64,000 bases of DNA from Ignavibacteriales bacterium. Its GTDB lineage: Bacteria > Bacteroidota > Ignavibacteria > Ignavibacteriales > Melioribacteraceae. Every line of letters starts with the position of its first letter. Positions within the stretch are counted from its first letter, which is position 1. The DNA lies in the NCBI GenBank assembly GCA_026390775.1, contig JAPLFF010000006.1, positions 1 through 64,000 of the forward strand, in the 5' to 3' direction. Below the pieces are notes generated by a model. It was not told the DNA's origin. It did not search any database and was given only the letters and a program-made list of their open reading frames with translations. Both the position numbers and the translations under genes were made by a program. This document shows, piece after piece, positions 1-64,000 of the stretch.

Positions 1-742
1 ACAAACCTTTGGAGAATTGTAGCAACAAATGCTAGCGCCTTAGGTTACAATGCATTTCTTATTACAGTTGATCTAAAAGAAAAAACTACCGGAATTCAAG
101 TCGAGAGTAAATTAAGATCGGTCATGATCTCAGGATCAAAAAATTTTTCATTCAATGATTTCAATTTAGCAGATTTAACCTACCGCAACACAAAACTTCA
201 GGAAGCATTTGGTAAGAATATGAATGCGCCTGATGGAAATTACACCATCTGCGTATATGTTAAAAATGAAAAAGGTGAGGAAGTAGCCAGAGATTGCATT
301 GACCAAACCATTACCACAATAATTCCGGAAGAGGTAAGCCCACATCTTACCGTGAGATTAATTCCGCCTCCGCCAAATCAGCTGAAGAAAACAGATCTCT
401 GGAGATTAGTTGCAACTAATGCAAGCGCGGTAGCCTACAAGGCATTTCGTATTAGTATTGATATTAAGGACTATAATCTTGGAATTCAGGCCGAGAGTAA
501 ATTAAGATCGGTCGTGATCTCAGGATCAAAAAGTTTTTCATTCAGTGATTTCAATTTAGCAGGCATAACCTACCGCAACACAAAACTTCAGGAAGCATTC
601 GAAAAAAATATGAATGCGCCTGATGGTAATTACACTATCTGTGTGTCTGTTAAAAATGAAAAGGGTGAGGAAATAGCCAGAGATTGTATTGATCAAACCA
701 TAGCCACTGTAATTACGGAAGATGTAAGTCCACAGCTTATTT
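1..742 (+). repeat. 390-bp tandem direct repeat inside the giant surface gene
   Basis: Bases 1-352 and 391-742 align with a period of exactly 390 bp (130 codons). Long stretches are identical, for example the bases encoding ESKLRSV and YRNTKLQEAF. The first copy is cut by the window edge, so more copies may lie upstream. High DNA-level identity points to a recent duplication or gene conversion. Confidence 0.9.
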
Positions 743-3700
743 CTCCCGCCGACGGTTCAAAAATAAATTCGAATCAGCCGATTTTGTTTACCTGGATGCT
801 TCCATCAATTAAACACGGCGATGATTATAATTATAGAATTAAAGTAGTTGAGATACTCAATAATCAATCTCCTTCTGAAGCAGTTAAACAAAACCCGGCA
901 TGGTTTGAGAGAGAGGATATTAAAACAACGACATTAATATATCCCGTTGCTGCAAGGAAGTTCGAAAAGGGGAAGAAGTATGCATGGCAAATAGCAGCCT
1001 ATACAGATAATAATGAGATTGGAAAAAGTGAGACGTGGAGTTTTATTTATGGTAGTGAAGAACTGCCTGAAAAGATTACAGAGATAAAACAATGTGATGT
1101 TTTTAAAGTAGAATTTAAAAAAACTACCCAGAGTGACACACTTTCTTATAAGCTTTTAATAACTAATAATTATACCGGAAAGTTCGCTGGTAATAAGCCG
1201 GGAAGCTTTCGAATTGCAGTCAAGGGTGATTCTATTGTTTCAATTGTTGGAGGTGTCTCAGGTGGTTGGCAGCGTACTCCGTCGAAATTTCCTCCTGGTT
1301 CAAGCGGTGTGAAGTGGACTAACAATTCCGGTGATATTCCAAATGGTATAACTGATTTAGGGAATATTTCATTACAGAGTAATACTACTAATCCAATACA
1401 GGTAGATTATGAATGGTTAGATAAGGAGGAAGTTTTAATTTGTAAGAACTCTAGTGTTCTTAATAAATCAAATAGATCGCATGTCACTAATCCAACTGAT
1501 AGTACATTATCAGGAGGAACGGGAACAGTAGCAGTAGGTGATACAATTAAGGCCGGACATAATGGAGAATTTAAAGTTATCGTTACCGACGTAACTACCG
1601 AAGCGGATAGCTCAGTAACAGGTAAAGGAAGAGTCCACATTAATTGGTTGGGGACAAATGTTGCTGTCGAGTTTAAAAAAATTCGAGTTGATACAACTAG
1701 ACGATTAACATCCGGTGGAATTGTAACTACAGAAAGCGGAAGTTCCAGTACATCTTATTTAGCATATCCGCTAGCATGGGCTGAGAGTGTTCTAACAGGA
1801 CCGGGTGCAGCTAATGTTGTAGATCATATGGTAAACTGGTCGAATGGTAAAATTGATAACCTCGTTACCTGGGTTAATAGTCTTAACTATGGTCAGCCGC
1901 AAATAAACTACCAAAGTAATATTCCGCCTCCTGTACTACCAGACTATTCACTTAAAATGCCTTTTGGTTTGCAATTCAATAATGGCAATCAGAAATTGGT
2001 AATTACTGAAATGGTCTTCAAAAAAGATTCATCTAAAATAAATTTTTTAGCGCAGGAAAAATTTACAAAAGCGGGCACACCTTATACTTTAGGATTTGCG
2101 GGAAAATATTTTCCTATACATCCTTCCAGTATAAATTTTTCCAGCGGTCGTGTGGAACTTGCAGAAGACATAAAAATTCCCAACACCATAGCTACTCCTA
2201 AAATGATTTTCAACTTTAAAAAGGGGACACCTAATTCCGGATGTTATGTTGAATGGGATAGCACTGGCGTTAAAGATATAAGTCTTGGACTCGAAGTTAA
2301 GTTTACCAGAGATTGGTTACTTCCAATTCCTACTTCAACAGATTCGGTTAAAGCAACCATTTCAGGAAATGGAACTAGCATGCATGATATTCTGCTTGCC
2401 GGCACTTTAGATAGTTGTGAAATTGTCGGCACAAATGGAATAAAGATTCAGGCAAGCCCGATGTCACTCGATCTTTCAGATAGTAGAAATCCCCTGGACA
2501 TGCATTTCCCTAGCAACTACCCAAACGATTCAACAGTAACATGGAAAGGATTCTATGTTAAATCTTTTGTCCTCACTTTACCTGATACATGGAAAACGGG
2601 AACTAATCTTACTGCACCAGTCGTAACAGCATCTAATTTCGTAATTGATGATATGGGGCTAACCACGAAAATAAAAGCTGTAAACGTTTTCAATTTGCAA
2701 TCAGGAAGGATAGCTGATTTAAGTGCCAGTCTGGATACGGTTGAGATTTCTATTATCAGTAGCTCTTTAGTCAGCGGAAAAGCCAAGGGCATACTTGTAT
2801 TGCCAATAAGTGAAGTTACAACTCAAAATAGTTTAAAATACACAGCCACATTCAACCAGGTATCGAGTGGAAATAATTTTCAAATAGCTATACTTCCTGT
2901 GGGTCCGATTGATGCCGATATTTTTAAAGGCAAACTAACATTACTACCAACCTCAAATATTTCGGCGAATCTTTCTCCAAACTTAAACACTCTTTCAATT
3001 AATTTGAACGGTACTTTTAAGTGGGATAGTCCTAACTTTCCAATTAAAGGTATAAAGATGGAACTGGGTTTTGAGAATGTAGGATTAAACTATGCTTATA
3101 ATTCAACTACAAATACACTCAATTTTAATCCCGGTACATGGAGCTTTGCGAGTCCCCCAAAATGGTTGGCAAATTTTCCTGTCTCAATTAAAAAAATCTA
3201 TTATAAATCGTTAACAAAAGCGAGTTTGCCCAGCCCGAAGATGGAGCTTTTAAGAGGGGCGCTGATGATTGATATAGTTGCCAACCTCACCGAAGACATA
3301 GGTGGCGCAACCACATTGGGTGCATCATTTGCTATAGAATTGAATAAAACCGACAAAAAATTTACGCCGAAGTTCATAGAAGTTTTTCTTGACAGTATTT
3401 CAGTTCATGCAGATATGCCGGCTGTGAAGATTGATGGTAATATAAGTATTCGAAATGAAGATCCTGTTTATGGTAATGGCTTTCTTGGAGAATTAAATGT
3501 TGCATTTACATCTGTTGGTCTTAAAGCAAGGGCATTAGTCGAGTTTGGAAATACTAATTACTTATATGGCAGTTTATACAGGTATTGGCGAGTAGAAGCG
3601 GATGTACTTTTACCACCTCCGGGCGTTCCTTTTTTAACGGGTCTTGCCTTCAGAGGTTTTGGCGGCGGGGCCTACTATAATATGTTAGCAACACCGGGTA

Positions 3701-5481
3701 CCTCTACTAAAACACCATCAGGCAAGAAATTTACTTTTACTCCTTTGAAATCGACAATGGGCTTGAGAGTCGCAGCTACAATTGCAACTACACCGAAAGA
3801 AGAAACTTTCAATGCAGACGTAGGACTATTAGCACAGTTCTCAAAGAGCCAGGGTTTAACATATATTGCCTTTACAGGTGACTTTTGGGTTGGTGCCGGT
3901 TTTGCAAAGCGACCGACGGCTAACATTAGTGGAAATGTTAATGTAAGTTATAATTTTCCCGATAAGCATTTTAATCTTTCCGCAAGTGTTAATGTAAACG
4001 CTACGCCTATTACTACTCCAAGTCCAGCAAATCTTGTGTTGGACATAAGAGGAAAAACAAATAAATGGTTTTTCAAATTTGGAGAGCCGGTGCCTAACGG
4101 ATTAAATCAAGTAGATGTTTTTGGTGTTCACTTATATGAGTATTTAATGTTTGGGAATGATATCGTAGCCCCTTCCGGATTTACACAAACGTTTAAGGAT
4201 GGTTATCATGGTGTATTTGGAACTGACCCGGGTATTCCTGTAATACCTACTAATACACTCACGGCAACCGGCAAAGGATTTGCATTAGGTATAGGATTTA
4301 AATTTAACAAAGACGTTAATTTTAATTTAGTTGGTAGTTATTCTGCAGAATTGAAATTAAATGCAGGTGCCGAGTTAAATCTGGCATTCGCAGAATATAA
4401 TGGAAACAACTGTGAGTATCCTTCCGAACGAATTGGAATTAATGGATGGCAAGCCTCAGGAAGTATAGGCTTTTATGCTTCTGTATTAGCATCTGTAAAA
4501 CATAATAGTACGACCTGGAACATAGCCGATATAAAAGCCGGGGGTTGGCTGCAAGGAAAATTTCCAAATCCAGTTTATGTAACTGGCTTAGTGGAAGGGT
4601 CTGTTAAAATTGGACATTTTACTACATGGACACATTCTACTGGTGATTGGTACTACAATTCTTACACTGATTGGGGGTGGTCAGCATGCGTACATCCTCA
4701 AGATCATTATCTGGTAAATACATCATTTAATAAGAGTTTTGAATACGGTACTAATTGTTCCGGAATAACCAGTGCAGGAGATGGTGCAACAGTTGTACAA
4801 GGAGATGCTGCTCAAGACCAACAACAATTATTAATACAATATGTACATCCCGCACAACAATATGACTTTCCTATCACATCTCCTTTATCGGTAGAGTATG
4901 GATTGATTCCCGACAATATTTTTGATGTATCTGAGCAACAATCGGATGGTTCTATAAAAAATAGAACTTTTAAAATGGTAGTAAGCACAAACTTGAAAAT
5001 TCATAATGCTGATGGTTCACTATCGAATGTTGTATTAAAGAAAAATGAAAATAATCTAGGTGAGTATTTATATACCGTTTCAACTCCAAACACAATAAAT
5101 ACAACAACAGCTAAAACAATTAGTCAGACTCAAGCTAAAAGTAACACAGTTAATACTAACATACTTCTTAACAATACCGTTATAAAAAATACTGCCAGTA
5201 GTGGACAAATAATTACTACTTATCCGTTACCACCGGCCAGTAATACTTATAATAATTTACCCCCTGAAGCCCCAGAGGTTAAAAATAATTTAACAGTAGA
5301 TAAGGATTATACTTTTACTGTAACTGCTACATTAAAAGAATTTGTTAGCAATAGCTGGATTGATGCAAAGAACAAGAATAATAATGTTGTTACTCAAACT
5401 GTTACTAAAAAATTCAGAACAGGACCAATGGTTACAGTTGCAAGTACGCTTAATTCAAAAAACACTTTAATAAATAAATAA
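1..5481 (+). CDS. Giant beta-rich surface/secreted protein, 5' end outside window (partial)
   Basis: The reading frame is open from base 1, so the gene begins upstream; the ATG at 124 lies inside a repeat and is not the start. At least 1826 residues are visible. Residues 1-117 and 131-247 are two near-identical copies of a module (DLWRLVATNAS ... YTICVSVKNEKGEE ... DCIDQTI). A second module follows at about 245-350 (ISPADGS ... FTWMLP ... KKYAWQIAAY), like an Ig or FnIII fold. The remaining ~1450 residues are Ser/Thr/Asn-rich, beta-strand-like and hard to assign. No transmembrane helix and no type IX sorting domain is seen at the C-terminus. It lies 18 bp before a FnIII gene and shares its N-terminal modules with the barrel protein at 7750-10455, so an envelope or cell-surface role is inferred. 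The general look recalls Bacteroidota TANFOR-type proteins, but that is unverified. Confidence 0.8.
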   Translation, partial: TNLWRIVATNASALGYNAFLITVDLKEKTTGIQVESKLRSVMISGSKNFSFNDFNLADLTYRNTKLQEAFGKNMNAPDGNYTICVYVKNEKGEEVARDCIDQTITTIIPEEVSPHLTVRLIPPPPNQLKKTDLWRLVATNASAVAYKAFRISIDIKDYNLGIQAESKLRSVVISGSKSFSFSDFNLAGITYRNTKLQEAFEKNMNAPDGNYTICVSVKNEKGEEIARDCIDQTIATVITEDVSPQLISPADGSKINSNQPILFTWMLPSIKHGDDYNYRIKVVEILNNQSPSEAVKQNPAWFEREDIKTTTLIYPVAARKFEKGKKYAWQIAAYTDNNEIGKSETWSFIYGSEELPEKITEIKQCDVFKVEFKKTTQSDTLSYKLLITNNYTGKFAGNKPGSFRIAVKGDSIVSIVGGVSGGWQRTPSKFPPGSSGVKWTNNSGDIPNGITDLGNISLQSNTTNPIQVDYEWLDKEEVLICKNSSVLNKSNRSHVTNPTDSTLSGGTGTVAVGDTIKAGHNGEFKVIVTDVTTEADSSVTGKGRVHINWLGTNVAVEFKKIRVDTTRRLTSGGIVTTESGSSSTSYLAYPLAWAESVLTGPGAANVVDHMVNWSNGKIDNLVTWVNSLNYGQPQINYQSNIPPPVLPDYSLKMPFGLQFNNGNQKLVITEMVFKKDSSKINFLAQEKFTKAGTPYTLGFAGKYFPIHPSSINFSSGRVELAEDIKIPNTIATPKMIFNFKKGTPNSGCYVEWDSTGVKDISLGLEVKFTRDWLLPIPTSTDSVKATISGNGTSMHDILLAGTLDSCEIVGTNGIKIQASPMSLDLSDSRNPLDMHFPSNYPNDSTVTWKGFYVKSFVLTLPDTWKTGTNLTAPVVTASNFVIDDMGLTTKIKAVNVFNLQSGRIADLSASLDTVEISIISSSLVSGKAKGILVLPISEVTTQNSLKYTATFNQVSSGNNFQIAILPVGPIDADIFKGKLTLLPTSNISANLSPNLNTLSINLNGTFKWDSPNFPIKGIKMELGFENVGLNYAYNSTTNTLNFNPGTWSFASPPKWLANFPVSIKKIYYKSLTKASLPSPKMELLRGALMIDIVANLTEDIGGATTLGASFAIELNKTDKKFTPKFIEVFLDSISVHADMPAVKIDGNISIRNEDPVYGNGFLGELNVAFTSVGLKARALVEFGNTNYLYGSLYRYWRVEADVLLPPPGVPFLTGLAFRGFGGGAYYNMLATPGTSTKTPSGKKFTFTPLKSTMGLRVAATIATTPKEETFNADVGLLAQFSKSQGLTYIAFTGDFWVGAGFAKRPTANISGNVNVSYNFPDKHFNLSASVNVNATPITTPSPANLVLDIRGKTNKWFFKFGEPVPNGLNQVDVFGVHLYEYLMFGNDIVAPSGFTQTFKDGYHGVFGTDPGIPVIPTNTLTATGKGFALGIGFKFNKDVNFNLVGSYSAELKLNAGAELNLAFAEYNGNNCEYPSERIGINGWQASGSIGFYASVLASVKHNSTTWNIADIKAGGWLQGKFPNPVYVTGLVEGSVKIGHFTTWTHSTGDWYYNSYTDWGWSACVHPQDHYLVNTSFNKSFEYGTNCSGITSAGDGATVVQGDAAQDQQQLLIQYVHPAQQYDFPITSPLSVEYGLIPDNIFDVSEQQSDGSIKNRTFKMVVSTNLKIHNADGSLSNVVLKKNENNLGEYLYTVSTPNTINTTTAKTISQTQAKSNTVNTNILLNNTVIKNTASSGQIITTYPLPPASNTYNNLPPEAPEVKNNLTVDKDYTFTVTATLKEFVSNSWIDAKNKNNNVVTQTVTKKFRTGPMVTVASTLNSKNTLINK

Positions 5482-5499
5482 TAAAATAAAAGATCAACT

Positions 5500-7659
5500 A
5501 TGAAAAACTTATTAATATCAAATATGCTAAAGCACAAAATGTGCTTAATATATATCGTTGCCATGTTTTTATTTGCAAACATCGGCTTTGCTCAAAAGGC
5601 AGATACCACAACAATTCCAACAAGCTATGTTAATGTTGTTGGCAGATATACAGAAGGCAAAGGTGTTGAACTACGATTTTTCTCTGATAAAAAATCGGTT
5701 CTAGAAATTGGTTTTAAAAATGGATTTAGTATTGAAAGAACACTTTTCGATTCAAAAGTTAAAAGAAAACAAACCGATACTTTGGTTTATGTAGAAATTG
5801 CAAAAGTATTTCCATATAAAGATAATCAATGGGAAACCGCTATTAGTAACGAAAAAAACTTAGACTCAAAAAATGAATTAGAGGTTGCCAGAGATTTTCT
5901 AAAAAATATTTCTAAACGAGAAGGTGGAGTTTTCAGTTTTGACAAAGGCATTGCAGAATTAAAAGATCAGAAAAGTAAGGAAGATTATGAGTACATGGTT
6001 TTTGCACTATCCGCATTACAAAATGCAAATGTTGCCAATGCATTGGGTTTAGGTTATACAGATAGTACGGCCATAAAAGGTAAATCGTATATCTATAGAG
6101 TTAGACCTTTAAGTGCATCTAATATGTACAAAATTATTCCTGTGGATTATTTTATTGTTGCTGAGAAACTTAAGAAAGGTTACGATAATCATGTATATGT
6201 AAAGCAGGGAGATACAGAATTATTTTTTGCTTGGTTAGATATGCCGGAACTTTCAGGATATTTTGTAGAGCGGGCTAATCCTGGCGAGACCACATTTACT
6301 CAGTTAAATAAAGCTCCAATACATAGTCTTGAAGGAAGCAATTATGAAGGTGAATCCAGAAGCGGATATAATGACAAAAATTTGATCAACTATAAGATAT
6401 ATACTTATAGATTTTTTGGCTACACTTTGTTTGGAGAAAAAGTACAATTTGCAGAAGTTAAAGCTATGCCGAAAGATTTAACTCCTCCCGAACAACCATT
6501 TCTACAACAGCCACAACATGTAAAAGCCAAAGAGGTTTTGGTTACATGGAAAATGAATCCGATTCCGGCGCCAGACTTGAAAGGATTTTTTGTAGCTCGA
6601 TCAAATAAAAATGAAGGAGAATTTAAAGTACTACACAGCGGAATGCTTTCAAAAGATACCAGGACATTTACAGATACTACCTTCATCACCGGTCAGCCAA
6701 ATTATTATGTAGTTCAGGCAGTTGATACTGCAAAAAATGTTAGCTCTTCGTATCCGGTTTCTGTTACATTAATAGATTCTATACCCCCGGTTAAACCGGT
6801 TTTTATTTCCGGCAAAATAGATTCGCTTGGAGTAGTGACAATCACAGTTCAGAAAAATAAAGAAAAGGATTTAATGGGATATAGACTTTATAAATCAAAT
6901 AGTCCTGAACATGAATTCTCTGTTATTCATGAAAGTTTTATGAATAATGACTCTTTAGTACAAGTGGTGCAAACAGTATTTAAAGATACCGTTACATTGA
7001 ATTCATTAACACCTTTCATTTATTACAAAATTAAAGCACTGGATTTCAATTACAATCAATCAGAGTTTTCGAATGTGATGAAAGTAGCACGGCCTGATAC
7101 AATTCCCCCCGTTTCCCCTGTATTTAATGATGTGATTGTAGGAGAAAAAAAGATTGAATTGCATTTTGTGCCAAGCAGCAGCGAAGATGTTAAAGAACAT
7201 ATCATATATAGAAAAACAGATCTAAAAGGTAAGTGGGAAATTCTTAAGACAACGGAGTCAACCGCTAACAAATACATAGACACCACGGTAACAACTGGTA
7301 TTACGTATTATTATTCAATTAGGGCCAAAGATTTAAGTGGGCTGTATTCTAAATATGCTTCGGTAGTATATGGTAAACCTTATGATACAGGCATAAGGCC
7401 TTCAATTGAAAACTTCATGGCAAAAGTTGAAAAGAAAAATATCATTCTCAGCTGGGAATACCCTGCTTTAAAAACAGAACACACTTTTGTGATTTATAAG
7501 AAGGATGATAAGGGACAATTAAAACAATACGACACGACAAAAGAAAAATCATATACCGATAAAAATACTAATAAGGAAAATTACTATGCAGTTAAAGTTA
7601 TTACGGGAGACGGCGGTCAATCAAAATTTAGCAACGTGCTCGGTAAAATTATTGAATAG
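5500..7659 (+). CDS. Secreted fibronectin type III repeat protein
   Basis: 719 residues. A signal peptide (hydrophobic core IYIVAMFLFANIGFA, cleavage before Q) predicts export. After an N-terminal domain of about 200 residues of unknown type, four to five FnIII-like units run from about 230 to the end. They are marked by repeats of the pattern PPVxPV, DLxGYxxYRS and YYYxxxAxDxxGxxS. There is no sorting domain and no membrane anchor. An ATG at 5524 would also leave a usable signal peptide, and neither start has a clear Shine-Dalgarno sequence. The gene follows the giant beta-rich gene by 18 bp and precedes the barrel gene by 90 bp, so the three are probably co-transcribed. The likely role is a structural or binding partner on the cell surface; function is not known. 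Confidence 0.8.
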   Translation: MKNLLISNMLKHKMCLIYIVAMFLFANIGFAQKADTTTIPTSYVNVVGRYTEGKGVELRFFSDKKSVLEIGFKNGFSIERTLFDSKVKRKQTDTLVYVEIAKVFPYKDNQWETAISNEKNLDSKNELEVARDFLKNISKREGGVFSFDKGIAELKDQKSKEDYEYMVFALSALQNANVANALGLGYTDSTAIKGKSYIYRVRPLSASNMYKIIPVDYFIVAEKLKKGYDNHVYVKQGDTELFFAWLDMPELSGYFVERANPGETTFTQLNKAPIHSLEGSNYEGESRSGYNDKNLINYKIYTYRFFGYTLFGEKVQFAEVKAMPKDLTPPEQPFLQQPQHVKAKEVLVTWKMNPIPAPDLKGFFVARSNKNEGEFKVLHSGMLSKDTRTFTDTTFITGQPNYYVVQAVDTAKNVSSSYPVSVTLIDSIPPVKPVFISGKIDSLGVVTITVQKNKEKDLMGYRLYKSNSPEHEFSVIHESFMNNDSLVQVVQTVFKDTVTLNSLTPFIYYKIKALDFNYNQSEFSNVMKVARPDTIPPVSPVFNDVIVGEKKIELHFVPSSSEDVKEHIIYRKTDLKGKWEILKTTESTANKYIDTTVTTGITYYYSIRAKDLSGLYSKYASVVYGKPYDTGIRPSIENFMAKVEKKNIILSWEYPALKTEHTFVIYKKDDKGQLKQYDTTKEKSYTDKNTNKENYYAVKVITGDGGQSKFSNVLGKIIE

Positions 7660-7749
7660 TAAAATCATACAATCAGTTCATCTAATTAAATAATTCAAAG
7701 TGGTATTAGAATACTATTCATGACATCACTACTATTTGAAGGGAAAAAA

Positions 7750-10455
7750 ATGAAAGCAATTAAAATAATATTACTGTTCTTCATAGTAACAATAAGCTCT
7801 TACGCTCAAGTTACCGTTCATCTTCAACAGCCGTCCCCATATCAATTCAAGGTTGAGCAATTCTGGAAAATTGTTTTAATCAACAACAGTGAAAAAACTG
7901 TAAATGTTTATTTAAAAGGAACCGCAACAGAATCTTTGCAAGGAAAAATTATCGAAGCAACTTCATCTGTGATTAGTTTGCAACCCGGCGTAAAGAATGT
8001 TAATGGTCGGGATCTCGGCCCATTCACTGTAAGTGAATCGAACACTCGATATAAAAATATTATAATGAATACCGGTAGCCTTCCTTCAGGAAGTTATGAT
8101 ATTTGTGTTGCCGTGTTCCAAGCAGTAGATGGAATACAAATTGCATCCGACTGCATTCAAACTACAATCGAAAATTTAAACCGGATGGAATTGATAAGTC
8201 CATTAGATCAAGAAGTTATCGGTAATATCTCTGCGGAAGAATCTGAAAATCAAAAATTAAAAAATATGAGTGGGCCTCCGGTAATTATCTTTTCCTGGTT
8301 GCCGCCGGTTCCAGTACCACCGGACGCGAGAATTAGTTACAGATTGAAACTAGTAGAAATTCTTGGGTATCAGTCTGTACATTCGGCAATGGCATCCAAC
8401 CCATTGTATTATCAATCACCAATGATTTCCTCAACTGTGTTGCGATATCCGGTAGCCGCTCGGCAATTGGTTCCGGGAAAAAGATATGCATGGGAGATTG
8501 AATGTTTTATTGATGATTTCAAAACACAGGAAAGTGAAATAAGATCTTTTGAAATTCAAGGTGGTGAAGAAAGGAAAATAAGATATGATGTTAGCAATGC
8601 CGGCACTACTCAATACAGTGAAACTTTTATTAATGAAAAATCTGGACTGCCATCAGGTTTGTCATCTTTCACAAACACAAATAAAAATTATGGAACATCT
8701 ATCTTAAATTTCTTTGGAGCTCCGGCACAGATTGATCTATTTGGTAGTCCAAGTAATTTTAAGTTTTACGGTGATGCAAAGCTTACCCAAATAACAAGCA
8801 GTAAACCCGCACAATTCTCACAGCTTCCTTCAAACTACCAGACTTTAGAAATTAATCCGAGACTTTCAATTTATGATATTCCATTCGGGATGAATATTTA
8901 TCTCTCATCATTAAACAATTCGAATAGGCAAAGTTTGAACAGCGTTTCATTTATGCTGGATATTGATCTACTGAAATCAAAAATAAAAGATCGTATTTCT
9001 GAAAAAGTTAAGGAGATTGCATCATCTGTCGATTCTACTTTAGGAAAACTTACAGATATAGCGTTAAACGATCCGAATAAACTAGAAGAGAACGCAGAAA
9101 AACTTGGACTAATCTCTCCAGCGGAAAAACTCTTTCTAAATATTAAAACGCTCGGAATCGGAAGAACATATCCTGATTATTCAGAGTTAACGGTAAGCGG
9201 CGTACCGGTTAACGGATTGAATGTGGAGTTCAACCCGGGAATATTATACTTTGCCGTTGCTGCCGGGAATAATTTAGATGGTATCGATAATGTTTCTTTT
9301 AAGAGATCATTTTTAGCCGGTCGAATTGGATTGGGTGAAAAAGAAAATGCACATTTCTTTTTAACTGCATTAAAAATGAAGGATGATCTGAATTCGATAT
9401 TAGTAAGTTCATTAAACCCATTATTAACGCCGCAGGAAAACGTTGTGTTAGGATCTGAAGGTAAACTTAACTTATTTCAAAAATTGATCGAGATAAACGG
9501 TGAAGCAGCGGTATCTGGTTTTACGCGAGATTTAAACGATGCAGATTTTGTTAGTAGTTCAATTCCGGGCTTTGTTAAAAATTTATTAACGCCGAAGTTG
9601 AGCACATCATTTGATTACGCTTGGAAAGGAAAAATAGCTTTTAATAATGAGCCGAGTGCAACATTACTTTCTTTAGGAGTAAGAAGAATTGGTCCTGGAT
9701 TTATGTCGTTAGCAGCACCGAGTTTAAGACAAGATCAATTCCAATTCGATTTTAATTTCGACCAGAAGTTTGCTGATAAAAAAATAACAATGAAAACGTT
9801 CTTCAAAGTTTACAATGATAATCTGATCAATTGGAAGCAATCCACAACAACAACTACATCGTTTGGTATTAATCTCGGTTTTTATTTTCCGAATCTGCCG
9901 TTTGTTCAAATAAATTATTCTCCATATTCACAAAGTAATGATAATGTTATCGCTGCTCAAAAGATGGAAAACACATCCGATTTGTTCTCTTTAATGACCG
10001 GCTATTCTTATCAGTTATCCAGTGTATCTGCTTCAACAATGCTTTCGTTTACTGGCCAATGGCAAAACAATAAGATTGGAATTATATCAAACAAGTTCTC
10101 GAATGAATCTTATATGTTAAACCAGAGTTTCAGTTTTGAATTTCCACTGACATTGAGTTCGACTTTAAGTTTGACTCAATCTAAAATTCTTTCTATATCA
10201 AGTAGTATAACGGAATTTGATTTGAACGGCAATTATCAATTAAGTGAAATGATTTCCGCAAATCTTGGCGGAACTATCTCCAACGAGGAGAATCAGACAA
10301 AGAAAACTATGATTTATATGGGCTCAAATATAATTCTTTATCAATGGCTAAGATTCGAACTTCAAGGGAATATATCAAACTATAAGGATCTTTCAGGCGG
10401 AGGAAATAACTATAACGATGCTATGCTACAAGCTACGGTGTCTATGAATTGGTGA
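7750..10455 (+). CDS. Outer-membrane beta-barrel protein sharing modules with the giant protein
   Basis: 901 residues from the ATG at 7750, chosen over 7720 because GAAGGG sits 6 bases upstream and a clean signal peptide (MKAIKIILLFFIV ... YAQ) follows at once. Residues ~20-150 (FWKIVLINNS ... YDICVAVF ... DCIQTTI) and ~155-280 (ISPLDQE ... FSWLPP ... YPVAARQLVPGKRYAWEI) match, block by block, the two N-terminal modules of the giant protein at the left end of the window. The C-terminal ~350 residues alternate polar and hydrophobic residues in strand-length runs and end in a terminal Trp (VSMNW), as in outer-membrane barrels. It is the last gene of the three-gene cluster. I infer an outer-membrane anchor or pore for the neighbouring surface proteins; no family name is claimed. 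Confidence 0.75.
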   Translation: MKAIKIILLFFIVTISSYAQVTVHLQQPSPYQFKVEQFWKIVLINNSEKTVNVYLKGTATESLQGKIIEATSSVISLQPGVKNVNGRDLGPFTVSESNTRYKNIIMNTGSLPSGSYDICVAVFQAVDGIQIASDCIQTTIENLNRMELISPLDQEVIGNISAEESENQKLKNMSGPPVIIFSWLPPVPVPPDARISYRLKLVEILGYQSVHSAMASNPLYYQSPMISSTVLRYPVAARQLVPGKRYAWEIECFIDDFKTQESEIRSFEIQGGEERKIRYDVSNAGTTQYSETFINEKSGLPSGLSSFTNTNKNYGTSILNFFGAPAQIDLFGSPSNFKFYGDAKLTQITSSKPAQFSQLPSNYQTLEINPRLSIYDIPFGMNIYLSSLNNSNRQSLNSVSFMLDIDLLKSKIKDRISEKVKEIASSVDSTLGKLTDIALNDPNKLEENAEKLGLISPAEKLFLNIKTLGIGRTYPDYSELTVSGVPVNGLNVEFNPGILYFAVAAGNNLDGIDNVSFKRSFLAGRIGLGEKENAHFFLTALKMKDDLNSILVSSLNPLLTPQENVVLGSEGKLNLFQKLIEINGEAAVSGFTRDLNDADFVSSSIPGFVKNLLTPKLSTSFDYAWKGKIAFNNEPSATLLSLGVRRIGPGFMSLAAPSLRQDQFQFDFNFDQKFADKKITMKTFFKVYNDNLINWKQSTTTTTSFGINLGFYFPNLPFVQINYSPYSQSNDNVIAAQKMENTSDLFSLMTGYSYQLSSVSASTMLSFTGQWQNNKIGIISNKFSNESYMLNQSFSFEFPLTLSSTLSLTQSKILSISSSITEFDLNGNYQLSEMISANLGGTISNEENQTKKTMIYMGSNIILYQWLRFELQGNISNYKDLSGGGNNYNDAMLQATVSMNW

Positions 10456-10544
10456 TACAAGCAATGAAAAGTGGGAGCAATTATTAATTAATAGGAAGTT
10501 TTTGTGTTATAGGTTATTCTGTTTTTTGCTAATGGTTTGATCAT

Positions 10545-10564
10545 GTTGAAAAATAATTTTCAAC
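10545..10564. promoter_or_regulatory. Perfect inverted repeat upstream of the Ig-repeat gene
   Basis: GTTGAAAA and TTTTCAAC flank a 4-base ATAA loop, 31 bases before the start codon at 10596. No T-tract follows, so it is not a typical terminator. It could be an operator or a 5' leader hairpin; a role is not shown by the sequence. Confidence 0.35.
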
Positions 10565-10595
10565 GATAAAGATTTATTTAAAGAGCGAGATTAAT

Positions 10596-13394
10596 ATGAA
10601 AAAACTTTATACAGTGTTTGTAGTTCTTTCCGGCTTGTTCTATGCTACAAACATATTTGCACAAGCTGCTTCTGTTACATGGGCACTTAACAATACAACT
10701 CAATTGACTTCTGCAAGTGTTGGCAATGTAACAGGGTCAGCGGAATCTATAAATTCGGGTTCCGGACAATTTGGAATGAGTGTTTTCGATTACAGCAACG
10801 ACGGTCAAAGGCTTTGGGAAAATACTGCAGGCTGGATAGCAGGTGCTGAAGAAGCTACACGTTATATTCAGTTTGACGCTTTATTTACAATTGGAAATAG
10901 TTTTACTGTAACAAACGTTTCCTTTAATTATGGCGCTGCAGGCATCAATGGTCATATTCAGTCGAATGTTTATTATTCAACTGATGGTTGGCAAACAAGA
11001 ACATTATTGAATTCAGGTCCTTTAGCATACCCGAATCCTGCAATGTTGCAATTTACCCAAAGTGTAAATGTTGCAGTAGTTGGCGGTACCACATTTTCTC
11101 TTAGAATCTATCCTTATGCGATATTAAACAGCATAGCGATGAGTCCTACTTTTGCTGTTCATAATAATATTGTTATTACAGGTGCAACTGCAACAAAAAA
11201 GAATTGCGTCATACAATTAACGAATGTAGTTGGTAAATGGGGTAAGTCTGTTTTGTTGACAGCGAAGCTACAGGAGATCGGTGCAGCAGGTAATACAAAC
11301 TTACCTAACCAAGTACTAAAGTTTTATATGGACAGTGTGTATGTTAAATCAGGCACAACCAACGCAAGCGGAGTAGCGAGTTTGATATATACTATACCAC
11401 AGGATTCAGCCACACATTCAATCTCAGCACCACAAGATTCAGTCGCACATTCAATCTCAGCAACATATGTGGGAGATGCAAATTATAATGCACAAAGCGG
11501 AACGGGTACATTGACGATAGTAAGACATGTTACAGGTGTAGTTGTAACACCAACGATCGCTATTTATGGACAACCGGTTGTGCTTGTTGCAACTTTGGTG
11601 GACAATGACAACGACGGAAAAGGTGTTTCTAACCAAGAACTAAAGTTTTATAAAATCTCTCCGGGAACAAGAGAAGGAAATACAACAAGGGTATATGTAG
11701 GCTCGGGCATAACTAACTCAGATGGAACTACGAACGTAGTGTTAGAACTCCAAGGGTCGGAATTAGAATTCGTGGCGTCATTTGCCGGAGATGCAAATTA
11801 TAGTCCAAAGAGTGGTACAGGAACATTAAAAAAAATGACAGCAATACAAATAACAGATACAGCTGGTAAGTGGGGAAAGACAATATTGTTGACGGCGAGA
11901 CTGCAAAAGACTGGCTTAACAGGTAATACGAACTTACCTAATCAAGAAATAAAGTTTTATATGGATAGTGTGTATGTTAAATCAGGCACAACCAACGCAA
12001 GCGGAGTAGCGAGCGTAATGTACACTATACCACAGGATTCAGTCACACATTCAATCTCAGCACCACAAGATTCAGTTGCACATTCAATCTCAGCAACATA
12101 TGTGGGAGATGCAAATTATAATGCACAAAGCGGTACGGGGAAATTAACGGTAGTAAGACATGTTACCACTCTATCGATAAGAGGTCACGACGGTGGTGCA
12201 GGAAAGATATATACACAAGATTTAGCCCTAACTGATAATGATAATAGCGGGAACGGTATTCCCAACCAGATTTTGAAGTTTTACATTGATAAAGTATATG
12301 TCAAATCAGGTACAACGAATGCAAGCGGAGTTGCGAGCATATCATTCACTCTACCGCAGGATTCAGTTTCACATTCGATCACAGCTTCATATGCCGGAGA
12401 TGTAAATTACAGTCCGCAAAGCAATACAGGAACAATTACATATACACTAAAAAGTTGCATCATACAAATGACAAACGTGGCCAGTAAGTGGGGAAAGTCA
12501 GTTTTGCTAACCGCCAAGCTGCATGAGACTGGCTTAACTGGTAACACAAACTTACCAAACCAGAGATTAAAGTTTTATCAGGATAGCGTATATATTAATT
12601 CTGCAACAACCAACTCAAGCGGAATAGCGAGTTTAATGTACACAATACCACAGGATTCAGCAACACATTCGATCACAGCACCACAGGATTCAGTTGCACA
12701 TTCGATGAGAGTAGAATTTGCCGGAGATGTAAATTACAGCGCACAAAACGGTGTGGGTACATTGACAGTAGTAAGACATACTACAAGTATATCAGTTGCA
12801 AATAAGAGCGGTAGTGTAGGACAGACAATAACGTTAGAGGCAACTTTAACAGACAATGACGAAAACGGAAAAGGTGTTTCTGGCCAGGCACTAAAGTTTT
12901 ATAAAATCTCGTATGGAACAAGGGAAGGAGATACTGCAAAAGTTTATGCAGGATCGGGCATAACGAATTCAAGCGGATTAGCTATCCAATCGAGTAGATG
13001 GGACGATACTGATATTGTACATGTTGAAGAAGTGATATTTGAAGGTGATGCAAATTATAGAACACAAAGCGGTACAGGAAAATTCACTATTACAGTTGTA
13101 GGTGTTGAAAATAATCAAGCGGATATTTCAACAAAATTTGATCTTTCACAAAACTATCCCAATCCATTCAATCCAACTACAACAATAAAATATGATATAC
13201 CTAAAACGGGTTTTGTAACTATTAGTGTTTACGATATTCTTGGGAGAGAAATCAAAATATTAGTTAATGAGGAGAAAAATCCCGGTCATTATGAAATAAT
13301 TTTCAATGCAAGAGAATTATCAAGCGGAATATATTTCTATACTATTAGAACTAGTGATTTTTCTTTAAGCAAGAAAATGATTTTGATGAAATAA
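10596..13394 (+). CDS. Secreted Ig-like repeat protein with type IX secretion sorting domain
   Basis: 932 residues with a signal peptide (MKKLYTVFVVLSGLFYATNIFAQ region). Residues ~25-200 form a unique N-terminal domain. Six Ig-like repeats of about 95-111 residues follow from nt ~11200 to 13100 (bacterial Ig-like folds with LKFYxDSVYVKSGTTNASGVAS and Y.GDANY.AQSGTG signatures). They alternate between a longer A type (three copies) and B/C types. The last ~85 residues are a type A sorting domain: NYPNPFNPTTTIKYDIP, YDILGREI, LSSGIYFY, KKMILMK. Such domains direct passage through the type IX secretion system and attachment at the cell surface. A strong terminator follows directly. Repeats of this kind usually make extended adhesins or filaments; the ligand is unknown. 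Confidence 0.88.
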   Translation: MKKLYTVFVVLSGLFYATNIFAQAASVTWALNNTTQLTSASVGNVTGSAESINSGSGQFGMSVFDYSNDGQRLWENTAGWIAGAEEATRYIQFDALFTIGNSFTVTNVSFNYGAAGINGHIQSNVYYSTDGWQTRTLLNSGPLAYPNPAMLQFTQSVNVAVVGGTTFSLRIYPYAILNSIAMSPTFAVHNNIVITGATATKKNCVIQLTNVVGKWGKSVLLTAKLQEIGAAGNTNLPNQVLKFYMDSVYVKSGTTNASGVASLIYTIPQDSATHSISAPQDSVAHSISATYVGDANYNAQSGTGTLTIVRHVTGVVVTPTIAIYGQPVVLVATLVDNDNDGKGVSNQELKFYKISPGTREGNTTRVYVGSGITNSDGTTNVVLELQGSELEFVASFAGDANYSPKSGTGTLKKMTAIQITDTAGKWGKTILLTARLQKTGLTGNTNLPNQEIKFYMDSVYVKSGTTNASGVASVMYTIPQDSVTHSISAPQDSVAHSISATYVGDANYNAQSGTGKLTVVRHVTTLSIRGHDGGAGKIYTQDLALTDNDNSGNGIPNQILKFYIDKVYVKSGTTNASGVASISFTLPQDSVSHSITASYAGDVNYSPQSNTGTITYTLKSCIIQMTNVASKWGKSVLLTAKLHETGLTGNTNLPNQRLKFYQDSVYINSATTNSSGIASLMYTIPQDSATHSITAPQDSVAHSMRVEFAGDVNYSAQNGVGTLTVVRHTTSISVANKSGSVGQTITLEATLTDNDENGKGVSGQALKFYKISYGTREGDTAKVYAGSGITNSSGLAIQSSRWDDTDIVHVEEVIFEGDANYRTQSGTGKFTITVVGVENNQADISTKFDLSQNYPNPFNPTTTIKYDIPKTGFVTISVYDILGREIKILVNEEKNPGHYEIIFNARELSSGIYFYTIRTSDFSLSKKMILMK
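11397..12713 (+). repeat. 33-bp doubled unit inside three Ig-like repeats
   Basis: In each A-type Ig repeat an 11-codon unit (PQDSxxHSISA) is present twice in a row: 11397-11429/11430-11462, 12030-12062/12063-12095 and 12648-12680/12681-12713. The C-type repeat near 12355 has a single copy, which shows the ancestral length. The flanking DNA of the first two A repeats is almost identical. Confidence 0.9.
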
Positions 13395-13417
13395 AATCTT
13401 GTACTTTTTTTGACATA

Positions 13418-13448
13418 AAGCCAGAGTATAACTGCTCTGGCTTTTTTG
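13418..13448 (+). terminator. Rho-independent terminator after the Ig-repeat gene
   Basis: AAGCCAGAG (13418-13426) pairs perfectly with CTCTGGCTT (13435-13443) across an 8-base loop. The stem runs into a T-tract (13442-13447). It lies 24 bases after the stop codon. Confidence 0.9.
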
Positions 13449-13589
13449 TTTAGTGGATAGTCCTATGGTGTATCAACAACTTTTAACTACTTTTTACTTT
13501 GATAGAATATCCATATTTTTAGTTAGACAAATTCATCTTATTAATCATATCGAAGACACATATCATAGATCAACATAAGGGAAAAAATT

Positions 13590-15842
13590 ATGAGCGTAAC
13601 AAAAGAAGAGGCGCTGAAGTATCATAGTGAGGGAAGAAAAGGTAAGATTGAAGTCGTTCCGACCAAACCATGTTATACTGCTAGAGAATTATCACTTGCC
13701 TACACTCCGGGTGTAGCAGAACCGTGTAGAGAGATTGAAAAAAATGACGACGATGTTTACAAGTATACTGCAAAAGGAAATTTGGTTGCTGTTGTTTCAA
13801 ACGGAACTGCAGTATTAGGATTAGGTGATATTGGTCCGCATGCAGGTAAACCTGTTATGGAAGGTAAAGGTGTTTTGTTTAAACGATTCGCTGATATAGA
13901 TGTATTCGACATTGAATTGAAAACACATGATCCAAAAGAAGTAATCCGTGCAGTTCAATTAATGGAACCTACTTTTGGCGGGATTAATCTTGAAGACATC
14001 AAAGCGCCGGAATGTTTTGAGATTGAAGAAGAACTAATTAAGACTATGAACATACCTGTATTCCATGATGACCAGCACGGAACAGCAATAATTTCTTGCG
14101 CCGCTTTGATTAATGCTGTGGAAATCGCCGGGAAAAAATTAGACAAAATTCATCTTGTTGTTAACGGTGCCGGTGCTGCTGCCATTTCTTGTTGTAAATT
14201 ATATGTTGCCGCGGGTGTTAAGAGAGAAAACATTTCAATGTTTGATACAAAAGGGCACGTCAACAAAAAAAGAACTGATCTAAATAAATACAAAGAATTA
14301 TTTGCCCAGGATAACCAGTATGCAGATTTAGCCGATGGAATGAAAGAAGCAGATGTGTTCGTTGGATTGTCAAAAGGAAATATTGTTTCGAAAGAAATGG
14401 TTAAGAGCATGGCAAAGAATCCGATTGTATTTGCTATGGCTAATCCAGATCCAGAAATCAAGTACGAAGATGCAATTGATGCACGCAAAGACATTATTAT
14501 GGCAACCGGAAGAAGTGATTATCCCAACCAAGTTAATAATGTTCTTGGATTCCCATTTATATTCCGCGGCACACTTGATGTTCGCGCAAGTAAAATTAAT
14601 GAACAAATGAAAATGGCTGCTACAAAAGCTCTTGCTCAACTTGCAAGAGAGAAAGTTCCGGAAGTAGTTCTTAATGCTTATGGCGGAAAAGAATTTTCAT
14701 TTGGTCCGGAATATATAATTCCAAAACCGTTTGATCCGCGCGTACTATGGAATGTTGCACCTGCTGTTGCAAAAGCTGCTATGGATACCGGTGTAGCCAA
14801 AAATCCAATTACTGATTGGGATGCATACAAAGTACAATTGCAGGAGCGTTTAGGATATTCAACTGAAATAGTTAGAGTAATGGTTCACAAGGCTCAACAA
14901 AATCCCAAGAAAGTAGTTTTTCCTGAAGGCGAAGAAGAGAAGATCATACGCGCTGCTAATGCTGCTTATGATGACAACATTGCAAAACCAATTCTGCTTG
15001 GTAATGAACAGATTATTAAAACACGAATTGAAGATTTAGGATATGAACTAAATAAATTTGAAATAATAGATCCTGAGACAACGAAAAAAAATGAACAATA
15101 TTCAGAAGTGTTTTATAAAAAACGTCAACGTAAAGGTATAACTCCGCGAGATGTAAAAGCTTTAATGCACGATCCGAATTACTTTGCAGCAATGATGGTG
15201 GAAATGGGTGATGCAGACGCGATGGTTGGCGGACTAACACAACACTATCCTCAGACAATCAGACCAGCACTTCAATGTATAGGTGTGAAAGAAGGATTAA
15301 AAATTGTATCCGGAATGTATATTGTAATCATTAAACGTAAAGTATATTTCTTTGCCGATTGTACGGTAAATGTTGATCCTACCCCAGAACAGCTGGCAGA
15401 AATTGCTATTAATGCTGCAGATGCTGTCAAAGAGTTTGATATAATTCCTAAAATTGCAATGCTTTCATTCAGTAATTTTGGAAGCGCTCCTTATCCGCAA
15501 ACAATTAAAGTTTCAAATTCCGTGAAAATTGTGAAGCAGAAAAGACCTGATCTTATTATTGATGGTGAGATGCAGGCAGATACTGCGGTTGTTGCTGAAA
15601 AAATGGAAAAAGAATATCCATTTTCATCACTTAAAGGTGGTGCAAACGTTCTGATCTTCCCAACTCTTGAAGCTGGAAATATTGCTTATAAACTATTGCA
15701 GCGTTTGACCGATGCTACAGTGATTGGTCCGATCCTGATGGGAATGAAAAAACCTGTTCATGTTATTCAGCGAGGCGATACTGTTAATGATATTATTAAT
15801 ATGACTGCTATTGCTGTTGTCGGTGCAAAGAGCCACAAATAA
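13590..15842 (+). CDS. maeB: NADP-dependent malic enzyme fused to a phosphotransacetylase-like domain
   Basis: 750 residues, the usual length for MaeB-type enzymes, which decarboxylate malate to pyruvate with NADP reduction in the cytoplasm. Residues 1-~425 are the malic enzyme part: [72 protein letters not shown] and the nucleotide-binding VVNGAGAAA. Residues ~430-750 are the PTA-like domain ([49 protein letters not shown]). In studied MaeB proteins this part is regulatory, sensing acetyl-CoA, rather than a working transacetylase. The start has AAGGG upstream. It is a single-gene unit framed by terminators on both sides. Confidence 0.97.
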
Positions 15843-15872
15843 TTGAATGTTTTATTGATTCGGATAATTGGA

Positions 15873-15905
15873 AAAAGCCTAACTTCATTTAGAAGTTGGG
15901 CTTTT
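15873..15905 (+). terminator. Rho-independent terminator after maeB
   Basis: AAAAGCCTAACTTC (15873-15886) pairs with GAAGTTGGGCTTTT (15892-15905) over a 5-base loop with one T-G wobble. The A-run on the left and T-run on the right mean it could stop transcription from either side. It starts 30 bases after the maeB stop. Confidence 0.85.
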
Positions 15906-15967
15906 CGTTATTTATATTACGAATAGATAATTTTATCTTAGCCACAGATTAATCGGCAAGATTTATA

Positions 15968-16594
15968 GTGTTAAAAAATATTTTATATATCTCCGGAAGC
16001 GTTGTGATATTTTTTGCCGGATTAATTTTTTATGGGATAATTCTCAATCTCCGAGAAGTTACCTTAAAAGAAGCATTGATTGAGAAAGGATTGGCAAAAC
16101 TTGAAAACGTACATCTCGTAATAGATAGAACTGATTATCGAATTTCACTTTACTCAAATAAAATTTTAGTTAAAACATACAAAGCTGTATTTGGTAAAAG
16201 TTCAGGAACAATAAAATCTTCTGCAGAGGATAATATTACACCTATCGGCGATTATAAAATTTGCGCAATTGATACATTAAATAAGTACCATAAATTTTTA
16301 CATTTAGATTATCCGAATGAACGAGATGCAGCCGAAGCTCTAAAACAAGGATATATTTTCGATGATGAGTTTAACACAATAATACTAGCTGCCAAGAAAA
16401 ATGAATGTCCGCCTAAAGAAACAAAACTTAGTTCAGAAATAGGAATACATGGTATTGGAACATATAATATTATATTTAAAAATCTTCCGTTCCCATTTAA
16501 TTGGACTAACGGATCAATAGCGGTTAGCAACGAAAGTATAGATGAGTTATACTCAGTGATAAAAGTTGGAACTCAGGTAAAAATAATTAATTGA
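15968..16594 (+). CDS. L,D-transpeptidase (YkuD)-like membrane-anchored protein lacking the catalytic Cys
   Basis: 208 residues from a GTG start. One N-terminal membrane segment (residues ~5-27, ILYISGSVVIFFAGLIFYGIIL) anchors a periplasmic YkuD-like domain. HLVIDRTDYRISLY opens the fold, TPIGDYKI is the usual substrate-loop strand, IGIHG carries the conserved His, and NESIDELYSVIKVGTQVKI is the usual C-terminal end. In the family the active site reads [ST]xGC[IV]; here it reads TNGSIAV, so the nucleophile position (residue 183, codon TCA at 16514) is Ser. The normal activity is 3-3 cross-linking of peptidoglycan or lipoprotein attachment; this copy may be inactive or binding-only. It is 10 bp upstream of a BamA/TamA-like gene. 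Confidence 0.8.
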   Translation: MLKNILYISGSVVIFFAGLIFYGIILNLREVTLKEALIEKGLAKLENVHLVIDRTDYRISLYSNKILVKTYKAVFGKSSGTIKSSAEDNITPIGDYKICAIDTLNKYHKFLHLDYPNERDAAEALKQGYIFDDEFNTIILAAKKNECPPKETKLSSEIGIHGIGTYNIIFKNLPFPFNWTNGSIAVSNESIDELYSVIKVGTQVKIIN

Positions 16595-16604
16595 AGGATT
16601 ACTG

Positions 16605-18731
16605 TTGAAATTTAAGCTTTCATACATTTTCATATTTCTATTTGCAGCAGGATTATTTGCACAACCAAATAAAAAATTTGAACTTACTCAGATTAACTTT
16701 GAAAATAATAGTAATTTTTCCTCATCTGTCCTTAGGGAAATAATATTTTCTAAAGAATCACCCAATTGGTTGTCGCAACTCTTAAATAAGATTTCATCAT
16801 TAGGAGGCAAAGCTGTTTATTTTGATTCTCTGCTAATTCAATCAGATATAAATGCACTCAAAAATTTTTATCATGCCAACGGATTTTTCAAAGTAAAAAT
16901 TAATTCTAATTATCAACTGGATTCATCAAATAACGAAGCACGATTATCTTACACGATCTTTGAATCTCAACCGGTTTATTTTAATTCATTGACTTTGAAA
17001 GGTTTGGAATGGATTGCACCCGAATTTCAAGAATTACTTACCGATTATTGTAAAGTAGATACGAATAAAATCTACGAAGATGCAATTGTTGATGAGAAGA
17101 AAAATTATACTTCGTCCTTCCTTCGTGATCACGGTTTTATGCTCATTAGTGCAGATAGACCTACTGTTGTTATTGATACAATGAAAAATAAAGTTGATGT
17201 AGAATTAAAGTTTATGCCTGGAAACCGATATAAGATTAGTGATTTGTACACTCAACGAACAGGCAAAGGAGTTGATTTAGTTGATGATGCTTTGTTGAAA
17301 GATATTGTTGGAATAAAAATCGGAAGCTGGTACAGCAATTATGATATTCAGCGGGGACAAGTAAGATTGTTTAGGACGAATCTTTTTACTTCAGCGGCTG
17401 TAATGGGTGTTATATCAGATACAGTTGGCAATAACGTTCCTCTTAACATTAGCGCGGATATCGGGTTAATGCATGAACTATCGCCTGAAATAATAATGAA
17501 CAACGAGGATAATACCTTTAATCTTGGTTTAGCTCTGAACTTTATCAAGAAAAATTTTCTCGGCGATGCAAGAAAATTTACCATTGGTACTTCTGCTGCG
17601 GCACAAAACATTTCCGAGTTCTTACGTAATCCTTCATTTGCAGATTCCGCATTTTACGGCTACTTCGACGCACGTGTTTCAATTGAACAGCCGTTTCTAT
17701 TTGGTGATCCAATAACAACAAAACTTGAGACTTATTTTACCACTCAAAAAAGAAAAAATGAATATAACTCTATAATAATAGGCGGCAGGTTAAGTTTCGA
17801 TTTTGAGCTTCCGCAGTTTATCTACTTCAATTCATTTAACGTATATTTAAATGTTGAACGATCTGAATATGATTACAAACCGGCTTATATAAAAAATTTA
17901 TTAAGCCAATCTTTTCAAATCAAATATGGAGCTCCTAAGAATTTTGCAGATTCGGTAGCAAGTAATTATGTAGATAAGGACCTTGGCGGCAGATATATTT
18001 CCCAGAGTACGAATGCTGCAATCGGAATTAATTTAGGAGCTAACAAAACAAATGATACTTTTTTCCCTTCAAACGGTTATGCTCTTTCTTTTTTGTTAGA
18101 AGATGGTAACTCTATTCCATATCTGATCAGCAGATTATTTAAAAGTGGTTTTACCCGTCCATTATTTTTTAAGGGTGTTATTACCTCATCGGTTTACTTA
18201 CCGGTTTATAATTCCAAAGTAGATGCATTAGGAATAAAATTTAAGATCGGACAAATTTTTACTTACCGCGGTGAACAATCGGCTATTCCATTAAATCAAA
18301 GATTGTACGCCGGCGGAAGTAATTCTGTACGCGGATGGGGAACCCGCCAGCTTGTTCCTAAAAAAGTTGAGTTTGATTTAGCCGCTAATCCCACTCAAGA
18401 TGATCTTGAAGCTTTTCTTGGTAAAGGCGCTGCAACCGGCGGATTCTTTTTGATGGAAGGTTCGGTTGAAACACGCAACCGGTTAATCGGACGATTAGGC
18501 ACAGCACTTTTTATTGATTATGGAAATACTTGGAACGGATACCAAGAATTTCGTTATGATGAAATTGCCGTTGCTGCAGGTTTTGGTTTAAGATATTACT
18601 CGGATTTTGTTCCCTTAAGAATTGATTTCGGCTTTAAGATCTACGATCCAAATGACCGTCGTCCCATGGTTAGCAAAGAATTCTGGAAAGAGATTCTTCA
18701 GTTTCACATTGGAATAGGTGAAGCGTTTTAA
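16605..18731 (+). CDS. BamA/TamA-like (Omp85) outer-membrane assembly protein
   Basis: 708 residues from a TTG start; GAAGGA (16593-16598) overlaps the previous stop, and a signal peptide (MKFKLSYIFIFLFAAGLFAQ) follows. The N-terminal ~270 residues look like two to three POTRA units (ITQINFENNSNFSSSVLREIIF; VYFNSLTLKGL; KYKISDLY region). The C-terminal ~400 residues form a 16-strand-type barrel. The L6-loop signature of Omp85 proteins is present as GSNSVRGWG (near residue 570), and the chain ends in an aromatic Phe. Omp85 members insert barrels or translocate substrates across the outer membrane. Fewer POTRA-like units than in the main BamA (usually five) suggest a TamA-like or accessory paralogue, which I cannot settle here. 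Confidence 0.88.
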   Translation: MKFKLSYIFIFLFAAGLFAQPNKKFELTQINFENNSNFSSSVLREIIFSKESPNWLSQLLNKISSLGGKAVYFDSLLIQSDINALKNFYHANGFFKVKINSNYQLDSSNNEARLSYTIFESQPVYFNSLTLKGLEWIAPEFQELLTDYCKVDTNKIYEDAIVDEKKNYTSSFLRDHGFMLISADRPTVVIDTMKNKVDVELKFMPGNRYKISDLYTQRTGKGVDLVDDALLKDIVGIKIGSWYSNYDIQRGQVRLFRTNLFTSAAVMGVISDTVGNNVPLNISADIGLMHELSPEIIMNNEDNTFNLGLALNFIKKNFLGDARKFTIGTSAAAQNISEFLRNPSFADSAFYGYFDARVSIEQPFLFGDPITTKLETYFTTQKRKNEYNSIIIGGRLSFDFELPQFIYFNSFNVYLNVERSEYDYKPAYIKNLLSQSFQIKYGAPKNFADSVASNYVDKDLGGRYISQSTNAAIGINLGANKTNDTFFPSNGYALSFLLEDGNSIPYLISRLFKSGFTRPLFFKGVITSSVYLPVYNSKVDALGIKFKIGQIFTYRGEQSAIPLNQRLYAGGSNSVRGWGTRQLVPKKVEFDLAANPTQDDLEAFLGKGAATGGFFLMEGSVETRNRLIGRLGTALFIDYGNTWNGYQEFRYDEIAVAAGFGLRYYSDFVPLRIDFGFKIYDPNDRRPMVSKEFWKEILQFHIGIGEAF

Positions 18732-18767
18732 TTCATTATTTTTTTGAAAACCACACAATAATCCGAC

Positions 18768-18799
18768 TTTGTTTACCAACGCATTTTTAACTAAATTTG
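18768..18799 (+). promoter_or_regulatory. Bacteroidota-type promoter upstream of yicC-gmk-rpoZ
   Basis: TTTG (18768-18771), a 20-base spacer and TAAATTTG (18792-18799) match the -33/-7 consensus (TTTG / TAnnTTTG) known for Bacteroides-type primary sigma factor. The predicted transcript would begin near 18805, followed by AGGA and the yicC ATG at 18823. Confidence 0.55.
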
Positions 18800-18822
18800 T
18801 CATTACTTTTTAGGAACCCCAG

Positions 18823-19698
18823 ATGATTTCAAGTATGACCGGCTATGGTAAAGCTATCGTTCAGAGAGACGATATTACCGTTGAAGCCGAATTAAAAAGT
18901 CTTAACAGCCGATATCTTGATCTTTCGCTTCGAATTCCGAAGTTTCTTATGAACAAAGAATTTGAAATACGCGAAAAAGTTAAGAACCGGATTAAAAGAG
19001 GAAAAGTTTATTTGGCGGTTTCAATCCGTAAAGGAGAAATTGAAGAACGATTTAATGAGATCGATCCTGCCGGCGTTAAGTATGCACTTAGTTTGTTAAA
19101 GGATATTAAAAAGTTCGCAAAGATAAAAGGTAATCTTAAATTAAGCGATGTTCTTCTTTTTCAGAATATGCTGTTCAAAGATGATTACGAACAAGCCGGA
19201 GAAGAATTTGAGATTGTTGTTGAAGCGATTGATTCGGCTGTTAACGAATTAAACAAAATGCGTGAAGCTGAGGGAAAAGAGCTTGAAAAAGATTTACGCA
19301 AAAGGGTGCAAATGATCGGCAAGGCACTTTCTAAAATTGAAAACTCATCAGAAGAAAGTATCAAAGCTTATTTTGAAAAGATAAAAGAAAAAGCAAAACA
19401 ATTAGTTGCTGATCTATCTAACAATCAAGACCGCTTGAATATGGAACTGGCGTTAATTGCCGAACGTGCCGATGTAACGGAAGAATGCGTTCGCTTACGC
19501 AGCCACATTAAAATGTTTCTAGATACAATTTCGAAATCAGATGATGCCGGAAGGAAACTTAATTTTATAGTTCAGGAAATGAATCGCGAAGCAAATACAA
19601 TAAATAGTAAATCTGTATCATCAGAAATTTCTCACAATGGAATTTCTATAAAGGAAGAAATAGAAAAGATTCGTGAACAAATTCAGAACATTGAGTAA
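18823..19698 (+). CDS. yicC: YicC-family endoribonuclease
   Basis: 291 residues, normal family length. It opens with the typical ISSMTGYGKA and has the conserved LNSRYLDLSLRIP and (near the end) HIKMFLDTI-like and GRKLNFIVQEMNREANTINSKS blocks. YicC proteins are RNases studied in E. coli and B. subtilis, where they act on small RNAs or single-stranded RNA and form ring-like hexamers. An AGGA sits ~8 bases before the ATG. It is the first gene of a compact run yicC-gmk-rpoZ, an order found in many bacteria, and has its own Bacteroidota-type promoter. Confidence 0.96.
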   Translation: MISSMTGYGKAIVQRDDITVEAELKSLNSRYLDLSLRIPKFLMNKEFEIREKVKNRIKRGKVYLAVSIRKGEIEERFNEIDPAGVKYALSLLKDIKKFAKIKGNLKLSDVLLFQNMLFKDDYEQAGEEFEIVVEAIDSAVNELNKMREAEGKELEKDLRKRVQMIGKALSKIENSSEESIKAYFEKIKEKAKQLVADLSNNQDRLNMELALIAERADVTEECVRLRSHIKMFLDTISKSDDAGRKLNFIVQEMNREANTINSKSVSSEISHNGISIKEEIEKIREQIQNIE

Positions 19699-19701
19699 AC
19701 C

Positions 19702-20265
19702 GTGTCAAATCATAAGGCAAAATTATACGTATTTTCTGCGCCCAGCGGTTCCGGTAAAACAACCATAGTTCGTGATGTGCTAAAAAATTTTCCCGAGTTT
19801 GTTTTTTCAGTTTCGGCTACTACAAGAAAAAAAAGAAGTACTGAAAAAGAAGGTGTTGATTATTATTTTATATTGGAAGAAGAATTTAAAAAGAAGATTG
19901 ATACCGGTGAATTTGTTGAGTGGGAAAAATTTTACGATTATTATTACGGGACATTAAAAAATTTTGTTGACGGTAATCTTGCAAAAGGTTTATCAAACGT
20001 TTTTGAAGTAGATGTTAAAGGTGCTTTAAGTATCAAGAAAGCATACAAAAATTCTGTTCTAATATTTATTGCGCCACCAAGTATTGATGTTCTAAAAGAC
20101 AGATTGATAAAACGAAATACTGAAACAGAGGAAGATCTTAAGAAACGTATTGAGCGGGCTGAAATGGAATTGAGCTTTAAGGATCAATTTGATTATGTGG
20201 TTTCTAATTTGAATCTTGAAGAAGCAAAAAAAGAAGTAAAAAAAATTATAGAAAAAGAAATATAA
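19702..20265 (+). CDS. gmk: Guanylate kinase
   Basis: 187 residues from a GTG start 3 bp after yicC. It phosphorylates GMP to GDP with ATP in the cytoplasm. The P-loop SAPSGSGKTT is at residues 12-21. The GMP-binding stretch SATTRKKRSTEKEGVDYYF follows at ~38-56, and EWEKFYDYYYGT and the lid region RNTETEEDLKKR are intact. All family landmarks are present. Co-transcribed with yicC and rpoZ. Confidence 0.97.
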   Translation: MSNHKAKLYVFSAPSGSGKTTIVRDVLKNFPEFVFSVSATTRKKRSTEKEGVDYYFILEEEFKKKIDTGEFVEWEKFYDYYYGTLKNFVDGNLAKGLSNVFEVDVKGALSIKKAYKNSVLIFIAPPSIDVLKDRLIKRNTETEEDLKKRIERAEMELSFKDQFDYVVSNLNLEEAKKEVKKIIEKEI

Positions 20266-20278
20266 CAGGAGAAATAAA

Positions 20279-20578
20279 ATGGCAATTAAACCGATTAACC
20301 TAACCAAAATAAAAGCGAGCATACCGAATCTTTATGAAGCCGTTATTGTTGCAGCAAAACGTGCACGGAAACTCAATGATGACAATAAACTCGAATTCAA
20401 TTCGCTGTTAAGCACAATGACATCCGGACACGAAGATGAATTTGAAGACCGGGAAAATCCCGAACAGATGAAGCTTTCGTTAGAATTCGAAAAACGCGAG
20501 AAAGCTCATATCAATGCTGTGAAAGAATTAGTTGATGCAAAGATCGAATACAGATACAAATCAGAAAAAGATAAATAA
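20279..20578 (+). CDS. rpoZ: RNA polymerase omega subunit
   Basis: 99 residues, 13 bp after gmk with AGGAGA just before the ATG. The stretch IPNLYEAVIVAAKRARKLN matches the conserved omega helix that clamps the beta' C-terminus; the rest is charged and poorly conserved, as usual. It assists assembly of RNA polymerase and, in some species, binding of (p)ppGpp. Position after gmk is the classical context, which raises confidence for this short protein. Confidence 0.93.
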   Translation: MAIKPINLTKIKASIPNLYEAVIVAAKRARKLNDDNKLEFNSLLSTMTSGHEDEFEDRENPEQMKLSLEFEKREKAHINAVKELVDAKIEYRYKSEKDK

Positions 20579-20600
20579 ATATTTAGCTTTTCTTTTAATG

Positions 20601-20637
20601 AAGCGGAAATCAGCAAATGATCTCCGCTTTTCTTTTT
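20601..20637 (+). terminator. Rho-independent terminator after rpoZ
   Basis: AAGCGGAAATCA (20601-20612) pairs with TGATCTCCGCTT (20618-20629) over a 5-base loop with one mismatch, and a T-rich tail runs to 20638. It ends the yicC-gmk-rpoZ unit. Confidence 0.88.
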
Positions 20638-20723
20638 TGTGCTAAAGTTAGTGCTAAATTTTCAGTAAAGATTTTGTTAATTTCCTACTGCCAATCGTGT
20701 TAAGTCCTTAATAGGATTTGAAA

Positions 20724-21470
20724 ATGATAGAAAAAAAATTATTGATAGAAGCAATTAAAGACCAGCAGGAAATCTTTGGTGATTTTTTGTTTGAAAATGT
20801 GGATACTGCAATTGAGGAATCGATGAAGAAAAAAAATACTGTTGCTAAAGAAATACTAGAGAATAAAATATCTGTTGCAGAGAATCTCTTTCTTGAAGAT
20901 TTCCAAAAGACAGAATCAATAGAAGAGCTGAACTCAAAGATTTGTAATTGCCAAAATTGTGCACTTGGAAAAACTAGAACAAAATTTGTCTTCGGTGTCG
21001 GTAATCCTAATGCAAATGCAATGTTGATAGGCGAAGCACCCGGCCGTGATGAGGATTTACAAGGTGAACCATTTGTTGGTCGCGCGGGAAAATTATTGAA
21101 TGATATATTGAAAGCTGTAAACTTTAAGAGAGAAGATGTTTACATCGCCAATATATTAAAATGCCGTCCGCCGAATAACCGGGATCCTCTTCCGCTGGAA
21201 ATGGAAACTTGTATTCCATATCTTCATAAGCAAATAGAATTGATACAACCGAAAATTATTTTATGTCTTGGCAGAGTTGCAGCAAACGGATTGCTTGATA
21301 AAAAACTTTCATTGGGACAGTTACGTGAAAGTAATTATGAATTTAATGGAATAAAAGTAATGGCAACATATCATCCCGCGGCGCTTTTAAGAAATCCTAA
21401 TTGGAAACGCGGCTGTTGGGAAGACGTACAAAAATTTAGAAAACTGTATGATGAATTAACGGCAAAATAA
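20724..21470 (+). CDS. Uracil-DNA glycosylase, family 4 (4Fe-4S)
   Basis: 248 residues from the ATG at 20724. A TTG at 20718 is also open but sits only one base from AGGA (20713-20716), so the ATG is preferred. The enzyme removes uracil from DNA in base excision repair. Cluster cysteines are visible as CxxC (CQNC near residue 76) and later in [10 protein letters not shown] and ETC. The catalytic/uracil-binding motif [20 protein letters not shown] and the late motif HPAALLRNP are intact. About 70 N-terminal residues precede the first cluster Cys, an extension seen in several family 4 members. It sits 1 bp before dnaB. Confidence 0.95.
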
Positions 21471-21471
21471 A

Positions 21472-22950
21472 ATGGCAAAGCGAACAACTAACCGAAAAAG
21501 CAGTAAACGAAGTATTGATATTGAAAAATTAATAGCGTCGGCTAATCAACCACCATCTGCAACCGAAGTTGAGATGGCGGTACTTGGTGCAATGTTAATT
21601 GATGAAGATGCAGTTCCTAAAGCAATCGAAATTCTAAAACCGGAATCTTTTTTCGATAAAAGAAATAGGATTGTATTTGAGTCAATGGCTTCTTTGTATG
21701 AAGCTAACGAACCGATAGACACTGTTTCTGTTTATGAAGAATTGAAAAAATCCAGTAAGACAGATGAAGCAGGCGGCGCAGCGTATATCAGCAAATTATC
21801 TCAAGATATTTCTTCTGCTGCCAATATAGATTATCACGCGCGTGTTGTTATGGAAAAATGGATTCTCCGCCAATTGATTTCTTCATCCATGGAAATTGCC
21901 AGTTCTGCTTATGCAGGTAATGAAGATGTTTTCGATCTGCTTGATGCTGCTGAAACAAAGATCTTTCAAATTTCCGAAAAGGGAATTAAAGAATCCTTCA
22001 AGTCAATGGATAAAGCAGTTAAAGAAGCGCTTGAATTGATCGAAGCAATTCACTCAAAAAATATTTCTACATTTTCGGTTCCTTCGGGATTTTTTGAATT
22101 AGATGATCTGCTCGGTGGATTTCAAAAATCCGATTTAATTATAGTTGCCTCCCGTCCTTCTATGGGCAAAACTGCATTCGCAATGTCTGCCGCACGCAAT
22201 GCCGCAATAGATCATAACGTACCTGTAGGTGTATTCAGTTTAGAAATGGCCACTATTCAATTAGCTACAAGATTAATTTCTGCCGAGGCTCGTATCAATG
22301 CACATAACGTACGAACAGGAAAGTTTAAGGCAGAAGAGGGAGCGAAGATCAGCCGTACCGTTCACAAACTTAGTAAAGCACCGATTTATATTGATGATAC
22401 TCCTGCTATTTCAATACTTGAACTCCGAGCAAAAGCGAGAAGACTTAAGAATGAGAAAAAAATAGGATTGATAATTATTGATTACTTACAGCTTCTTAGC
22501 TCTACTGTTCATATGGAAAGCCGTGAGCGGGAAATTTCAACAATATCTCGTTCGTTAAAATCTCTTGCTAAGGAATTGAATATTCCTGTTGTTGCACTTT
22601 CTCAGTTAAACCGTCAGTTGGAAGCACGCTCGGATAAAAAACCAATGCTTTCGGATTTACGCGAGTCCGGTTCGATCGAACAGGATGCAGATGTTGTATT
22701 GTTCTTATACCGTCCTGAGGTTTATGGCATAACTCAATACTCTTACGGTGAAATGAACGGCGAATCAACCGAAGGTATTGCCGAAGTAATTGTTGGTAAA
22801 CAAAGAAACGGTCCTATTGGTGAAGTTAAATTACGTTTCATAAAAGATTATGCAAAATTTGAAAATCTTGATCGGTTTAGACAACAGCAACTACCAGCCG
22901 GCGCAGAACAAGCGGCTATTGCTCAAGGTGCAGAGGACTTTCCGATATGA
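21472..22950 (+). CDS. dnaB: Replicative DNA helicase DnaB
   Basis: 492 residues. The N-terminal domain begins PPSATEVEMAVLGAMLID. The RecA-like domain has Walker A in ASRPSMGKTA (about residue 225), Walker B in LIIIDYLQLL, and the DnaB signature SRSLKSLAKELNIPVVALSQLNRQ followed by DLRESGSIEQDADVV. It unwinds DNA as a hexamer ahead of the replisome. No intein is inserted. It follows the glycosylase gene with no gap and overlaps the next gene by 4 bp. Confidence 0.98.
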   Translation: MAKRTTNRKSSKRSIDIEKLIASANQPPSATEVEMAVLGAMLIDEDAVPKAIEILKPESFFDKRNRIVFESMASLYEANEPIDTVSVYEELKKSSKTDEAGGAAYISKLSQDISSAANIDYHARVVMEKWILRQLISSSMEIASSAYAGNEDVFDLLDAAETKIFQISEKGIKESFKSMDKAVKEALELIEAIHSKNISTFSVPSGFFELDDLLGGFQKSDLIIVASRPSMGKTAFAMSAARNAAIDHNVPVGVFSLEMATIQLATRLISAEARINAHNVRTGKFKAEEGAKISRTVHKLSKAPIYIDDTPAISILELRAKARRLKNEKKIGLIIIDYLQLLSSTVHMESREREISTISRSLKSLAKELNIPVVALSQLNRQLEARSDKKPMLSDLRESGSIEQDADVVLFLYRPEVYGITQYSYGEMNGESTEGIAEVIVGKQRNGPIGEVKLRFIKDYAKFENLDRFRQQQLPAGAEQAAIAQGAEDFPI

Positions 22951-23795
22951 CAAAGTTGTTGTCATTTCTATTTCTTCTTATCATTGCGTTTGATTTGAAT
23001 GCACAAACTATTTACACGCAAGCTGATGTTGATGTTTGCAATTCTAAATTTCAATTCTCTTCTGAAAAAAACCTTTCTTCATTACCTATCAATGAAATAA
23101 TAATCGAGATCGGAAAAAGTTTTCTTGGAACAGATTACGTTGCCAACACTCTTGAGAAAGGTGATAAGGAAAATCTTGTTATTAATCTTACAGGATTAGA
23201 CTGCTACACTTTTCTTGAAACTTCGCTAGTGTTCGCGCGGTGCATCAAAAAAGGGAAAACAACGTTTGAAGATTATCAGAAAGAATTAACCAAAATCCGA
23301 TACCGGGATGGAAAGTTGAAGGAATATCCTTCACGGCTGCATTACTTTTCTGATTGGATCTACGATATGGACGAACGTGATATAGGGAAAGACATCACAA
23401 AAGAAATTGGTGGTAAACGGTACGTTAAGAAAATTAATTTTATGAGCACTCATGTTGATTCTTATAAACAGTTGAAAGAAAATCAAAAGTTTGTAAAAGA
23501 GATTTCAAATATTGAACGGCAGATCAGCACCCGGAAATATTTTTTCATTCCGCAAGAAGATATTGCTTCCGTTGAGGGAAAAATTAAGAGTGGGGATATT
23601 ATTGGAATTACAACTAACGTTGAAGGACTCGACATTGCGCATACGGGAATTGCAATCCGTATGGATGACGGACGAATACATTTAATGCACGCACCGAATG
23701 TAGGGTATAAAGTTCAAATCACAGAAAAGCCGCTTTCAGATTATATCAAAGGAAATAAGAAACAAACGGGTGTGATGGTTTTAAGACCGAATTAA
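22947..23795 (+). CDS. DUF1460 secreted protein (NlpC/P60-like amidase family)
   Basis: 282 residues with a signal peptide (MTKLLSFLFLLIIAFDLNA). The conserved DUF1460 block is LDCYTFLETSLVFARCI, with Cys in the NlpC/P60 nucleophile position. It is followed by YRDGKLKEYPSRLHYFSDW and, near the C-terminus, DIAHTGIAIR and HLMHAP, with His in the expected catalytic place. Family structures show a cysteine-peptidase fold acting on cell-wall or similar amides; the substrate here is not known. The ATG overlaps the dnaB stop (ATGA), so it is translationally coupled, although no functional link to replication is evident. Confidence 0.9.
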   Translation: MTKLLSFLFLLIIAFDLNAQTIYTQADVDVCNSKFQFSSEKNLSSLPINEIIIEIGKSFLGTDYVANTLEKGDKENLVINLTGLDCYTFLETSLVFARCIKKGKTTFEDYQKELTKIRYRDGKLKEYPSRLHYFSDWIYDMDERDIGKDITKEIGGKRYVKKINFMSTHVDSYKQLKENQKFVKEISNIERQISTRKYFFIPQEDIASVEGKIKSGDIIGITTNVEGLDIAHTGIAIRMDDGRIHLMHAPNVGYKVQITEKPLSDYIKGNKKQTGVMVLRPN

Positions 23796-23806
23796 AATTT
23801 ATATAA

Positions 23807-23827
23807 TTCTCAATTCTCCATTCTCAA
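23807..23827. repeat. Degenerate heptamer tandem repeat between convergent genes
   Basis: Three 7-base units TTCTCAA, TTCTCCA and TTCTCAA fill the gap between the DUF1460 and nfo stops and run over the nfo stop codon. Similar 7- or 8-base repeats occur at 28392, 28726, 29132, 43740 and 48372. Confidence 0.7.
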
Positions 23828-24681
23828 TTATTTTTTATCAAGCTTAATAGCACCTTAATATTTTCCAAATCCTCTTTCTGATCTTTTTCTTTCGGTGTTT
23901 CTAAAACCTTCGGCACCTTCTCTAACTTTTTATCGTTCATGATATTTGTAAATCCTTCCTTGCCGATAAATCCTTTCCCAATATGTTCATGACGATCAAC
24001 TCTGCTTCCCAAATCTTTTTTGCTGTCATTCATATGTATGCACTGCAAACGGTCTAATCCGATTATATCATCAAACTCTTTGATTACTTTTTTATATTCT
24101 TTCGGATCGCGGATATTATAACCGGCTGCAAAAATATGGCAAGTATCAATGCAGACAGTCATTCTGTCTTTCTCATCAACCATATCAATTATTTTTCTCA
24201 GCTGTTCAAATTTATATCCGAGAGCAGTTCCTTGTCCTGCAGTAGCTTCGAGCATACTTTTGGTTTTGTACCCTTTGATTTTTTCATGCGCATAGTTAAG
24301 AGATTCCGCAATAATTTTTATTCCTTCTTCTTCTCCTTGTCCCGTATGAGCACCGGGATGAAAATTTAATTGAGGAATTCCAAGCTGCTCACATCGTTCC
24401 AATTCTTTGATGAATGATGTACGAGATTTTTGCAAACTTTCCGGATCTTTTGCGCAAAGATTGATCAAATAGGAATCATGCGAGACAACAAATTTTATGA
24501 TTGATTGACTTAATTTATTTTTGAAATCAGTTATTTCCTTTTCGTTTAGATCTCTGGCAAAATATTGATTATTATTTTTTGTGAAGATTTGAATTGCGGT
24601 AAAGCCAAGATTCTCCGCGGTCTCAATTGCAGAAGCCGGTCCACCCGAGACAAATGTATGTGCACCAAGTAAGTGTTTCAT
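23824..24681 (-). CDS. nfo: Deoxyribonuclease IV (apurinic endonuclease)
   Basis: 285 residues, normal length. This TIM-barrel Zn enzyme cuts at abasic sites in base excision repair, in the same broad pathway as the uracil-DNA glycosylase at 20724. Signatures seen: LGAHTFVSGGPASAIE at the start, LNFHPGAHTGQGEE, MLEATAGQGTALG, CIDTCHIFAAGYNI, HMNDSKKDLGSRVDRHEHIGKGFIG. All carry the expected Zn ligands. AAGGG lies 8-9 bases before the start codon. The gene ends inside a heptamer repeat and is convergent with the DUF1460 gene. Confidence 0.97.
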   Translation of the reverse strand: MKHLLGAHTFVSGGPASAIETAENLGFTAIQIFTKNNNQYFARDLNEKEITDFKNKLSQSIIKFVVSHDSYLINLCAKDPESLQKSRTSFIKELERCEQLGIPQLNFHPGAHTGQGEEEGIKIIAESLNYAHEKIKGYKTKSMLEATAGQGTALGYKFEQLRKIIDMVDEKDRMTVCIDTCHIFAAGYNIRDPKEYKKVIKEFDDIIGLDRLQCIHMNDSKKDLGSRVDRHEHIGKGFIGKEGFTNIMNDKKLEKVPKVLETPKEKDQKEDLENIKVLLSLIKNN

Positions 24682-24767
24682 TATTTTCCCTTTCGTACTT
24701 CTTTATTTTATTTCTGGTTGAAACATAATATTATTGCTACAAATAATTTATGGAATGTGAATCAAAA

Positions 24768-25652
24768 ATGAAAATATTCATAACCGGCGGAAGCGGATTG
24801 TTAGGACAGTATCTGAATCTTGAATTGAGTAAGAAGCATTATATTCTTACTCAGTATCAGACCAACATTGGCAACTGTAAAGATTTTAATTCTGTTCAAT
24901 TATCAATTACTGATCAGATAAAGCTCACCGAAATATTTAGTTCTTTTAAGCCGGATATTGTTGTTCATACTGCAGCAGTCTCTAATCCGGAAAAAGCTGA
25001 TAAACTTTCTGCCGATGTTGTTTATGATATTAATGTGAATACAACTAAAAAACTTGCTGAACTTTGTGCAAAGAACAATTCAGAGCTAATTTATCTTTCA
25101 ACTGATTTGGTTTATGCCGGTTACCGCGGCTCAATGTTGAAAGAAAAGGCAAAATTAATTCCGTTATCACTTTATGCAGAAACGAAACTAATGGGAGAGA
25201 TAAAAATTCAAGAGACGTTTAATAATTATCTCATACTTCGCGAGGCATTGTTAATTGGGTTTGGATTAAATCACACAAAAAATAATTTTCATTTAATGTA
25301 TGATAATTTAAGAAACGGTAAAGAGGTAATATTATTTACCGATCAATACCGCACACCGCTTTCTTTAATTGACTCGGCAAGAATGATAGGGAAGTTAATT
25401 GAAAAGAATATTCCAGGTGAAATTCTAAATTTTGGAGGAAGCGAAAGATTATCCAGGTATGAACTCGGAGTTCTTCTTTGTGAAATAGCCGGTTTTAATA
25501 AAAATCTTATTATCAAAAAAACTATGGATGAAACTGGTTTAACTTATAAAGTTGCCGATGTATCATTGAACATAGAGAAGTTGAATTCTTACGGAGTATA
25601 TCCAAAAAAGACAAAAGACTCGATCCAAGAAATTTTATCTAAGCGCTTCTAA
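24768..25652 (+). CDS. RmlD-like NAD(P)-dependent sugar-nucleotide reductase (SDR)
   Basis: 294 residues from the ATG at 24768; the ATG at 24750 adds MECESK before the usual N-terminus [13 protein letters not shown], and neither has a clear Shine-Dalgarno sequence. The Rossmann motif GGSGLLG, the STDLVYAG strand and the catalytic YAETK (Tyr-x3-Lys) show an extended short-chain reductase. The RmlD family reduces dTDP-4-dehydrorhamnose. No rmlA, rmlB or rmlC is nearby, so the actual substrate is open. The last 18 bp overlap the end of the convergent gatB. Confidence 0.8.
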
Positions 25653-27077
25653 TTTTTTCTTAAGCAATTCATTAACAATTTGCGGATTTGCTTTTCCCTT
25701 TGTTTCCTTCATAATCTGTCCGACAAAAAATCCAATTACTTTTTCTTTACCGTTGAGGAATTCTTTTACTTGAGATTCATTTGATGATAGAATCCGATTG
25801 ATTGCACTTTCTATTTCTTTCGTGTCGGTTATCTGAACAAGGTTTTTTTCTTTTATGATTTCTAGTGGATCCTTTTTGGTTTTTAATATTTCGGGAAAAA
25901 TCTCTTTAGCAATTTTTCCGTTGATAACATTTTCATTTATCAATTTTATCAAATTACCAAGTTTCTCCGGAGTAACTGGGAACTCTTTAATTGAAATATT
26001 CTCTTCTTTAATAACTTTCAAAACCTCAGTCATTACCCAGTTGCTGGCTGATTTATAATCATTAGTAACTTTCAGAATTTTTTCATAATAATCGGCGAGC
26101 TCGCGTGATGAAGTTAAAACTTCAGAATCATATTTTGGAAGCGAATATTGTTCAACAAAACGGTTTCTTCTTTTCTCGGGCAACTCTGGCATCAACTTAG
26201 CAATCTCATTTTTCCAGTTTTGATCAACAACTATGGGCATTAAATCGGGATCGGGAAAGTAGCGGTAATCGTGTGCTTCTTCTTTACTTCGCATCGGTTT
26301 TATTTCATTTAAGTCGGCATTCCATAAAAGAGTCTGTTGAATAATTTTTCCACCATCTTCCAAAATATCTATCTGTCTTTCAATTTCAAATTCAATTGCT
26401 TTCTCAACATTGCGGAACGAATTCATATTCTTTACTTCAGTCTTAGTTCCAAATTGTTTTTCACCTTTCAAACGGACCGAAACATTTGCATCGCAGCGCA
26501 AAGAACCTTCTTCCATATTGCCGTCGCAAATTCCAAGATACATTACAATCTGTTTTAGTTTTGTTAAATAGAGAGATGCTTCTTCGGCAGTGCGCATATC
26601 CGGTTCGCTTACAATTTCCATTAATGGAGTGCCGCACCTGTTCACATCAATTAGTGTGGAATCGCCTTGATCGTGAATTGATTTCCCGGCGTCCTCTTCC
26701 ATGTGGATTCTTGTTATACCAATATTTTTCTTCGAACCGTTCTTCGACTCAACAGAAATATTCCCGTGTTCGCAAATCGGTTTTTCATATTGAGAAATTT
26801 GGTATCCTTTCGGAAGATCGGGATAGAAATAATTCTTGCGGGCAAAGATAGATCGCTCATTTATCACGCAATCTGTGGCAAGTCCCATTAGTACGGTAAA
26901 CTCGACAACTTTTTTGTTCATTACCGGAAGTACACCAGGATGACCGAGACAAACTGGACAGACATTTGTATTTGGCGGAACACCAAATTTGGTGGAACAT
27001 CCGCAAAAAATTTTTGTGTCTGTCAAAAGTTGAGCATGCACTTCAAGACCGATTACTGCTTCGTATTTTGTATTCAT
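25635..27077 (-). CDS. gatB: Asp-tRNA(Asn)/Glu-tRNA(Gln) amidotransferase subunit B
   Basis: 480 residues from the ATG at 27077, which gives the family N-terminus [17 protein letters not shown]; the longer open frame to 27122 adds 15 unlikely residues. The kinase-like domain activates misacylated tRNA. Conserved blocks: [23 protein letters not shown] with Zn-type Cys residues, [50 protein letters not shown]. The YqeY-like tail is at the C-terminus ([21 protein letters not shown]). gatC lies far away at 53458 and gatA is not in the window. Confidence 0.97.
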
Positions 27078-27201
27078 AATAGTTGAGATCGAATTTACAG
27101 TGGCGAATATAATTATTTTCAAACTATAGGTTAGTATTTTACTTTCAAAAAATTATTCTTCATATTGAAATAGAATAATTGAATCACTTCTTGAGGGTGT
27201 T

Positions 27202-27933
27202 ATGATTCTTGATGTTTTGATTTTTGCGGCTCATCCCGATGATGCAGAACTTTCAATGGGAGGCACGATTGCAAAATTAACGTCCACCGGTTTGAAAGTC
27301 GGAATAATAGATTTAAGCAAAGGGGAATTAGGAACACGCGGTTCAGCCGAAATAAGAAAAAAAGAAGCAGAGAATGCTGGTGAAATTCTAAAGATATCAG
27401 TGAGAGAAAATCTAGAATTGAAAGATGGAAGTCTAAAATTCAACGATGAATACTTAAAAAAAATTATCTCGCGCATCCGGAAATATCAACCTAAAATTAT
27501 TTTTGCCCCGTATTTTAACGACAGACACCCAGACCATATTGGAACTTCTCAATTAGTAAAGGAAGCAATGTTCTTTTCCGGACTTGCTAAAATAAATACC
27601 GAAGACAATGAAAGAATTCAAATGCCGTTCCGTCCGCAAAAACTTTTTTATTTTATGCAGACATACGAGTTCAAGCCAACATTTATTGTAGATATTAGTA
27701 ATTACTTCGAAACAAAAATGAAAGCAGTAAAAGCATACGACACACAATTTCACAATTCGGAAAGTAAAGAACCGGAAACATTTATAAGTCAACCGATCTT
27801 TCTAAAATATCTTGAAGCTCGTGCAGTCAGTTATGGTTTTAAGATAGGTAAAGAATATGGCGAAGCTTTTTACTGCGAAGAAGAAATTGAACTTGATTTG
27901 GCTGAATTATTGAAATCCAGCGAAAGAAAATAA
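27202..27933 (+). CDS. bshB1: Bacillithiol biosynthesis deacetylase BshB1
   Basis: 243 residues of the LmbE/PIG-L fold. The Zn motif AAHPDDAELSMGG is near the start, and the second HPDH appears in NDRHPDHIGTSQLV. DLSKGELGTRGSAEIRKKEAE is characteristic of the BshB1 branch. It deacetylates GlcNAc-malate to GlcN-malate in bacillithiol synthesis. GAGGGTG lies upstream of the ATG. bshA and bshC are not in the window. It is divergent from gatB. Confidence 0.92.
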   Translation: MILDVLIFAAHPDDAELSMGGTIAKLTSTGLKVGIIDLSKGELGTRGSAEIRKKEAENAGEILKISVRENLELKDGSLKFNDEYLKKIISRIRKYQPKIIFAPYFNDRHPDHIGTSQLVKEAMFFSGLAKINTEDNERIQMPFRPQKLFYFMQTYEFKPTFIVDISNYFETKMKAVKAYDTQFHNSESKEPETFISQPIFLKYLEARAVSYGFKIGKEYGEAFYCEEEIELDLAELLKSSERK

Positions 27934-27958
27934 GATTCAATTCTTTTTATTGAATCTT
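27932..27958 (+). terminator. AT-rich hairpin at the end of bshB1
   Basis: AAGATTCAAT (27932-27941) pairs perfectly with ATTGAATCTT (27949-27958) around a T-rich loop. It starts within the bshB1 stop codon. The T-tract after the stem is missing, so termination strength is doubtful. Confidence 0.35.
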
Positions 27959-28001
27959 ATTCCCTCGGTTATCATCATATTAGAAATAATTTGGTGAAAA
28001 T

Positions 28002-28388
28002 ATGTCATATCACAATTCAAAAAGTGTTCAGTATTCATTTGATGAAGCAATTGCAAAAGTAACTGAGGAATTAAAGAAGGAAGGATTTGGTATTCTTACA
28101 GAGATTGACGTTAAAGAAACTCTGAAGAAAAAATTAGATGTGGATTTTAGAAAATATAAAATCCTTGGCGCTTGTAATCCGCAATTTGCTTATAAAGCAT
28201 TACAAACAGAAGAAACACTTGGCGTATTATTGCCTTGCAATGTTGTTGTTCAAGAAAAGGAAAACGGTAATATTCTCGTTAGTTTTATTAATCCGATGGA
28301 ATCAATGCAAGTGGTAAAAAATCCTGCTCTTGAGGTAATTGCTGCTGAGGTTTCGTCTAAATTACAGAAAGTGTTGGAGAGTTTATAA
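28002..28388 (+). CDS. DUF302 family protein
   Basis: 128 residues. The DUF302 pattern is clear: SFDEAIAKVTEELKKEGFGILTEIDVKETLKKKL at 10-45, then ILGACNPQFAYKAL (single Cys) and LGVLLPCNVVVQEKENG. It is a small cytoplasmic alpha/beta protein of unknown biochemical role, often found near heavy-metal, sulfur or redox genes. Here it stands alone between a hairpin and a repeat element. Homologues may bind small ligands, which is not testable here. Confidence 0.88.
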   Translation: MSYHNSKSVQYSFDEAIAKVTEELKKEGFGILTEIDVKETLKKKLDVDFRKYKILGACNPQFAYKALQTEETLGVLLPCNVVVQEKENGNILVSFINPMESMQVVKNPALEVIAAEVSSKLQKVLESL

Positions 28389-28391
28389 GTA

Positions 28392-28428
28392 CCTGAGTTC
28401 CTTAGTGCCTAAGAAGAAACTTAGGCAC
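28392..28428. repeat. Octamer tandem repeat with inverted copy (hairpin)
   Basis: Units CCTGAGTT, CCTTAGTG and CCTAAGAA occur in tandem. The core GTGCCTAAG (28405-28413) then pairs with CTTAGGCAC (28420-28428) over 6 bases. The same core AGTGCCTAAG returns on both sides of the four-helix-bundle gene. No T-tract is present on either strand, so a terminator role is unlikely. Confidence 0.7.
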
Positions 28429-28447
28429 CAAAGAAAATTATTTATTT

Positions 28448-28645
28448 TTACTTCCCTTTAGGACCAAACATTTTATTAATAGCAATCTGACTTGGACAAA
28501 TTCCTGTTACAGCTGCAAATACCATCCCAATAACCGGCAGATATAAGAACCAATGAGCATTAGAAAAACCGGTAAGATAAATACCGACAAAAATAATTAC
28601 TGCAAAAACTAAGAACCAAACACGCATAGCAGTTGGTGCTTTCAT
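28448..28645 (-). CDS. DUF2892 small inner-membrane protein
   Basis: 65 residues with two hydrophobic segments (~9-27 and ~33-50). The family motif GICPSQIAINKMFG is at the C-terminus, matching the YgaP membrane-part type that carries a Cys near the second helix. AAAGGAG lies just before the start codon. It often accompanies rhodanese or redox proteins; here no such partner is adjacent. Function is unknown. Confidence 0.85.
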   Translation of the reverse strand: MKAPTAMRVWFLVFAVIIFVGIYLTGFSNAHWFLYLPVIGMVFAAVTGICPSQIAINKMFGPKGK

Positions 28646-28725
28646 GTACTTACTCCTTTAGTTTGTGAATGCTTATGGAACTTAACTTATGGAAAATTTC
28701 AAAGCAACAAAAATCGTTGTTAGTT

Positions 28726-28741
28726 CCTAAGTGCCTAAGTG
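28726..28741. repeat. Octamer repeat, left flank of the four-helix-bundle gene
   Basis: Two exact CCTAAGTG units. The sequence AGTGCCTAAGTG (28730-28741) is a perfect 12-base inverted match to 29138-29149 on the other side of the gene. Confidence 0.75.
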
Positions 28742-28757
28742 TTATAAGAATAGGTAT

Positions 28758-29108
28758 TTACTTTAACTTTCTGATTAGAGAAGCAAGCATTGCTTCAATT
28801 TCCCGGGTTGCATCAAAAATTATTTGATAATTTAATTCAGAAAGGAATTGAAGGTTTTTAGATATTTCTAATTGCGTCTGAACTTCAAAAAGTGATCCGA
28901 TCGAAATTCGCAGAAATCTTTTAAAATCATTTTTCGAATTTCTACCAAATCCTTCTGCAATATTACTTGGAATTGAAACGGCAGCTCTTCGAATTTGATT
29001 GGTCAATCCATAAATCTCTTCTTTAGGAAAATTTTTTGTATTGTTATAAATAATTGAAACTAAATTGATTGCTTTCTGCCAGACAATTAATTCTTTGTAG
29101 GTTTTCAT
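28758..29108 (-). CDS. Four-helix-bundle protein (S23 / rRNA intervening-sequence type)
   Basis: 116 residues from the ATG at 29108; the open frame extends 6 bases further to a GTG at 29114, which would sit too close to the GGGGTG site. The pattern YKELIVWQKAINLV, FPKEEIYGLTNQIRRAAVSIPSNIAEGFGR and FLRISIGSLFEVQTQL is typical of the family first found inside 23S rRNA intervening sequences and related to Avd proteins of diversity-generating retroelements. These proteins are homopentameric helical bundles that may bind nucleic acid. The gene stands alone between octamer repeats in inverted orientation, so it may be a small mobile insertion. Confidence 0.92.
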   Translation of the reverse strand: MKTYKELIVWQKAINLVSIIYNNTKNFPKEEIYGLTNQIRRAAVSIPSNIAEGFGRNSKNDFKRFLRISIGSLFEVQTQLEISKNLQFLSELNYQIIFDATREIEAMLASLIRKLK

Positions 29109-29131
29109 TTTCACCCCATTCTATTTATTTA

Positions 29132-29163
29132 CTCAGGCACTTAGGCACTCAGTTACTCAGTCA
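29132..29163. repeat. Octamer repeat, right flank of the four-helix-bundle gene
   Basis: Four tandem 8-base units, CTCAGGCA, CTTAGGCA, CTCAGTTA and CTCAGTCA, run exactly up to the ettA stop codon at 29164. They are in opposite orientation to the left-flank units. Confidence 0.75.
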
Positions 29164-30849
29164 TTATCTCGTAAGTTTCTTATACTTGACTCTATGCGGA
29201 ACATCAGCATCCTTGCCCAATCGTTGTCTTCTATTCTCTTGATAATCCGAAAAGTTTCCTTCGAACCAAACAACTTTACTATCGCCTTCGAATGATAAAA
29301 TGTGAGTACAGATTCTATCTAAGAACCATCTATCGTGACTGATCACCACAGCACACCCGGCAAAGTTTAGCAAACCTTCTTCAAGAGCACGCATTGTGTT
29401 TACATCGAGATCATTTGTTGGTTCATCAAGCAAGAGAACATTTGCAGTTTGTTTTAATGCAATTGCAAGATGGACTCTGTTTCTTTCACCGCCGGAAAGC
29501 ATTCCAACTTTTTTCTGCTGATCGGCTCCGGTAAAATTAAATTGCCCTACATAAGCGCGTGAGTTTTGCTCTCTGCTTCCAAGCTGAATTATATCATCTC
29601 CGCCGCTTATCATTTGCCAAACCGATTTCTCCGGATCGAGTATATCTCTGCTTTGATCTACGTATGCAAGTTTAACAGTATCACCGATCTTGAACGAACC
29701 GCTATCCGGTTTTTCCTGCCTGACGATCATTCTAAACAAAGTTGTTTTGCCTGCACCGTTCGGACCGATAATACCGACAATTCCGCCTGGAGGAAGTTTG
29801 AAATTTAAATTCTCGAACAACACTCTATCGCCGTAACCTTTTGAAACATTTTCCGCTTCGATCACAACATTACCGAGGCGCGGTCCGGGCGGAATATAAA
29901 TTTCCAAATCTTTCTGCCGCTTCTCACTTTCTTCTTTCAACATCTCTTCGTAGGATGAAATTCTCGCTTTGGATTTTGCCTGCCGTGCACGCGGCGACAT
30001 TTTAATCCATTCAAATTCCCGCGCTAAAGTTTTCTGACGTTCTGTTTCTTTCTTCTCTTCTTGAAACAAACGCTGCTGTTTCTGCTCAAGCCATGATGAA
30101 TAATTTCCTTTCCACGGAATACCTTCGCCTTTATCAAGTTCAAGAATCCATCCGGCAACGTTATCTAAAAAATATCTGTCGTGTGTTACTGCAATCACTG
30201 TTCCTGCATAACGGTTTAGTTCTGCTTCAAGCCACAAAACAGTTTCAGCATCAAGATGATTTGTCGGTTCATCAAGAAGAAGAATATCCGGCTTCCTTAA
30301 AAGTAAACGGCACAATGCAACTCTTCTCCGTTCGCCGCCGGATAAAACTTTTACAATTGTATCGGGCGGGGGACAGTTGAGCACATCCATTGCAAGATCA
30401 AGTTTAGAATCGAGATCCCAGGCTTCAAGGTGATCGAGTTTTTCTTGAACTTTACCTTGACGTTCGAGAAGATCATTCATCTCGCCATCGCTCATAGGCT
30501 CTGCAAACTTTGCATTGATCTCATCATACTCGCGCAGAACATCAACAATTTCTTGAACGCCTTCTTGAACAATTTCTTTTACGGTTTTTGTGTCATCAAG
30601 TTTTGGCTCTTGTTCGAGCAGACCGATTGTGAATCCGGGTGATAGGGCAATCTCTCCGTTGAAATCTTTATCAACTCCGCCGAGGATTTTTAGAAGAGTA
30701 CTTTTACCGGAACCGTTAAGTCCCAGCACACCGATTTTTGCACCGTAGAAATATGAAAGGTAGATATTTTTTATGATCGCTTTCGTATCGTAATACTTGC
30801 TTACACCGATCATTGAATAAATAATTTTATTTGGTTCGTTAACTGCCAT
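29164..30849 (-). CDS. ettA: ABC-F translational throttle protein EttA
   Basis: 561 residues. Two ATP-binding domains have Walker A motifs GLNGSGKST and GPNGAGKTT and signature motifs LSGGERRR and LSGGERNR. Between them lie the arm (about residues 90-140) and the linker rich in Lys/Arg/Glu. There is no transmembrane part. The N-terminus (KIIYSMIGVSKYYDTKAIIKNI) and the C-terminal HRVKYKKLTR match EttA rather than Uup or YbiT. EttA gates the first peptide bond on the ribosome E site according to ATP/ADP level. Single-gene unit on the minus strand. Confidence 0.96.
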   Translation of the reverse strand: MAVNEPNKIIYSMIGVSKYYDTKAIIKNIYLSYFYGAKIGVLGLNGSGKSTLLKILGGVDKDFNGEIALSPGFTIGLLEQEPKLDDTKTVKEIVQEGVQEIVDVLREYDEINAKFAEPMSDGEMNDLLERQGKVQEKLDHLEAWDLDSKLDLAMDVLNCPPPDTIVKVLSGGERRRVALCRLLLRKPDILLLDEPTNHLDAETVLWLEAELNRYAGTVIAVTHDRYFLDNVAGWILELDKGEGIPWKGNYSSWLEQKQQRLFQEEKKETERQKTLAREFEWIKMSPRARQAKSKARISSYEEMLKEESEKRQKDLEIYIPPGPRLGNVVIEAENVSKGYGDRVLFENLNFKLPPGGIVGIIGPNGAGKTTLFRMIVRQEKPDSGSFKIGDTVKLAYVDQSRDILDPEKSVWQMISGGDDIIQLGSREQNSRAYVGQFNFTGADQQKKVGMLSGGERNRVHLAIALKQTANVLLLDEPTNDLDVNTMRALEEGLLNFAGCAVVISHDRWFLDRICTHILSFEGDSKVVWFEGNFSDYQENRRQRLGKDADVPHRVKYKKLTR

Positions 30850-30921
30850 GATATTAAAACATTGTTTGTTGTAGGAGGTGCAAACTTACCACAAATCTGA
30901 AACTATGTAAATAGGTTTGAA

Positions 30922-30949
30922 GTAAAAACGCTCAGCCGAGCGTCTCAAA
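30922..30949. repeat. 28-bp palindromic repeat, decayed member
   Basis: GTAAAAACG - 10-base centre CTCAGCCGAG - CGTCTCAAA. The arms keep the family pattern (GTAGAGACG / CGTCTCTAC) with several changes, and the centre is partly self-complementary. It lies between ettA and the M28 gene. Confidence 0.55.
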
Positions 30950-30955
30950 AACCAA

Positions 30956-33115
30956 TTATTTTAGTAGAAGTAGCTTACTGGTTTTTGAAAATAGCTTGTT
31001 AGAAAAATCATCCATTACAGTTAACCGTGCGAAATATATCCCGCTGCTTATATTAGATGCATCCCAGGAAACAGTATGATATCCTTTCTCGTAATATCCT
31101 TGTGCAACTTGAGCAATTTGCTGTCCTAAAAGATTGTAAATAATAATAGAAGCTTTAGCATGATTTGGTAAACCAAATCGGAGTGTTGTAGTTGAGTTAA
31201 AAGGATTTGGATATGGAAGATCCAAAATGAAAGATGTAGGAATAGAGATTGAATTATTTTCTTCAGAAATATCAACAAATAAATCAGTAGCAATATTATG
31301 AATAAAAGCAGCGGTAGAACGTGCTATGTTGGAAATATATTCAGGATTTATTGTTGACCACAAATCACTTGTTTTGTGATAATTTGGTTGTATTAAGGAC
31401 ATATAGCCTACGCCCTCCATCAACCCTAATATTGGAATCTTTTTATTATAAAATCCTCCAGCATTGGCAGGTGTGGCATTTTTCCAGCCAACCGGAGTAA
31501 GTGGAATATTCGTAGCAGAAATAATATTTACATATTGCGTGAACAAATTGTCTGCAACTGTTCCACCATAGTAAGACATAGTTACCGATCTTGGATAGTG
31601 ATAATCATAACCAACCATATCAAAGTCTATTACAAGACGACAAGTATATGGTTTACTGAGTAATGTTGTTCCTAGATTATTGGCTCCACCTGCACCAGCC
31701 TCTTCGTCAGGTACACTAGCAAATTTCAAAGTGATAGGGAGTGGATGTTTTTTAAACACACGTGCTAATTCTAACAATACAGCTATTCCACTGCCATCGT
31801 CATCTGCACCAGGTGCGAGAAGCCATCTATTTGCCGGTGTGTAAAGAGTACAATCAGAATGAGCAGTAAGTAGAATATAATGTTCGGGTCGTTGAGTACC
31901 ATTAATAGTAGCAATAACATTGTAATGGAAAGGTATTGTATTGTCTAACCATTGTATTCCGCTGTCCGATGTTTGTTTTTTAGAAATTTCTTTTCCAATT
32001 AATAAACCATTTCTAGAGTCGTAAAATAGAAAATCGTTTATTGTGCTTGGTGCATAAACCGAGGATAAAAAGTTCCAAGTATTTCCACCATCAGTTGAGT
32101 GAAAGAATGTGTTCCCCGATGCAAGTATCCATCCGTTTGAATTATCACAAAAGAAAATTTTATTGGCTGATGATCCAATCTCAAATACACTGTTATTCCA
32201 TGTAACACCTCCAGAATTAGTATAATAAACTTCTCCATTTGAAGATGCGCACCATGCATGTAAAGAATCAGTAGAAAACACAGTCCTTAGTTGTGAGATG
32301 AAAGTACTTTGAACGACCGACCATGTAATACCGGCATTCATACTTTCGTACATTCTTCCTTGTGACGGTATAGATTTGTCATAACCGATAAGTAATACAT
32401 GAGTGTTACTGAGGAAAGATCCTTGTGAAATAGTTGTATTAGTGTCTACAATAATTTTGGTCCAGCTTGTACCAAGATCGGCACTACGCCAGATAGAACC
32501 CTTTTCTGCAACTGCAATTGAAGTGCCTGAAGATGAAGAGAAGAAATGTAATATTGATCCAATACCAGTTGATTTTTTTGTCCATGATTCTCCTGCATCA
32601 GTTGTCAAAGCTAAATTTCCAGTTTTACCAACCGCAATAATGGTGTTTTGATTTTGAGGACTAATCCAATCGAGTCTGTCAGTCTGTGGTGTTGCAGAGT
32701 TTAAACGGGATTCCCATTCTGAATTTGAATTCTTCATACTAAAAATTTCACCCCAATCCGAACAAAGCCACAACGGAAAATTTGTTACCGGGGTTGTGTT
32801 AATACCTGTAAAGTTTAATTGAACATTATTGTATGTGCCTTGGTAATATAAATGTTCAACACTCAATCCTTTTTGTTGCATCCGCTCAGAAATATATTCA
32901 GAAGCTACACGGTTACCAGTAGTTAGTATAGCTCTAGTTTGTATACTTTTAACTTTTCCATTGAGGGTTATTGGTAAAGCACCTGTCAATTCTTTGAGAG
33001 TGAATATTAAAGAATCTGTAGAAATTGCCGCAATGAGTGAATCGCTTTGTGCAAGTAAATATGATGAAGGAAGGAAAAAGGAAATAAGAAAAATAATTTT
33101 CATTAAATTTTTCAT
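30956..33115 (-). CDS. Secreted M28 metallopeptidase with inserted beta-propeller and type IX sorting domain
   Basis: 719 residues with a signal peptide (IIFLISFFLPSSYLLAQ). Residues ~30-130 look like the start of an M28 domain. Residues ~140-400 form a sortilin/YCF48-like propeller with repeats such as TTDAGESW, SADLGTSW, NSGGVTWN and STDGGNTWN. The M28 catalytic core follows: HSD (~418), PGADDDGSG, PDEEAGAGG (~469), DFDMVGYD (~494) and YHKTSD (~578). Together these supply the expected two-Zn ligands, so an active aminopeptidase is likely. The C-terminal ~90 residues (PYPNPFNSTTTLRF, YNLLGQQI, ISSGIYFARL) are a type IX sorting domain. AGAGGA precedes the start. Confidence 0.9.
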   Translation of the reverse strand: MKNLMKIIFLISFFLPSSYLLAQSDSLIAAISTDSLIFTLKELTGALPITLNGKVKSIQTRAILTTGNRVASEYISERMQQKGLSVEHLYYQGTYNNVQLNFTGINTTPVTNFPLWLCSDWGEIFSMKNSNSEWESRLNSATPQTDRLDWISPQNQNTIIAVGKTGNLALTTDAGESWTKKSTGIGSILHFFSSSSGTSIAVAEKGSIWRSADLGTSWTKIIVDTNTTISQGSFLSNTHVLLIGYDKSIPSQGRMYESMNAGITWSVVQSTFISQLRTVFSTDSLHAWCASSNGEVYYTNSGGVTWNNSVFEIGSSANKIFFCDNSNGWILASGNTFFHSTDGGNTWNFLSSVYAPSTINDFLFYDSRNGLLIGKEISKKQTSDSGIQWLDNTIPFHYNVIATINGTQRPEHYILLTAHSDCTLYTPANRWLLAPGADDDGSGIAVLLELARVFKKHPLPITLKFASVPDEEAGAGGANNLGTTLLSKPYTCRLVIDFDMVGYDYHYPRSVTMSYYGGTVADNLFTQYVNIISATNIPLTPVGWKNATPANAGGFYNKKIPILGLMEGVGYMSLIQPNYHKTSDLWSTINPEYISNIARSTAAFIHNIATDLFVDISEENNSISIPTSFILDLPYPNPFNSTTTLRFGLPNHAKASIIIYNLLGQQIAQVAQGYYEKGYHTVSWDASNISSGIYFARLTVMDDFSNKLFSKTSKLLLLK

Positions 33116-33174
33116 TGCATTCCTCTTTTTATGAACGACTTAGTACTAACATAAAACAATAAAACTGTATAATC

Positions 33175-33202
33175 GTAGAGACGTTGCGTGCATTGTCTCT
33201 AT
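33175..33202. repeat. 28-bp palindromic repeat, copy with TTGCGTGCAT centre
   Basis: GTAGAGACG ... GTCTCTA arms with the centre TTGCGTGCAT. TAGAGAC (33176-33182) pairs with GTCTCTA (33195-33201). It lies between the M28 gene and a small membrane-protein gene. Confidence 0.7.
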
Positions 33203-33212
33203 ATTAATTATT

Positions 33213-33398
33213 TTATTTAAATAAATTCACCACTCCCGCAATTATCCAAATCAGTCCAATAATTATTAGAATTTGCTCATTAAATTTCCATTTTACAGGA
33301 GGGATTTTATCTCTACCGAAACTGCGGTAATAATTAGCTAACTGCTGATGAAAAACTATGATGAGACAACCGAACAGAATAGGAATGAGCTTAGTCAT
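33213..33398 (-). CDS. Small two-helix membrane protein, unknown function
   Basis: 61 residues from the ATG at 33398, chosen because AGAGGTG lies 7 bases upstream; the longer open frame to 33458 has no such site and runs towards a palindromic repeat. Two hydrophobic segments (~3-16, LIPILFGCLIIVF, and ~42-58, ILIIIGLIWIIAGVVNLF) flank a basic loop (YYRSFGRDKIPPVKWK). I do not recognise the family. It lies between palindromic repeats and looks like an independent small unit. Confidence 0.65.
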   Translation of the reverse strand: MTKLIPILFGCLIIVFHQQLANYYRSFGRDKIPPVKWKFNEQILIIIGLIWIIAGVVNLFK

Positions 33399-33460
33399 TT
33401 GCACCTCTGTTATATGACAACAAATTACAACAAATTTAAATCTATATAAACAGTACAAGA

Positions 33461-33488
33461 GTAAAGACGCCCCATGGGGCGTCTCTAC
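33461..33488. repeat. 28-bp palindromic repeat, copy with CCCCATGGGG centre
   Basis: GTAAAGACG - CCCCATGGGG - CGTCTCTAC. The inner 20 bases (33465-33484) are a perfect palindrome and the outer arms nearly so. It lies directly after the stop of the M23-like lipoprotein gene, upstream of the small membrane-protein gene. Confidence 0.85.
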
Positions 33489-33495
33489 AGCTTTA

Positions 33496-34530
33496 TTACC
33501 TAGTATAAATTAAAGCACTGCTGTCAAATTCTGCTGTGTCTCCGGTCTTCAAAGGAAAGAATTCAACTTTCATTCTTATATCATCTAAAAGTTGAACTGC
33601 CAACAATCCCATATAGCCATATTCCAAATAATTTACATGGTAAATTACTTTACCGTTGCTAACGGAAACCTGCGAAGGATCAGGATCGCTGATGGATGGT
33701 TTGTATTTGCCTGTGATTCCAATATATCCTCCGAATGAAAGAATCATTTGAGAAGGTTCGTACAAATCTGGTGCAAAGGCAATTTCTTTAGGCCATGCTA
33801 ATGGTCCCATACTATCTTCGATTCTTACACTTTCATGAAACCAATTTCCAATTAACCGTCCACGAACATCATAATCAATTTTACCGTCCTTGTCGGGCGC
33901 ATTTCTTTTTACCATTGAATAGAGTTTACTTTTTAAAGGTTCTTGAAAATATTTATAAGGTGAATCGCAATGTATTGATCCAGGGTAACGTGCCGGATTC
34001 ACAAATCCCGTCAGCGTTATATTTTGGTTTATTACACCAAGATCAACACTTCCGCTACGAGCCGTAGTTCCAATTTTTTCTCCGGCAGTAACAATTGAAC
34101 CGAGTACGAACGCAGAATCAAGAATGATATGATCTAGCCAGTAAGAAAAAGTAGAATTCACCTTTATCATTATTTTGGAATCATCATTCCGTCCGTTATC
34201 CATTAAGTACCAATCAATTTTTCCTGAAGCAGGTGCATAAATAGGTAAAACGTAATTTGTTCTTGGCTGCCAAGTTGGTGTTAACATGTTGAAATTAAAA
34301 TATACATGGTCAGTGGGGAATGTATGTCCAACAGGGTTAATCCAGCCAAGCGGATCAAGCCATTGAATCTTGTCAACATCCATCGGTGAATAGAGAAATG
34401 CGCTTTCAAAGGAAACTTCAGGTCCATTAGAGTTGTCAGTTATTTCTGTTTTATCCTTGCATGAAATAATAGAGATAAGAATTGTAATGAGGAACAAAAT
34501 GTTTTTTATAAACAAGAATAGTTTATTCAT
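33496..34530 (-). CDS. Lipoprotein with degenerate M23 (LytM)-like domain
   Basis: 344 residues with a lipoprotein signal; the lipobox IISC puts the lipidated Cys at residue 24. Residues ~65-190 follow the order of an M23 peptidase: GHTFPTDHVYF, LPIYAPASGKI, then YWLDHIILDSAFVLGSIVTAGEKIG. Where active enzymes have a final HxH, this protein reads SVDLGVI. At least one Zn ligand is therefore missing and peptidase activity is doubtful. The C-terminal ~140 residues (GNWFHESV ... LSFGGYIGITGKY) are unassigned. It is probably an envelope lipoprotein with a binding role. Upstream minus-strand lipoprotein genes follow closely. Confidence 0.75.
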   Translation of the reverse strand: MNKLFLFIKNILFLITILISIISCKDKTEITDNSNGPEVSFESAFLYSPMDVDKIQWLDPLGWINPVGHTFPTDHVYFNFNMLTPTWQPRTNYVLPIYAPASGKIDWYLMDNGRNDDSKIMIKVNSTFSYWLDHIILDSAFVLGSIVTAGEKIGTTARSGSVDLGVINQNITLTGFVNPARYPGSIHCDSPYKYFQEPLKSKLYSMVKRNAPDKDGKIDYDVRGRLIGNWFHESVRIEDSMGPLAWPKEIAFAPDLYEPSQMILSFGGYIGITGKYKPSISDPDPSQVSVSNGKVIYHVNYLEYGYMGLLAVQLLDDIRMKVEFFPLKTGDTAEFDSSALIYTR

Positions 34531-34585
34531 TCTCTGCCATCGAATTAATTTTTAGAATACGAAAGAAAAAGATCCATTAAAATAA

Positions 34586-34996
34586 TTATCTCATCCCGTT
34601 ATCGTAATAAGCTTTCACTTCCAGTATTTGACCGTCCTTTAATTGATACGGACCAGTTTCAGATGACATATAAGATTCTTTTACGCGAAGATAATAATTT
34701 CCGGGAGGAGCCATTATCCGAAATATCCCGCGGTTATCAGTCTTAACTTCCAGACTTATTCCTTGTGTTATGTCTTGAGCAATCACAGTGCAAACCGCTT
34801 CATATGGCGGTGGTATCCAATCAATCGGTATTGGTCCGGGATGACTGAGGTTATAAACTTGTCCTTGAAGTACATTAGGATATTGTAAGGGAGGAGTGGG
34901 AAGGGGAGATGAATCGGAACAATATGTTAATAGACAAAAGGAAAAAAGAATTACAGTTTTTACTATTAATGAGATGTTTTGTTTTAAGGAACTCAT
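34586..34996 (-). CDS. Small lipoprotein with carboxypeptidase-regulatory-like (Ig-like) domain
   Basis: 136 residues. A hydrophobic N-terminus ends in LLTYC (Cys 26), an atypical lipobox because Tyr precedes the Cys. The rest has the strand order of a carboxypeptidase regulatory-like domain: LQGQVYN, AVCTVIAQD, LEVKTDNRGIFRIMAPPGNYYLRVKES. Such domains are structural beta-sandwiches found in outer-envelope proteins. The start codon lies 4 bases after the stop of a short orphan frame (35000). Confidence 0.65.
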   Translation of the reverse strand: MSSLKQNISLIVKTVILFSFCLLTYCSDSSPLPTPPLQYPNVLQGQVYNLSHPGPIPIDWIPPPYEAVCTVIAQDITQGISLEVKTDNRGIFRIMAPPGNYYLRVKESYMSSETGPYQLKDGQILEVKAYYDNGMR

Positions 34997-34999
34997 TTT

Positions 35000-35107
35000 T
35001 TATTCTGATTTTTTGTCAAGATACTTAGTGAAACGATTCCAACCTTTTTTAGATTTTGATTCAACAGCCCAATGAAATCCCTTTTGTTCATCATGCCAGT
35101 ATATCAT
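35000..35107 (-). CDS. Short ORF or 5'-truncated gene remnant
   Basis: An ATG at 35107 opens 35 codons (MIYWHDEQKGFHWAVES ... KKGWNRFTKYLDKK), too short for most gene finders. The same frame is open back to 35155 and also reads like protein there (SQFFEAQIPVGRAR), before an in-frame TAG at 35156-35158. There is no Shine-Dalgarno sequence before the ATG. The composition, rich in Trp, His, Lys and Asp, is unlike the AT-rich spacer around it. The family is unknown. It may be the 3' end of a broken gene rather than a working small protein. Confidence 0.35.
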   Translation of the reverse strand: MIYWHDEQKGFHWAVESKSKKGWNRFTKYLDKKSE

Positions 35108-35165
35108 TCTTGCTCGACCGACTGGAATTTGCGCTTCAAAAAATTGAGATGAATGCTAATTCGAA

Positions 35166-35876
35166 TTACAAACTTTTATTTGCCTTTGCATTCTCCAAAA
35201 GAACTTTGTATGAATAACCGTAACCGAAATCTTTATTCAATACTAAACTCCCTTCGAATGTTATAATATCGCCTAAGTTTACAATATCATTAGTTGTAAC
35301 TGTCAAATCGAAATCCGCTCCTGCACTTGTTCCATCCTGAATATGAACCCAATTTGTTTTCATAATTCCATTATTAACTTTTACAACTTTACCTTTGATC
35401 TTCACTATTTTACCGGCATAAGAATTTGGATTGGAAAAAAGTTGTGCGATTGTAATTCCTCCAGCTGCGGGTGTAACAGAAATATTTTCTTTTTCGATTG
35501 TTGGTTTTTGAGGAGATGCTTTAATATTATTCCCGGTATTTACAGGAGGAATCTTACTTACACTTTCTACGAATAAGATAGAATCAAATTTTCTTTTCAG
35601 TTCTTTACTTTCAAAATTATTCATTTCCATTGAACCTTCGTAGTAAATGGTCTCACCTTTCTTAACATCCATTGTAGTTGCAGCCATCCAATAATCTTTA
35701 TCGCCTTCTTTAGCTCTGATATATGTATACCCGCTTACTTGAATTGCCTCTTCTACAACAACTTGATGGATATTTGAATTTTTGGTAACAGCAGTTTGTT
35801 TAGGTTCTTCTTCTTTTTTACATGCAGTAACAATAAAAATAATTGAGAAAAGTATTACTAATAATTTCGATCGCAT
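35166..35876 (-). CDS. OB-fold-like lipoprotein, NrfJ-like
   Basis: 236 residues. The lipobox VTAC puts the lipidated Cys at residue 19. Two modules follow. Residues ~40-110 (VVVEEAIQVSGYTYIRAKEGDKDYWMAATTMDVKKGETIYYEG) and ~140-230 (ITIAQLFSNPNSYAGKIVKIKGKVVKVN ... NWVHIQDGT ... LGDIITFEGSL) share the pattern of small OB-fold periplasmic proteins that accompany cytochromes or metal-handling systems. No redox motif is visible. AAGGA lies 8 bases before the ATG, and a TATATTTG element sits ~30 bases upstream. It heads a minus-strand run of lipoprotein genes. Confidence 0.75.
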   Translation of the reverse strand: MRSKLLVILFSIIFIVTACKKEEEPKQTAVTKNSNIHQVVVEEAIQVSGYTYIRAKEGDKDYWMAATTMDVKKGETIYYEGSMEMNNFESKELKRKFDSILFVESVSKIPPVNTGNNIKASPQKPTIEKENISVTPAAGGITIAQLFSNPNSYAGKIVKIKGKVVKVNNGIMKTNWVHIQDGTSAGADFDLTVTTNDIVNLGDIITFEGSLVLNKDFGYGYSYKVLLENAKANKSL

Positions 35877-35909
35877 TCTATTTTTCCTTTAATTGAAATT
35901 TTTATCGCA

Positions 35910-35917
35910 CAAATATA
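35910..35917 (-). promoter_or_regulatory. Candidate -7 element for the OB-fold lipoprotein gene
   Basis: On the minus strand the bases read TATATTTG, a match to the Bacteroidota -7 element TAnnTTTG, ~34 bases before the start codon. No matching TTTG is found ~20 bases further upstream, so support is partial. Confidence 0.3.
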
Positions 35918-35931
35918 ATAAAATTTTTTCT

Positions 35932-35959
35932 GTAGAGACGAAGCATGCTTCATCTTTAC
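35932..35959. repeat. 28-bp palindromic repeat, copy with AAGCATGCTT centre
   Basis: GTAGAGACG - AAGCATGCTT - CATCTTTAC. The centre is a perfect palindrome and the arms pair with a few mismatches. It sits in the divergent gap between the OB-fold lipoprotein gene and the rRNA methyltransferase gene. Confidence 0.8.
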
Positions 35960-35963
35960 AATG

Positions 35964-35971
35964 TATATTTG
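35964..35971 (+). promoter_or_regulatory. Candidate -7 element for the rRNA methyltransferase gene
   Basis: TATATTTG matches TAnnTTTG and lies 20 bases before the likely GTG start at 35992. The -33 position would fall inside the palindromic repeat, so only half of the promoter is recognisable. Confidence 0.35.
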
Positions 35972-35991
35972 TTTCAACAATTGAGAAGACT

Positions 35992-37167
35992 GTGGCAAAG
36001 GTAGTTTTAAATAAGCATGAAGAACGAAGAATAAAACAAGGGCATCTCTGGATCTTTAGCAATGAAATAGCAAAAGCTGAAGGAGATATTTCCAATGGTG
36101 AGCTTGTCCGGGTATATGATTCGAAGAATAATTTTATAGGGAACGGATTTTATAACGGCAATTCTCTAATAGCTGTCCGCATTATCTCTAATGAAGAATC
36201 AGTTGATCTTGAAAATCTTTTCAGTAATAGATTACACTCAGCTTATGAATTCAGAAAAAAAGTTTATTCTCAGCGTGAATCATTCCGAATGGTTTTTAGC
36301 GAAAGCGATTTTTTGCCGGGGCTTATCATTGATAAATACAACGATACATTTGTTCTACAGGTTTATTCAGCAGGAATGGAAAAGAGCATCGAACTAATAA
36401 CAAAAATATTACGTAAAGATTTTTCTGCTAAAAATATTTTTACAAAAGGGGAGGAGTACTTCCGAAAACTGGAAGGCTTGCCGGACGAGAATAAAATTTA
36501 TCTTGGTGAAATGAACGAAGAGATTATTTCCGATGGAACAGTGAAATACAAAATCAATTTTACAACAGGGCACAAAACCGGTTTCTATTTTGATCAGTGT
36601 GATAACCGTGATTTTTTTGGAAAGTTCTGTGAGGATAAATTCGTACTTGATTGTTTCTGCAATGCAGGCGGATTTGGTTTACATGCAGCTCACGGTAATG
36701 CAAAAGAAATTGTATTTGTAGATTCGTCTTCCGAGGAAATTAAAAATGCGCAAGAAAATTTTTCTCTAAACAGATTCAAATGTAAATCCGAGTTTATTCA
36801 ATCGGATGTCTTTGACTATCTGGAAAAATGTAAAAGTGAAAACAGAACATTTGATGTTATCAATTTAGATCCGCCAGCATTTGCAAAGAACAAAAAAACA
36901 TTAGCAACAGCTATCAAGGGCTATGAAAAACTGAATCGTCTTGCTATAGATCTCTTGAAAGATGGCGGAATGCTTTTTACTTCTTCATGTTCTCATCATC
37001 TTAAAGAAGAAATGTTTATGGATGCAATCAATACGGCGGCTCTTAAAGCAGGAAAGAAAATACAACTCTTTTATTTTAATAATGCTTCTCTAGATCATCC
37101 ATCTTTGCCTGCAATGGAAGAGACGGTTTATTTGAAGTTTGCTACGGTTAGGGTTCTCACAAAATAA
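35992..37167 (+). CDS. RlmI-like 23S rRNA (cytosine-C5) methyltransferase
   Basis: 391 residues from a GTG at 35992, giving the family start VAKVVLNKHEERRIKQGHLWIFSNEI. The open frame reaches back to 35893 but would then translate a palindromic repeat. An N-terminal PUA-like domain (~1-75) is followed by a SAM-dependent methyltransferase fold. Motif I is in LDCFCNAGGFGLHAA, the catalytic NLDPPAF is at motif IV, and the late motif is TSSCSHH. RlmI modifies C1962 of 23S rRNA in E. coli; which base is modified here is inferred. A bidirectional terminator overlaps the stop codon. Confidence 0.92.
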   Translation: MAKVVLNKHEERRIKQGHLWIFSNEIAKAEGDISNGELVRVYDSKNNFIGNGFYNGNSLIAVRIISNEESVDLENLFSNRLHSAYEFRKKVYSQRESFRMVFSESDFLPGLIIDKYNDTFVLQVYSAGMEKSIELITKILRKDFSAKNIFTKGEEYFRKLEGLPDENKIYLGEMNEEIISDGTVKYKINFTTGHKTGFYFDQCDNRDFFGKFCEDKFVLDCFCNAGGFGLHAAHGNAKEIVFVDSSSEEIKNAQENFSLNRFKCKSEFIQSDVFDYLEKCKSENRTFDVINLDPPAFAKNKKTLATAIKGYEKLNRLAIDLLKDGGMLFTSSCSHHLKEEMFMDAINTAALKAGKKIQLFYFNNASLDHPSLPAMEETVYLKFATVRVLTK

Positions 37168-37198
37168 AAATGCTGAAGAAAAATCCCTCAGCATTTTT
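37166..37198. terminator. Bidirectional terminator between the rRNA methyltransferase and TolC-like genes
   Basis: AAAAATGCTGA (37166-37176) pairs perfectly with TCAGCATTTTT (37188-37198) over an 11-base loop. A-run and T-run on the two sides let it serve both convergent genes. Confidence 0.85.
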
Positions 37199-37226
37199 AA
37201 GTTTACTTGATTTATAATTTTTGTTA

Positions 37227-38558
37227 TTACTCGCTTTTAAGCAAGCCCATAGCGCTAAGAAGTCCAAACTGCCTGTAGATATAATTTGATTCACTGGCGA
37301 TACTGTTATTAGTTGCTTGAATGTAATCTCTGTATGATTGCTGTTGATCAATGTATGTTGCAGAACCAAGTGTGTAAGAATCGCGTTGAATTTCCCAAAT
37401 TTCTTCAGCGGATTTTAATGCAGCCCTAGAAACCTCTAACTGCAGTTTTGCTGTTTGTAAATCCAGAACGGCATTTTTCAAATCGCTTTTAATTTGTCTT
37501 TCCAGTGCATTCAAATCTTCATTAGTATTTTTGTTTGAGACTAAAGCAGATTGAATAGCAAGTTCAGTACTCCATTTGGAAAAAATTGGAAAACTAAATG
37601 ATAAACCGAAACTGTAAATTTTTCTACTAAACAAATCAGATGGCTGTGTAGCACTGGTGGAAAAATTATAGTTGCCGCTTAAACTTGGAAATAAACCGCC
37701 CCTGGCAATAGTTAACTGGTATTCGGAGCTTTCCAATTTTAATTTGGAACTCTGGTAATCATTTCTATTATCTAAAGCAGTTTGAAGAAGTACATCAATA
37801 TTATCAATATTTTTAACAGACTCAGGTATGTAAGAAGAATCCATTTCAAATATATAATCCTTTAAAATATCTTTAGATAAATAATTTAGAAAAGTAATTT
37901 TTGATTTTTCATAATTACTTTTTGCTTGAAGATAAGATAGTTTAGAATTGGAAGTCTGATATTCCTGCGAATACAAATCTACATTTGCTTTCATTCTTAG
38001 ATCAAACATTTCTTTTACTTTGTTAAGCAGATCTTCGTTGTACTTTACATCTTCCGTTTGGAACTTGAGTATCTTTTCGTTATTCAGAATAGTGATGAAG
38101 AGATTTACAGTTTGAAGCACAACATCTTGCCTCAGTTTTTCCAAATCGTATTTAGCTGCTTGAAGATCATTCTTCCTCTGATTAATTGTTGAAATGTTAG
38201 CGAGCCCGTCAAAAAGAGTAACGCTACCGCCTAAAGACATGCTGTAACTTCTGGAATCGGTTTCACTGGCTCCAAGAATCTGCGGATTGCCAAAATAATC
38301 AAGAACTGTGCTGCCCGAACTGCTTGTCCGCTGCCAGTTCCATCCGCTGCTTAGATTTAAGGATGGTAATAAATTTCCGTATGCGTTTTTCAGAGACGCA
38401 ACGGAAGCATCCAAACTATTTGTGCTTTTAATAACTGATGTATTTTGATTAAGGGCGATAGTAATAGCACTACTTAAAGTTATTTTTTCTTGACCATTAA
38501 CGCCTGTTACAAATACAAAAGTGAAACTAATTAAGAAAAATATTTTTACAAATTTCAT
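37227..38558 (-). CDS. TolC-family outer-membrane efflux protein
   Basis: 443 residues with a signal peptide (FFLISFTFVFVTGVNG). The two-fold repeated pattern of TolC proteins is visible: long helical coiled-coil stretches (~130-240 and ~320-430) alternate with barrel strands (SLNLSSGWNWQR, SLSGNYNFSTSA). It forms the outer-membrane channel of a tripartite exporter. It is the last gene of the minus-strand run Spy-like / MacA-like / ATPase / permease / TolC, 73 bp after the permease gene. Confidence 0.93.
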   Translation of the reverse strand: MKFVKIFFLISFTFVFVTGVNGQEKITLSSAITIALNQNTSVIKSTNSLDASVASLKNAYGNLLPSLNLSSGWNWQRTSSSGSTVLDYFGNPQILGASETDSRSYSMSLGGSVTLFDGLANISTINQRKNDLQAAKYDLEKLRQDVVLQTVNLFITILNNEKILKFQTEDVKYNEDLLNKVKEMFDLRMKANVDLYSQEYQTSNSKLSYLQAKSNYEKSKITFLNYLSKDILKDYIFEMDSSYIPESVKNIDNIDVLLQTALDNRNDYQSSKLKLESSEYQLTIARGGLFPSLSGNYNFSTSATQPSDLFSRKIYSFGLSFSFPIFSKWSTELAIQSALVSNKNTNEDLNALERQIKSDLKNAVLDLQTAKLQLEVSRAALKSAEEIWEIQRDSYTLGSATYIDQQQSYRDYIQATNNSIASESNYIYRQFGLLSAMGLLKSE

Positions 38559-38631
38559 CAGGTCATCTCAATTTTTTGTGAACTTGTATTGATCAAATTT
38601 CTGATCACTAATTTATTTTTGTTAAAAAAAA

Positions 38632-39852
38632 TCATTCGTACCTTAAAGCATCAATAGGATTTAATGCCGATGCTTTTCTTGCAGGATAAAATCCGAAAAA
38701 TATTCCTATTGCTCCTGCAAATCCGAATGCTATCATTATTATTTGCGGTTTAATATATGCTGATTGACTTGTATAATTATTTAATATATACGCAATTAAA
38801 AATGAGAGCAAGACGCCAATTACTCCTCCGGATAAACTTAATACTATTGCTTCAGTTAAAAATTGAACTAATATATCAGAAGCTCTAGCGCCTACAGATA
38901 GTCTGATACCGATTTCTCTTGTTCTTTCGGTAACGGAGACAAGCATGATATTCATAATTCCAATTCCGCCAACAACAAGAGAGACGCCTGCTACCGATGC
39001 TAAAAGAATTGTTAAGATACGCGATGTTGCAGTTGCAGTTTCAGATAGATCCGATTGATCCTGAATTGTAAAATCATCATCTTCACCCTGAGTCAGTTTA
39101 TGTGATTCTCTCAGGATACTTTTTAATTCGGCCATAACGGCCGGTATCCTGTCATTAGAAATTGCACTGACTTGTATAGAACCAATGCGCATATGATCAC
39201 CGGAAAGGCGGTCTCCAACAGTCCTTGAAGGAGCTAAAATAATATCATCGTTGCTTGTTCCAACTGAACTTTGTCCTTTTGATTTAAGAACGCCGATAAC
39301 TCTAAACGGAACACTCCGGATTCTTATTTGTTGTCCTACCGGATCGTCATTAGGGAATAAATTCTTTACAACATCTGAACCAAGAATGCAAACTTTTGAT
39401 CTTGCCATTACATCTCTTTCAGTAAAGAACTCACCACTAGCCAATGGCCATGAACGAATTTCGAGATAATCAGGAGAGACACCTTGAATTCTTGTAAACC
39501 AATTTCCAACTCCGCCAATTACTTGTCCACCTGAAAAAACTATTGGAGTAACACCTTTAATTAAGGTTGCTTCGTTTTTTATTTTATCAACGTCTTCCCA
39601 AGTAAATCTATTGAAAGTTCCTGAGCCTCTATTAACACCACCGCTGTTTGAAGCACCGGGTGTAATAATTATTAAGTTAGAACCAAGCATTGCGATTTGC
39701 TCTTCGACTTTTTGCTGTGCACCATCTCCAATAGCAACCATTACTACGACAGCAGCAACACCTATGATAATTCCCAGTGCTGTTAATAAACTTCTCATCC
39801 GCGATTTCATGATACTTCTTGTCGCGACTTTTAATATGATTTTTGCTTTCAT
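38632..39852 (-). CDS. MacB-type ABC transporter permease
   Basis: 406 residues. One membrane helix at ~20-42 (SLLTALGIIIGVAAVVVMVAIG) and three near the C-terminus (~285-400) frame a large periplasmic MacB_PCD domain (VEEQIAMLGSNLIIITPG ... ) and an FtsX domain with VTERTREIGIRLSVGARASDI. Unlike E. coli MacB, the ATPase is a separate polypeptide (gene at 39866). MacB-type pumps use ATP to drive extrusion through TolC from the periplasm rather than transport through their own membrane core. Separated by 13 bp from the ATPase gene. Confidence 0.94.
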   Translation of the reverse strand: MKAKIILKVATRSIMKSRMRSLLTALGIIIGVAAVVVMVAIGDGAQQKVEEQIAMLGSNLIIITPGASNSGGVNRGSGTFNRFTWEDVDKIKNEATLIKGVTPIVFSGGQVIGGVGNWFTRIQGVSPDYLEIRSWPLASGEFFTERDVMARSKVCILGSDVVKNLFPNDDPVGQQIRIRSVPFRVIGVLKSKGQSSVGTSNDDIILAPSRTVGDRLSGDHMRIGSIQVSAISNDRIPAVMAELKSILRESHKLTQGEDDDFTIQDQSDLSETATATSRILTILLASVAGVSLVVGGIGIMNIMLVSVTERTREIGIRLSVGARASDILVQFLTEAIVLSLSGGVIGVLLSFLIAYILNNYTSQSAYIKPQIIMIAFGFAGAIGIFFGFYPARKASALNPIDALRYE

Positions 39853-39865
39853 TTTATTATTCCTT

Positions 39866-40618
39866 CTATTCTGCTATTTCAGCTTCAGCAATTGCCTTTT
39901 TTAATTCTTCTTCAGCGTTAAGTCGGTCTTTAATATTTGTATCTTTTATCACTCTTCCGTCACGCATTTCGATAATTCTTTTTGCAAATGCTGCAAAATC
40001 CCTTTCATGTGTAACCATTACAATAGTTATTCCTTCATCATTTAATTTTTGAAAGAGAGTAAATACTTCAACCGATGTTACGCTATCCAAGTTACCGGTG
40101 GGTTCATCTGCTAAAATCAATGATGGTTCATTTACTAAAGCTCTTGCAAGTGCTACTCTTTGCTGTTGACCACCTGATAACTGACTTGGTATATGATGCA
40201 TTCTGTCTGCAAGTCCTACTTTCTTGAGAGCTTCAGTTGCTTGTTTCTGATGATCTTTAACTTTTTCCAAACGATCATACATTAACGGCAGTTCAACATT
40301 TTCAAGGGCAGTAGTACGCGGAAGTAAATTAAATCCTTGAAATACAAAACCTATTTTTTGATTTCTTATGTTGGCGTATTCATTCTGTGCAAGTTTACTT
40401 GTATTGATTCCATCGAGGAAATAATCTCCTGCTGTTGGCATATCCAGACATCCCAATAAATTCATCAGAGTAGATTTACCTGAACCAGATGCGCCCATAA
40501 TGGCAACAAATTCTCCCTTGTTGATTGTAATGTTAACAGACTTCAACGCATGGACTTCTATATCGCCGACTTTATATGTCTTAGATAAGTCTACAGTTTT
40601 AATTAATATATTTTCCAA
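39866..40618 (-). CDS. MacB/LolD-type ABC transporter ATP-binding protein
   Basis: 250 residues. Walker A is GASGSGKST, the signature is LSGGQQQRVALARAL and Walker B is LILADEPTGNLDS, with H in MVTHE. The KSVNITINKGEFVAIMG opening and RNQKIGFVFQGFNLLPRTTALENVELPL are typical of the MacB/LolD subgroup. The C-terminal ~30 residues add a charged tail (IKDRLNAEEELKKAIAEAEIAE). It powers the adjacent permease. Confidence 0.96.
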   Translation of the reverse strand: MENILIKTVDLSKTYKVGDIEVHALKSVNITINKGEFVAIMGASGSGKSTLMNLLGCLDMPTAGDYFLDGINTSKLAQNEYANIRNQKIGFVFQGFNLLPRTTALENVELPLMYDRLEKVKDHQKQATEALKKVGLADRMHHIPSQLSGGQQQRVALARALVNEPSLILADEPTGNLDSVTSVEVFTLFQKLNDEGITIVMVTHERDFAAFAKRIIEMRDGRVIKDTNIKDRLNAEEELKKAIAEAEIAE

Positions 40619-40632
40619 TATTTTATCTCCTG

Positions 40633-41958
40633 CTAAAATCCTCTTCCCATACCACCACCACGATTACCGCCTTGTTGAGTTGGGTTGAAAGGATTCGTTG
40701 AAGTTGTTGTAGTCGAAGTTTGGTTTTCGATAACACCTGAAATAACTTTCATTCCTTCTTTTAAGTTTCTACTTTTAATAATTTCAGTATTTTTTCCATC
40801 CGTTAATCCGGCAAAGATCATACTCATTTGCAATTTATTATTTTCATCATAGTACCATACTCTATTTGCATTACGTCTTCTTGTACCGTTGTTATTGCCA
40901 GTCATTGCACTTTGTCCATTACTATTTCCACCTATCGCCCCGGGATTAAATTGTCCTCCTCCAAATGCCTGCATTTTCTTCTTAACACTATCAGGCAGAT
41001 TTGCCAATTCTTTTTCTCTATTCTTTGTATACTCTGCAGTCATTTCGTCGGTAGGTTGAAATCGTAAAGCAACATTAGGAACTAGAAGTACCTTTTCTCT
41101 GAAGTCAACATAAAAATCTACTGTTGCAGTCATTCCAGGTAACAAAAATCTTTCTTTATTATCAGCTTGAACTACCACCACATAATTAACTACGTTGGAT
41201 ACAACATTTGGGTTTAATCTGATCTGAGTAACTTCACCGTCAAATTTTTTGCTTTGTTGTGCTTGAACTGTGAACTGAACCTTTTGCCCAACTTTTATTT
41301 GGCCAATATCGCTTTCATCTACGTTGGTTAAAATACGCATAGAGGAAAGATCTTCTGCTATTGTAAATATTGTGGGTGCAGATAAACTTGCTGCGACAGT
41401 CTGCCCTTGCTCAACACTTCGGTTGATTATGGTTCCAGAAATAGGAGAATAAATATAAGCGTAGTTCAAATTTAATTTTGCTCTTTCGAGTGAAGTAACT
41501 GCAGATTTTTGAGAAGCAAGTAAAACTTGAACGTTTGTCTTTGATGCAATAAAATCCACTTCGTTCATAAATTTCTTTTCGAAGAGTTGTTTATTTCTCT
41601 CATGAACAGCAACTGCCTGGTCGTATTGCGCTTTAGCTCTATCAAGACTTGACTGAGCATCCCTTAACGAAGCCGCTAAAACTACTGTATCAATAACTGC
41701 TAATAGTTGTCCCTTTCTTACCTGACTGTTAAAATCAACTAATAGTCTATCGATTTTTCCGGAGACTTGTGTTCCTACATCAACAGTTTTGATAGCCTGG
41801 ATTGTTCCCGAACTACTGATAATAAGGGGTAGATCACCTCTTGTAATTTGGACATAAGAAAATTTTGTTCCCGTTGAATCTCCTCGAAAAAATAAAAAGT
41901 AAGCAACTATTAACAAACCAATTATAACTGTGGAAATTATGATTGCCTTTTTTTTCAT
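40633..41958 (-). CDS. MacA-like periplasmic adaptor (HlyD/RND family)
   Basis: 441 residues. One N-terminal membrane helix (AIIISTVIIGLLIVAYFLFF) is followed by a lipoyl/barrel-sandwich half-motif (GTIQAIKTVDVGTQVSGKIDRLLVDFNSQVRKGQLLAVID), a helical hairpin (~75-160) and the second half-motif (SPISGTIINRSVEQGQTV). Beta-barrel and membrane-proximal domains come next. The region ~320-365 is rich in Gly and Asn, and the tail ends in GGNRGGGMGRGF. Both are low-complexity stretches beyond the standard adaptor. It joins the ABC permease to the TolC channel. Located between the Spy-like gene and the ATPase gene. Confidence 0.94.
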   Translation of the reverse strand: MKKKAIIISTVIIGLLIVAYFLFFRGDSTGTKFSYVQITRGDLPLIISSSGTIQAIKTVDVGTQVSGKIDRLLVDFNSQVRKGQLLAVIDTVVLAASLRDAQSSLDRAKAQYDQAVAVHERNKQLFEKKFMNEVDFIASKTNVQVLLASQKSAVTSLERAKLNLNYAYIYSPISGTIINRSVEQGQTVAASLSAPTIFTIAEDLSSMRILTNVDESDIGQIKVGQKVQFTVQAQQSKKFDGEVTQIRLNPNVVSNVVNYVVVVQADNKERFLLPGMTATVDFYVDFREKVLLVPNVALRFQPTDEMTAEYTKNREKELANLPDSVKKKMQAFGGGQFNPGAIGGNSNGQSAMTGNNNGTRRRNANRVWYYDENNKLQMSMIFAGLTDGKNTEIIKSRNLKEGMKVISGVIENQTSTTTTSTNPFNPTQQGGNRGGGMGRGF

Positions 41959-41995
41959 GATTGTTCTCTAATAATAATGTATGAAATTGTTTTAC

Positions 41996-42355
41996 TTAGT
42001 TATCTCTGTTTTGTCTTCTTTCTTCCATTTTCTTTTTTTGTTCATCTAAAATCTTTTTGTATTCAGCTTTTTGTTTTGTATTTAAAATCTTCATGATCTC
42101 ACTATTTGATTCTTCACGAAGCTTGCTCATTTTGTTTCTGGTTTCTTCATTACGGAAATCTCCGCCGCTCATCAGTTTTGAAAATTGATCTTGTTGTTTG
42201 GTTAGTACAGTTTCAACTTTTTTTAATTGATCGCTGTTTAATTTTAATGATTCACCTAATTGTTTTGCTCTTTCGGCCGGACTCATTCGCATTTGTGCAC
42301 TTGCCATTGTACCAACAAACACAAACAAGATGATGGTTAGCATTAATTTTGACAT
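41996..42355 (-). CDS. Spy/CpxP-like periplasmic protein
   Basis: 119 residues from the ATG at 42355, which has GGAG at the right distance and a proper signal peptide (MSKLMLTIILFVFVGTMASAQ); the open frame to 42391 adds 12 residues without such a site. The mature part is all-helical with the LTxxQ-like pattern: LKLNSDQLKKVETVL and ILNTKQKAEYKKILDEQKKK. Spy-like proteins are periplasmic chaperones or stress sensors. As first gene of the MacA/MacB/TolC operon it probably reports or buffers envelope stress linked to the pump; this is inference from position. Confidence 0.82.
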   Translation of the reverse strand: MSKLMLTIILFVFVGTMASAQMRMSPAERAKQLGESLKLNSDQLKKVETVLTKQQDQFSKLMSGGDFRNEETRNKMSKLREESNSEIMKILNTKQKAEYKKILDEQKKKMEERRQNRDN

Positions 42356-42473
42356 TTTAACTCCGTTTATTTTATTTAGATATGAAAACATTTTTTGAAA
42401 TCATTGTCATCAGTTAGACTTAGTGATCTTTACTACGGTTTAATAAAATCAAGGTTTTCAACACCACGCAATT

Positions 42474-42506
42474 TTTGTATGAAAATCCAACGAATGTTTA
42501 ATTTTG
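42474..42506 (+). promoter_or_regulatory. Candidate Bacteroidota-type promoter for the moxR/Bat operon
   Basis: TTTG (42474-42477), a 21-base spacer and TAATTTTG (42499-42506) fit TTTG / TAnnTTTG. It would leave a leader of about 240 bases before the moxR start. Confidence 0.4.
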
Positions 42507-42631
42507 GACGATAATATCGGCATTATTCATCTTGATATAAAATTTTTTAAGGTTAGGAATTCATTTTTAAGATTTTTTAACATTTGATTTTACTTATAAA
42601 ATTTGAATAATTATTCGAGTTCATATTTTCA

Positions 42632-42639
42632 TATATTTG
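42632..42639 (+). promoter_or_regulatory. Second candidate -7 element upstream of moxR
   Basis: TATATTTG matches TAnnTTTG, 112 bases before the start. The nearest upstream TTTG (42602-42605) is 26 bases away, too far for the usual spacer, so it is weaker than the candidate at 42474-42506. Confidence 0.3.
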
Positions 42640-42751
42640 TTTCCGCAAAAAAAACTTTCCGGACTAATAAAAATTAACGAGAAAATAGAAACTTAAGCTT
42701 CTTCAGTTTTGTAGAAAATCATTAGAAATATAAAAACAGTGAGGATTAAAA

Positions 42752-43735
42752 TTGGATATTACAGCACTAAATGAAAAAATAAGAAAGGAAAGCGAGTTTA
42801 TTGATGTACTATTCAACGAGATGAGTAAAACTATCGTTGGACAAAAATCAATGCTTGAACGCCTTGTAGTTGGGCTTCTTTCCAACGGGCACGTTTTACT
42901 TGAAGGTGTACCCGGTTTAGCTAAAACACTTGCAATCAAGTCGCTTGCCGCATCAATGAAAGCAAAATTCCAGAGGATACAATTTACACCGGATCTTCTT
43001 CCCGCAGATTTAATCGGCACATTGATCTATAACCAGAAAGATGGAAACTTTGCAATTAAGAAGGGACCGATCTTTGCAAACTTTATTCTTGCAGATGAAA
43101 TCAACCGCGCACCTGCTAAAGTTCAAAGTGCACTTCTTGAAGCTATGCAGGAAAGACAAGTAACGATTGGTGAATCAACATTTAAACTGGATGATCCTTT
43201 TTTAGTTCTTGCAACTCAGAACCCGATCGAGCAAGAAGGAACTTATCCTTTACCGGAAGCTCAAGTTGATCGTTTTATGCTGAAAGTTAAGATCACTTAT
43301 CCTTCCCGTGAAGAAGAGCAGAAGATTATGAAATTAAACACTACTTCTGACAATCCAACTATAAATGCTGTAATTAATCCCGCAGATATTATTAAAGCAC
43401 GTAAACTCGTTCAAGAAATTTATGTAGATGAAAAAATCGAGAAATATATTTTAGATATTGTTTTTGCAACACGCTCACCAAAAGATTTTGGTTTAGATGA
43501 ATTGACTGATCTTATAAGTTACGGCGGATCGCCAAGAGCATCTATTAATCTTGCTTTAGGCGCGCGCGCTATGGCGTTTATAAAAAGAAGAGGATATGTA
43601 ATTCCGGAAGATGTCCGTTCGATCTGTTCAGATGTATTGCGTCATCGAATTGCTGTTACTTACGAAGCTGAAGCTGAGGATATTACTTCCGAAACAATTA
43701 TTTCAAAAATATTAAACAAAATAGAAGTACCGTGA
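42752..43735 (+). CDS. moxR: MoxR-family AAA+ ATPase
   Basis: 327 residues from a TTG start preceded by GAGGA. Walker A GVPGLAKT, Walker B LADEIN followed by RAPAKVQSALLEAMQERQVTIG, and sensor ATQNPIEQEGTYPLPEAQVDRF are the MoxR hallmarks. MoxR ATPases act as chaperones for VWA-domain partners, several of which follow at once. First gene of the Bat-type operon that runs to 50984. Confidence 0.96.
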   Translation: MDITALNEKIRKESEFIDVLFNEMSKTIVGQKSMLERLVVGLLSNGHVLLEGVPGLAKTLAIKSLAASMKAKFQRIQFTPDLLPADLIGTLIYNQKDGNFAIKKGPIFANFILADEINRAPAKVQSALLEAMQERQVTIGESTFKLDDPFLVLATQNPIEQEGTYPLPEAQVDRFMLKVKITYPSREEEQKIMKLNTTSDNPTINAVINPADIIKARKLVQEIYVDEKIEKYILDIVFATRSPKDFGLDELTDLISYGGSPRASINLALGARAMAFIKRRGYVIPEDVRSICSDVLRHRIAVTYEAEAEDITSETIISKILNKIEVP

Positions 43736-43739
43736 TAGC

Positions 43740-43810
43740 ACTCAGCAGTCAGCTATCAGCATTCAGTTTTTTTAAAGTCTTTGCTGACAGCCGACCGCTG
43801 AAAGTTGAGA
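43740..43810. repeat. Degenerate heptamer repeats forming a long hairpin, filling the moxR-DUF58 gap
   Basis: The left arm has heptamers ACTCAGC, AGTCAGC, TATCAGC and ATTCAGT (43740-43767). The right arm has GCTGACA, GCCGACC, GCTGAAA and GTTGAGA (43783-43810). Bases 43743-43760 pair with 43783-43800 at 15 of 18 positions. The three exceptions are A-C on the plus strand, which would be U-G wobbles in minus-strand RNA. It ends 4 bases before the DUF58 start codon. Confidence 0.75.
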
Positions 43811-43814
43811 GCTT

Positions 43815-44690
43815 ATGTTAACAAAAGAATTACTAAAACAAGTAAAACAAATTGAGATTCGTACCCGCGGAATTGTGAACGAAGTTTTTTCCGGCGAATA
43901 CCATTCTGTATTTAAGGGAAGAGGAATGGAATTTTCCGAAGTACGCGAATATAATTTCGGCGATGATATACGAAGCATTGATTGGAACGTTACTGCACGG
44001 TTCGGCCATCCGTACATAAAAATATTTGAAGAAGAACGCGAACTTACAGTTATGCTACTTGTTGATATGAGTGGATCGTTAATGTTCGGTTCTGTTGAAA
44101 AAACAAAACAGCAAGTTGCAGCTGAGCTAAGTGCTGTTCTTGCTTTTTCTGCTTTGAAGAATAATGATAAAGTTGGATTAATATTATTTACTGATCGAAT
44201 TGAAAAATTTGTTCCTCCTAGAAAAGGAAAGAGTCACTCACTTAGAATAATTAGAGAAGTTCTTTCGTTCGAGCCGGAAGGAAATCAAACAAATCTCCGC
44301 CAAGCACTTGAGTATTTTAATCATACAATAAAAAAGAAAGCGATTGTATTTTTGATCTCGGATTTCATAGACGGCGGTTATGAAAAGATTTTACGTATCG
44401 TTGGTAAAAAACATGATTTGATTGGAATAGTACTTTGTGATCAAAGAGAAAAATCTGTATTGGATGCCGGATTGATAAAATTCCGCGATGCAGAAACCGG
44501 AGAGATCCGTTTTATTGATACAGGTGATAAGATTATTCGACAATCAGTCATTGATGAAAATAAGCACTGGGCAGAATTCCGCAGACAGCTTTTTCTTTCC
44601 AGCAGATTGGATTCGATTGATATTGAAACATCCGGATCATATGTAAAACCTCTTGTTGATTTTTTTAAGCTGAGGGAAAAAAGATGGTAA
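43815..44690 (+). CDS. DUF58 domain protein (Bat operon)
   Basis: 291 residues. The family block FSEVREYNFGDDIRSIDWNVTARFGHPYIKIFEEERE is intact, followed by a VWA-like fold with LVDMSGSLMFG (DxSxS metal-site pattern). There is no membrane segment. DUF58 proteins are the invariant partners of MoxR in this operon type. It overlaps the next gene by 7 bp. The upstream gap is entirely occupied by a heptamer hairpin, so its ribosome site must lie in the last repeat unit (GAGAG). Confidence 0.94.
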   Translation: MLTKELLKQVKQIEIRTRGIVNEVFSGEYHSVFKGRGMEFSEVREYNFGDDIRSIDWNVTARFGHPYIKIFEEERELTVMLLVDMSGSLMFGSVEKTKQQVAAELSAVLAFSALKNNDKVGLILFTDRIEKFVPPRKGKSHSLRIIREVLSFEPEGNQTNLRQALEYFNHTIKKKAIVFLISDFIDGGYEKILRIVGKKHDLIGIVLCDQREKSVLDAGLIKFRDAETGEIRFIDTGDKIIRQSVIDENKHWAEFRRQLFLSSRLDSIDIETSGSYVKPLVDFFKLREKRW

Positions 44691-45634
44691 GAAAATTACG
44701 GTCTGCAGTTATAATACTTTTTTTCTCTCTTACAATTCTAAGAGCACAAAATATTTCTGTTAGTGCAAATACCGATACAACCACCTACAAAGTCGGTGAC
44801 TACATTAAGTATCAAATCGAAATTAAACATGACAAAGTAATTTCGGTTAATATGCCGTCGGTAAAAGACAGCATAAAAGTTCTCGAATACATTCAAACTC
44901 TTCCGTCAGAAAAAAATGAAGTTGGTAATCAAGTTATCGAAAGATACAATTTCATTTTTTCGAAATATGATTCCGCCAAAGTTACTATTCCTGCTATTAC
45001 TTTAGAATATATAATGGGTAGAACCATTACGAAAAAATTGATTAGAACTGATCCTGTTACAATTACTATCCGCACATTGCCGGTTAATGCACAAGAAGAT
45101 TTCCGCGATGTAAAAGATCCTTTGAGACTTCCGTTGAATTGGTTATTGATCTCAGCGATAGCTGTTTTAATACTTTTGCTAATTGTTCTTCTCTACTATC
45201 TATATCAGCGTTACAAAAAGAAGAAAGCATTAAAAGAAAATATTTTGCCGGAAATAAAAATTCCACCACATGAAATTGCTTTAACGCATTTACATGAACT
45301 TGAAGAAAAAAAACTTTGGCAGAATGGATTCGTTAAACAATTTCACAGCGAAGTAACTGAAATTGTCCGTCAATACTTTGAAGAGAGATTTAATTTTCGT
45401 GCGCTAGAAATGACATCGGCAGAAATTCTGGCTGTATTAAGTTTCATGGAAGAAGGGAAAAAAATTGTACGGACATCGGATAATTTTTTCAGTAATGCCG
45501 ATCTAGTTAAGTTCGCAAAATTTGAACCGATGCCAAAAGTAAATGATGAAATGATGAATCAAGCATACGAAGTTGTTAATCAAACAATTCCGGCACCGCC
45601 GAAAAATGTAAGCGAGGATAAAAATGTTCAGTGA
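44684..45634 (+). CDS. BatD-like/DUF4381-like membrane protein
   Basis: 316 residues. Signal peptide, then a beta-rich periplasmic part (~20-145, VSANTDTTTYKVGDYIKYQIEI, the BatD-type Ig-like start). One membrane helix follows at ~155-175 (WLLISAIAVLILLLIVLLYYLY), then a helical cytoplasmic tail (~195-300) with VTEIVRQYFEERFNFRALEMTSAEIL. That tail resembles DUF4381/BatD tails. It is probably a short relative of the full BatD at 48400. Overlaps both neighbours (7 bp upstream, 11 bp downstream), showing tight coupling. Confidence 0.82.
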   Translation: MVRKLRSAVIILFFSLTILRAQNISVSANTDTTTYKVGDYIKYQIEIKHDKVISVNMPSVKDSIKVLEYIQTLPSEKNEVGNQVIERYNFIFSKYDSAKVTIPAITLEYIMGRTITKKLIRTDPVTITIRTLPVNAQEDFRDVKDPLRLPLNWLLISAIAVLILLLIVLLYYLYQRYKKKKALKENILPEIKIPPHEIALTHLHELEEKKLWQNGFVKQFHSEVTEIVRQYFEERFNFRALEMTSAEILAVLSFMEEGKKIVRTSDNFFSNADLVKFAKFEPMPKVNDEMMNQAYEVVNQTIPAPPKNVSEDKNVQ

Positions 45635-46619
45635 TATAACATTTGCTTATCCTATTGTTCTATGGTTTTTACTTCTAATACCGGCAATCGTTTACTGGTA
45701 CTGGAAAAAACAGAATAAAATTTCTCCCGGTTTTAATTTTTCATCGTTGCAAATATTCAGCCGTGCACCAAAAACATTAAAAGAAAAATTAGCAAACATT
45801 CCGGCATGGTTAAGAATATTATCCATTGCTTTTTTCATTATTGCAGCGGCACGTCCTCAAAGTTTTTCCAGCAGAGAAAATATTTATACTGAAGGAATTG
45901 ATATTGCAATGCTTCTTGATATTTCCGGCAGTATGCTGGCAGAAGATTTCAAACCGAACCGTGTAGAAGCGGCAAAAAAAGTTATTGATGATTTCATTGC
46001 CGGAAGAACGAATGATAAAATCGGGTTGGTAATTTTCTCCGGAGAAAGTTTTACACAATGCCCTCTCACAGTTGATTATAATGTTCTTCGCAATTTGCTG
46101 AAAGAGATTCACCCCGGGATGATTGAAGACGGAACAGCAATTGGGAATGCAATTGCAAACGGTGTGAATAGGTTGAAAGACAGCAAATCGAAAAGCAAGG
46201 TGATGATTCTATTAACCGATGGAGTTAACAACCGCGGAGAAATTGATCCGCTTACCGCAGCGCAAATTGCTCAAAAGTTTGGTATAAGAATTTATGCTGT
46301 TGGTGTCGGCTCAACTACTGATGCACCTTACCCGTTTCAAACTCCGTTCGGAATTCGTTATCAAACAATTCCTGTTGAAATAGATGAAAATGTTTTGAAT
46401 CAAATTGCAAGCATTACCGGCGGAAAATATTTCCGTGCAACTGATAATAGAAAGTTAGTCCAGATCTATGAAGAGATAGACCGTTTAGAAAAAACACGTG
46501 CTGAAGTTACATCTTACAGGAATGCAAAAGAATTATTCTACAGTTGGGCTTTTGTTGGTCTATTTTTATTATTGGCTGATGTTGGTTTATCAAGAACATA
46601 TTTGAGAAGATTACCGTGA
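45624..46619 (+). CDS. batA: BatA-like VWA membrane protein
   Basis: 331 residues. Membrane helices at ~6-25 and ~58-75 and one near the C-terminus (~308-325) hold a VWA domain. Its metal-ion site is complete: MLLDISGSM (DxSxS), the Thr region in GTAIGNAIANG and LLTDGVNN. Bat proteins were first linked to aerotolerance in Bacteroides fragilis. Pairs with the next VWA gene, overlapping it by 4 bp (GTGA). Confidence 0.93.
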   Translation: MFSDITFAYPIVLWFLLLIPAIVYWYWKKQNKISPGFNFSSLQIFSRAPKTLKEKLANIPAWLRILSIAFFIIAAARPQSFSSRENIYTEGIDIAMLLDISGSMLAEDFKPNRVEAAKKVIDDFIAGRTNDKIGLVIFSGESFTQCPLTVDYNVLRNLLKEIHPGMIEDGTAIGNAIANGVNRLKDSKSKSKVMILLTDGVNNRGEIDPLTAAQIAQKFGIRIYAVGVGSTTDAPYPFQTPFGIRYQTIPVEIDENVLNQIASITGGKYFRATDNRKLVQIYEEIDRLEKTRAEVTSYRNAKELFYSWAFVGLFLLLADVGLSRTYLRRLP

Positions 46620-47659
46620 TCCGTTTTGCAAATAGCGAATACCTTTATTTACTCTGGCTGGTTCCTATCCTTGCCGGATTATTCTGGTTCACTTTAAAAA
46701 AACAAAATAATATTCTTGAAAAATTTGCCGGAACGAAACTGAAAGAAGTTTTATTTCCATTAAGAAGTAAACTTAAATCATGGCTAAAATTTGGACTTTC
46801 ACTTTTTGCAATTCTATTAATAATTGTTGCACTTGCAAATCCTCAAGTAGGAACTAAGATTGAAGAAGTAAAACAGATCGGCATTGAAGTTTATATTTTA
46901 CTGGATGTTTCAAGAAGTATGGGCGCGGAAGATATAAAACCAAGCAGATTGGAAAAAGCAAAGTTTGAGATCGCAAAATTAATTCAAAAACTTCAGGGCG
47001 ATAAGATTGGACTAATTATTTTTGCCGGGCAAGCATACGTCCAGTTTCCTTTAACCTCAGATTATGCTGCTGCGAATTTATTTTTGAACGCAGTAGATTT
47101 TAATTCTGTTCCACAACCTGGCACTGCAATTGGTCCAGCACTTGACCTTGCTTTGAAATCTTTCCGTTATGATGACAATACAAAAAAGACAATTGTTGTA
47201 ATTACAGACGGCGAAGATCATGAAGGAAATATTGATGCGGCTCTTGATGAAGCAAAATCCAAAGATGTTAGTATCTATACTATAGGATTTGGTTCCTCTG
47301 CCGGAGTTCCTATTCCGATTTATGATGATTCAGGTGTTCAACGCGGATATAAAAAAGATAATCAAGGAAATATTGTTCTTACGAAACTTGACGAAGCAAT
47401 TTTGAAAACGATCTCAGAAAAAACAAACGGAAAATATTATAGAGGCACCAACACTGAAGATGAGTTAGATGCTATTTATAATGACCTGGCAAAAATTCAG
47501 CAATCGGAGTACGGCACAAAAAGAATTACAGAATACGAAGACAGATTTTATTATTTCTTAATTCCGGCAATAATGATTTTGCTCGGTGAGTTTTTTATTT
47601 CATCTAATAAATCAAAATGGCTTGCAAAGTTTGAAAAGATTGTTGAGGTTAAACAATGA
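46616..47659 (+). CDS. batB: BatB-like VWA membrane protein
   Basis: 347 residues from a GTG that overlaps the batA stop. The layout is the same as BatA: helices at ~8-25 and ~60-78, a VWA domain with ILLDVSRSMG, PGTAIGPALDLAL and VITDGEDHEGN, and a C-terminal helix (~320-337). In DVSRS the fourth position is Arg instead of Gly, common in BatB. It likely forms an inner-membrane complex with BatA and the downstream TPR protein. Confidence 0.93.
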   Translation: MIRFANSEYLYLLWLVPILAGLFWFTLKKQNNILEKFAGTKLKEVLFPLRSKLKSWLKFGLSLFAILLIIVALANPQVGTKIEEVKQIGIEVYILLDVSRSMGAEDIKPSRLEKAKFEIAKLIQKLQGDKIGLIIFAGQAYVQFPLTSDYAAANLFLNAVDFNSVPQPGTAIGPALDLALKSFRYDDNTKKTIVVITDGEDHEGNIDAALDEAKSKDVSIYTIGFGSSAGVPIPIYDDSGVQRGYKKDNQGNIVLTKLDEAILKTISEKTNGKYYRGTNTEDELDAIYNDLAKIQQSEYGTKRITEYEDRFYYFLIPAIMILLGEFFISSNKSKWLAKFEKIVEVKQ

Positions 47660-48345
47660 TCAAAAAAACCATATATATAATTTTTATTTTTTCTACCATA
47701 ACTTTTGCCCAGAGCAAAAGAAGTTTGAATAACGATGGCGTTGATTTTTATTCAAATAAAAAATTTACTGATGCAGAAGTTAAATTCAAAAAAGGTTTGG
47801 AAAAAGACCCCGAATTGTTTCAAGGGCATTTTAATCTTGGCGATGCTTATTACAAACAAGGACGTTATGATGAAGCTTTGCAATCATACAAGAATTCTTT
47901 ACAGTTCACTGATGATAAAACAAACCAGGCAAAAGTTTATCATAACATCGGTAATGCATTAATGAAACAGCAGAAGTATCAGGAGAGTGTAGGAGCTTAT
48001 GCAAACTCACTCAAAAAAAATCCGGATGATCTTGACACAAAATATAATCTCTCTTATGCGTTGAATATGCTGAAGCAAAATCAACAGCAGCAGAAAAATA
48101 AAAACGATAAAGATAAGGACAAGAATAAAGATCAGCAGCAAAAACAGGATCAGAAGAACAATCAAGATAAAAAAGATCAGAACAAGGATAAGCAGCAAAA
48201 ACAACAACAACAGCAACCGAAGAATCAAATTTCTAAAGAAGATGCACAAAGAATTTTAGAAGCCTTGAAGAATAACGAATCTGATCTGCAGAAAAAACTT
48301 CGCAAGGTAAAAGGAAAACCTGTCGTTACAGAAAAAGATTGGTAA
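47656..48345 (+). CDS. batC: BatC-like TPR protein with Gln/Lys/Asp-rich tail
   Basis: 229 residues. Signal peptide (IYIIFIFSTITFAQ), then about three TPR units (~28-130: GHFNLGDAYYKQGRYDEALQSYKNSL, KVYHNIGNALMKQQKYQESVGAYANSL). A low-complexity stretch at ~138-195 consists almost only of Gln, Lys, Asn and Asp, and a short conserved end contains ISKEDAQRILEALKNNESDLQKKLRK. That arrangement matches BatC. Overlaps batB by 4 bp (ATGA). Confidence 0.9.
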   Translation: MIKKTIYIIFIFSTITFAQSKRSLNNDGVDFYSNKKFTDAEVKFKKGLEKDPELFQGHFNLGDAYYKQGRYDEALQSYKNSLQFTDDKTNQAKVYHNIGNALMKQQKYQESVGAYANSLKKNPDDLDTKYNLSYALNMLKQNQQQQKNKNDKDKDKNKDQQQKQDQKNNQDKKDQNKDKQQKQQQQQPKNQISKEDAQRILEALKNNESDLQKKLRKVKGKPVVTEKDW

Positions 48346-48371
48346 TTGAAAAGTAAACAGTATTTTGTTTT

Positions 48372-48392
48372 TAGTAATTAGAATTTAGTATT
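48372..48392. repeat. Heptamer tandem repeat upstream of batD
   Basis: TAGTAAT, TAGAATT and TAGTATT (7 bases each) end inside a possible TTG codon at 48391, which argues that batD translation starts at the later ATG. Confidence 0.6.
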
Positions 48393-48399
48393 GAGAAAT

Positions 48400-50238
48400 A
48401 TGATGTTAAAACGCAGACCGAAAAATATTTTATTTACAGTTATTGTTTTTCTATTGGCGATTTTTATCCAGTCGGCAAGCGCTCAGCAATTTAATGCAAC
48501 TGTAGATAAAACAACGGTAGGTCAATACGATCGTTTTCAAATCTACTTTACATTTGAAGGCGGTGACGTAAATGGAATTAGTAATTTTCGTCCGCCAGCT
48601 CTAACAGGATTGAAAATTCTAAGTGGACCGAACCAATCAAGCAGTATGCAGATCATCAATGGTAAAGTTTCCGGCTCAATTACTTTTTCTTACATAGTAC
48701 AACCAAACGGAATCGGGGAGTTTACAATTCAATCTGCATCAATAGATTATAGCGGAAAAACATATCATACTCAACCGTTAAAATTAAAAGTTGAAAAGGG
48801 AACACCACAGCAGCAAAAAGAAAGCACGGGCGGGTACACGCAGGAAGAACTTGCGAAAAATGTTTTTATTGTAGCCGAAGCAAATAAAACAAGAGCACTT
48901 CTTGGCGAGCAGATTACAGTGACTTATAAACTTTATACAAAACTAAATATCTCGTCACCGCAAGTAACAAAACTTCCTTCCTACGAAGGATTTTGGGCAG
49001 AAGAAGTTGGTCCGTTACAAAACATTAATTTTGAAATCGGAATGTACAAAGGTGAACGTTACCGTGTTGCTAAAATAAAACAAGTTGCACTTTTTCCTTC
49101 AAAGACTGGAACACTTTCTGTTACTCCATTTGAATTGAATGTTCCCGTTATTGTTAAAAAGAAAAAAACGGGAAACGATGTCTTTGATGAATTTTTTAAT
49201 GATTCCTTTTTCGGCAGGTCTGAAACTGTAGAAGCAAAAACACGTTCCAACACGATCAAAGTTGAAGTTGATCCGTTGCCCCAGAATGCACCGGCTTCTT
49301 TTACCGGTTCAGTTGGCGATCTAAATTTTAAAGCGGAAGTAGATAAAAAAGATGTTGTTACAAATGAAAGCATTACACTAAGATTAACTGTAAACGGAAA
49401 TGGTAATATCAAGCTGATCAAAGTGCCGGATCCGCAATTGCCGTCCGGATTTGAAAAATATGAACCTAAGAATGTTGAGAACATTAACCGTGGTTCAGTT
49501 ATTTCTGGACAAAAAATTATTGACTATTTGATCGTAGCGCGAACCGCAGGTGAAAAAGAAATTCCTCCAATGGAATTTACTTATTTCAATCCTTCTTCAA
49601 GGAAATATGTTACTCTTAAATCTCAACCGTTCAAAATAAATGTAAGGCAGGGAGTTGCCGGCAGTGAAACAGCATCACAAGGATTTTCTCAGAGCGATGT
49701 AAAATTACTTAGTGAAGATATTCGTTTCATCAAAACATCAAATTTTAAGCTTGAACCTAAACAAGAGATTTCTCTAATCAAACCTTGGTTCTGGATCTCT
49801 TTGATCGTTCCGTTCTTTAGTTTAATCGGCGCTGTAGTATTTAAGAAGAGACAAGATAAACTTTTGGGTAATGTTCAGTTAATGCGTTATCAAAAAGCGG
49901 AAAAAGCTGCACGGAAAAGATTAAAGCAATCAAAAGAAGCGCTGGATAAAAACAACATAACTAATTTTTATGCAGAATTATCTTTGGCGTTGTTCGGATA
50001 TCTTGAAGATAAACTAGGAATTCAAAAAGCAGAATTTACTCTTGAAGGTGCGGTTGAAAAACTTATTCAGAAAAATGTTCCGGAAGATTTGATCACAGAA
50101 TTAAAACGCATTGCCGGAAAATGTGAATACGCACGCTTTGCACCACAAGGAGAAATATCTGCCGAAGCGATCAGTCTATACAATGAAGCTGTAAAAGTAA
50201 TTGTTGAAGTTGATTCACGGTTGGAGAGAAAGAGATGA
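48400..50238 (+). CDS. batD: BatD-like oxygen-tolerance protein
   Basis: 612 residues from the ATG at 48400; ATG 48403 is equally possible and the upstream TTG at 48391 lies in a repeat. Signal/anchor segment (ILFTVIVFLLAIFIQSASA). Three Ig-like regions follow: FNATVDKTTVGQYDRFQIYFTFEG; VFIVAEANKTRALLGEQITVTYKLY; FKAEVDKKDVVTNESITLRLTVNGNGN. A membrane helix lies at ~465-485 and the helical cytoplasmic tail has ITNFYAELSLALFGYLEDKLG. This is the canonical BatD layout. It is coupled to the next gene by ATGA overlap. Confidence 0.9.
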   Translation: MMLKRRPKNILFTVIVFLLAIFIQSASAQQFNATVDKTTVGQYDRFQIYFTFEGGDVNGISNFRPPALTGLKILSGPNQSSSMQIINGKVSGSITFSYIVQPNGIGEFTIQSASIDYSGKTYHTQPLKLKVEKGTPQQQKESTGGYTQEELAKNVFIVAEANKTRALLGEQITVTYKLYTKLNISSPQVTKLPSYEGFWAEEVGPLQNINFEIGMYKGERYRVAKIKQVALFPSKTGTLSVTPFELNVPVIVKKKKTGNDVFDEFFNDSFFGRSETVEAKTRSNTIKVEVDPLPQNAPASFTGSVGDLNFKAEVDKKDVVTNESITLRLTVNGNGNIKLIKVPDPQLPSGFEKYEPKNVENINRGSVISGQKIIDYLIVARTAGEKEIPPMEFTYFNPSSRKYVTLKSQPFKINVRQGVAGSETASQGFSQSDVKLLSEDIRFIKTSNFKLEPKQEISLIKPWFWISLIVPFFSLIGAVVFKKRQDKLLGNVQLMRYQKAEKAARKRLKQSKEALDKNNITNFYAELSLALFGYLEDKLGIQKAEFTLEGAVEKLIQKNVPEDLITELKRIAGKCEYARFAPQGEISAEAISLYNEAVKVIVEVDSRLERKR

Positions 50239-50984
50239 TTAGAAAATTATTGATACTGCTTTTTATTTCTGTAAATCTGCTCGCGCAGTCTCCCGATGAA
50301 TTAATGAAGAATGCAAATAAATTTTATCAAGAGGGACAATTTGAACAGGCAGTTCTAATTTACCAAAAAATTCTAAGTCAGGGTTTTGAAAGCGATGCCG
50401 TCTATTATAATCTTGGTAATGCATATTTCAAAAGCGGAAAATTAGGTTACGCAATTTACAGTTATGAAAAAGGTTTGAAGCTTGAACCGAATGATGAAGA
50501 CCTTTCTTACAATTTAAGAATTGCACGAGCACGCACGTTTGATAAAATTACGGAACTGCCGAAGTTATTTATCATAGCGTGGTGGGAAGGATTAGTTACT
50601 TCTCTAAGTTTATCGGCATTGTCATTTATTGTGATATTATTTTTTTGGTTATTATTAATCAGCATAGCAGTTTATTACTTTTCACGTAATTCAAATTTTC
50701 AGAGGATTTCTTTTCTCAGCAGTTCAATTTCGCTTGCTGTATTAATTGTCATTGTTGTTCTTTTGTTTGCGCGAGTGAATAGAGAAGCAGCAACCAATTA
50801 CGGAATATTATTACAGCAAACTTATTCTGTAAAAGTATCTCCCGATGTAAAGGGAAGCGATGCATTTGTGATTCACGAAGGAATAAAGTTTAGCATTGAA
50901 GATCATGTTAATGATTGGGTGAAAATCCGCTTGGTTGACGGAAAGATCGGCTGGATCCCAAAAAGTGTTATGGGACAAATATAA
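50235..50984 (+). CDS. batE: BatE-like TPR and SH3 membrane protein
   Basis: 249 residues. Signal peptide (LLILLFISVNLLAQ), two TPR units (~20-95, VYYNLGNAYFKSGKLGYAIYSYEKGLKLEPND), two membrane helices (~120-145 and ~155-180) and a C-terminal bacterial SH3 domain (~190-249: VKVSPDVKGSDAFVIHEGIKFSIEDHVNDWVKIRLVDGKIGWIP). This order matches BatE. Last gene of the moxR/Bat run before the M48 peptidase. Confidence 0.88.
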   Translation: MIRKLLILLFISVNLLAQSPDELMKNANKFYQEGQFEQAVLIYQKILSQGFESDAVYYNLGNAYFKSGKLGYAIYSYEKGLKLEPNDEDLSYNLRIARARTFDKITELPKLFIIAWWEGLVTSLSLSALSFIVILFFWLLLISIAVYYFSRNSNFQRISFLSSSISLAVLIVIVVLLFARVNREAATNYGILLQQTYSVKVSPDVKGSDAFVIHEGIKFSIEDHVNDWVKIRLVDGKIGWIPKSVMGQI

Positions 50985-50987
50985 ATT

Positions 50988-52085
50988 TTGAATAATACTC
51001 AGGCAAAAAAATACTCCAACACAAAACTTATTTTTGGAATAACAGAAGCAGTTCTTTCATTTGTGCTTCTTCTTCTCTTTGTTATCCTTAATTTCAGTTT
51101 GCAGTTGGAAATTTATATCAGAAATTTTATTTCAAGTGATTATTTAACACTCCTAATTTTTGTTTTAGCCCTAAGTCTAATTTCTCTGATTCTTTTCGCA
51201 CCGTTTAATTTTTATACCGGTTATTATCTTGAACACAAATACAATCTCTCGAATCAAACTTTTTGGAAATGGATTATTGAAGGATTGAAAGGGAGTCTTG
51301 TAGGTGCTGTAATTGGAATTCCTCTCCTATTTCTTTTCTACTTTACCTTGAAAAGTTTTGGAATTAACTGGTGGCTTCCTTTTGGTGCATTGATGTTCAT
51401 AGTTTCGGTTCTGCTCGCTCAAATTGTCCCGATTATAATTCTCCCGATTTTTTATAAAATCACACCGATAGAGAATGAATCATTGAGAGAAAGAATTGTA
51501 AATCTCAGTAAAGATGCGGGATTGAATGTTCAAAATGTTTACAAGTTCAACATGAGTAAAAATACTAAAAAGGCAAACGCAGCTTTTACTGGATTGGGTA
51601 AGACAAAACGAATTCTTCTTGGAGACACACTTTTAGATAATTACACTGAAGATGAAATTGAAACTGTAATTGCACACGAACTTGGACACTACAAAAGAAA
51701 GCATATCATAAAAAATATTTTTATTGGAACGGTATTCAGCTTTCTAACTTTTTTTCTGATTGCTCAACTTCACCGATTATCATTAGACTGGTTTGGATTT
51801 TCAGAAATTACACAGATAGCTTCACTCCCGCTTTTGTTTTTGTGGGGTGCAATTATTGGTTTAGTTCAAACACCTATTTCAAATTATATATCACGAAAAT
51901 TTGAATATGAAGCTGATAACTATGCTGTAATTTCAACGAATAAGAAAGAAGCATTTATACAAACGCTTGAAAAACTTACAGAACAAAATCTTGGCGACCG
52001 CGAACCGCATCCTTTTGTTGAGTGGTTTTTCTACAGTCATCCTTCAATTAAGAATCGAACGAACAATTTAGGCGCATTAAATTAA
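50988..52085 (+). CDS. M48 family integral-membrane metallopeptidase
   Basis: 365 residues from a TTG start 3 bp after batE. The N-terminal ~200 residues have about four membrane segments. The active site VIAHELGHYKRKH (HExxH) follows at ~225, and the third ligand region is in RKFEYEADNYAV (~305). The layout resembles CAAX-type (Ste24-like) M48 peptidases rather than the shorter HtpX. Such enzymes degrade or process membrane proteins on the cytoplasmic/membrane face. Position directly after the Bat operon suggests co-transcription and an envelope-quality role, which is inference. Confidence 0.92.
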   Translation: MNNTQAKKYSNTKLIFGITEAVLSFVLLLLFVILNFSLQLEIYIRNFISSDYLTLLIFVLALSLISLILFAPFNFYTGYYLEHKYNLSNQTFWKWIIEGLKGSLVGAVIGIPLLFLFYFTLKSFGINWWLPFGALMFIVSVLLAQIVPIIILPIFYKITPIENESLRERIVNLSKDAGLNVQNVYKFNMSKNTKKANAAFTGLGKTKRILLGDTLLDNYTEDEIETVIAHELGHYKRKHIIKNIFIGTVFSFLTFFLIAQLHRLSLDWFGFSEITQIASLPLLFLWGAIIGLVQTPISNYISRKFEYEADNYAVISTNKKEAFIQTLEKLTEQNLGDREPHPFVEWFFYSHPSIKNRTNNLGALN

Positions 52086-52168
52086 TCGTAACGGAACATT
52101 CTTCACTTCCACATCAGTGAAATAATTTTTATAATTACATTAGAATATTAATAAACTAAGCAGTACTG

Positions 52169-53422
52169 ATGAGGATTAACCCCGCAAAGTTATTTATTGT
52201 CTTTTTATTTATCATAACTATTACAAGTTGTTCTTTTGATAAAAATCCGCCAACAACTCCTAATATTGTTTTAAATACTGTCCCAAATACTCCAGCACCC
52301 GGTAATGGTTCTTTGAATCAATTTTTATTTGTTACATTAAAATGGCAATGTGATAATGCTGTTGAGTATGATGTTTACATAGGAGAAACAAATCCACCGT
52401 TGATAAAATATACAACTACTACAAACAAATTTTATGATACCCCTCTTCTAAAATACAACGTACAATATTATTGGAGAGTAATTGCAAAATTAAATGACGG
52501 ATCAAGCAGTGCCGGACCGGTCTGGAACTTTACAACATCACCTTCGCCGACTTCCGGAAACGGCTATGCATTATTGCTGAATAAAATTGAAACGAGCGTT
52601 CCTCATAATGTTAAAACAATATTTCAAGTTGTTGATCTTGCTGGAACAGGAGTAGACACATTAAATCTTTCCAACTTTGAAATCTTTGAAGATTTTTTGC
52701 CTTTATCAAAAACTGAAACCGAACTAAGCATTGTTAATCATCCAACTATAACAAATCAGATACGCACCGTATTAATGCTTGATAACAGCACAAGTATTCA
52801 GAGCGATATTGATAAGATCAGAACATCAGCTAAAACAATTGTTAACGGTATAAGACCAAATCAAGAGATTGCAGTTTTTGAATTTTCTGACAGAGTTTAT
52901 CTCTTACAGGATTTTACAAACAATGTTGCTTCTCTTCTTAATGCTATTGATAATAACTTTACTCTGGGAGTTAAGAGTACGGATTTCTATGGAGCGGTTG
53001 AATACGGCACCTCACTTTGGAAAGATGAATTATCAATTACCAAGATACTTCAGGGTTGTATGGTAATAATAACAGATGGAAACGATACTCAAGGATCATC
53101 GTCTTTGGCAAATGCGATGCATGCTGTTAATAACAAACTTGTTTTTACAATCGGATTAGGAAGTGAAATTCAACCGGAAATTCTAAATGCTATAGGAACA
53201 GCCGGAAGTTTTAGAATCGGCCAAGAAAATGAAATAACAAAACAGTTTGCCAGCATGGAACAATTATTAATTAAATCGGCAAATAGTTTTTATGATTTAT
53301 CATACAAAAGCCCAAAGCGGGGAAGTGACAATCATACTTTACAAATTAGAATTATTGATAATCAATTTACCGGCGACCGGTCTAGTATCTTAACAACATT
53401 CAGCAGTTCAAATTTTTATTAA
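52169..53422 (+). CDS. Lipoprotein with FnIII-like and VWA domains
   Basis: 417 residues. The lipobox ITSC puts the lipidated Cys at residue 21. Residues ~40-125 form a FnIII/Ig-like domain (LFVTLKWQCDNAVEYDVYIG ... YYWRVIAKLNDGSSSAGPVWNFTTSP). Residues ~190-370 form a VWA domain with the metal-site start LMLDNSTSI (DxSxS) and VIITDGNDTQGSS. The C-terminal ~40 residues are a beta tail. VWA lipoproteins often bind partner proteins on the envelope. It lies 83 bp after the M48 gene, so it may be functionally linked to the Bat complex, but it could have its own promoter. Confidence 0.85.
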   Translation: MRINPAKLFIVFLFIITITSCSFDKNPPTTPNIVLNTVPNTPAPGNGSLNQFLFVTLKWQCDNAVEYDVYIGETNPPLIKYTTTTNKFYDTPLLKYNVQYYWRVIAKLNDGSSSAGPVWNFTTSPSPTSGNGYALLLNKIETSVPHNVKTIFQVVDLAGTGVDTLNLSNFEIFEDFLPLSKTETELSIVNHPTITNQIRTVLMLDNSTSIQSDIDKIRTSAKTIVNGIRPNQEIAVFEFSDRVYLLQDFTNNVASLLNAIDNNFTLGVKSTDFYGAVEYGTSLWKDELSITKILQGCMVIITDGNDTQGSSSLANAMHAVNNKLVFTIGLGSEIQPEILNAIGTAGSFRIGQENEITKQFASMEQLLIKSANSFYDLSYKSPKRGSDNHTLQIRIIDNQFTGDRSSILTTFSSSNFY

Positions 53423-53457
53423 TTTTATGTAGAATATTTTTTAGGGAAACATTTTTT

Positions 53458-53748
53458 ATGTCTGTTACAAAAAAAGAAGTTGAACACATCGCAGAATTAG
53501 CACGGCTCAAATTTAAGGAAGAAGAGTTGGAAAGTTTTACACATCAACTTAATGAGATCTTAAGTTATGTAGATAAATTGAACGAGCTGAATACTGAAAA
53601 TGTTGAACCGCTTTCACATTCTATAGAAAATATAAATGTATTCCGTAATGATGAACTGAAAAAATCTATTTCTACTGAAGATGCATTAAAGAATGCGCCG
53701 GATAAAACCGACGAATTTTTCAAAGTGCCAAAAGTTATCAATCAATAA
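53458..53748 (+). CDS. gatC: Asp-tRNA(Asn)/Glu-tRNA(Gln) amidotransferase subunit C
   Basis: 96 residues, normal length. The family pattern is complete: MSVTKKEVEHIAELARLKFKEEELESF, LNEILSYVDKLNELNTENVEP and, at the C-terminus, APDKTDEFFKVPKVI. It stabilises GatA and GatB in the transamidation complex. Its partner gatB is 26 kb away on the other strand. Followed after 11 bp by kdsB. Confidence 0.96.
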   Translation: MSVTKKEVEHIAELARLKFKEEELESFTHQLNEILSYVDKLNELNTENVEPLSHSIENINVFRNDELKKSISTEDALKNAPDKTDEFFKVPKVINQ

Positions 53749-53759
53749 TAGCATACTTA

Positions 53760-54530
53760 ATGATTATAGGAATTATACCAGCCCGATTTGCATCATCACG
53801 ACTAATGGGAAAACCGCTTGCCGATATCGGCGGCAAACCGATGATCCAGCACACTTATAACAACGCCAGAAAATCTAAGTTACTAGATAAAGTTGTTATT
53901 GCAGTTGATGATGAAAAAGTATTTCAAGTTGTAACAGAATTTGGTGCGGAAGTTTACATGACTCCTAAAAATTGCACCAGCGGATCAGACCGCATTGCAA
54001 TTGTAACAGAAAAAATTCCGGAGGCTTCTATAATTGTAAACATTCAAGGTGATGAACCATTCATAAAAGGTAAAATGATTGATGAGGCAATTGAACCTCT
54101 CTTGTTTGATAGGAAAGTAAATGTTGCAACGCTTGCACGAAGGATTTCTAATGTTGAAGATATGAAATCACCCTCGGTCGTTAAAGTTGTTTTCGATTAT
54201 AATAACATGGCATTATATTTTTCGCGGTCTCCAATTCCTTTTGTGAGAGAAGCAAAAACAAATCTTGCAAGAATACAAACAGCAGAAATTTATAAACATA
54301 TTGGTTTGTATGTTTACCGACGTGATGCTTTATTAAAATTTACTCAACTTAAACCGACTGATCTGGAACAGATAGAAAAATTAGAGCAATTAAGATTTCT
54401 GGAACATGGATTCAAAATGAAAATTGTTGTTACCGATTATGACAGTTTATCTGTAGATACACAAAAAGATCTTGAATTAGCAAGACGATTTTATGATAAG
54501 CATTCGAAAACATCCGGAAAAACCAAATAA
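53760..54530 (+). CDS. kdsB: 3-deoxy-manno-octulosonate cytidylyltransferase
   Basis: 256 residues. It activates Kdo with CTP to CMP-Kdo for LPS core synthesis. Signatures: IPARFASSRLMGKPLADIGGKPMIQHTY at the start (nucleotide binding), NCTSGSDRIA, NIQGDEPFI (metal-binding Asp) and the conserved LEQLRFLEHG near the C-terminus. Located away from the kdsA/kdsD run but in the same half of the window and on the same strand. Confidence 0.97.
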   Translation: MIIGIIPARFASSRLMGKPLADIGGKPMIQHTYNNARKSKLLDKVVIAVDDEKVFQVVTEFGAEVYMTPKNCTSGSDRIAIVTEKIPEASIIVNIQGDEPFIKGKMIDEAIEPLLFDRKVNVATLARRISNVEDMKSPSVVKVVFDYNNMALYFSRSPIPFVREAKTNLARIQTAEIYKHIGLYVYRRDALLKFTQLKPTDLEQIEKLEQLRFLEHGFKMKIVVTDYDSLSVDTQKDLELARRFYDKHSKTSGKTK

Positions 54531-54620
54531 GAGAAGAATTGATTGATTGTCTTTTCGAGAGATCAATGTTATTTTGAGATGTGAATCATTTACAATTGGA
54601 ATTTAGGCAGGAGAATCTTG

Positions 54621-55028
54621 ATGGATAGTAAAATCAGAGTTTTAGTTGCAAAAGCCGGATTAGACGGACATGATAGAGGAGCCAAAGTTGTTGCAGCGGC
54701 ATTACGCGATGCCGGAATGGAAGTGATCTATACAGGACTGCGCCAAACTCCGGAAATGATTGTTGAAGCCGCTATTCAAGAAGATGTAGATGCTATTGGA
54801 ATAAGTATTCTTTCCGGCGCTCATATGACTCTCTTTCCCAAAATTTTGAATTTGATGAAAGAGAAAGAAGTAAATGATATTCTTCTTTTCGGCGGTGGAA
54901 TAATTCCCGCAGAAGATTTGAAGAAATTAAAAGAATTGGGTGTTGGAGAATTATTCACACCCGGAACTTCAACTCAAGAAATAATTAAATATTTAAAAGT
55001 GTGGGCAGAAAAACACCCGCGGAATTAA
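54621..55028 (+). CDS. Stand-alone B12-binding subunit of methylmalonyl-CoA-type mutase
   Basis: 135 residues from the ATG at 54621; AGGAG lies 7 bases upstream, so the TTG three bases earlier is rejected. The whole protein is one cobalamin-binding Rossmann domain: [36 protein letters not shown] with the DxHxxG motif (DGHDRG) that ligates cobalt, then ISILSGAH and [13 protein letters not shown]. In single-chain mutases this domain is the C-terminal end of the large subunit; here it is separate, as in split mutases. The catalytic subunit is not in the window. Points to propionyl-CoA/methylmalonyl-CoA metabolism. Confidence 0.93.
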
Positions 55029-55045
55029 TTTATTAGGAAATATTA

Positions 55046-56149
55046 ATGTCTTCAGGTTCTAAACAACGAATAATTTTTTTGGATCTAATGCGTGCGCTTG
55101 CCGTTCTTATGATGATACAAGGACATACGATTGATACTTTTCTTGGCGATCAATACAGAACATTCGATTCCAATATTTATGATATTTGGTTTACTCTCCG
55201 TGGTTTTACAGCTCCGATATTCATGTTTGTTTCGGGTGTTACATTTACGTATTTATTGCGCTCTCAGTCTCTACCTTTTTTTGAAAACCCACGCGTAAAC
55301 AAGGGCGTTCACCGTTTTATTATCTTACTCGTAATCGGTTATCTTCTGCGTTTTCCAACTCCCCGTATGTTTGATTTTAGCGAAGTAAATCATGGTCAAT
55401 GGCTTACATTTTTTACAGTTGATGCTTTACATCTGATCGCATTTGGAATTTTAATTATACTCTTCTTGAGTTATATCGCTGAAAAATATAAACGTAGCGA
55501 CTATTTAATATTTTCGCTTGGCGCTGTTTTCTTTTTCTTCATGTTTCCGTTAACAGAAAAAATTAATTGGGCAAATTTTTTACCGATTCCGTTTGCAGCA
55601 TATTTATATCAAGGAACCGGCTCTTACTTCCCTTTATTTCCCTGGGCAGGTTATGTAATTAGCGGCGCTTTACTTGGAAGTTATCTCGCAAAAAATCCAC
55701 TTTCATTTTCTTCAAAAAAATTTAGTTATAAATTATTTTTCTTCGGTGTTGTTTCTTTTGCTGTATGTTATTCAATTCATTCGCTTGAAGATTTTCTTTA
55801 CGGTGAAAAAACTTTTTGGACAGATAACACTGCACTCATCTTTTATCGTTTGGGATTTATTTTAATGCTGAATAGTTTAATGTCATTTATTTCATTACGG
55901 TTAAAACAAATTCCAGGTATAATAACAAAAATTGGAAAGAACACATTGTTGCTTTACGTTATACATGTTGTTGTTCTTTACGGTAGCGCATGGATTCCAG
56001 GTTTTGGAATGTTTTATTCTAAAACTTTGAACATTCCACTTTCAATTCTTGCTGCAATATTGTTAATTGTTTTTATGTTTTGGTTTGTATCTTTGTTTGA
56101 ACGAATGAAGAATTATCGCAGAAGGAAAATTGTTGCGGTTGAGATTTAA
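55046..56149 (+). CDS. DUF1624/HGSNAT-like membrane acyltransferase
   Basis: 367 residues with about ten membrane helices. It begins RIIFLDLMRALAVLMMIQGHTIDTFL, the usual start of acyltransferase/DUF1624 proteins with a His in the first helix. FSEVNHGQWLTFFTVDALHLIAFG and FPLFPWAGYVISGALLG follow the heparan-alpha-glucosaminide N-acetyltransferase pattern. Such proteins move acetyl groups across the inner membrane onto sugars or glycolipids; the acceptor here is unknown. It is followed by ruvB after 11 bp. Confidence 0.85.
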   Translation: MSSGSKQRIIFLDLMRALAVLMMIQGHTIDTFLGDQYRTFDSNIYDIWFTLRGFTAPIFMFVSGVTFTYLLRSQSLPFFENPRVNKGVHRFIILLVIGYLLRFPTPRMFDFSEVNHGQWLTFFTVDALHLIAFGILIILFLSYIAEKYKRSDYLIFSLGAVFFFFMFPLTEKINWANFLPIPFAAYLYQGTGSYFPLFPWAGYVISGALLGSYLAKNPLSFSSKKFSYKLFFFGVVSFAVCYSIHSLEDFLYGEKTFWTDNTALIFYRLGFILMLNSLMSFISLRLKQIPGIITKIGKNTLLLYVIHVVVLYGSAWIPGFGMFYSKTLNIPLSILAAILLIVFMFWFVSLFERMKNYRRRKIVAVEI

Positions 56150-56160
56150 GGGAGAATTGA

Positions 56161-57192
56161 GTGAAGCGAAAATCGGAGAACTTAAATCCAGTTATTAATG
56201 AAGAAGAGAAAAAGATAGAGCTAACACTTCGTCCAAAATCCTTCAATGAATTTACCGGCCAATCTAAAATTACAGATAATTTAAAAGTTTTTATTGGCGC
56301 TGCAAGAATACGTGGTGAGGCACTTGATCATGTTCTTCTTACCGGTCCACCCGGATTAGGCAAAACTACACTTGCTCATATTATTGCAAATGAACTTGGT
56401 GTTAAAATAAAAGTTTCATCCGGACCCGTTCTTGAAAAGCCGGGCGATCTTGCCGGCATTCTAACAAATCTTGAAGAAAAGTCTGTTTTGTTTATTGATG
56501 AAATCCACAGACTTAGTCCTGTTGTTGAAGAATATCTTTACTCAGCAATGGAAGATTATAAACTTGATATAATGATTGACAGCGGTCCCAACGCCAGGAC
56601 AGTTCAGATTAAACTTCCACATTACACTTTAATTGGTGCAACAACTCGTGCCGGATTATTGACAGCTCCGTTAAGAGACCGTTTTGGAATTAAATCCCGT
56701 CTCGATTATTATGAAGGAGATTTGATCAGCAAAATAATTCACCGTTCTGCAGAAATTCTTAAAATTAAAATTGATAGTGATGCTGCAGACGAATTAGCAA
56801 AACGATCTCGGGGAACACCTAGAATTGCAAATCGTCTTTTACGCCGCACACGCGACTTTGCGGATGTTGATAACAAAAAGGTAATTGATCTTTCTTTAAC
56901 CAAGAAAGCATTGAATGCGTTAGAAGTTGATGAGTACGGTTTGGATGAAATGGATAAGGAAATAATTCTAACAATTATTGAAAAATTTAGCGGCGGTCCC
57001 GTTGGTTTGAATACTGTTTCGGTTGCCGTAAATGAAGATCCCGGAACAATCGAAGAAGTTTATGAACCGTTTTTAATTCAGCAAGGATTTATTAAACGTA
57101 CACCTCGCGGAAGAGAAGCGACAGATCTCGCATATATAAGGTTCAATAAAAAACGCGGAATACAAAAAGAGCAAGAAAATCTTTTTGAATAA
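56161..57192 (+). CDS. ruvB: Holliday junction branch-migration helicase RuvB
   Basis: 343 residues from a GTG start with GGGAGAA upstream. Walker [18 protein letters not shown], Walker [12 protein letters not shown], arginine/sensor part [17 protein letters not shown] and the C-terminal winged helix ([18 protein letters not shown]) are intact. It drives branch migration with RuvA. ruvA and ruvC are not in the window. Confidence 0.98.
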
Positions 57193-57209
57193 ATTAAATC
57201 GGTTTAATC

Positions 57210-58025
57210 ATGGTAAAAGTTAACAAAATAAAAATTGGTGATAATTCTCCGCTGGTTTTAATTGCCGGACCGTGCGTAATTGAGAACGAAAAAATTACTT
57301 TGAAAACAGCAGAAGAAATAAAGAAGATCACAAGTGATTTGAATATTCCGTTTATTTTCAAATCGAGTTATAAGAAAGCAAATCGAACAAGTATCAAATC
57401 ATTTTCCGGAATTCATTTTGATATAGCATTAAAAATTCTTGAAAAAGTTAAAAAAGAATTTTCCGTTCCGATCCTTACCGATGTTCACTCCGAACAAGAA
57501 ATTGAATCTGTGGCTAATGTAGCAGATGTATTGCAAATCCCTGCATTCCTTTGCAGACAGACAGATTTATTGATTGCTGCAGCAAGAACCGGAAAAGTTA
57601 TTAATGTGAAGAAAGGTCAATTCCTTGCACCGCAAGATATGAAGTACGTTATCGAAAAGATTGAATCAGCTAAGAATAAAAAAATTCTTCTTACGGAACG
57701 CGGCTCAACTTTTGGTTATCATAACCTTGTAGTTGATATGCGCTCATTGGTAATTATGAAAGATCTTGGTTACCCGGTAATAATGGATGCAACGCACGCA
57801 GTTCAACTTCCAAGTAATTCAAATGTTTCAGGAGGTGAATCAAAATTTATTCCTTCGTTAGCAAAAGCTGCCGTCGCTGTTGGAATTGATGGATTGTTCC
57901 TTGAAGTTCACCTCGATCCTTCCAAAGCGCTTAGCGATGCCGCAAGTCAATTCCCGATTGAACGGTTACGAAAATTATTAATACTGATTAAAAAGATTGA
58001 TGAATTAGTTAAGAATGAAAAGTGA
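57210..58025 (+). CDS. kdsA: 3-deoxy-8-phosphooctulonate (Kdo-8-P) synthase
   Basis: 271 residues. It condenses phosphoenolpyruvate with arabinose-5-phosphate. Signatures: VLIAGPCVIEN, FKSSYKKANRTSIKSFSG, VPILTDVHS, VLQIPAFLCRQTDLL, VNVKKGQFLAP and MDATHAVQLP, with substrate and metal ligands in place (Cys, His, Asp). Overlaps the next gene (KdsC-like HAD) by 11 bp. First of the run kdsA / HAD / kdsD / lptC / LptA-like / lptB. Confidence 0.98.
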   Translation: MVKVNKIKIGDNSPLVLIAGPCVIENEKITLKTAEEIKKITSDLNIPFIFKSSYKKANRTSIKSFSGIHFDIALKILEKVKKEFSVPILTDVHSEQEIESVANVADVLQIPAFLCRQTDLLIAAARTGKVINVKKGQFLAPQDMKYVIEKIESAKNKKILLTERGSTFGYHNLVVDMRSLVIMKDLGYPVIMDATHAVQLPSNSNVSGGESKFIPSLAKAAVAVGIDGLFLEVHLDPSKALSDAASQFPIERLRKLLILIKKIDELVKNEK

Positions 58026-58500
58026 AATATTAACTAAGATGAAGGAGATCAAGATTTTCCTTTTTGATCTCGAAGGCGTTCTTCTAAATGACAATACAAT
58101 TCCGGATAAATTATTTGATTTACTCTCGGCAAAAATTAAAGAGTTTAATCGGTACGGATTGAAATTTGGGATTATAACCGCCAGAGAAGAAGATGATCTG
58201 ATTAATAAGCTAAAGTCAATTGAAAATTGTAACGTTATTTCTTCTTCGCTCGATAAAGTTTCATCTGCTGATAATTTTTTAACTACAAGTTCGGTTGATT
58301 ACAAAAATGTTTTTTATATGGGCGATGATCTTTTAGATATTCCGTTAATAAAAAAATGCAGATTAACTTCTACTCCTATTAACGGAAGGAGAGAAGTGAA
58401 ACGAATAGTTGACTTCGTTTCAAAATCAAAAGATCCGGAAAATATATTAAATGAAATTCTTAGTTTAATAAAGAAGTCAATGGAAATAGTAGCGTGTTGA
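58015..58500 (+). CDS. KdsC-like HAD hydrolase with DxE active-site motif
   Basis: 161 residues from the ATG at 58015; ATG 58039 would give the shorter, family-like MKEIKIFLFDLEG. Position between kdsA and kdsD and size fit a Kdo-8-phosphate phosphatase. HAD motif I reads FDLEGVL (Asp 18, Glu 20) instead of DxD. Motif II is GIITARE, and motif IV is GDDLLDIPLI with the expected acidic pair. DxE is known from ThrH-type HADs, so inactivity does not follow. The Cys near the end (VAC) is not conserved. Co-transcribed with kdsA. Confidence 0.82.
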   Translation: MKSEILTKMKEIKIFLFDLEGVLLNDNTIPDKLFDLLSAKIKEFNRYGLKFGIITAREEDDLINKLKSIENCNVISSSLDKVSSADNFLTTSSVDYKNVFYMGDDLLDIPLIKKCRLTSTPINGRREVKRIVDFVSKSKDPENILNEILSLIKKSMEIVAC

Positions 58501-58581
58501 ATTAGGTCGCCATTTTACATGATTAAAAAGTGAGCAAAAGGAAAAATCATTTTTAGAATTATTTAAATAATAGAGGAAGTT

Positions 58582-59559
58582 GTGACAAGCGAACAAATAA
58601 TTGCAAAAGGGAAAGAAGTAATTCGTATAGAAGGGGAAGCAATTCTCAACTTGATCGATACCATCGACAAAAATTTTGCACATGCTGTAGAACTGATTTT
58701 TAACTCTCACGGAAGAGTTGTTTTCACCGGAATGGGGAAGTCCGGAATAATTGCACGCAAAATTGTAGCGACATTAAACTCAACGGGCACAGCTGCAATT
58801 TTTATGCATCCAACGGATGCTCTTCATGGCGATCTTGGAATGGTTCGCAAGAATGATATTGTAATTTTAATTTCAAAAAGCGGGCATACGGAAGAATTAC
58901 TTCAACTTATTCCAATGTTTAAACGCATTAATGTTACAATAATCGGCATGCTTGGTGAAATTGATTCAAAACTTGCTAAAGAATGTGATATCGTATTAAA
59001 TGTTAGCGTTAAAGAAGAAGCATGTCCTTATGATCTTGCACCGACAACATCTACAACAGTGGCTCTGGTTTTGGGTGATGCTCTTGCTATTGCTCTATTA
59101 GAAAAGCGGGGATTTACTGTTGAAGATTTTGCTATGCTTCATCCAGGCGGAAGCTTAGGAAAACGTCTCTCCCTTAAGATCGAAGAAATTATGATAACAG
59201 GAAAAGATATTCCAGTTGTAGATGAGAAAGAATCCTTAAAAGATGCAATCTTGATGATAACTTCCAAACGACTTGGCGCTACATGTGTTGTTAACAGTGA
59301 AGGTATTTTATCAGGAATAATTACCGACGGTGATTTAAGGCGTCTGCTCGAAAAGACTTTGGACATAAAAAATTTGACTGCCAAAGATATTATGACGAAG
59401 AAACCCAAAACGATCAATAAGGATTATCTTGCATCATTTGCTCTTCAACAAATGGAAAATTTTAATATTACTTTAATAATTGTTGTAGATAAATTAAATA
59501 AACCTGAAGGGATTGTTCATCTTCACGATCTGGTAAAGTTAGGTTTACAATCAAGATGA
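58582..59559 (+). CDS. kdsD: Arabinose-5-phosphate isomerase KdsD/KpsF
   Basis: 325 residues from a GTG start with GAGGAAG upstream. It converts ribulose-5-phosphate to arabinose-5-phosphate, the entry step to Kdo. The SIS domain (~30-165) has VVFTGMGKSGIIARKIVATLNSTGTAAIFMHPTDALHGDLGMV and ISKSGHTEELL. Two CBS motifs (~205-260 and ~270-325) include GIITDGDLRRLL and GIVHLHDLVKLG. Overlaps lptC by 4 bp (ATGA). Confidence 0.96.
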   Translation: MTSEQIIAKGKEVIRIEGEAILNLIDTIDKNFAHAVELIFNSHGRVVFTGMGKSGIIARKIVATLNSTGTAAIFMHPTDALHGDLGMVRKNDIVILISKSGHTEELLQLIPMFKRINVTIIGMLGEIDSKLAKECDIVLNVSVKEEACPYDLAPTTSTTVALVLGDALAIALLEKRGFTVEDFAMLHPGGSLGKRLSLKIEEIMITGKDIPVVDEKESLKDAILMITSKRLGATCVVNSEGILSGIITDGDLRRLLEKTLDIKNLTAKDIMTKKPKTINKDYLASFALQQMENFNITLIIVVDKLNKPEGIVHLHDLVKLGLQSR

Positions 59560-60098
59560 AAAAAATCTTTGCAACAATATTTTTTTTCATTTTAGTAATC
59601 TCTTGTTCTGAAGACAAGATTCAACCGAGTATTGATAAAACAAAAGTTCAGGGAGAAATCCCTTCAAACGAAAGTTGGAATTCTAAAATAATATTTACCG
59701 ATGAAGGGAAATTAAAAGCTGTTTTATTTACCGACCACTTAAAGATGTTTGAGATGCAGAAAATAACTTTACTAGACGGAGTTAAAATTAATTTTTACAA
59801 TAAAGATCAAAAAAATACTTCATGGCTTACCTCACTTCGAGGTAAAGTTGATGATGTTACAAAAAATATGTTTGCTTTTGATAGTGTTGTTGCTAAGAAT
59901 GACAGCGGTACAGTTCTCAAAACAAACGAACTAATGTGGCGGCAAAAAGATCAGAGAATTCTTACTGATAAGTTTGTTACAATATCATCACCAAAAGAAA
60001 TAATACAAGGTTATGGGTTTGAATCCGACCAGCATCTAAACAACTATGTAATTTATAATGTAACTTATTCCAGCTCGCTTTCAAAAAAGAAAAAGTAA
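59556..60098 (+). CDS. lptC: LptC-like lipoprotein of the LPS export bridge
   Basis: 180 residues. The lipobox VISC puts the lipidated Cys at residue 17, as in many Bacteroidota LptC proteins that are lipid-anchored rather than helix-anchored. The mature part is a run of beta strands (SKIIFTDEGKLKAVLFTDHLKMF, LLDGVKINFYNKDQK, LRGKVDDVTKNMFAFDSVVAKNDSGTVLKTNELMW) typical of the beta-jellyroll shared by LptC, LptA and LptD-N. It passes LPS from LptB2FG to the periplasmic bridge. Stop and next start overlap (TAATG). Confidence 0.9.
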   Translation: MKKIFATIFFFILVISCSEDKIQPSIDKTKVQGEIPSNESWNSKIIFTDEGKLKAVLFTDHLKMFEMQKITLLDGVKINFYNKDQKNTSWLTSLRGKVDDVTKNMFAFDSVVAKNDSGTVLKTNELMWRQKDQRILTDKFVTISSPKEIIQGYGFESDQHLNNYVIYNVTYSSSLSKKKK

Positions 60099-61519
60099 TG
60101 AAACGATTTTTACTAATTCTCATATCGCTAATTTGCATTGAAGCTAACCTACCCGCACAAACAGAGAATAATAGTATTCTGGTTGTTGGAGATAGTCTCT
60201 TGGGAAGAACTGTTAACGGCGAAAGTATTCGCGAGGTACACGGCAATGTTGTAATGACTCAAGGCGCTGTTAGGATCACTTGCGATAAAGCAATTCAATA
60301 TCTTGCTCGTAATGAAGTAGAATTAATTGGAAGAGTAGTTGTTGTTCAAGACAGCATAATAATAAAAACCTCACGCGGTTATTATTATGGTGATACTAAA
60401 ATTGCATTTTCTAAAGTTGGAATATTTTTAACTGACGGCCATATTAATTTGAATTCTAAAAATGGTTATTATTATTTCGATGAGAAGCGGTCTTATTTTT
60501 ATGAAGATGTAAAATTACAAGATTCACTTTCCAACATTTCAACTAACCGGCTCACTTACTTTGATGATGAAGATAAAGCAGTTGCAGCAGGGAATGTGCA
60601 AGTTAACGATACTTCGTCTACAATTTTTGCCGATAGTCTGATTCATTATCGAAACACGAAGATCACATTCGCATTTAATAATATTAGAATTTATAATCCA
60701 TCAAACCGGTTAGCAATTTTTGGAAACAAACTTGAAGATTATGGAAAGAAAAATTATTCGAAGATAACAGATAAACCGTTCTTAGTCCGTATAGATACTC
60801 TTTCAAACGGCGCTCTTGATACCTTGATTATTTCCGCTAAGATGTTAGAATCTTTTGACGACAGTTTGAAAAAACTGATTGCAACTGACTCAGTAAAAAT
60901 CGTACGTAAAAATTTTGCTTCAGTTAACGGGCAGACAATATTTTATCAGAAAAATGATCAGATACAAACTTTCAAACGAGAATTTGATATCACTCCGCCG
61001 GTATTCTGGAACGAAGAAGCTCAACTTGTAGGCGACTCTATAAATATTTTTCTAAAGGATAATCGTTTAGACCGTATGGATATAAATTCCAATGCATCAA
61101 TTATTACTTCAAATAAAGATTCCGTTTACCGTTTCGATCAGCTCTCAGGAAAAAAAATAAAAATGTTTTTTGACGATAAAGGATTAAGCAGAACAGAAGT
61201 TTATGGAAATGTTCTAAGCATTTATTATATGTATGAAGACAAAGAACCAAACGGATTGCTGAAGTCAAGTTCCGAACAAGCTAAAATATATTTTAAAGAT
61301 AAAACCGTTGCGGATGTTAGATTATACGGAAAACCGGTAAGTGAGTATCATCCCGAAAATTTAATTATTGGTAAAGAAAAAGATTTCACAATTCCAACTT
61401 TTAAAATATATTCGAATAAACCTACAAAAGAAAATCTTCTCTTTAAGAGAAAAGATATTCTTTCATACTTAATGAAGGACGTACAATATTATGCAGGAAA
61501 ACTTAGTACTAAGAAGTGA
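60098..61519 (+). CDS. OstA-like/LptA-type LPS bridge protein, double-length
   Basis: 473 residues, much longer than enterobacterial LptA (~185). Signal peptide ([18 protein letters not shown]), then OstA-type strands in repeated order: [49 protein letters not shown]-like stretch, [24 protein letters not shown]. The C-terminal half contains further jellyroll-like parts. The layout fits the long OstA-like proteins of Bacteroidota that combine LptA with additional beta-jellyroll repeats. LptD itself is not in the window. The last 29 bp overlap lptB. Confidence 0.88.
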
Positions 61520-62234
61520 AAATCTTAAAAAAGTTTACAAAAAAAGAGCGGTTGTAAATCACGTATCTGTTGGAGTTGAGCAAGGAGAAGTAGTTGGATT
61601 GCTTGGACCGAATGGTGCAGGAAAAACAACAACCTTCTACATGATTGTTGGAATGATAAAACCTAATGAAGGAAAAGTGTTTTTAGATAACAAAGAAATA
61701 ACAAATGAGCCGATGTACAAACGTGCAAAAATGGGAATTGGTTATCTACCGCAAGAAGCTTCCATTTTTAGAAGACTAAGTGTTGAAGATAATTTAATGG
61801 CAGTCCTTCAAATGATGCAACTTACTCAAGAGGAAAGAAAAGAAAGACAGGAAAAACTTTTAGAGGAATTAGGAATTAATAATGTCCGGAAAAATTTAGG
61901 ATTTCAGTTAAGCGGCGGTGAGAGAAGAAGATGCGAAATTGCACGTGCTCTTGCAACAAATCCAAAATTCATTCTTCTTGATGAACCGTTTGCCGGTGTT
62001 GATCCGATTGCTGTTGAAGATATTATGAATATAGTTGCCAATCTAAAGCATAAAGGAATTGGAATTTTAATTACTGATCACAATGTTCACGAGACTTTGA
62101 GCATTGTTGATCGCGCATATATTTTAATTAACGGAGAAATATTTAAGGAAGGAACCGCAACTGATCTTGCTGAAGATACAGATGTAAGAAAATTGTATTT
62201 GGGTGAGAAGTTTAAGCTCGATCGTTATTCTTAA
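61491..62234 (+). CDS. lptB: LPS export ABC ATPase LptB
   Basis: 247 residues. Walker [11 protein letters not shown], signature LSGGERRR, Walker [14 protein letters not shown] and the switch His in [10 protein letters not shown] are intact. The LptB C-terminal stretch is present: [11 protein letters not shown]. It powers LPS extraction from the inner membrane with LptF and LptG, which are not in the window. The start overlaps the LptA-like gene by 29 bp, with AAGGA about 12 bases upstream. The stop abuts a minus-strand remnant. Confidence 0.97.
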
Positions 62235-62422
62235 ATAAATGCAAATAGAAAGTATGATACTATAGAAATAATGATCAAGTTGATAAGGATCTTTACAAGC
62301 ACCTTCGTTTTTTTAATGGTATTTTTTTTTCTTTGATAAGTTTTGTCGCTTCATCATCCCGTTCGTAATCGCCTTTCTCCACTCTATATTTACTGAACAA
62401 TAATTTTTTTAATAATGCTCAT
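62231..62422 (-). pseudogene. Small gene remnant or frame-shifted small membrane-protein gene
   Basis: No single frame is open, but three pieces join if two A-runs each change by one base. An ATG at 62422 opens MSIIKK. After the A7 run (T7 at 62404-62410 on the plus strand) another frame reads LLFSKYRVEKGDYERDDEATKLIKEKK. After the A9 run (T9 at 62322-62330) the first frame resumes as a hydrophobic tail ([20 protein letters not shown]). It ends at a TAA (62233-62231) that overlaps the lptB stop. The changes cancel, leaving 192 bases. Alternatively only the middle part is real: TTG 62400 to TAA 62293, 35 codons. The family is unknown. It could be a pseudogene, homopolymer sequence errors or slippage. 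Confidence 0.35.
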
Positions 62423-62476
62423 AGACACACAACAACAAATAACCTATCAGTAGTTCAATAAATACTGATTTATATA

Positions 62477-64000
62477 TTATTTATTAAACTCTCTAATAAT
62501 TTTTTGAATTTCATCTTCGCTAATCCCGCTTCCCAAAAGAGCGCTATTCTTCTCGCTAACAGATTTTCTGCTTACATTTCCTAAAGGATTAGTTGAAGGA
62601 TTTCCTGCTCGAGCGCGTAATCGTTCTTCAATCTGCTTAGTAAAATTTCCTTCTCGATAAGAACTTTTTGTATTTATCTCGGAAGGAAGATCAAAGGAAG
62701 TTACACAATTGCCTGGATTAACCGGCCGAATTTCAAAAGCAAGAGTTTTCACATTCATTAAATGCTTAGCTGTTACGTTCTCAGATATAATAGAACCGCC
62801 CCATGTTCCAGGACCAAGTGTCATTGAAGGCATTAATCCGGTTGTATATCCTACAGCCCCAACTGATGCAGGTGTATTAACTACAATTCTAAATGCCGGT
62901 TTTTCAAGAGCAAATTTCATAATTATTTCTTTATCATTGGAATGAATCGCCATTGTGTGACCGATTCCTCCGAACTCTAATAATTCTATTGAACGATGAC
63001 AACCTTCTAACCAACCGTCTACGGTATAGAAAGCCAGCATAGGAGAAAGTTTTTCTATTGATAACGGTTCATCTTTTCCTACATGTTCACATTCAGCAAT
63101 AAGAACAGTTGTATTATCCGGAACACTGAATCCGGCATAGTTTGCTATCCATGACGCAGGTTTGCCGACAATCTCTGCATTTAGTTTTGCGCCTCGTGCA
63201 ACTTTATTTTCTAATTTTTTCTTTTCTTCGGCGTTTACAAAATAACAACCGATTCTTTTTGCTTCATCAATTACTTTTTCTCTTAAAGATCTGTCAACAA
63301 TCATCGCTTGTTCGGATGAACAGAGTGTTCCATTATCGAATGTAGTTCCATAGACAATATCTGCAACAGCCTTTTGATAATTTGCAGTTCGTTCTATGAA
63401 AGCAGGAACATTTCCGCTGCCCACGCCATAAGCGGGTGTGCCAGAACTATAAGCGGCGTGAACCATTGGCATTCCTCCGGTTGCAAGAATTACTGCAACG
63501 TTTTTATCCTTCATTAATGCATCGGTACCTTCAAGAGTTGGAATGCTTAAACACTGAATTAATCCTTTTGGCGCCCCGGCTTTTTCTGCGGCTTCTGAAA
63601 CAACACGCAAAGCTTCAGTTGTACATTTTAATGCTTTGGGGTGAGGAGAGACAACAATTCCGTTTCTGCACTTTAGAGATATTATTGCTTTGAACATTGC
63701 TGTTGAAGTCGGATTAGTTGAAGGAACTAATGCTGCAACAACTCCCATCGGTTCAGCTATCTTTAAAATTTTTCCATTCTTTTGTATATCTATAACTCCA
63801 ACAGTTTTCAAATCTTTTATGGATTCCCAAACATCTTTTGTGCCGAATTGATTTTTTATTGTTTTGTCTGCTACTTTACCAAATCCCGTTTCTTCGTGAG
63901 CTAATTGAGCAAGATGTTCTGCTTCTTTGTATCCGGCATCAGCCATTGCTTTAACAATTTTATCTACTTGTTCTTGATTATAATGTTTGAATTCGAGTTG
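62477..64000 (-). CDS. CoA-acylating aldehyde dehydrogenase with C-terminal tail extension (partial, 5' end outside window)
   Basis: 507 residues are visible; the frame is open to the window end (FKHYNQEQVDKIVKAMADAGYKEAEHLAQL), so the ATG at 63946 is internal. The EutE/PduP/AdhE-type fold is clear: MGVVAALVPSTNPTSTAMFKAI, ATGGMPMVHAAYSSGTPAYGVGSGNVPA, catalytic Cys in FDNGTLCSSEQ (visible residue ~227) and TLGPGTWGGSIISENVTAKHLMN. It oxidises an aldehyde to acyl-CoA with NAD. After the core, a linker (~nt 62540-62640, rich in Asn, Ser and Gly) leads to a short amphipathic helix ISEDEIQKIIREFNK at the very end, like encapsulation peptides of microcompartment enzymes. No shell protein is in the window. 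Confidence 0.93.
   Translation of the reverse strand, partial: QLEFKHYNQEQVDKIVKAMADAGYKEAEHLAQLAHEETGFGKVADKTIKNQFGTKDVWESIKDLKTVGVIDIQKNGKILKIAEPMGVVAALVPSTNPTSTAMFKAIISLKCRNGIVVSPHPKALKCTTEALRVVSEAAEKAGAPKGLIQCLSIPTLEGTDALMKDKNVAVILATGGMPMVHAAYSSGTPAYGVGSGNVPAFIERTANYQKAVADIVYGTTFDNGTLCSSEQAMIVDRSLREKVIDEAKRIGCYFVNAEEKKKLENKVARGAKLNAEIVGKPASWIANYAGFSVPDNTTVLIAECEHVGKDEPLSIEKLSPMLAFYTVDGWLEGCHRSIELLEFGGIGHTMAIHSNDKEIIMKFALEKPAFRIVVNTPASVGAVGYTTGLMPSMTLGPGTWGGSIISENVTAKHLMNVKTLAFEIRPVNPGNCVTSFDLPSEINTKSSYREGNFTKQIEERLRARAGNPSTNPLGNVSRKSVSEKNSALLGSGISEDEIQKIIREFNK

What the first reader, a model, noticed from the sequence alone, without database searches (positions are those of the whole stretch)
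1..10455. Three-gene surface cluster built on a shared N-terminal module pair
The giant protein (1-5481) and the barrel protein (7750-10455) both begin with the same two modules in the same order, block by block: LWRLVATNAS with FWKIVLINNS, YTICVSV with YDICVAV, DCIDQTI with DCIQTTI, FTWMLP with FSWLPP, YPVAARKFEKGKKYAWQI with YPVAARQLVPGKRYAWEI. A FnIII protein lies between them. A long soluble beta-rich protein, an FnIII linker and an outer-membrane barrel carrying the same docking-type module suggest one envelope assembly whose parts meet through these modules. This is the best candidate in the window for an uncharacterised system.
Basis: partly seen in the sequence, partly recalled or inferred. 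Interest (0 to 1): 0.65.

Follow-up and report, generated by a model that had tools for sequence, protein, structure and literature searches.

The report
TANFOR-type surface cassette with barrel partner
Three neighbouring genes encode parts of what looks like one cell-surface machine, widespread in Bacteroidota, in which giant proteins sharing a start with known bacterial toxins travel with a large outer-membrane pore.

Summary
The giant and the barrel protein share a homologous N-terminal module pair (32% identity over 259 columns; 1000 shuffles came nowhere near). The giant is cut by the contig end; its start lies on another contig. The genes form a conserved cassette. In 395 sampled genomes of the phylum the barrel has strong hits in 87 and the pair, in another protein, in 88, together in 84. 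Of 124 barrel hits, 106 have such a pair on the same strand within 25 kb, 78 also the FnIII protein. The first module is a remote relative of TANFOR, the N-terminal domain of Bacteroidota polymorphic toxins (profile-profile probability 98%), though TIGR02542's cut-off is missed. All 12 genomes with TIGR02542 matches encode the barrel, 9 of them at the TANFOR locus; one such giant ends in a DNase. The barrel is modelled with about 26 strands. A further part, a ~1,000-residue domain (CORE), is fused into the window's giant but separate elsewhere. The pair on the barrel is one secondary fusion, absent from most barrels seen, so it cannot be the general dock. I read this as an export or display complex for TANFOR-type giants; whether the barrel or T9SS moves them is open.

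The parts
1..5481 (+). Giant secreted protein, 5' truncated by the contig end (intact ortholog 1994 aa)
   Evidence: 5' part on contig C8 (L006:1-843:-); intact ortholog L045:7360-13344:-
1..312 (+). First-module (TANFOR-like) copy, incomplete at the contig edge
   Evidence: NMOD residues 1-104, 2e-32
349..702 (+). First-module (TANFOR-like) copy, complete, with the GxYxxC...C signature
   Evidence: NMOD 117-234
736..1044 (+). Second module, FnIII-like, FTW...YAW signature
   Evidence: MOD2 246-348, 4e-39
1546..4611 (+). CORE: ~1,000-residue domain; a separate gene near the barrel in other genomes
   Evidence: residues 516-1537
4711..5454 (+). C-terminal ~250 residues, conserved in close relatives; no toxin or T9SS sorting domain found
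   Evidence: GCT 1571-1818
5500..7659 (+). Secreted protein with FnIII-like repeats, no sorting domain found
   Evidence: profile region residues 164-712; an ortholog matches Pfam fn3 just over its cut-off
7750..10455 (+). Outer-membrane barrel protein with N-terminal module pair (ORF opens at 7720; 7750 likelier start)
7813..8169 (+). First module of the barrel protein, inferred to lie on the periplasmic side
   Evidence: NMOD 32-150 counted from 7720
8251..8550 (+). Second module of the barrel protein
   Evidence: MOD2 178-277 counted from 7720
8758..10449 (+). Transmembrane barrel of about 26 strands, with a mostly helical stretch at about 8962-9138
   Evidence: AlphaFold2 model, mean pLDDT 77.8; best fold match MtrB, Z 20.4
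10596..13394 (+). Neighbour, probably not a cassette part: Ig-like repeat protein with T9SS type A sorting domain

Best explanation
The three genes encode one outer-membrane complex that puts a TANFOR-type giant on or across the cell surface. Shown by sequence: the parts are co-encoded across the phylum; the giant has a signal-peptide-like start followed by TANFOR-like modules and an FnIII-like module; the barrel is a large pore by prediction; the FnIII protein and CORE are other recurring parts; one cassette carries a clearly nuclease-tipped giant. Inferred: Sec delivers all parts to the periplasm; the N-terminal module pair is the address label that brings a giant to its cognate barrel complex; the wide barrel lets the giant out or holds it; CORE and the FnIII protein form the stalk or adaptor. 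In the window's lineage CORE is fused to the label and no toxin was recognised, so this copy probably serves structure, adhesion or display rather than killing.
For: Co-occurrence and same-strand clustering in 395 genomes (counted with the barrel's own pair left out): 106 of 124 barrel hits with a pair, 0 with one on the opposite strand; 78 with pair and FnIII protein, in 65 genomes. In the 72 barrel genomes that supplied no row to the barrel alignment, 87 of 103 barrel hits have the pair. Profiles built only from the window's relatives, not iterated, find the barrel at 8 TANFOR loci (9e-16 to 3e-36 in a 379-ORF set) and the second module at all 14. All 12 TIGR02542 genomes have the barrel, 9 of 12 within 25 kb of the TANFOR match, together with the FnIII protein. 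CORE is fused to the pair in 20 and separate in 6 of 26 distinct ORFs; 37 of 41 strong CORE hits in 80 barrel genomes lie within 25 kb of a barrel on the same strand, the other 4 being on contigs without a barrel hit. The pair starts by residue 130 in 64 of 65 non-barrel ORFs, whose lengths run from 289 to 4053 aa (some cut by contig ends), as an address label with variable cargo would. A colicin-type DNase ends one TANFOR giant (L097, 3.4e-42). Barrel model of about 26 strands.
Against: No experiment; no direct evidence that the giant crosses or touches the barrel. Of 124 barrel hits, 16 have neither partner in range and 2 only the FnIII protein. At 3 of the 12 TIGR02542 genomes no strong barrel or FnIII hit lies near the TANFOR match, and at one locus (L095) only the iterated profile finds the barrel. 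All 60 genomes tested that have barrel and pair also have SprA, so T9SS may do the exporting. CORE could not be modelled (pLDDT 33).
Confidence: 0.5

Rival explanations
1. T9SS exports the giant, and the barrel is only its surface anchor or shuttle, as PorP/SprF proteins are for type B substrates.
For: SprA is present in the window's genome and in 60 of 60 genomes with barrel and pair against 6 of 20 without a barrel match. PorP/SprF partners bind or are needed by their linked type B substrates (abstracts of PMC9143113 and PMC12618676). One protein joins the first module to a T9SS sorting domain (L070). Jana et al. proposed T9SS export (PMC7073777).
Against: No T9SS sorting domain in the C-terminal ~500 residues of 10 giants, none in three further whole giants, and no type A-like motif in 65 (crude pattern, some ORFs cut). 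Of the 20 barrel-free genomes 13 are of one family, all without SprA, so the contrast is confounded by kinship. The barrel protein matches no Pfam family at its cut-off.
Confidence: 0.35
2. The barrel's and giant's module pairs bind each other, or one common partner, and hold the complex together.
For: Both proteins of the window carry the pair; in the tree the barrel-borne pairs are one group that has been kept through divergence.
Against: 53 of 80 distinct barrel ORFs lack the pair, among them barrels that sit beside module-bearing giants.
Confidence: 0.15
3. The barrel is a porin or conduit for a solute or electrons, and the giant and FnIII protein are its surface receptor.
For: The best fold match is MtrB, the barrel of the Mtr complex, an electron conduit (Z 20.4; its role is recalled); OprD-type porins and AlgE follow.
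Against: The match is one of barrel fold and size; no CxxCH haem motif in the three proteins; no MtrB family hit; the association with TANFOR proteins would be unexplained.
Confidence: 0.1
4. The shared modules are generic Ig/FnIII-like domains and the neighbourhood is incidental.
For: The giant matches Pfam's Y_Y_Y domain just over its cut-off (28.6 against 26.6 bits, best stretch in a first module), and the second module is FnIII-like.
Against: Barrel and pair co-occur in 84 of the 91 genomes that have either, clustered on the same strand; constant N-terminal position.
Confidence: 0.02

Closest known systems
TANFOR polymorphic toxins of Bacteroidetes (Jana et al. 2020, PMC7073777; NCBIfam TIGR02542)
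   Same: Homologous N-terminal module after a signal-peptide-like start, giant size, FnIII and T9SS-sorted neighbours; in 9 of 12 genomes with TIGR02542 matches the matching gene lies in the same barrel-containing cassette.
   Different: The window's module misses the TIGR02542 cut-off; no toxin domain recognised; CORE is fused in. The word 'barrel' does not occur in the paper's main text.
T9SS type B substrates with cognate PorP/SprF barrels (SprB-SprF, PG1035-PorP)
   Same: A surface protein with a dedicated outer-membrane barrel, in the same phylum.
   Different: No sorting domain on the giants tested; no PorP/SprF family match; the conserved label is N-terminal.
MtrB of the Mtr electron conduit (PDB 6r2q)
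   Same: Large barrel; best structural match (Z 20.4, rmsd 5.0, 445 aligned).
   Different: 11% identity; no haem motif in the cassette proteins.
Two-partner secretion and chaperone-usher systems
   Same: A large barrel co-encoded with a large surface protein (recalled).
   Different: No match to either family in Pfam at E up to 1; ushers match by barrel fold only.

Membership tests
TANFOR domain (NCBIfam TIGR02542) | Score over the curated cut-off of 67 bits | tested here: not met
   13.5 bits, positions 98-138 of 145; no match in the own genome at E 10. No genome of the phylum sample reached it either (0 of 395).
TANFOR domain (NCBIfam TIGR02542) | Homology to TANFOR domains | tested here: met
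   Profile-profile probability 98.1%, 115 columns, shared GxYxxC motif. The nine TANFOR rows are from loci with TIGR02542 matches of E below 0.001, chosen by me out of 15 such matches.
TANFOR polymorphic toxins | N-terminal position after a Sec signal in a large protein | tested here: met
   L006:1-843 and intact L045 ortholog; signal peptide judged by eye
TANFOR polymorphic toxins | C-terminal toxin domain, with immunity gene | tested here: not met
   None in the window's giant; the next gene encodes the FnIII protein
T9SS substrate | C-terminal sorting domain (type A or B) | tested here: not met
   Last 499 residues of the window's giant, NCBIfam E up to 0.1; FnIII and barrel proteins none
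T9SS substrate | T9SS present in the genome | tested here: met
   SprA, E 2.3e-301; other components not searched
PorP/SprF barrels | Match to the Pfam family | tested here: not met
   Not among the matches up to E 1 in a scan of all Pfam; family name recalled
MtrB/PioB barrels | Fold | tested here: met
   Z 20.4 over residues 335-901; other barrels follow at Z 18 and below
MtrB/PioB barrels | Sequence family and haem partner | tested here: not met
   No such Pfam match (family name recalled), no PDB relative by profile, no CxxCH in the three proteins

The most novel reading that the evidence does not exclude
The cassette is a dedicated secretion and display system: the 26-strand barrel is itself the outer-membrane exit for TANFOR-type giants, with the N-terminal module pair as its signal and CORE and the FnIII protein as constant machine parts. 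It would be independent of T9SS, be used by toxins in some lineages and by structural giants in others, and in two loci possibly serve Rhs-type cargo.
Probability: 0.28. Interest if true: 0.88.

Novelty: new variant of a known kind. Interest (0 to 1): 0.66.

Why it matters
How TANFOR toxins leave the cell was left open by their discoverers, who hypothesised T9SS. A conserved barrel, a FnIII protein and CORE, found around module-pair proteins in about a fifth of the sampled genomes, name concrete genes to delete. It also widens the TANFOR group beyond toxins: genomes with barrel and pair far outnumber genomes with TIGR02542 matches (84 against 12 of 395).

Tried and rejected
Rejected: chance similarity; profile drift as the cause of the TANFOR link (non-iterated profiles from the window's relatives find the barrel at 8 of the 9 loci where iterated ones do); an electron conduit, for lack of haem motifs; a phage-defence role (no PADLOC match at E 0.1). 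Papers: searches; searches gave nothing useful. Corrected: my first count let a barrel's own pair stand for a partner and so mislabelled the window's gene order; one search leaves own pairs out and is the count reported. Limits: the barrel threshold (E up to 3.1e-36) was set after seeing that weaker hits belong largely to an ~800-aa subfamily; at most 4, 7 and 3 candidates per genome were scored for barrel, pair and FnIII protein and the tables were cut, so counts are lower bounds. Fifteen of the 87 barrel genomes supplied rows of the barrel alignment and match partly by construction; 72 did not.
Full report
Observation. The quoted blocks are all there, in order, in the giant and the barrel protein. 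The two stretches align at 83 of 259 identities (E 1e-32); the Smith-Waterman score of 270 compares with a maximum of 68 in 1000 shuffles. The giant is cut by the start of contig C6. An open frame at the start of contig C8 holds a signal-peptide-like start and two first modules, the second 98% identical to the window's first; the assembly seems to break inside tandem modules, and whether the contigs overlap by one copy is not settled. An intact 1994-aa ortholog in a genome of the same genus has three first modules, then one second module (L045).

Where it lives. The window is contig C6 of a 3.0 Mb genome. Over the barrel region the closest named relatives are Ignavibacteriales bacterium PowLak16_MAG6 (95%), Stygiobacter electus (81%) and two Melioribacter MAGs (68 and 62%).

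A conserved cassette. Among 57 close genomes, the own one included, 22 match the barrel protein at E up to 0.001 (some of these are only module or weak barrel matches). Maps of loci chosen from these show giant, FnIII protein and barrel side by side in many. Outside the window's lineage the barrel is often 550-660 aa long and lacks the module pair, yet often still sits by a module-bearing giant and a FnIII protein. I then searched 395 genomes of the phylum with alignments of the barrel (A1), the module pair (A2) and the FnIII protein (A3). With strong hits only, and with the pairs that lie inside barrel genes left out, the barrel is in 87 genomes, the pair in 88, both in 84; the FnIII protein is in 80. 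Of 124 barrel hits, 106 have a pair within 25 kb on the same strand and none on the opposite strand; 78 of them also have the FnIII protein, in 65 genomes; 2 have the FnIII protein alone and 16 have neither. In the 72 barrel genomes that gave no row to the barrel alignment, 87 of 103 hits have the pair and 61 of 103 both. The order barrel-giant-FnIII is commonest (52 of 78); the window's order giant-FnIII-barrel comes next (14). As a simple negative control, in the 60 such genomes no SprA gene lies within 25 kb of a strong barrel hit; 15 hits sharing, or thought to share, a contig were picked by eye and checked.

The TANFOR link. TIGR02542 matches the window's first module weakly and below its cut-off (13.5 of 67 bits). 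The giant also matches Pfam's Y_Y_Y domain just over its cut-off. In the phylum, 12 of 395 genomes have TIGR02542 matches at E up to 0.001, none over the cut-off. All 12 carry the barrel and 10 a strong FnIII-protein hit. In 9 of the 12, barrel and FnIII protein lie within 25 kb of the TANFOR match on the same strand; in G251, G287 and G393 they do not (some of those contigs are short). Profiles made only from the window's relatives, without iteration, recognise at these 14 loci the barrel in 8 (full E 9e-16 to 3e-36), the FnIII protein in 10 and the second module in 14 (a database of 379 ORFs, so E-values flatter); the L095 barrel is found only by the iterated profile. Profile-profile comparison of the first module with nine TANFOR rows gives 98.1% probability. 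The giant is thus a distant relative of TANFOR proteins, not a TANFOR member by the curated rule.

Cargo. 65 distinct non-barrel ORFs carry the pair, first module always before second, the first module starting by residue 130 in 64 of 65; ORF lengths run from 289 to 4053 aa, some cut by contig ends. Of seven C-termini of giants from TANFOR-type loci scanned in Pfam, one ends in a colicin/pyocin-type DNase domain (L097, 3.4e-42), one has a sub-threshold AHH nuclease match with a sub-threshold Imm11 match next door (L161), and five show nothing over a cut-off. Ten giants scanned over their last ~500 residues gave no NCBIfam match at E up to 0.1, the window's included. At least two of the 25 named loci have Rhs-type proteins near the barrel (L103, L125), with RHS_repeat at 0.0094 (below cut-off) and 3.9e-5 (over it); the rest of the Rhs call is mine from the sequence.

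CORE. About 1,000 residues of the giant form a domain that is fused to the pair in 20 and separate in 6 of 26 distinct ORFs, for example barrel-giant-small gene-CORE-FnIII in L161 and L154. In 80 barrel genomes, 39 match CORE at 1e-5 or better; 41 strong hits lie in 37 genomes, 37 of the 41 within 25 kb of a barrel on the same strand. So about half of these genomes show no strong CORE hit. Fusion in some lineages and neighbouring genes in others suggests that CORE and the giant work together. Its model failed.

The FnIII protein. Pfam gives the window's protein no fn3 match at E up to 1; NCBIfam matches a stretch of an exoglucanase model (5.8e-9), and a relative matches fn3 just over the cut-off (L156). 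The name rests on that and on the repeat pattern.

The barrel. AlphaFold2 (23 sequences) gives mean pLDDT 77.8 and pTM 0.54, with a beta-rich N-terminal part, a low-confidence linker at 272-333 and a barrel in which I count 26 strands, interrupted by a mostly helical stretch at 405-463. The best match is MtrB (Z 20.4, 445 residues, rmsd 5.0), above OprD-type porins, AlgE, SprA (Z 16.2, rmsd 10.9) and the FimD usher (Z 15.6). This shows a large pore, not a function. N-terminal domains before the first strand should be periplasmic (general knowledge of barrels).

Origin of the shared pair. In a tree of 84 module pairs the 26 barrel-borne ones form one group (99/95; one change in 98% of bootstrap trees). 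Their nearest neighbour is the giant of G152 (L145), whose ORF lies directly upstream of, and overlaps, a barrel ORF on the same strand. The barrel of this lineage thus probably captured the pair once, perhaps from an upstream cargo gene. Of 80 distinct barrel ORFs, 27 carry the pair and 53 do not (the sample is enriched for the window's lineage, since searched for it).

T9SS. SprA is in the window's genome and in 60 of 60 genomes with barrel and pair hits; 6 of 20 genomes without a barrel match had it, but 13 of those 20 belong to one family, all without SprA, so kinship confounds the contrast. Giants lack sorting domains where tested. One protein with a first module but no second does have one (L070). 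T9SS dependence is thus possible and unproven.

Literature. The only paper found for TANFOR domain or TIGR02542 is Jana et al. 2020. I read its introduction, the two results sections on TANFOR proteins and their neighbourhoods, one methods section and term passages. It reports FnIII and T9SS-sorted neighbours; the word barrel does not occur in the main text, and the supplements were not read. For PorP/SprF I read two abstracts.

Verdict. A conserved multi-gene surface cassette, related to TANFOR toxins, with a large barrel and CORE as partners that I did not find linked to them in print. The mechanism is inferred.

Noticed in passing
window:1-345 and L006:1-345: The assembly seems to break inside tandem first-module repeats; module copy number differs between relatives (three in G008, two in G005, one in others).
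   Followed up: partly
L006:4973-8754 (contig C8, upstream of the giant's start): A propeller/Y_Y_Y sensor histidine kinase and a LytTR regulator lie near the giant; similar sensor genes occur near the cassette in several relatives (L049, L050, L051, L053, L062, L122).
   Followed up: partly
L103:418-8214 and L125:1-4875: Rhs/YD-type proteins lie near the barrel in Stygiobacter electus and one Bacteroidetes MAG; no module-bearing giant was seen in those two loci.
   Followed up: partly
L070:7923-12209: A protein that joins the first module to Ig-like repeats and a T9SS type A sorting domain.
   Followed up: partly
L071-L073: A related ~800-aa barrel in another recurring locus that has a CHASE2-cyclase gene (identified in L071) and, in L071 and L072, a module-like neighbour; a second, distinct use of this barrel family.
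   Followed up: no
L060:5317-7332, L065:4635-6662, L067:4417-6510: Some cassettes hold an extra gene between FnIII protein and barrel; it is a TPR protein in L060 and L067, and L065's is similar to them.
   Followed up: partly
L097:5827-8898 and 10925-16105: Two TANFOR giants with near-identical N-terminal modules and different lengths in tandem, the second DNase-tipped, as expected for polymorphic toxins.
   Followed up: partly
L050:7409-15831: Apparent tandem duplication: FnIII, shortened barrel, partial FnIII, full barrel.
   Followed up: no
L006:3239-4728: Three tandem look-alike genes of 140-162 aa upstream of the cassette, one with a run of unread bases.
   Followed up: no
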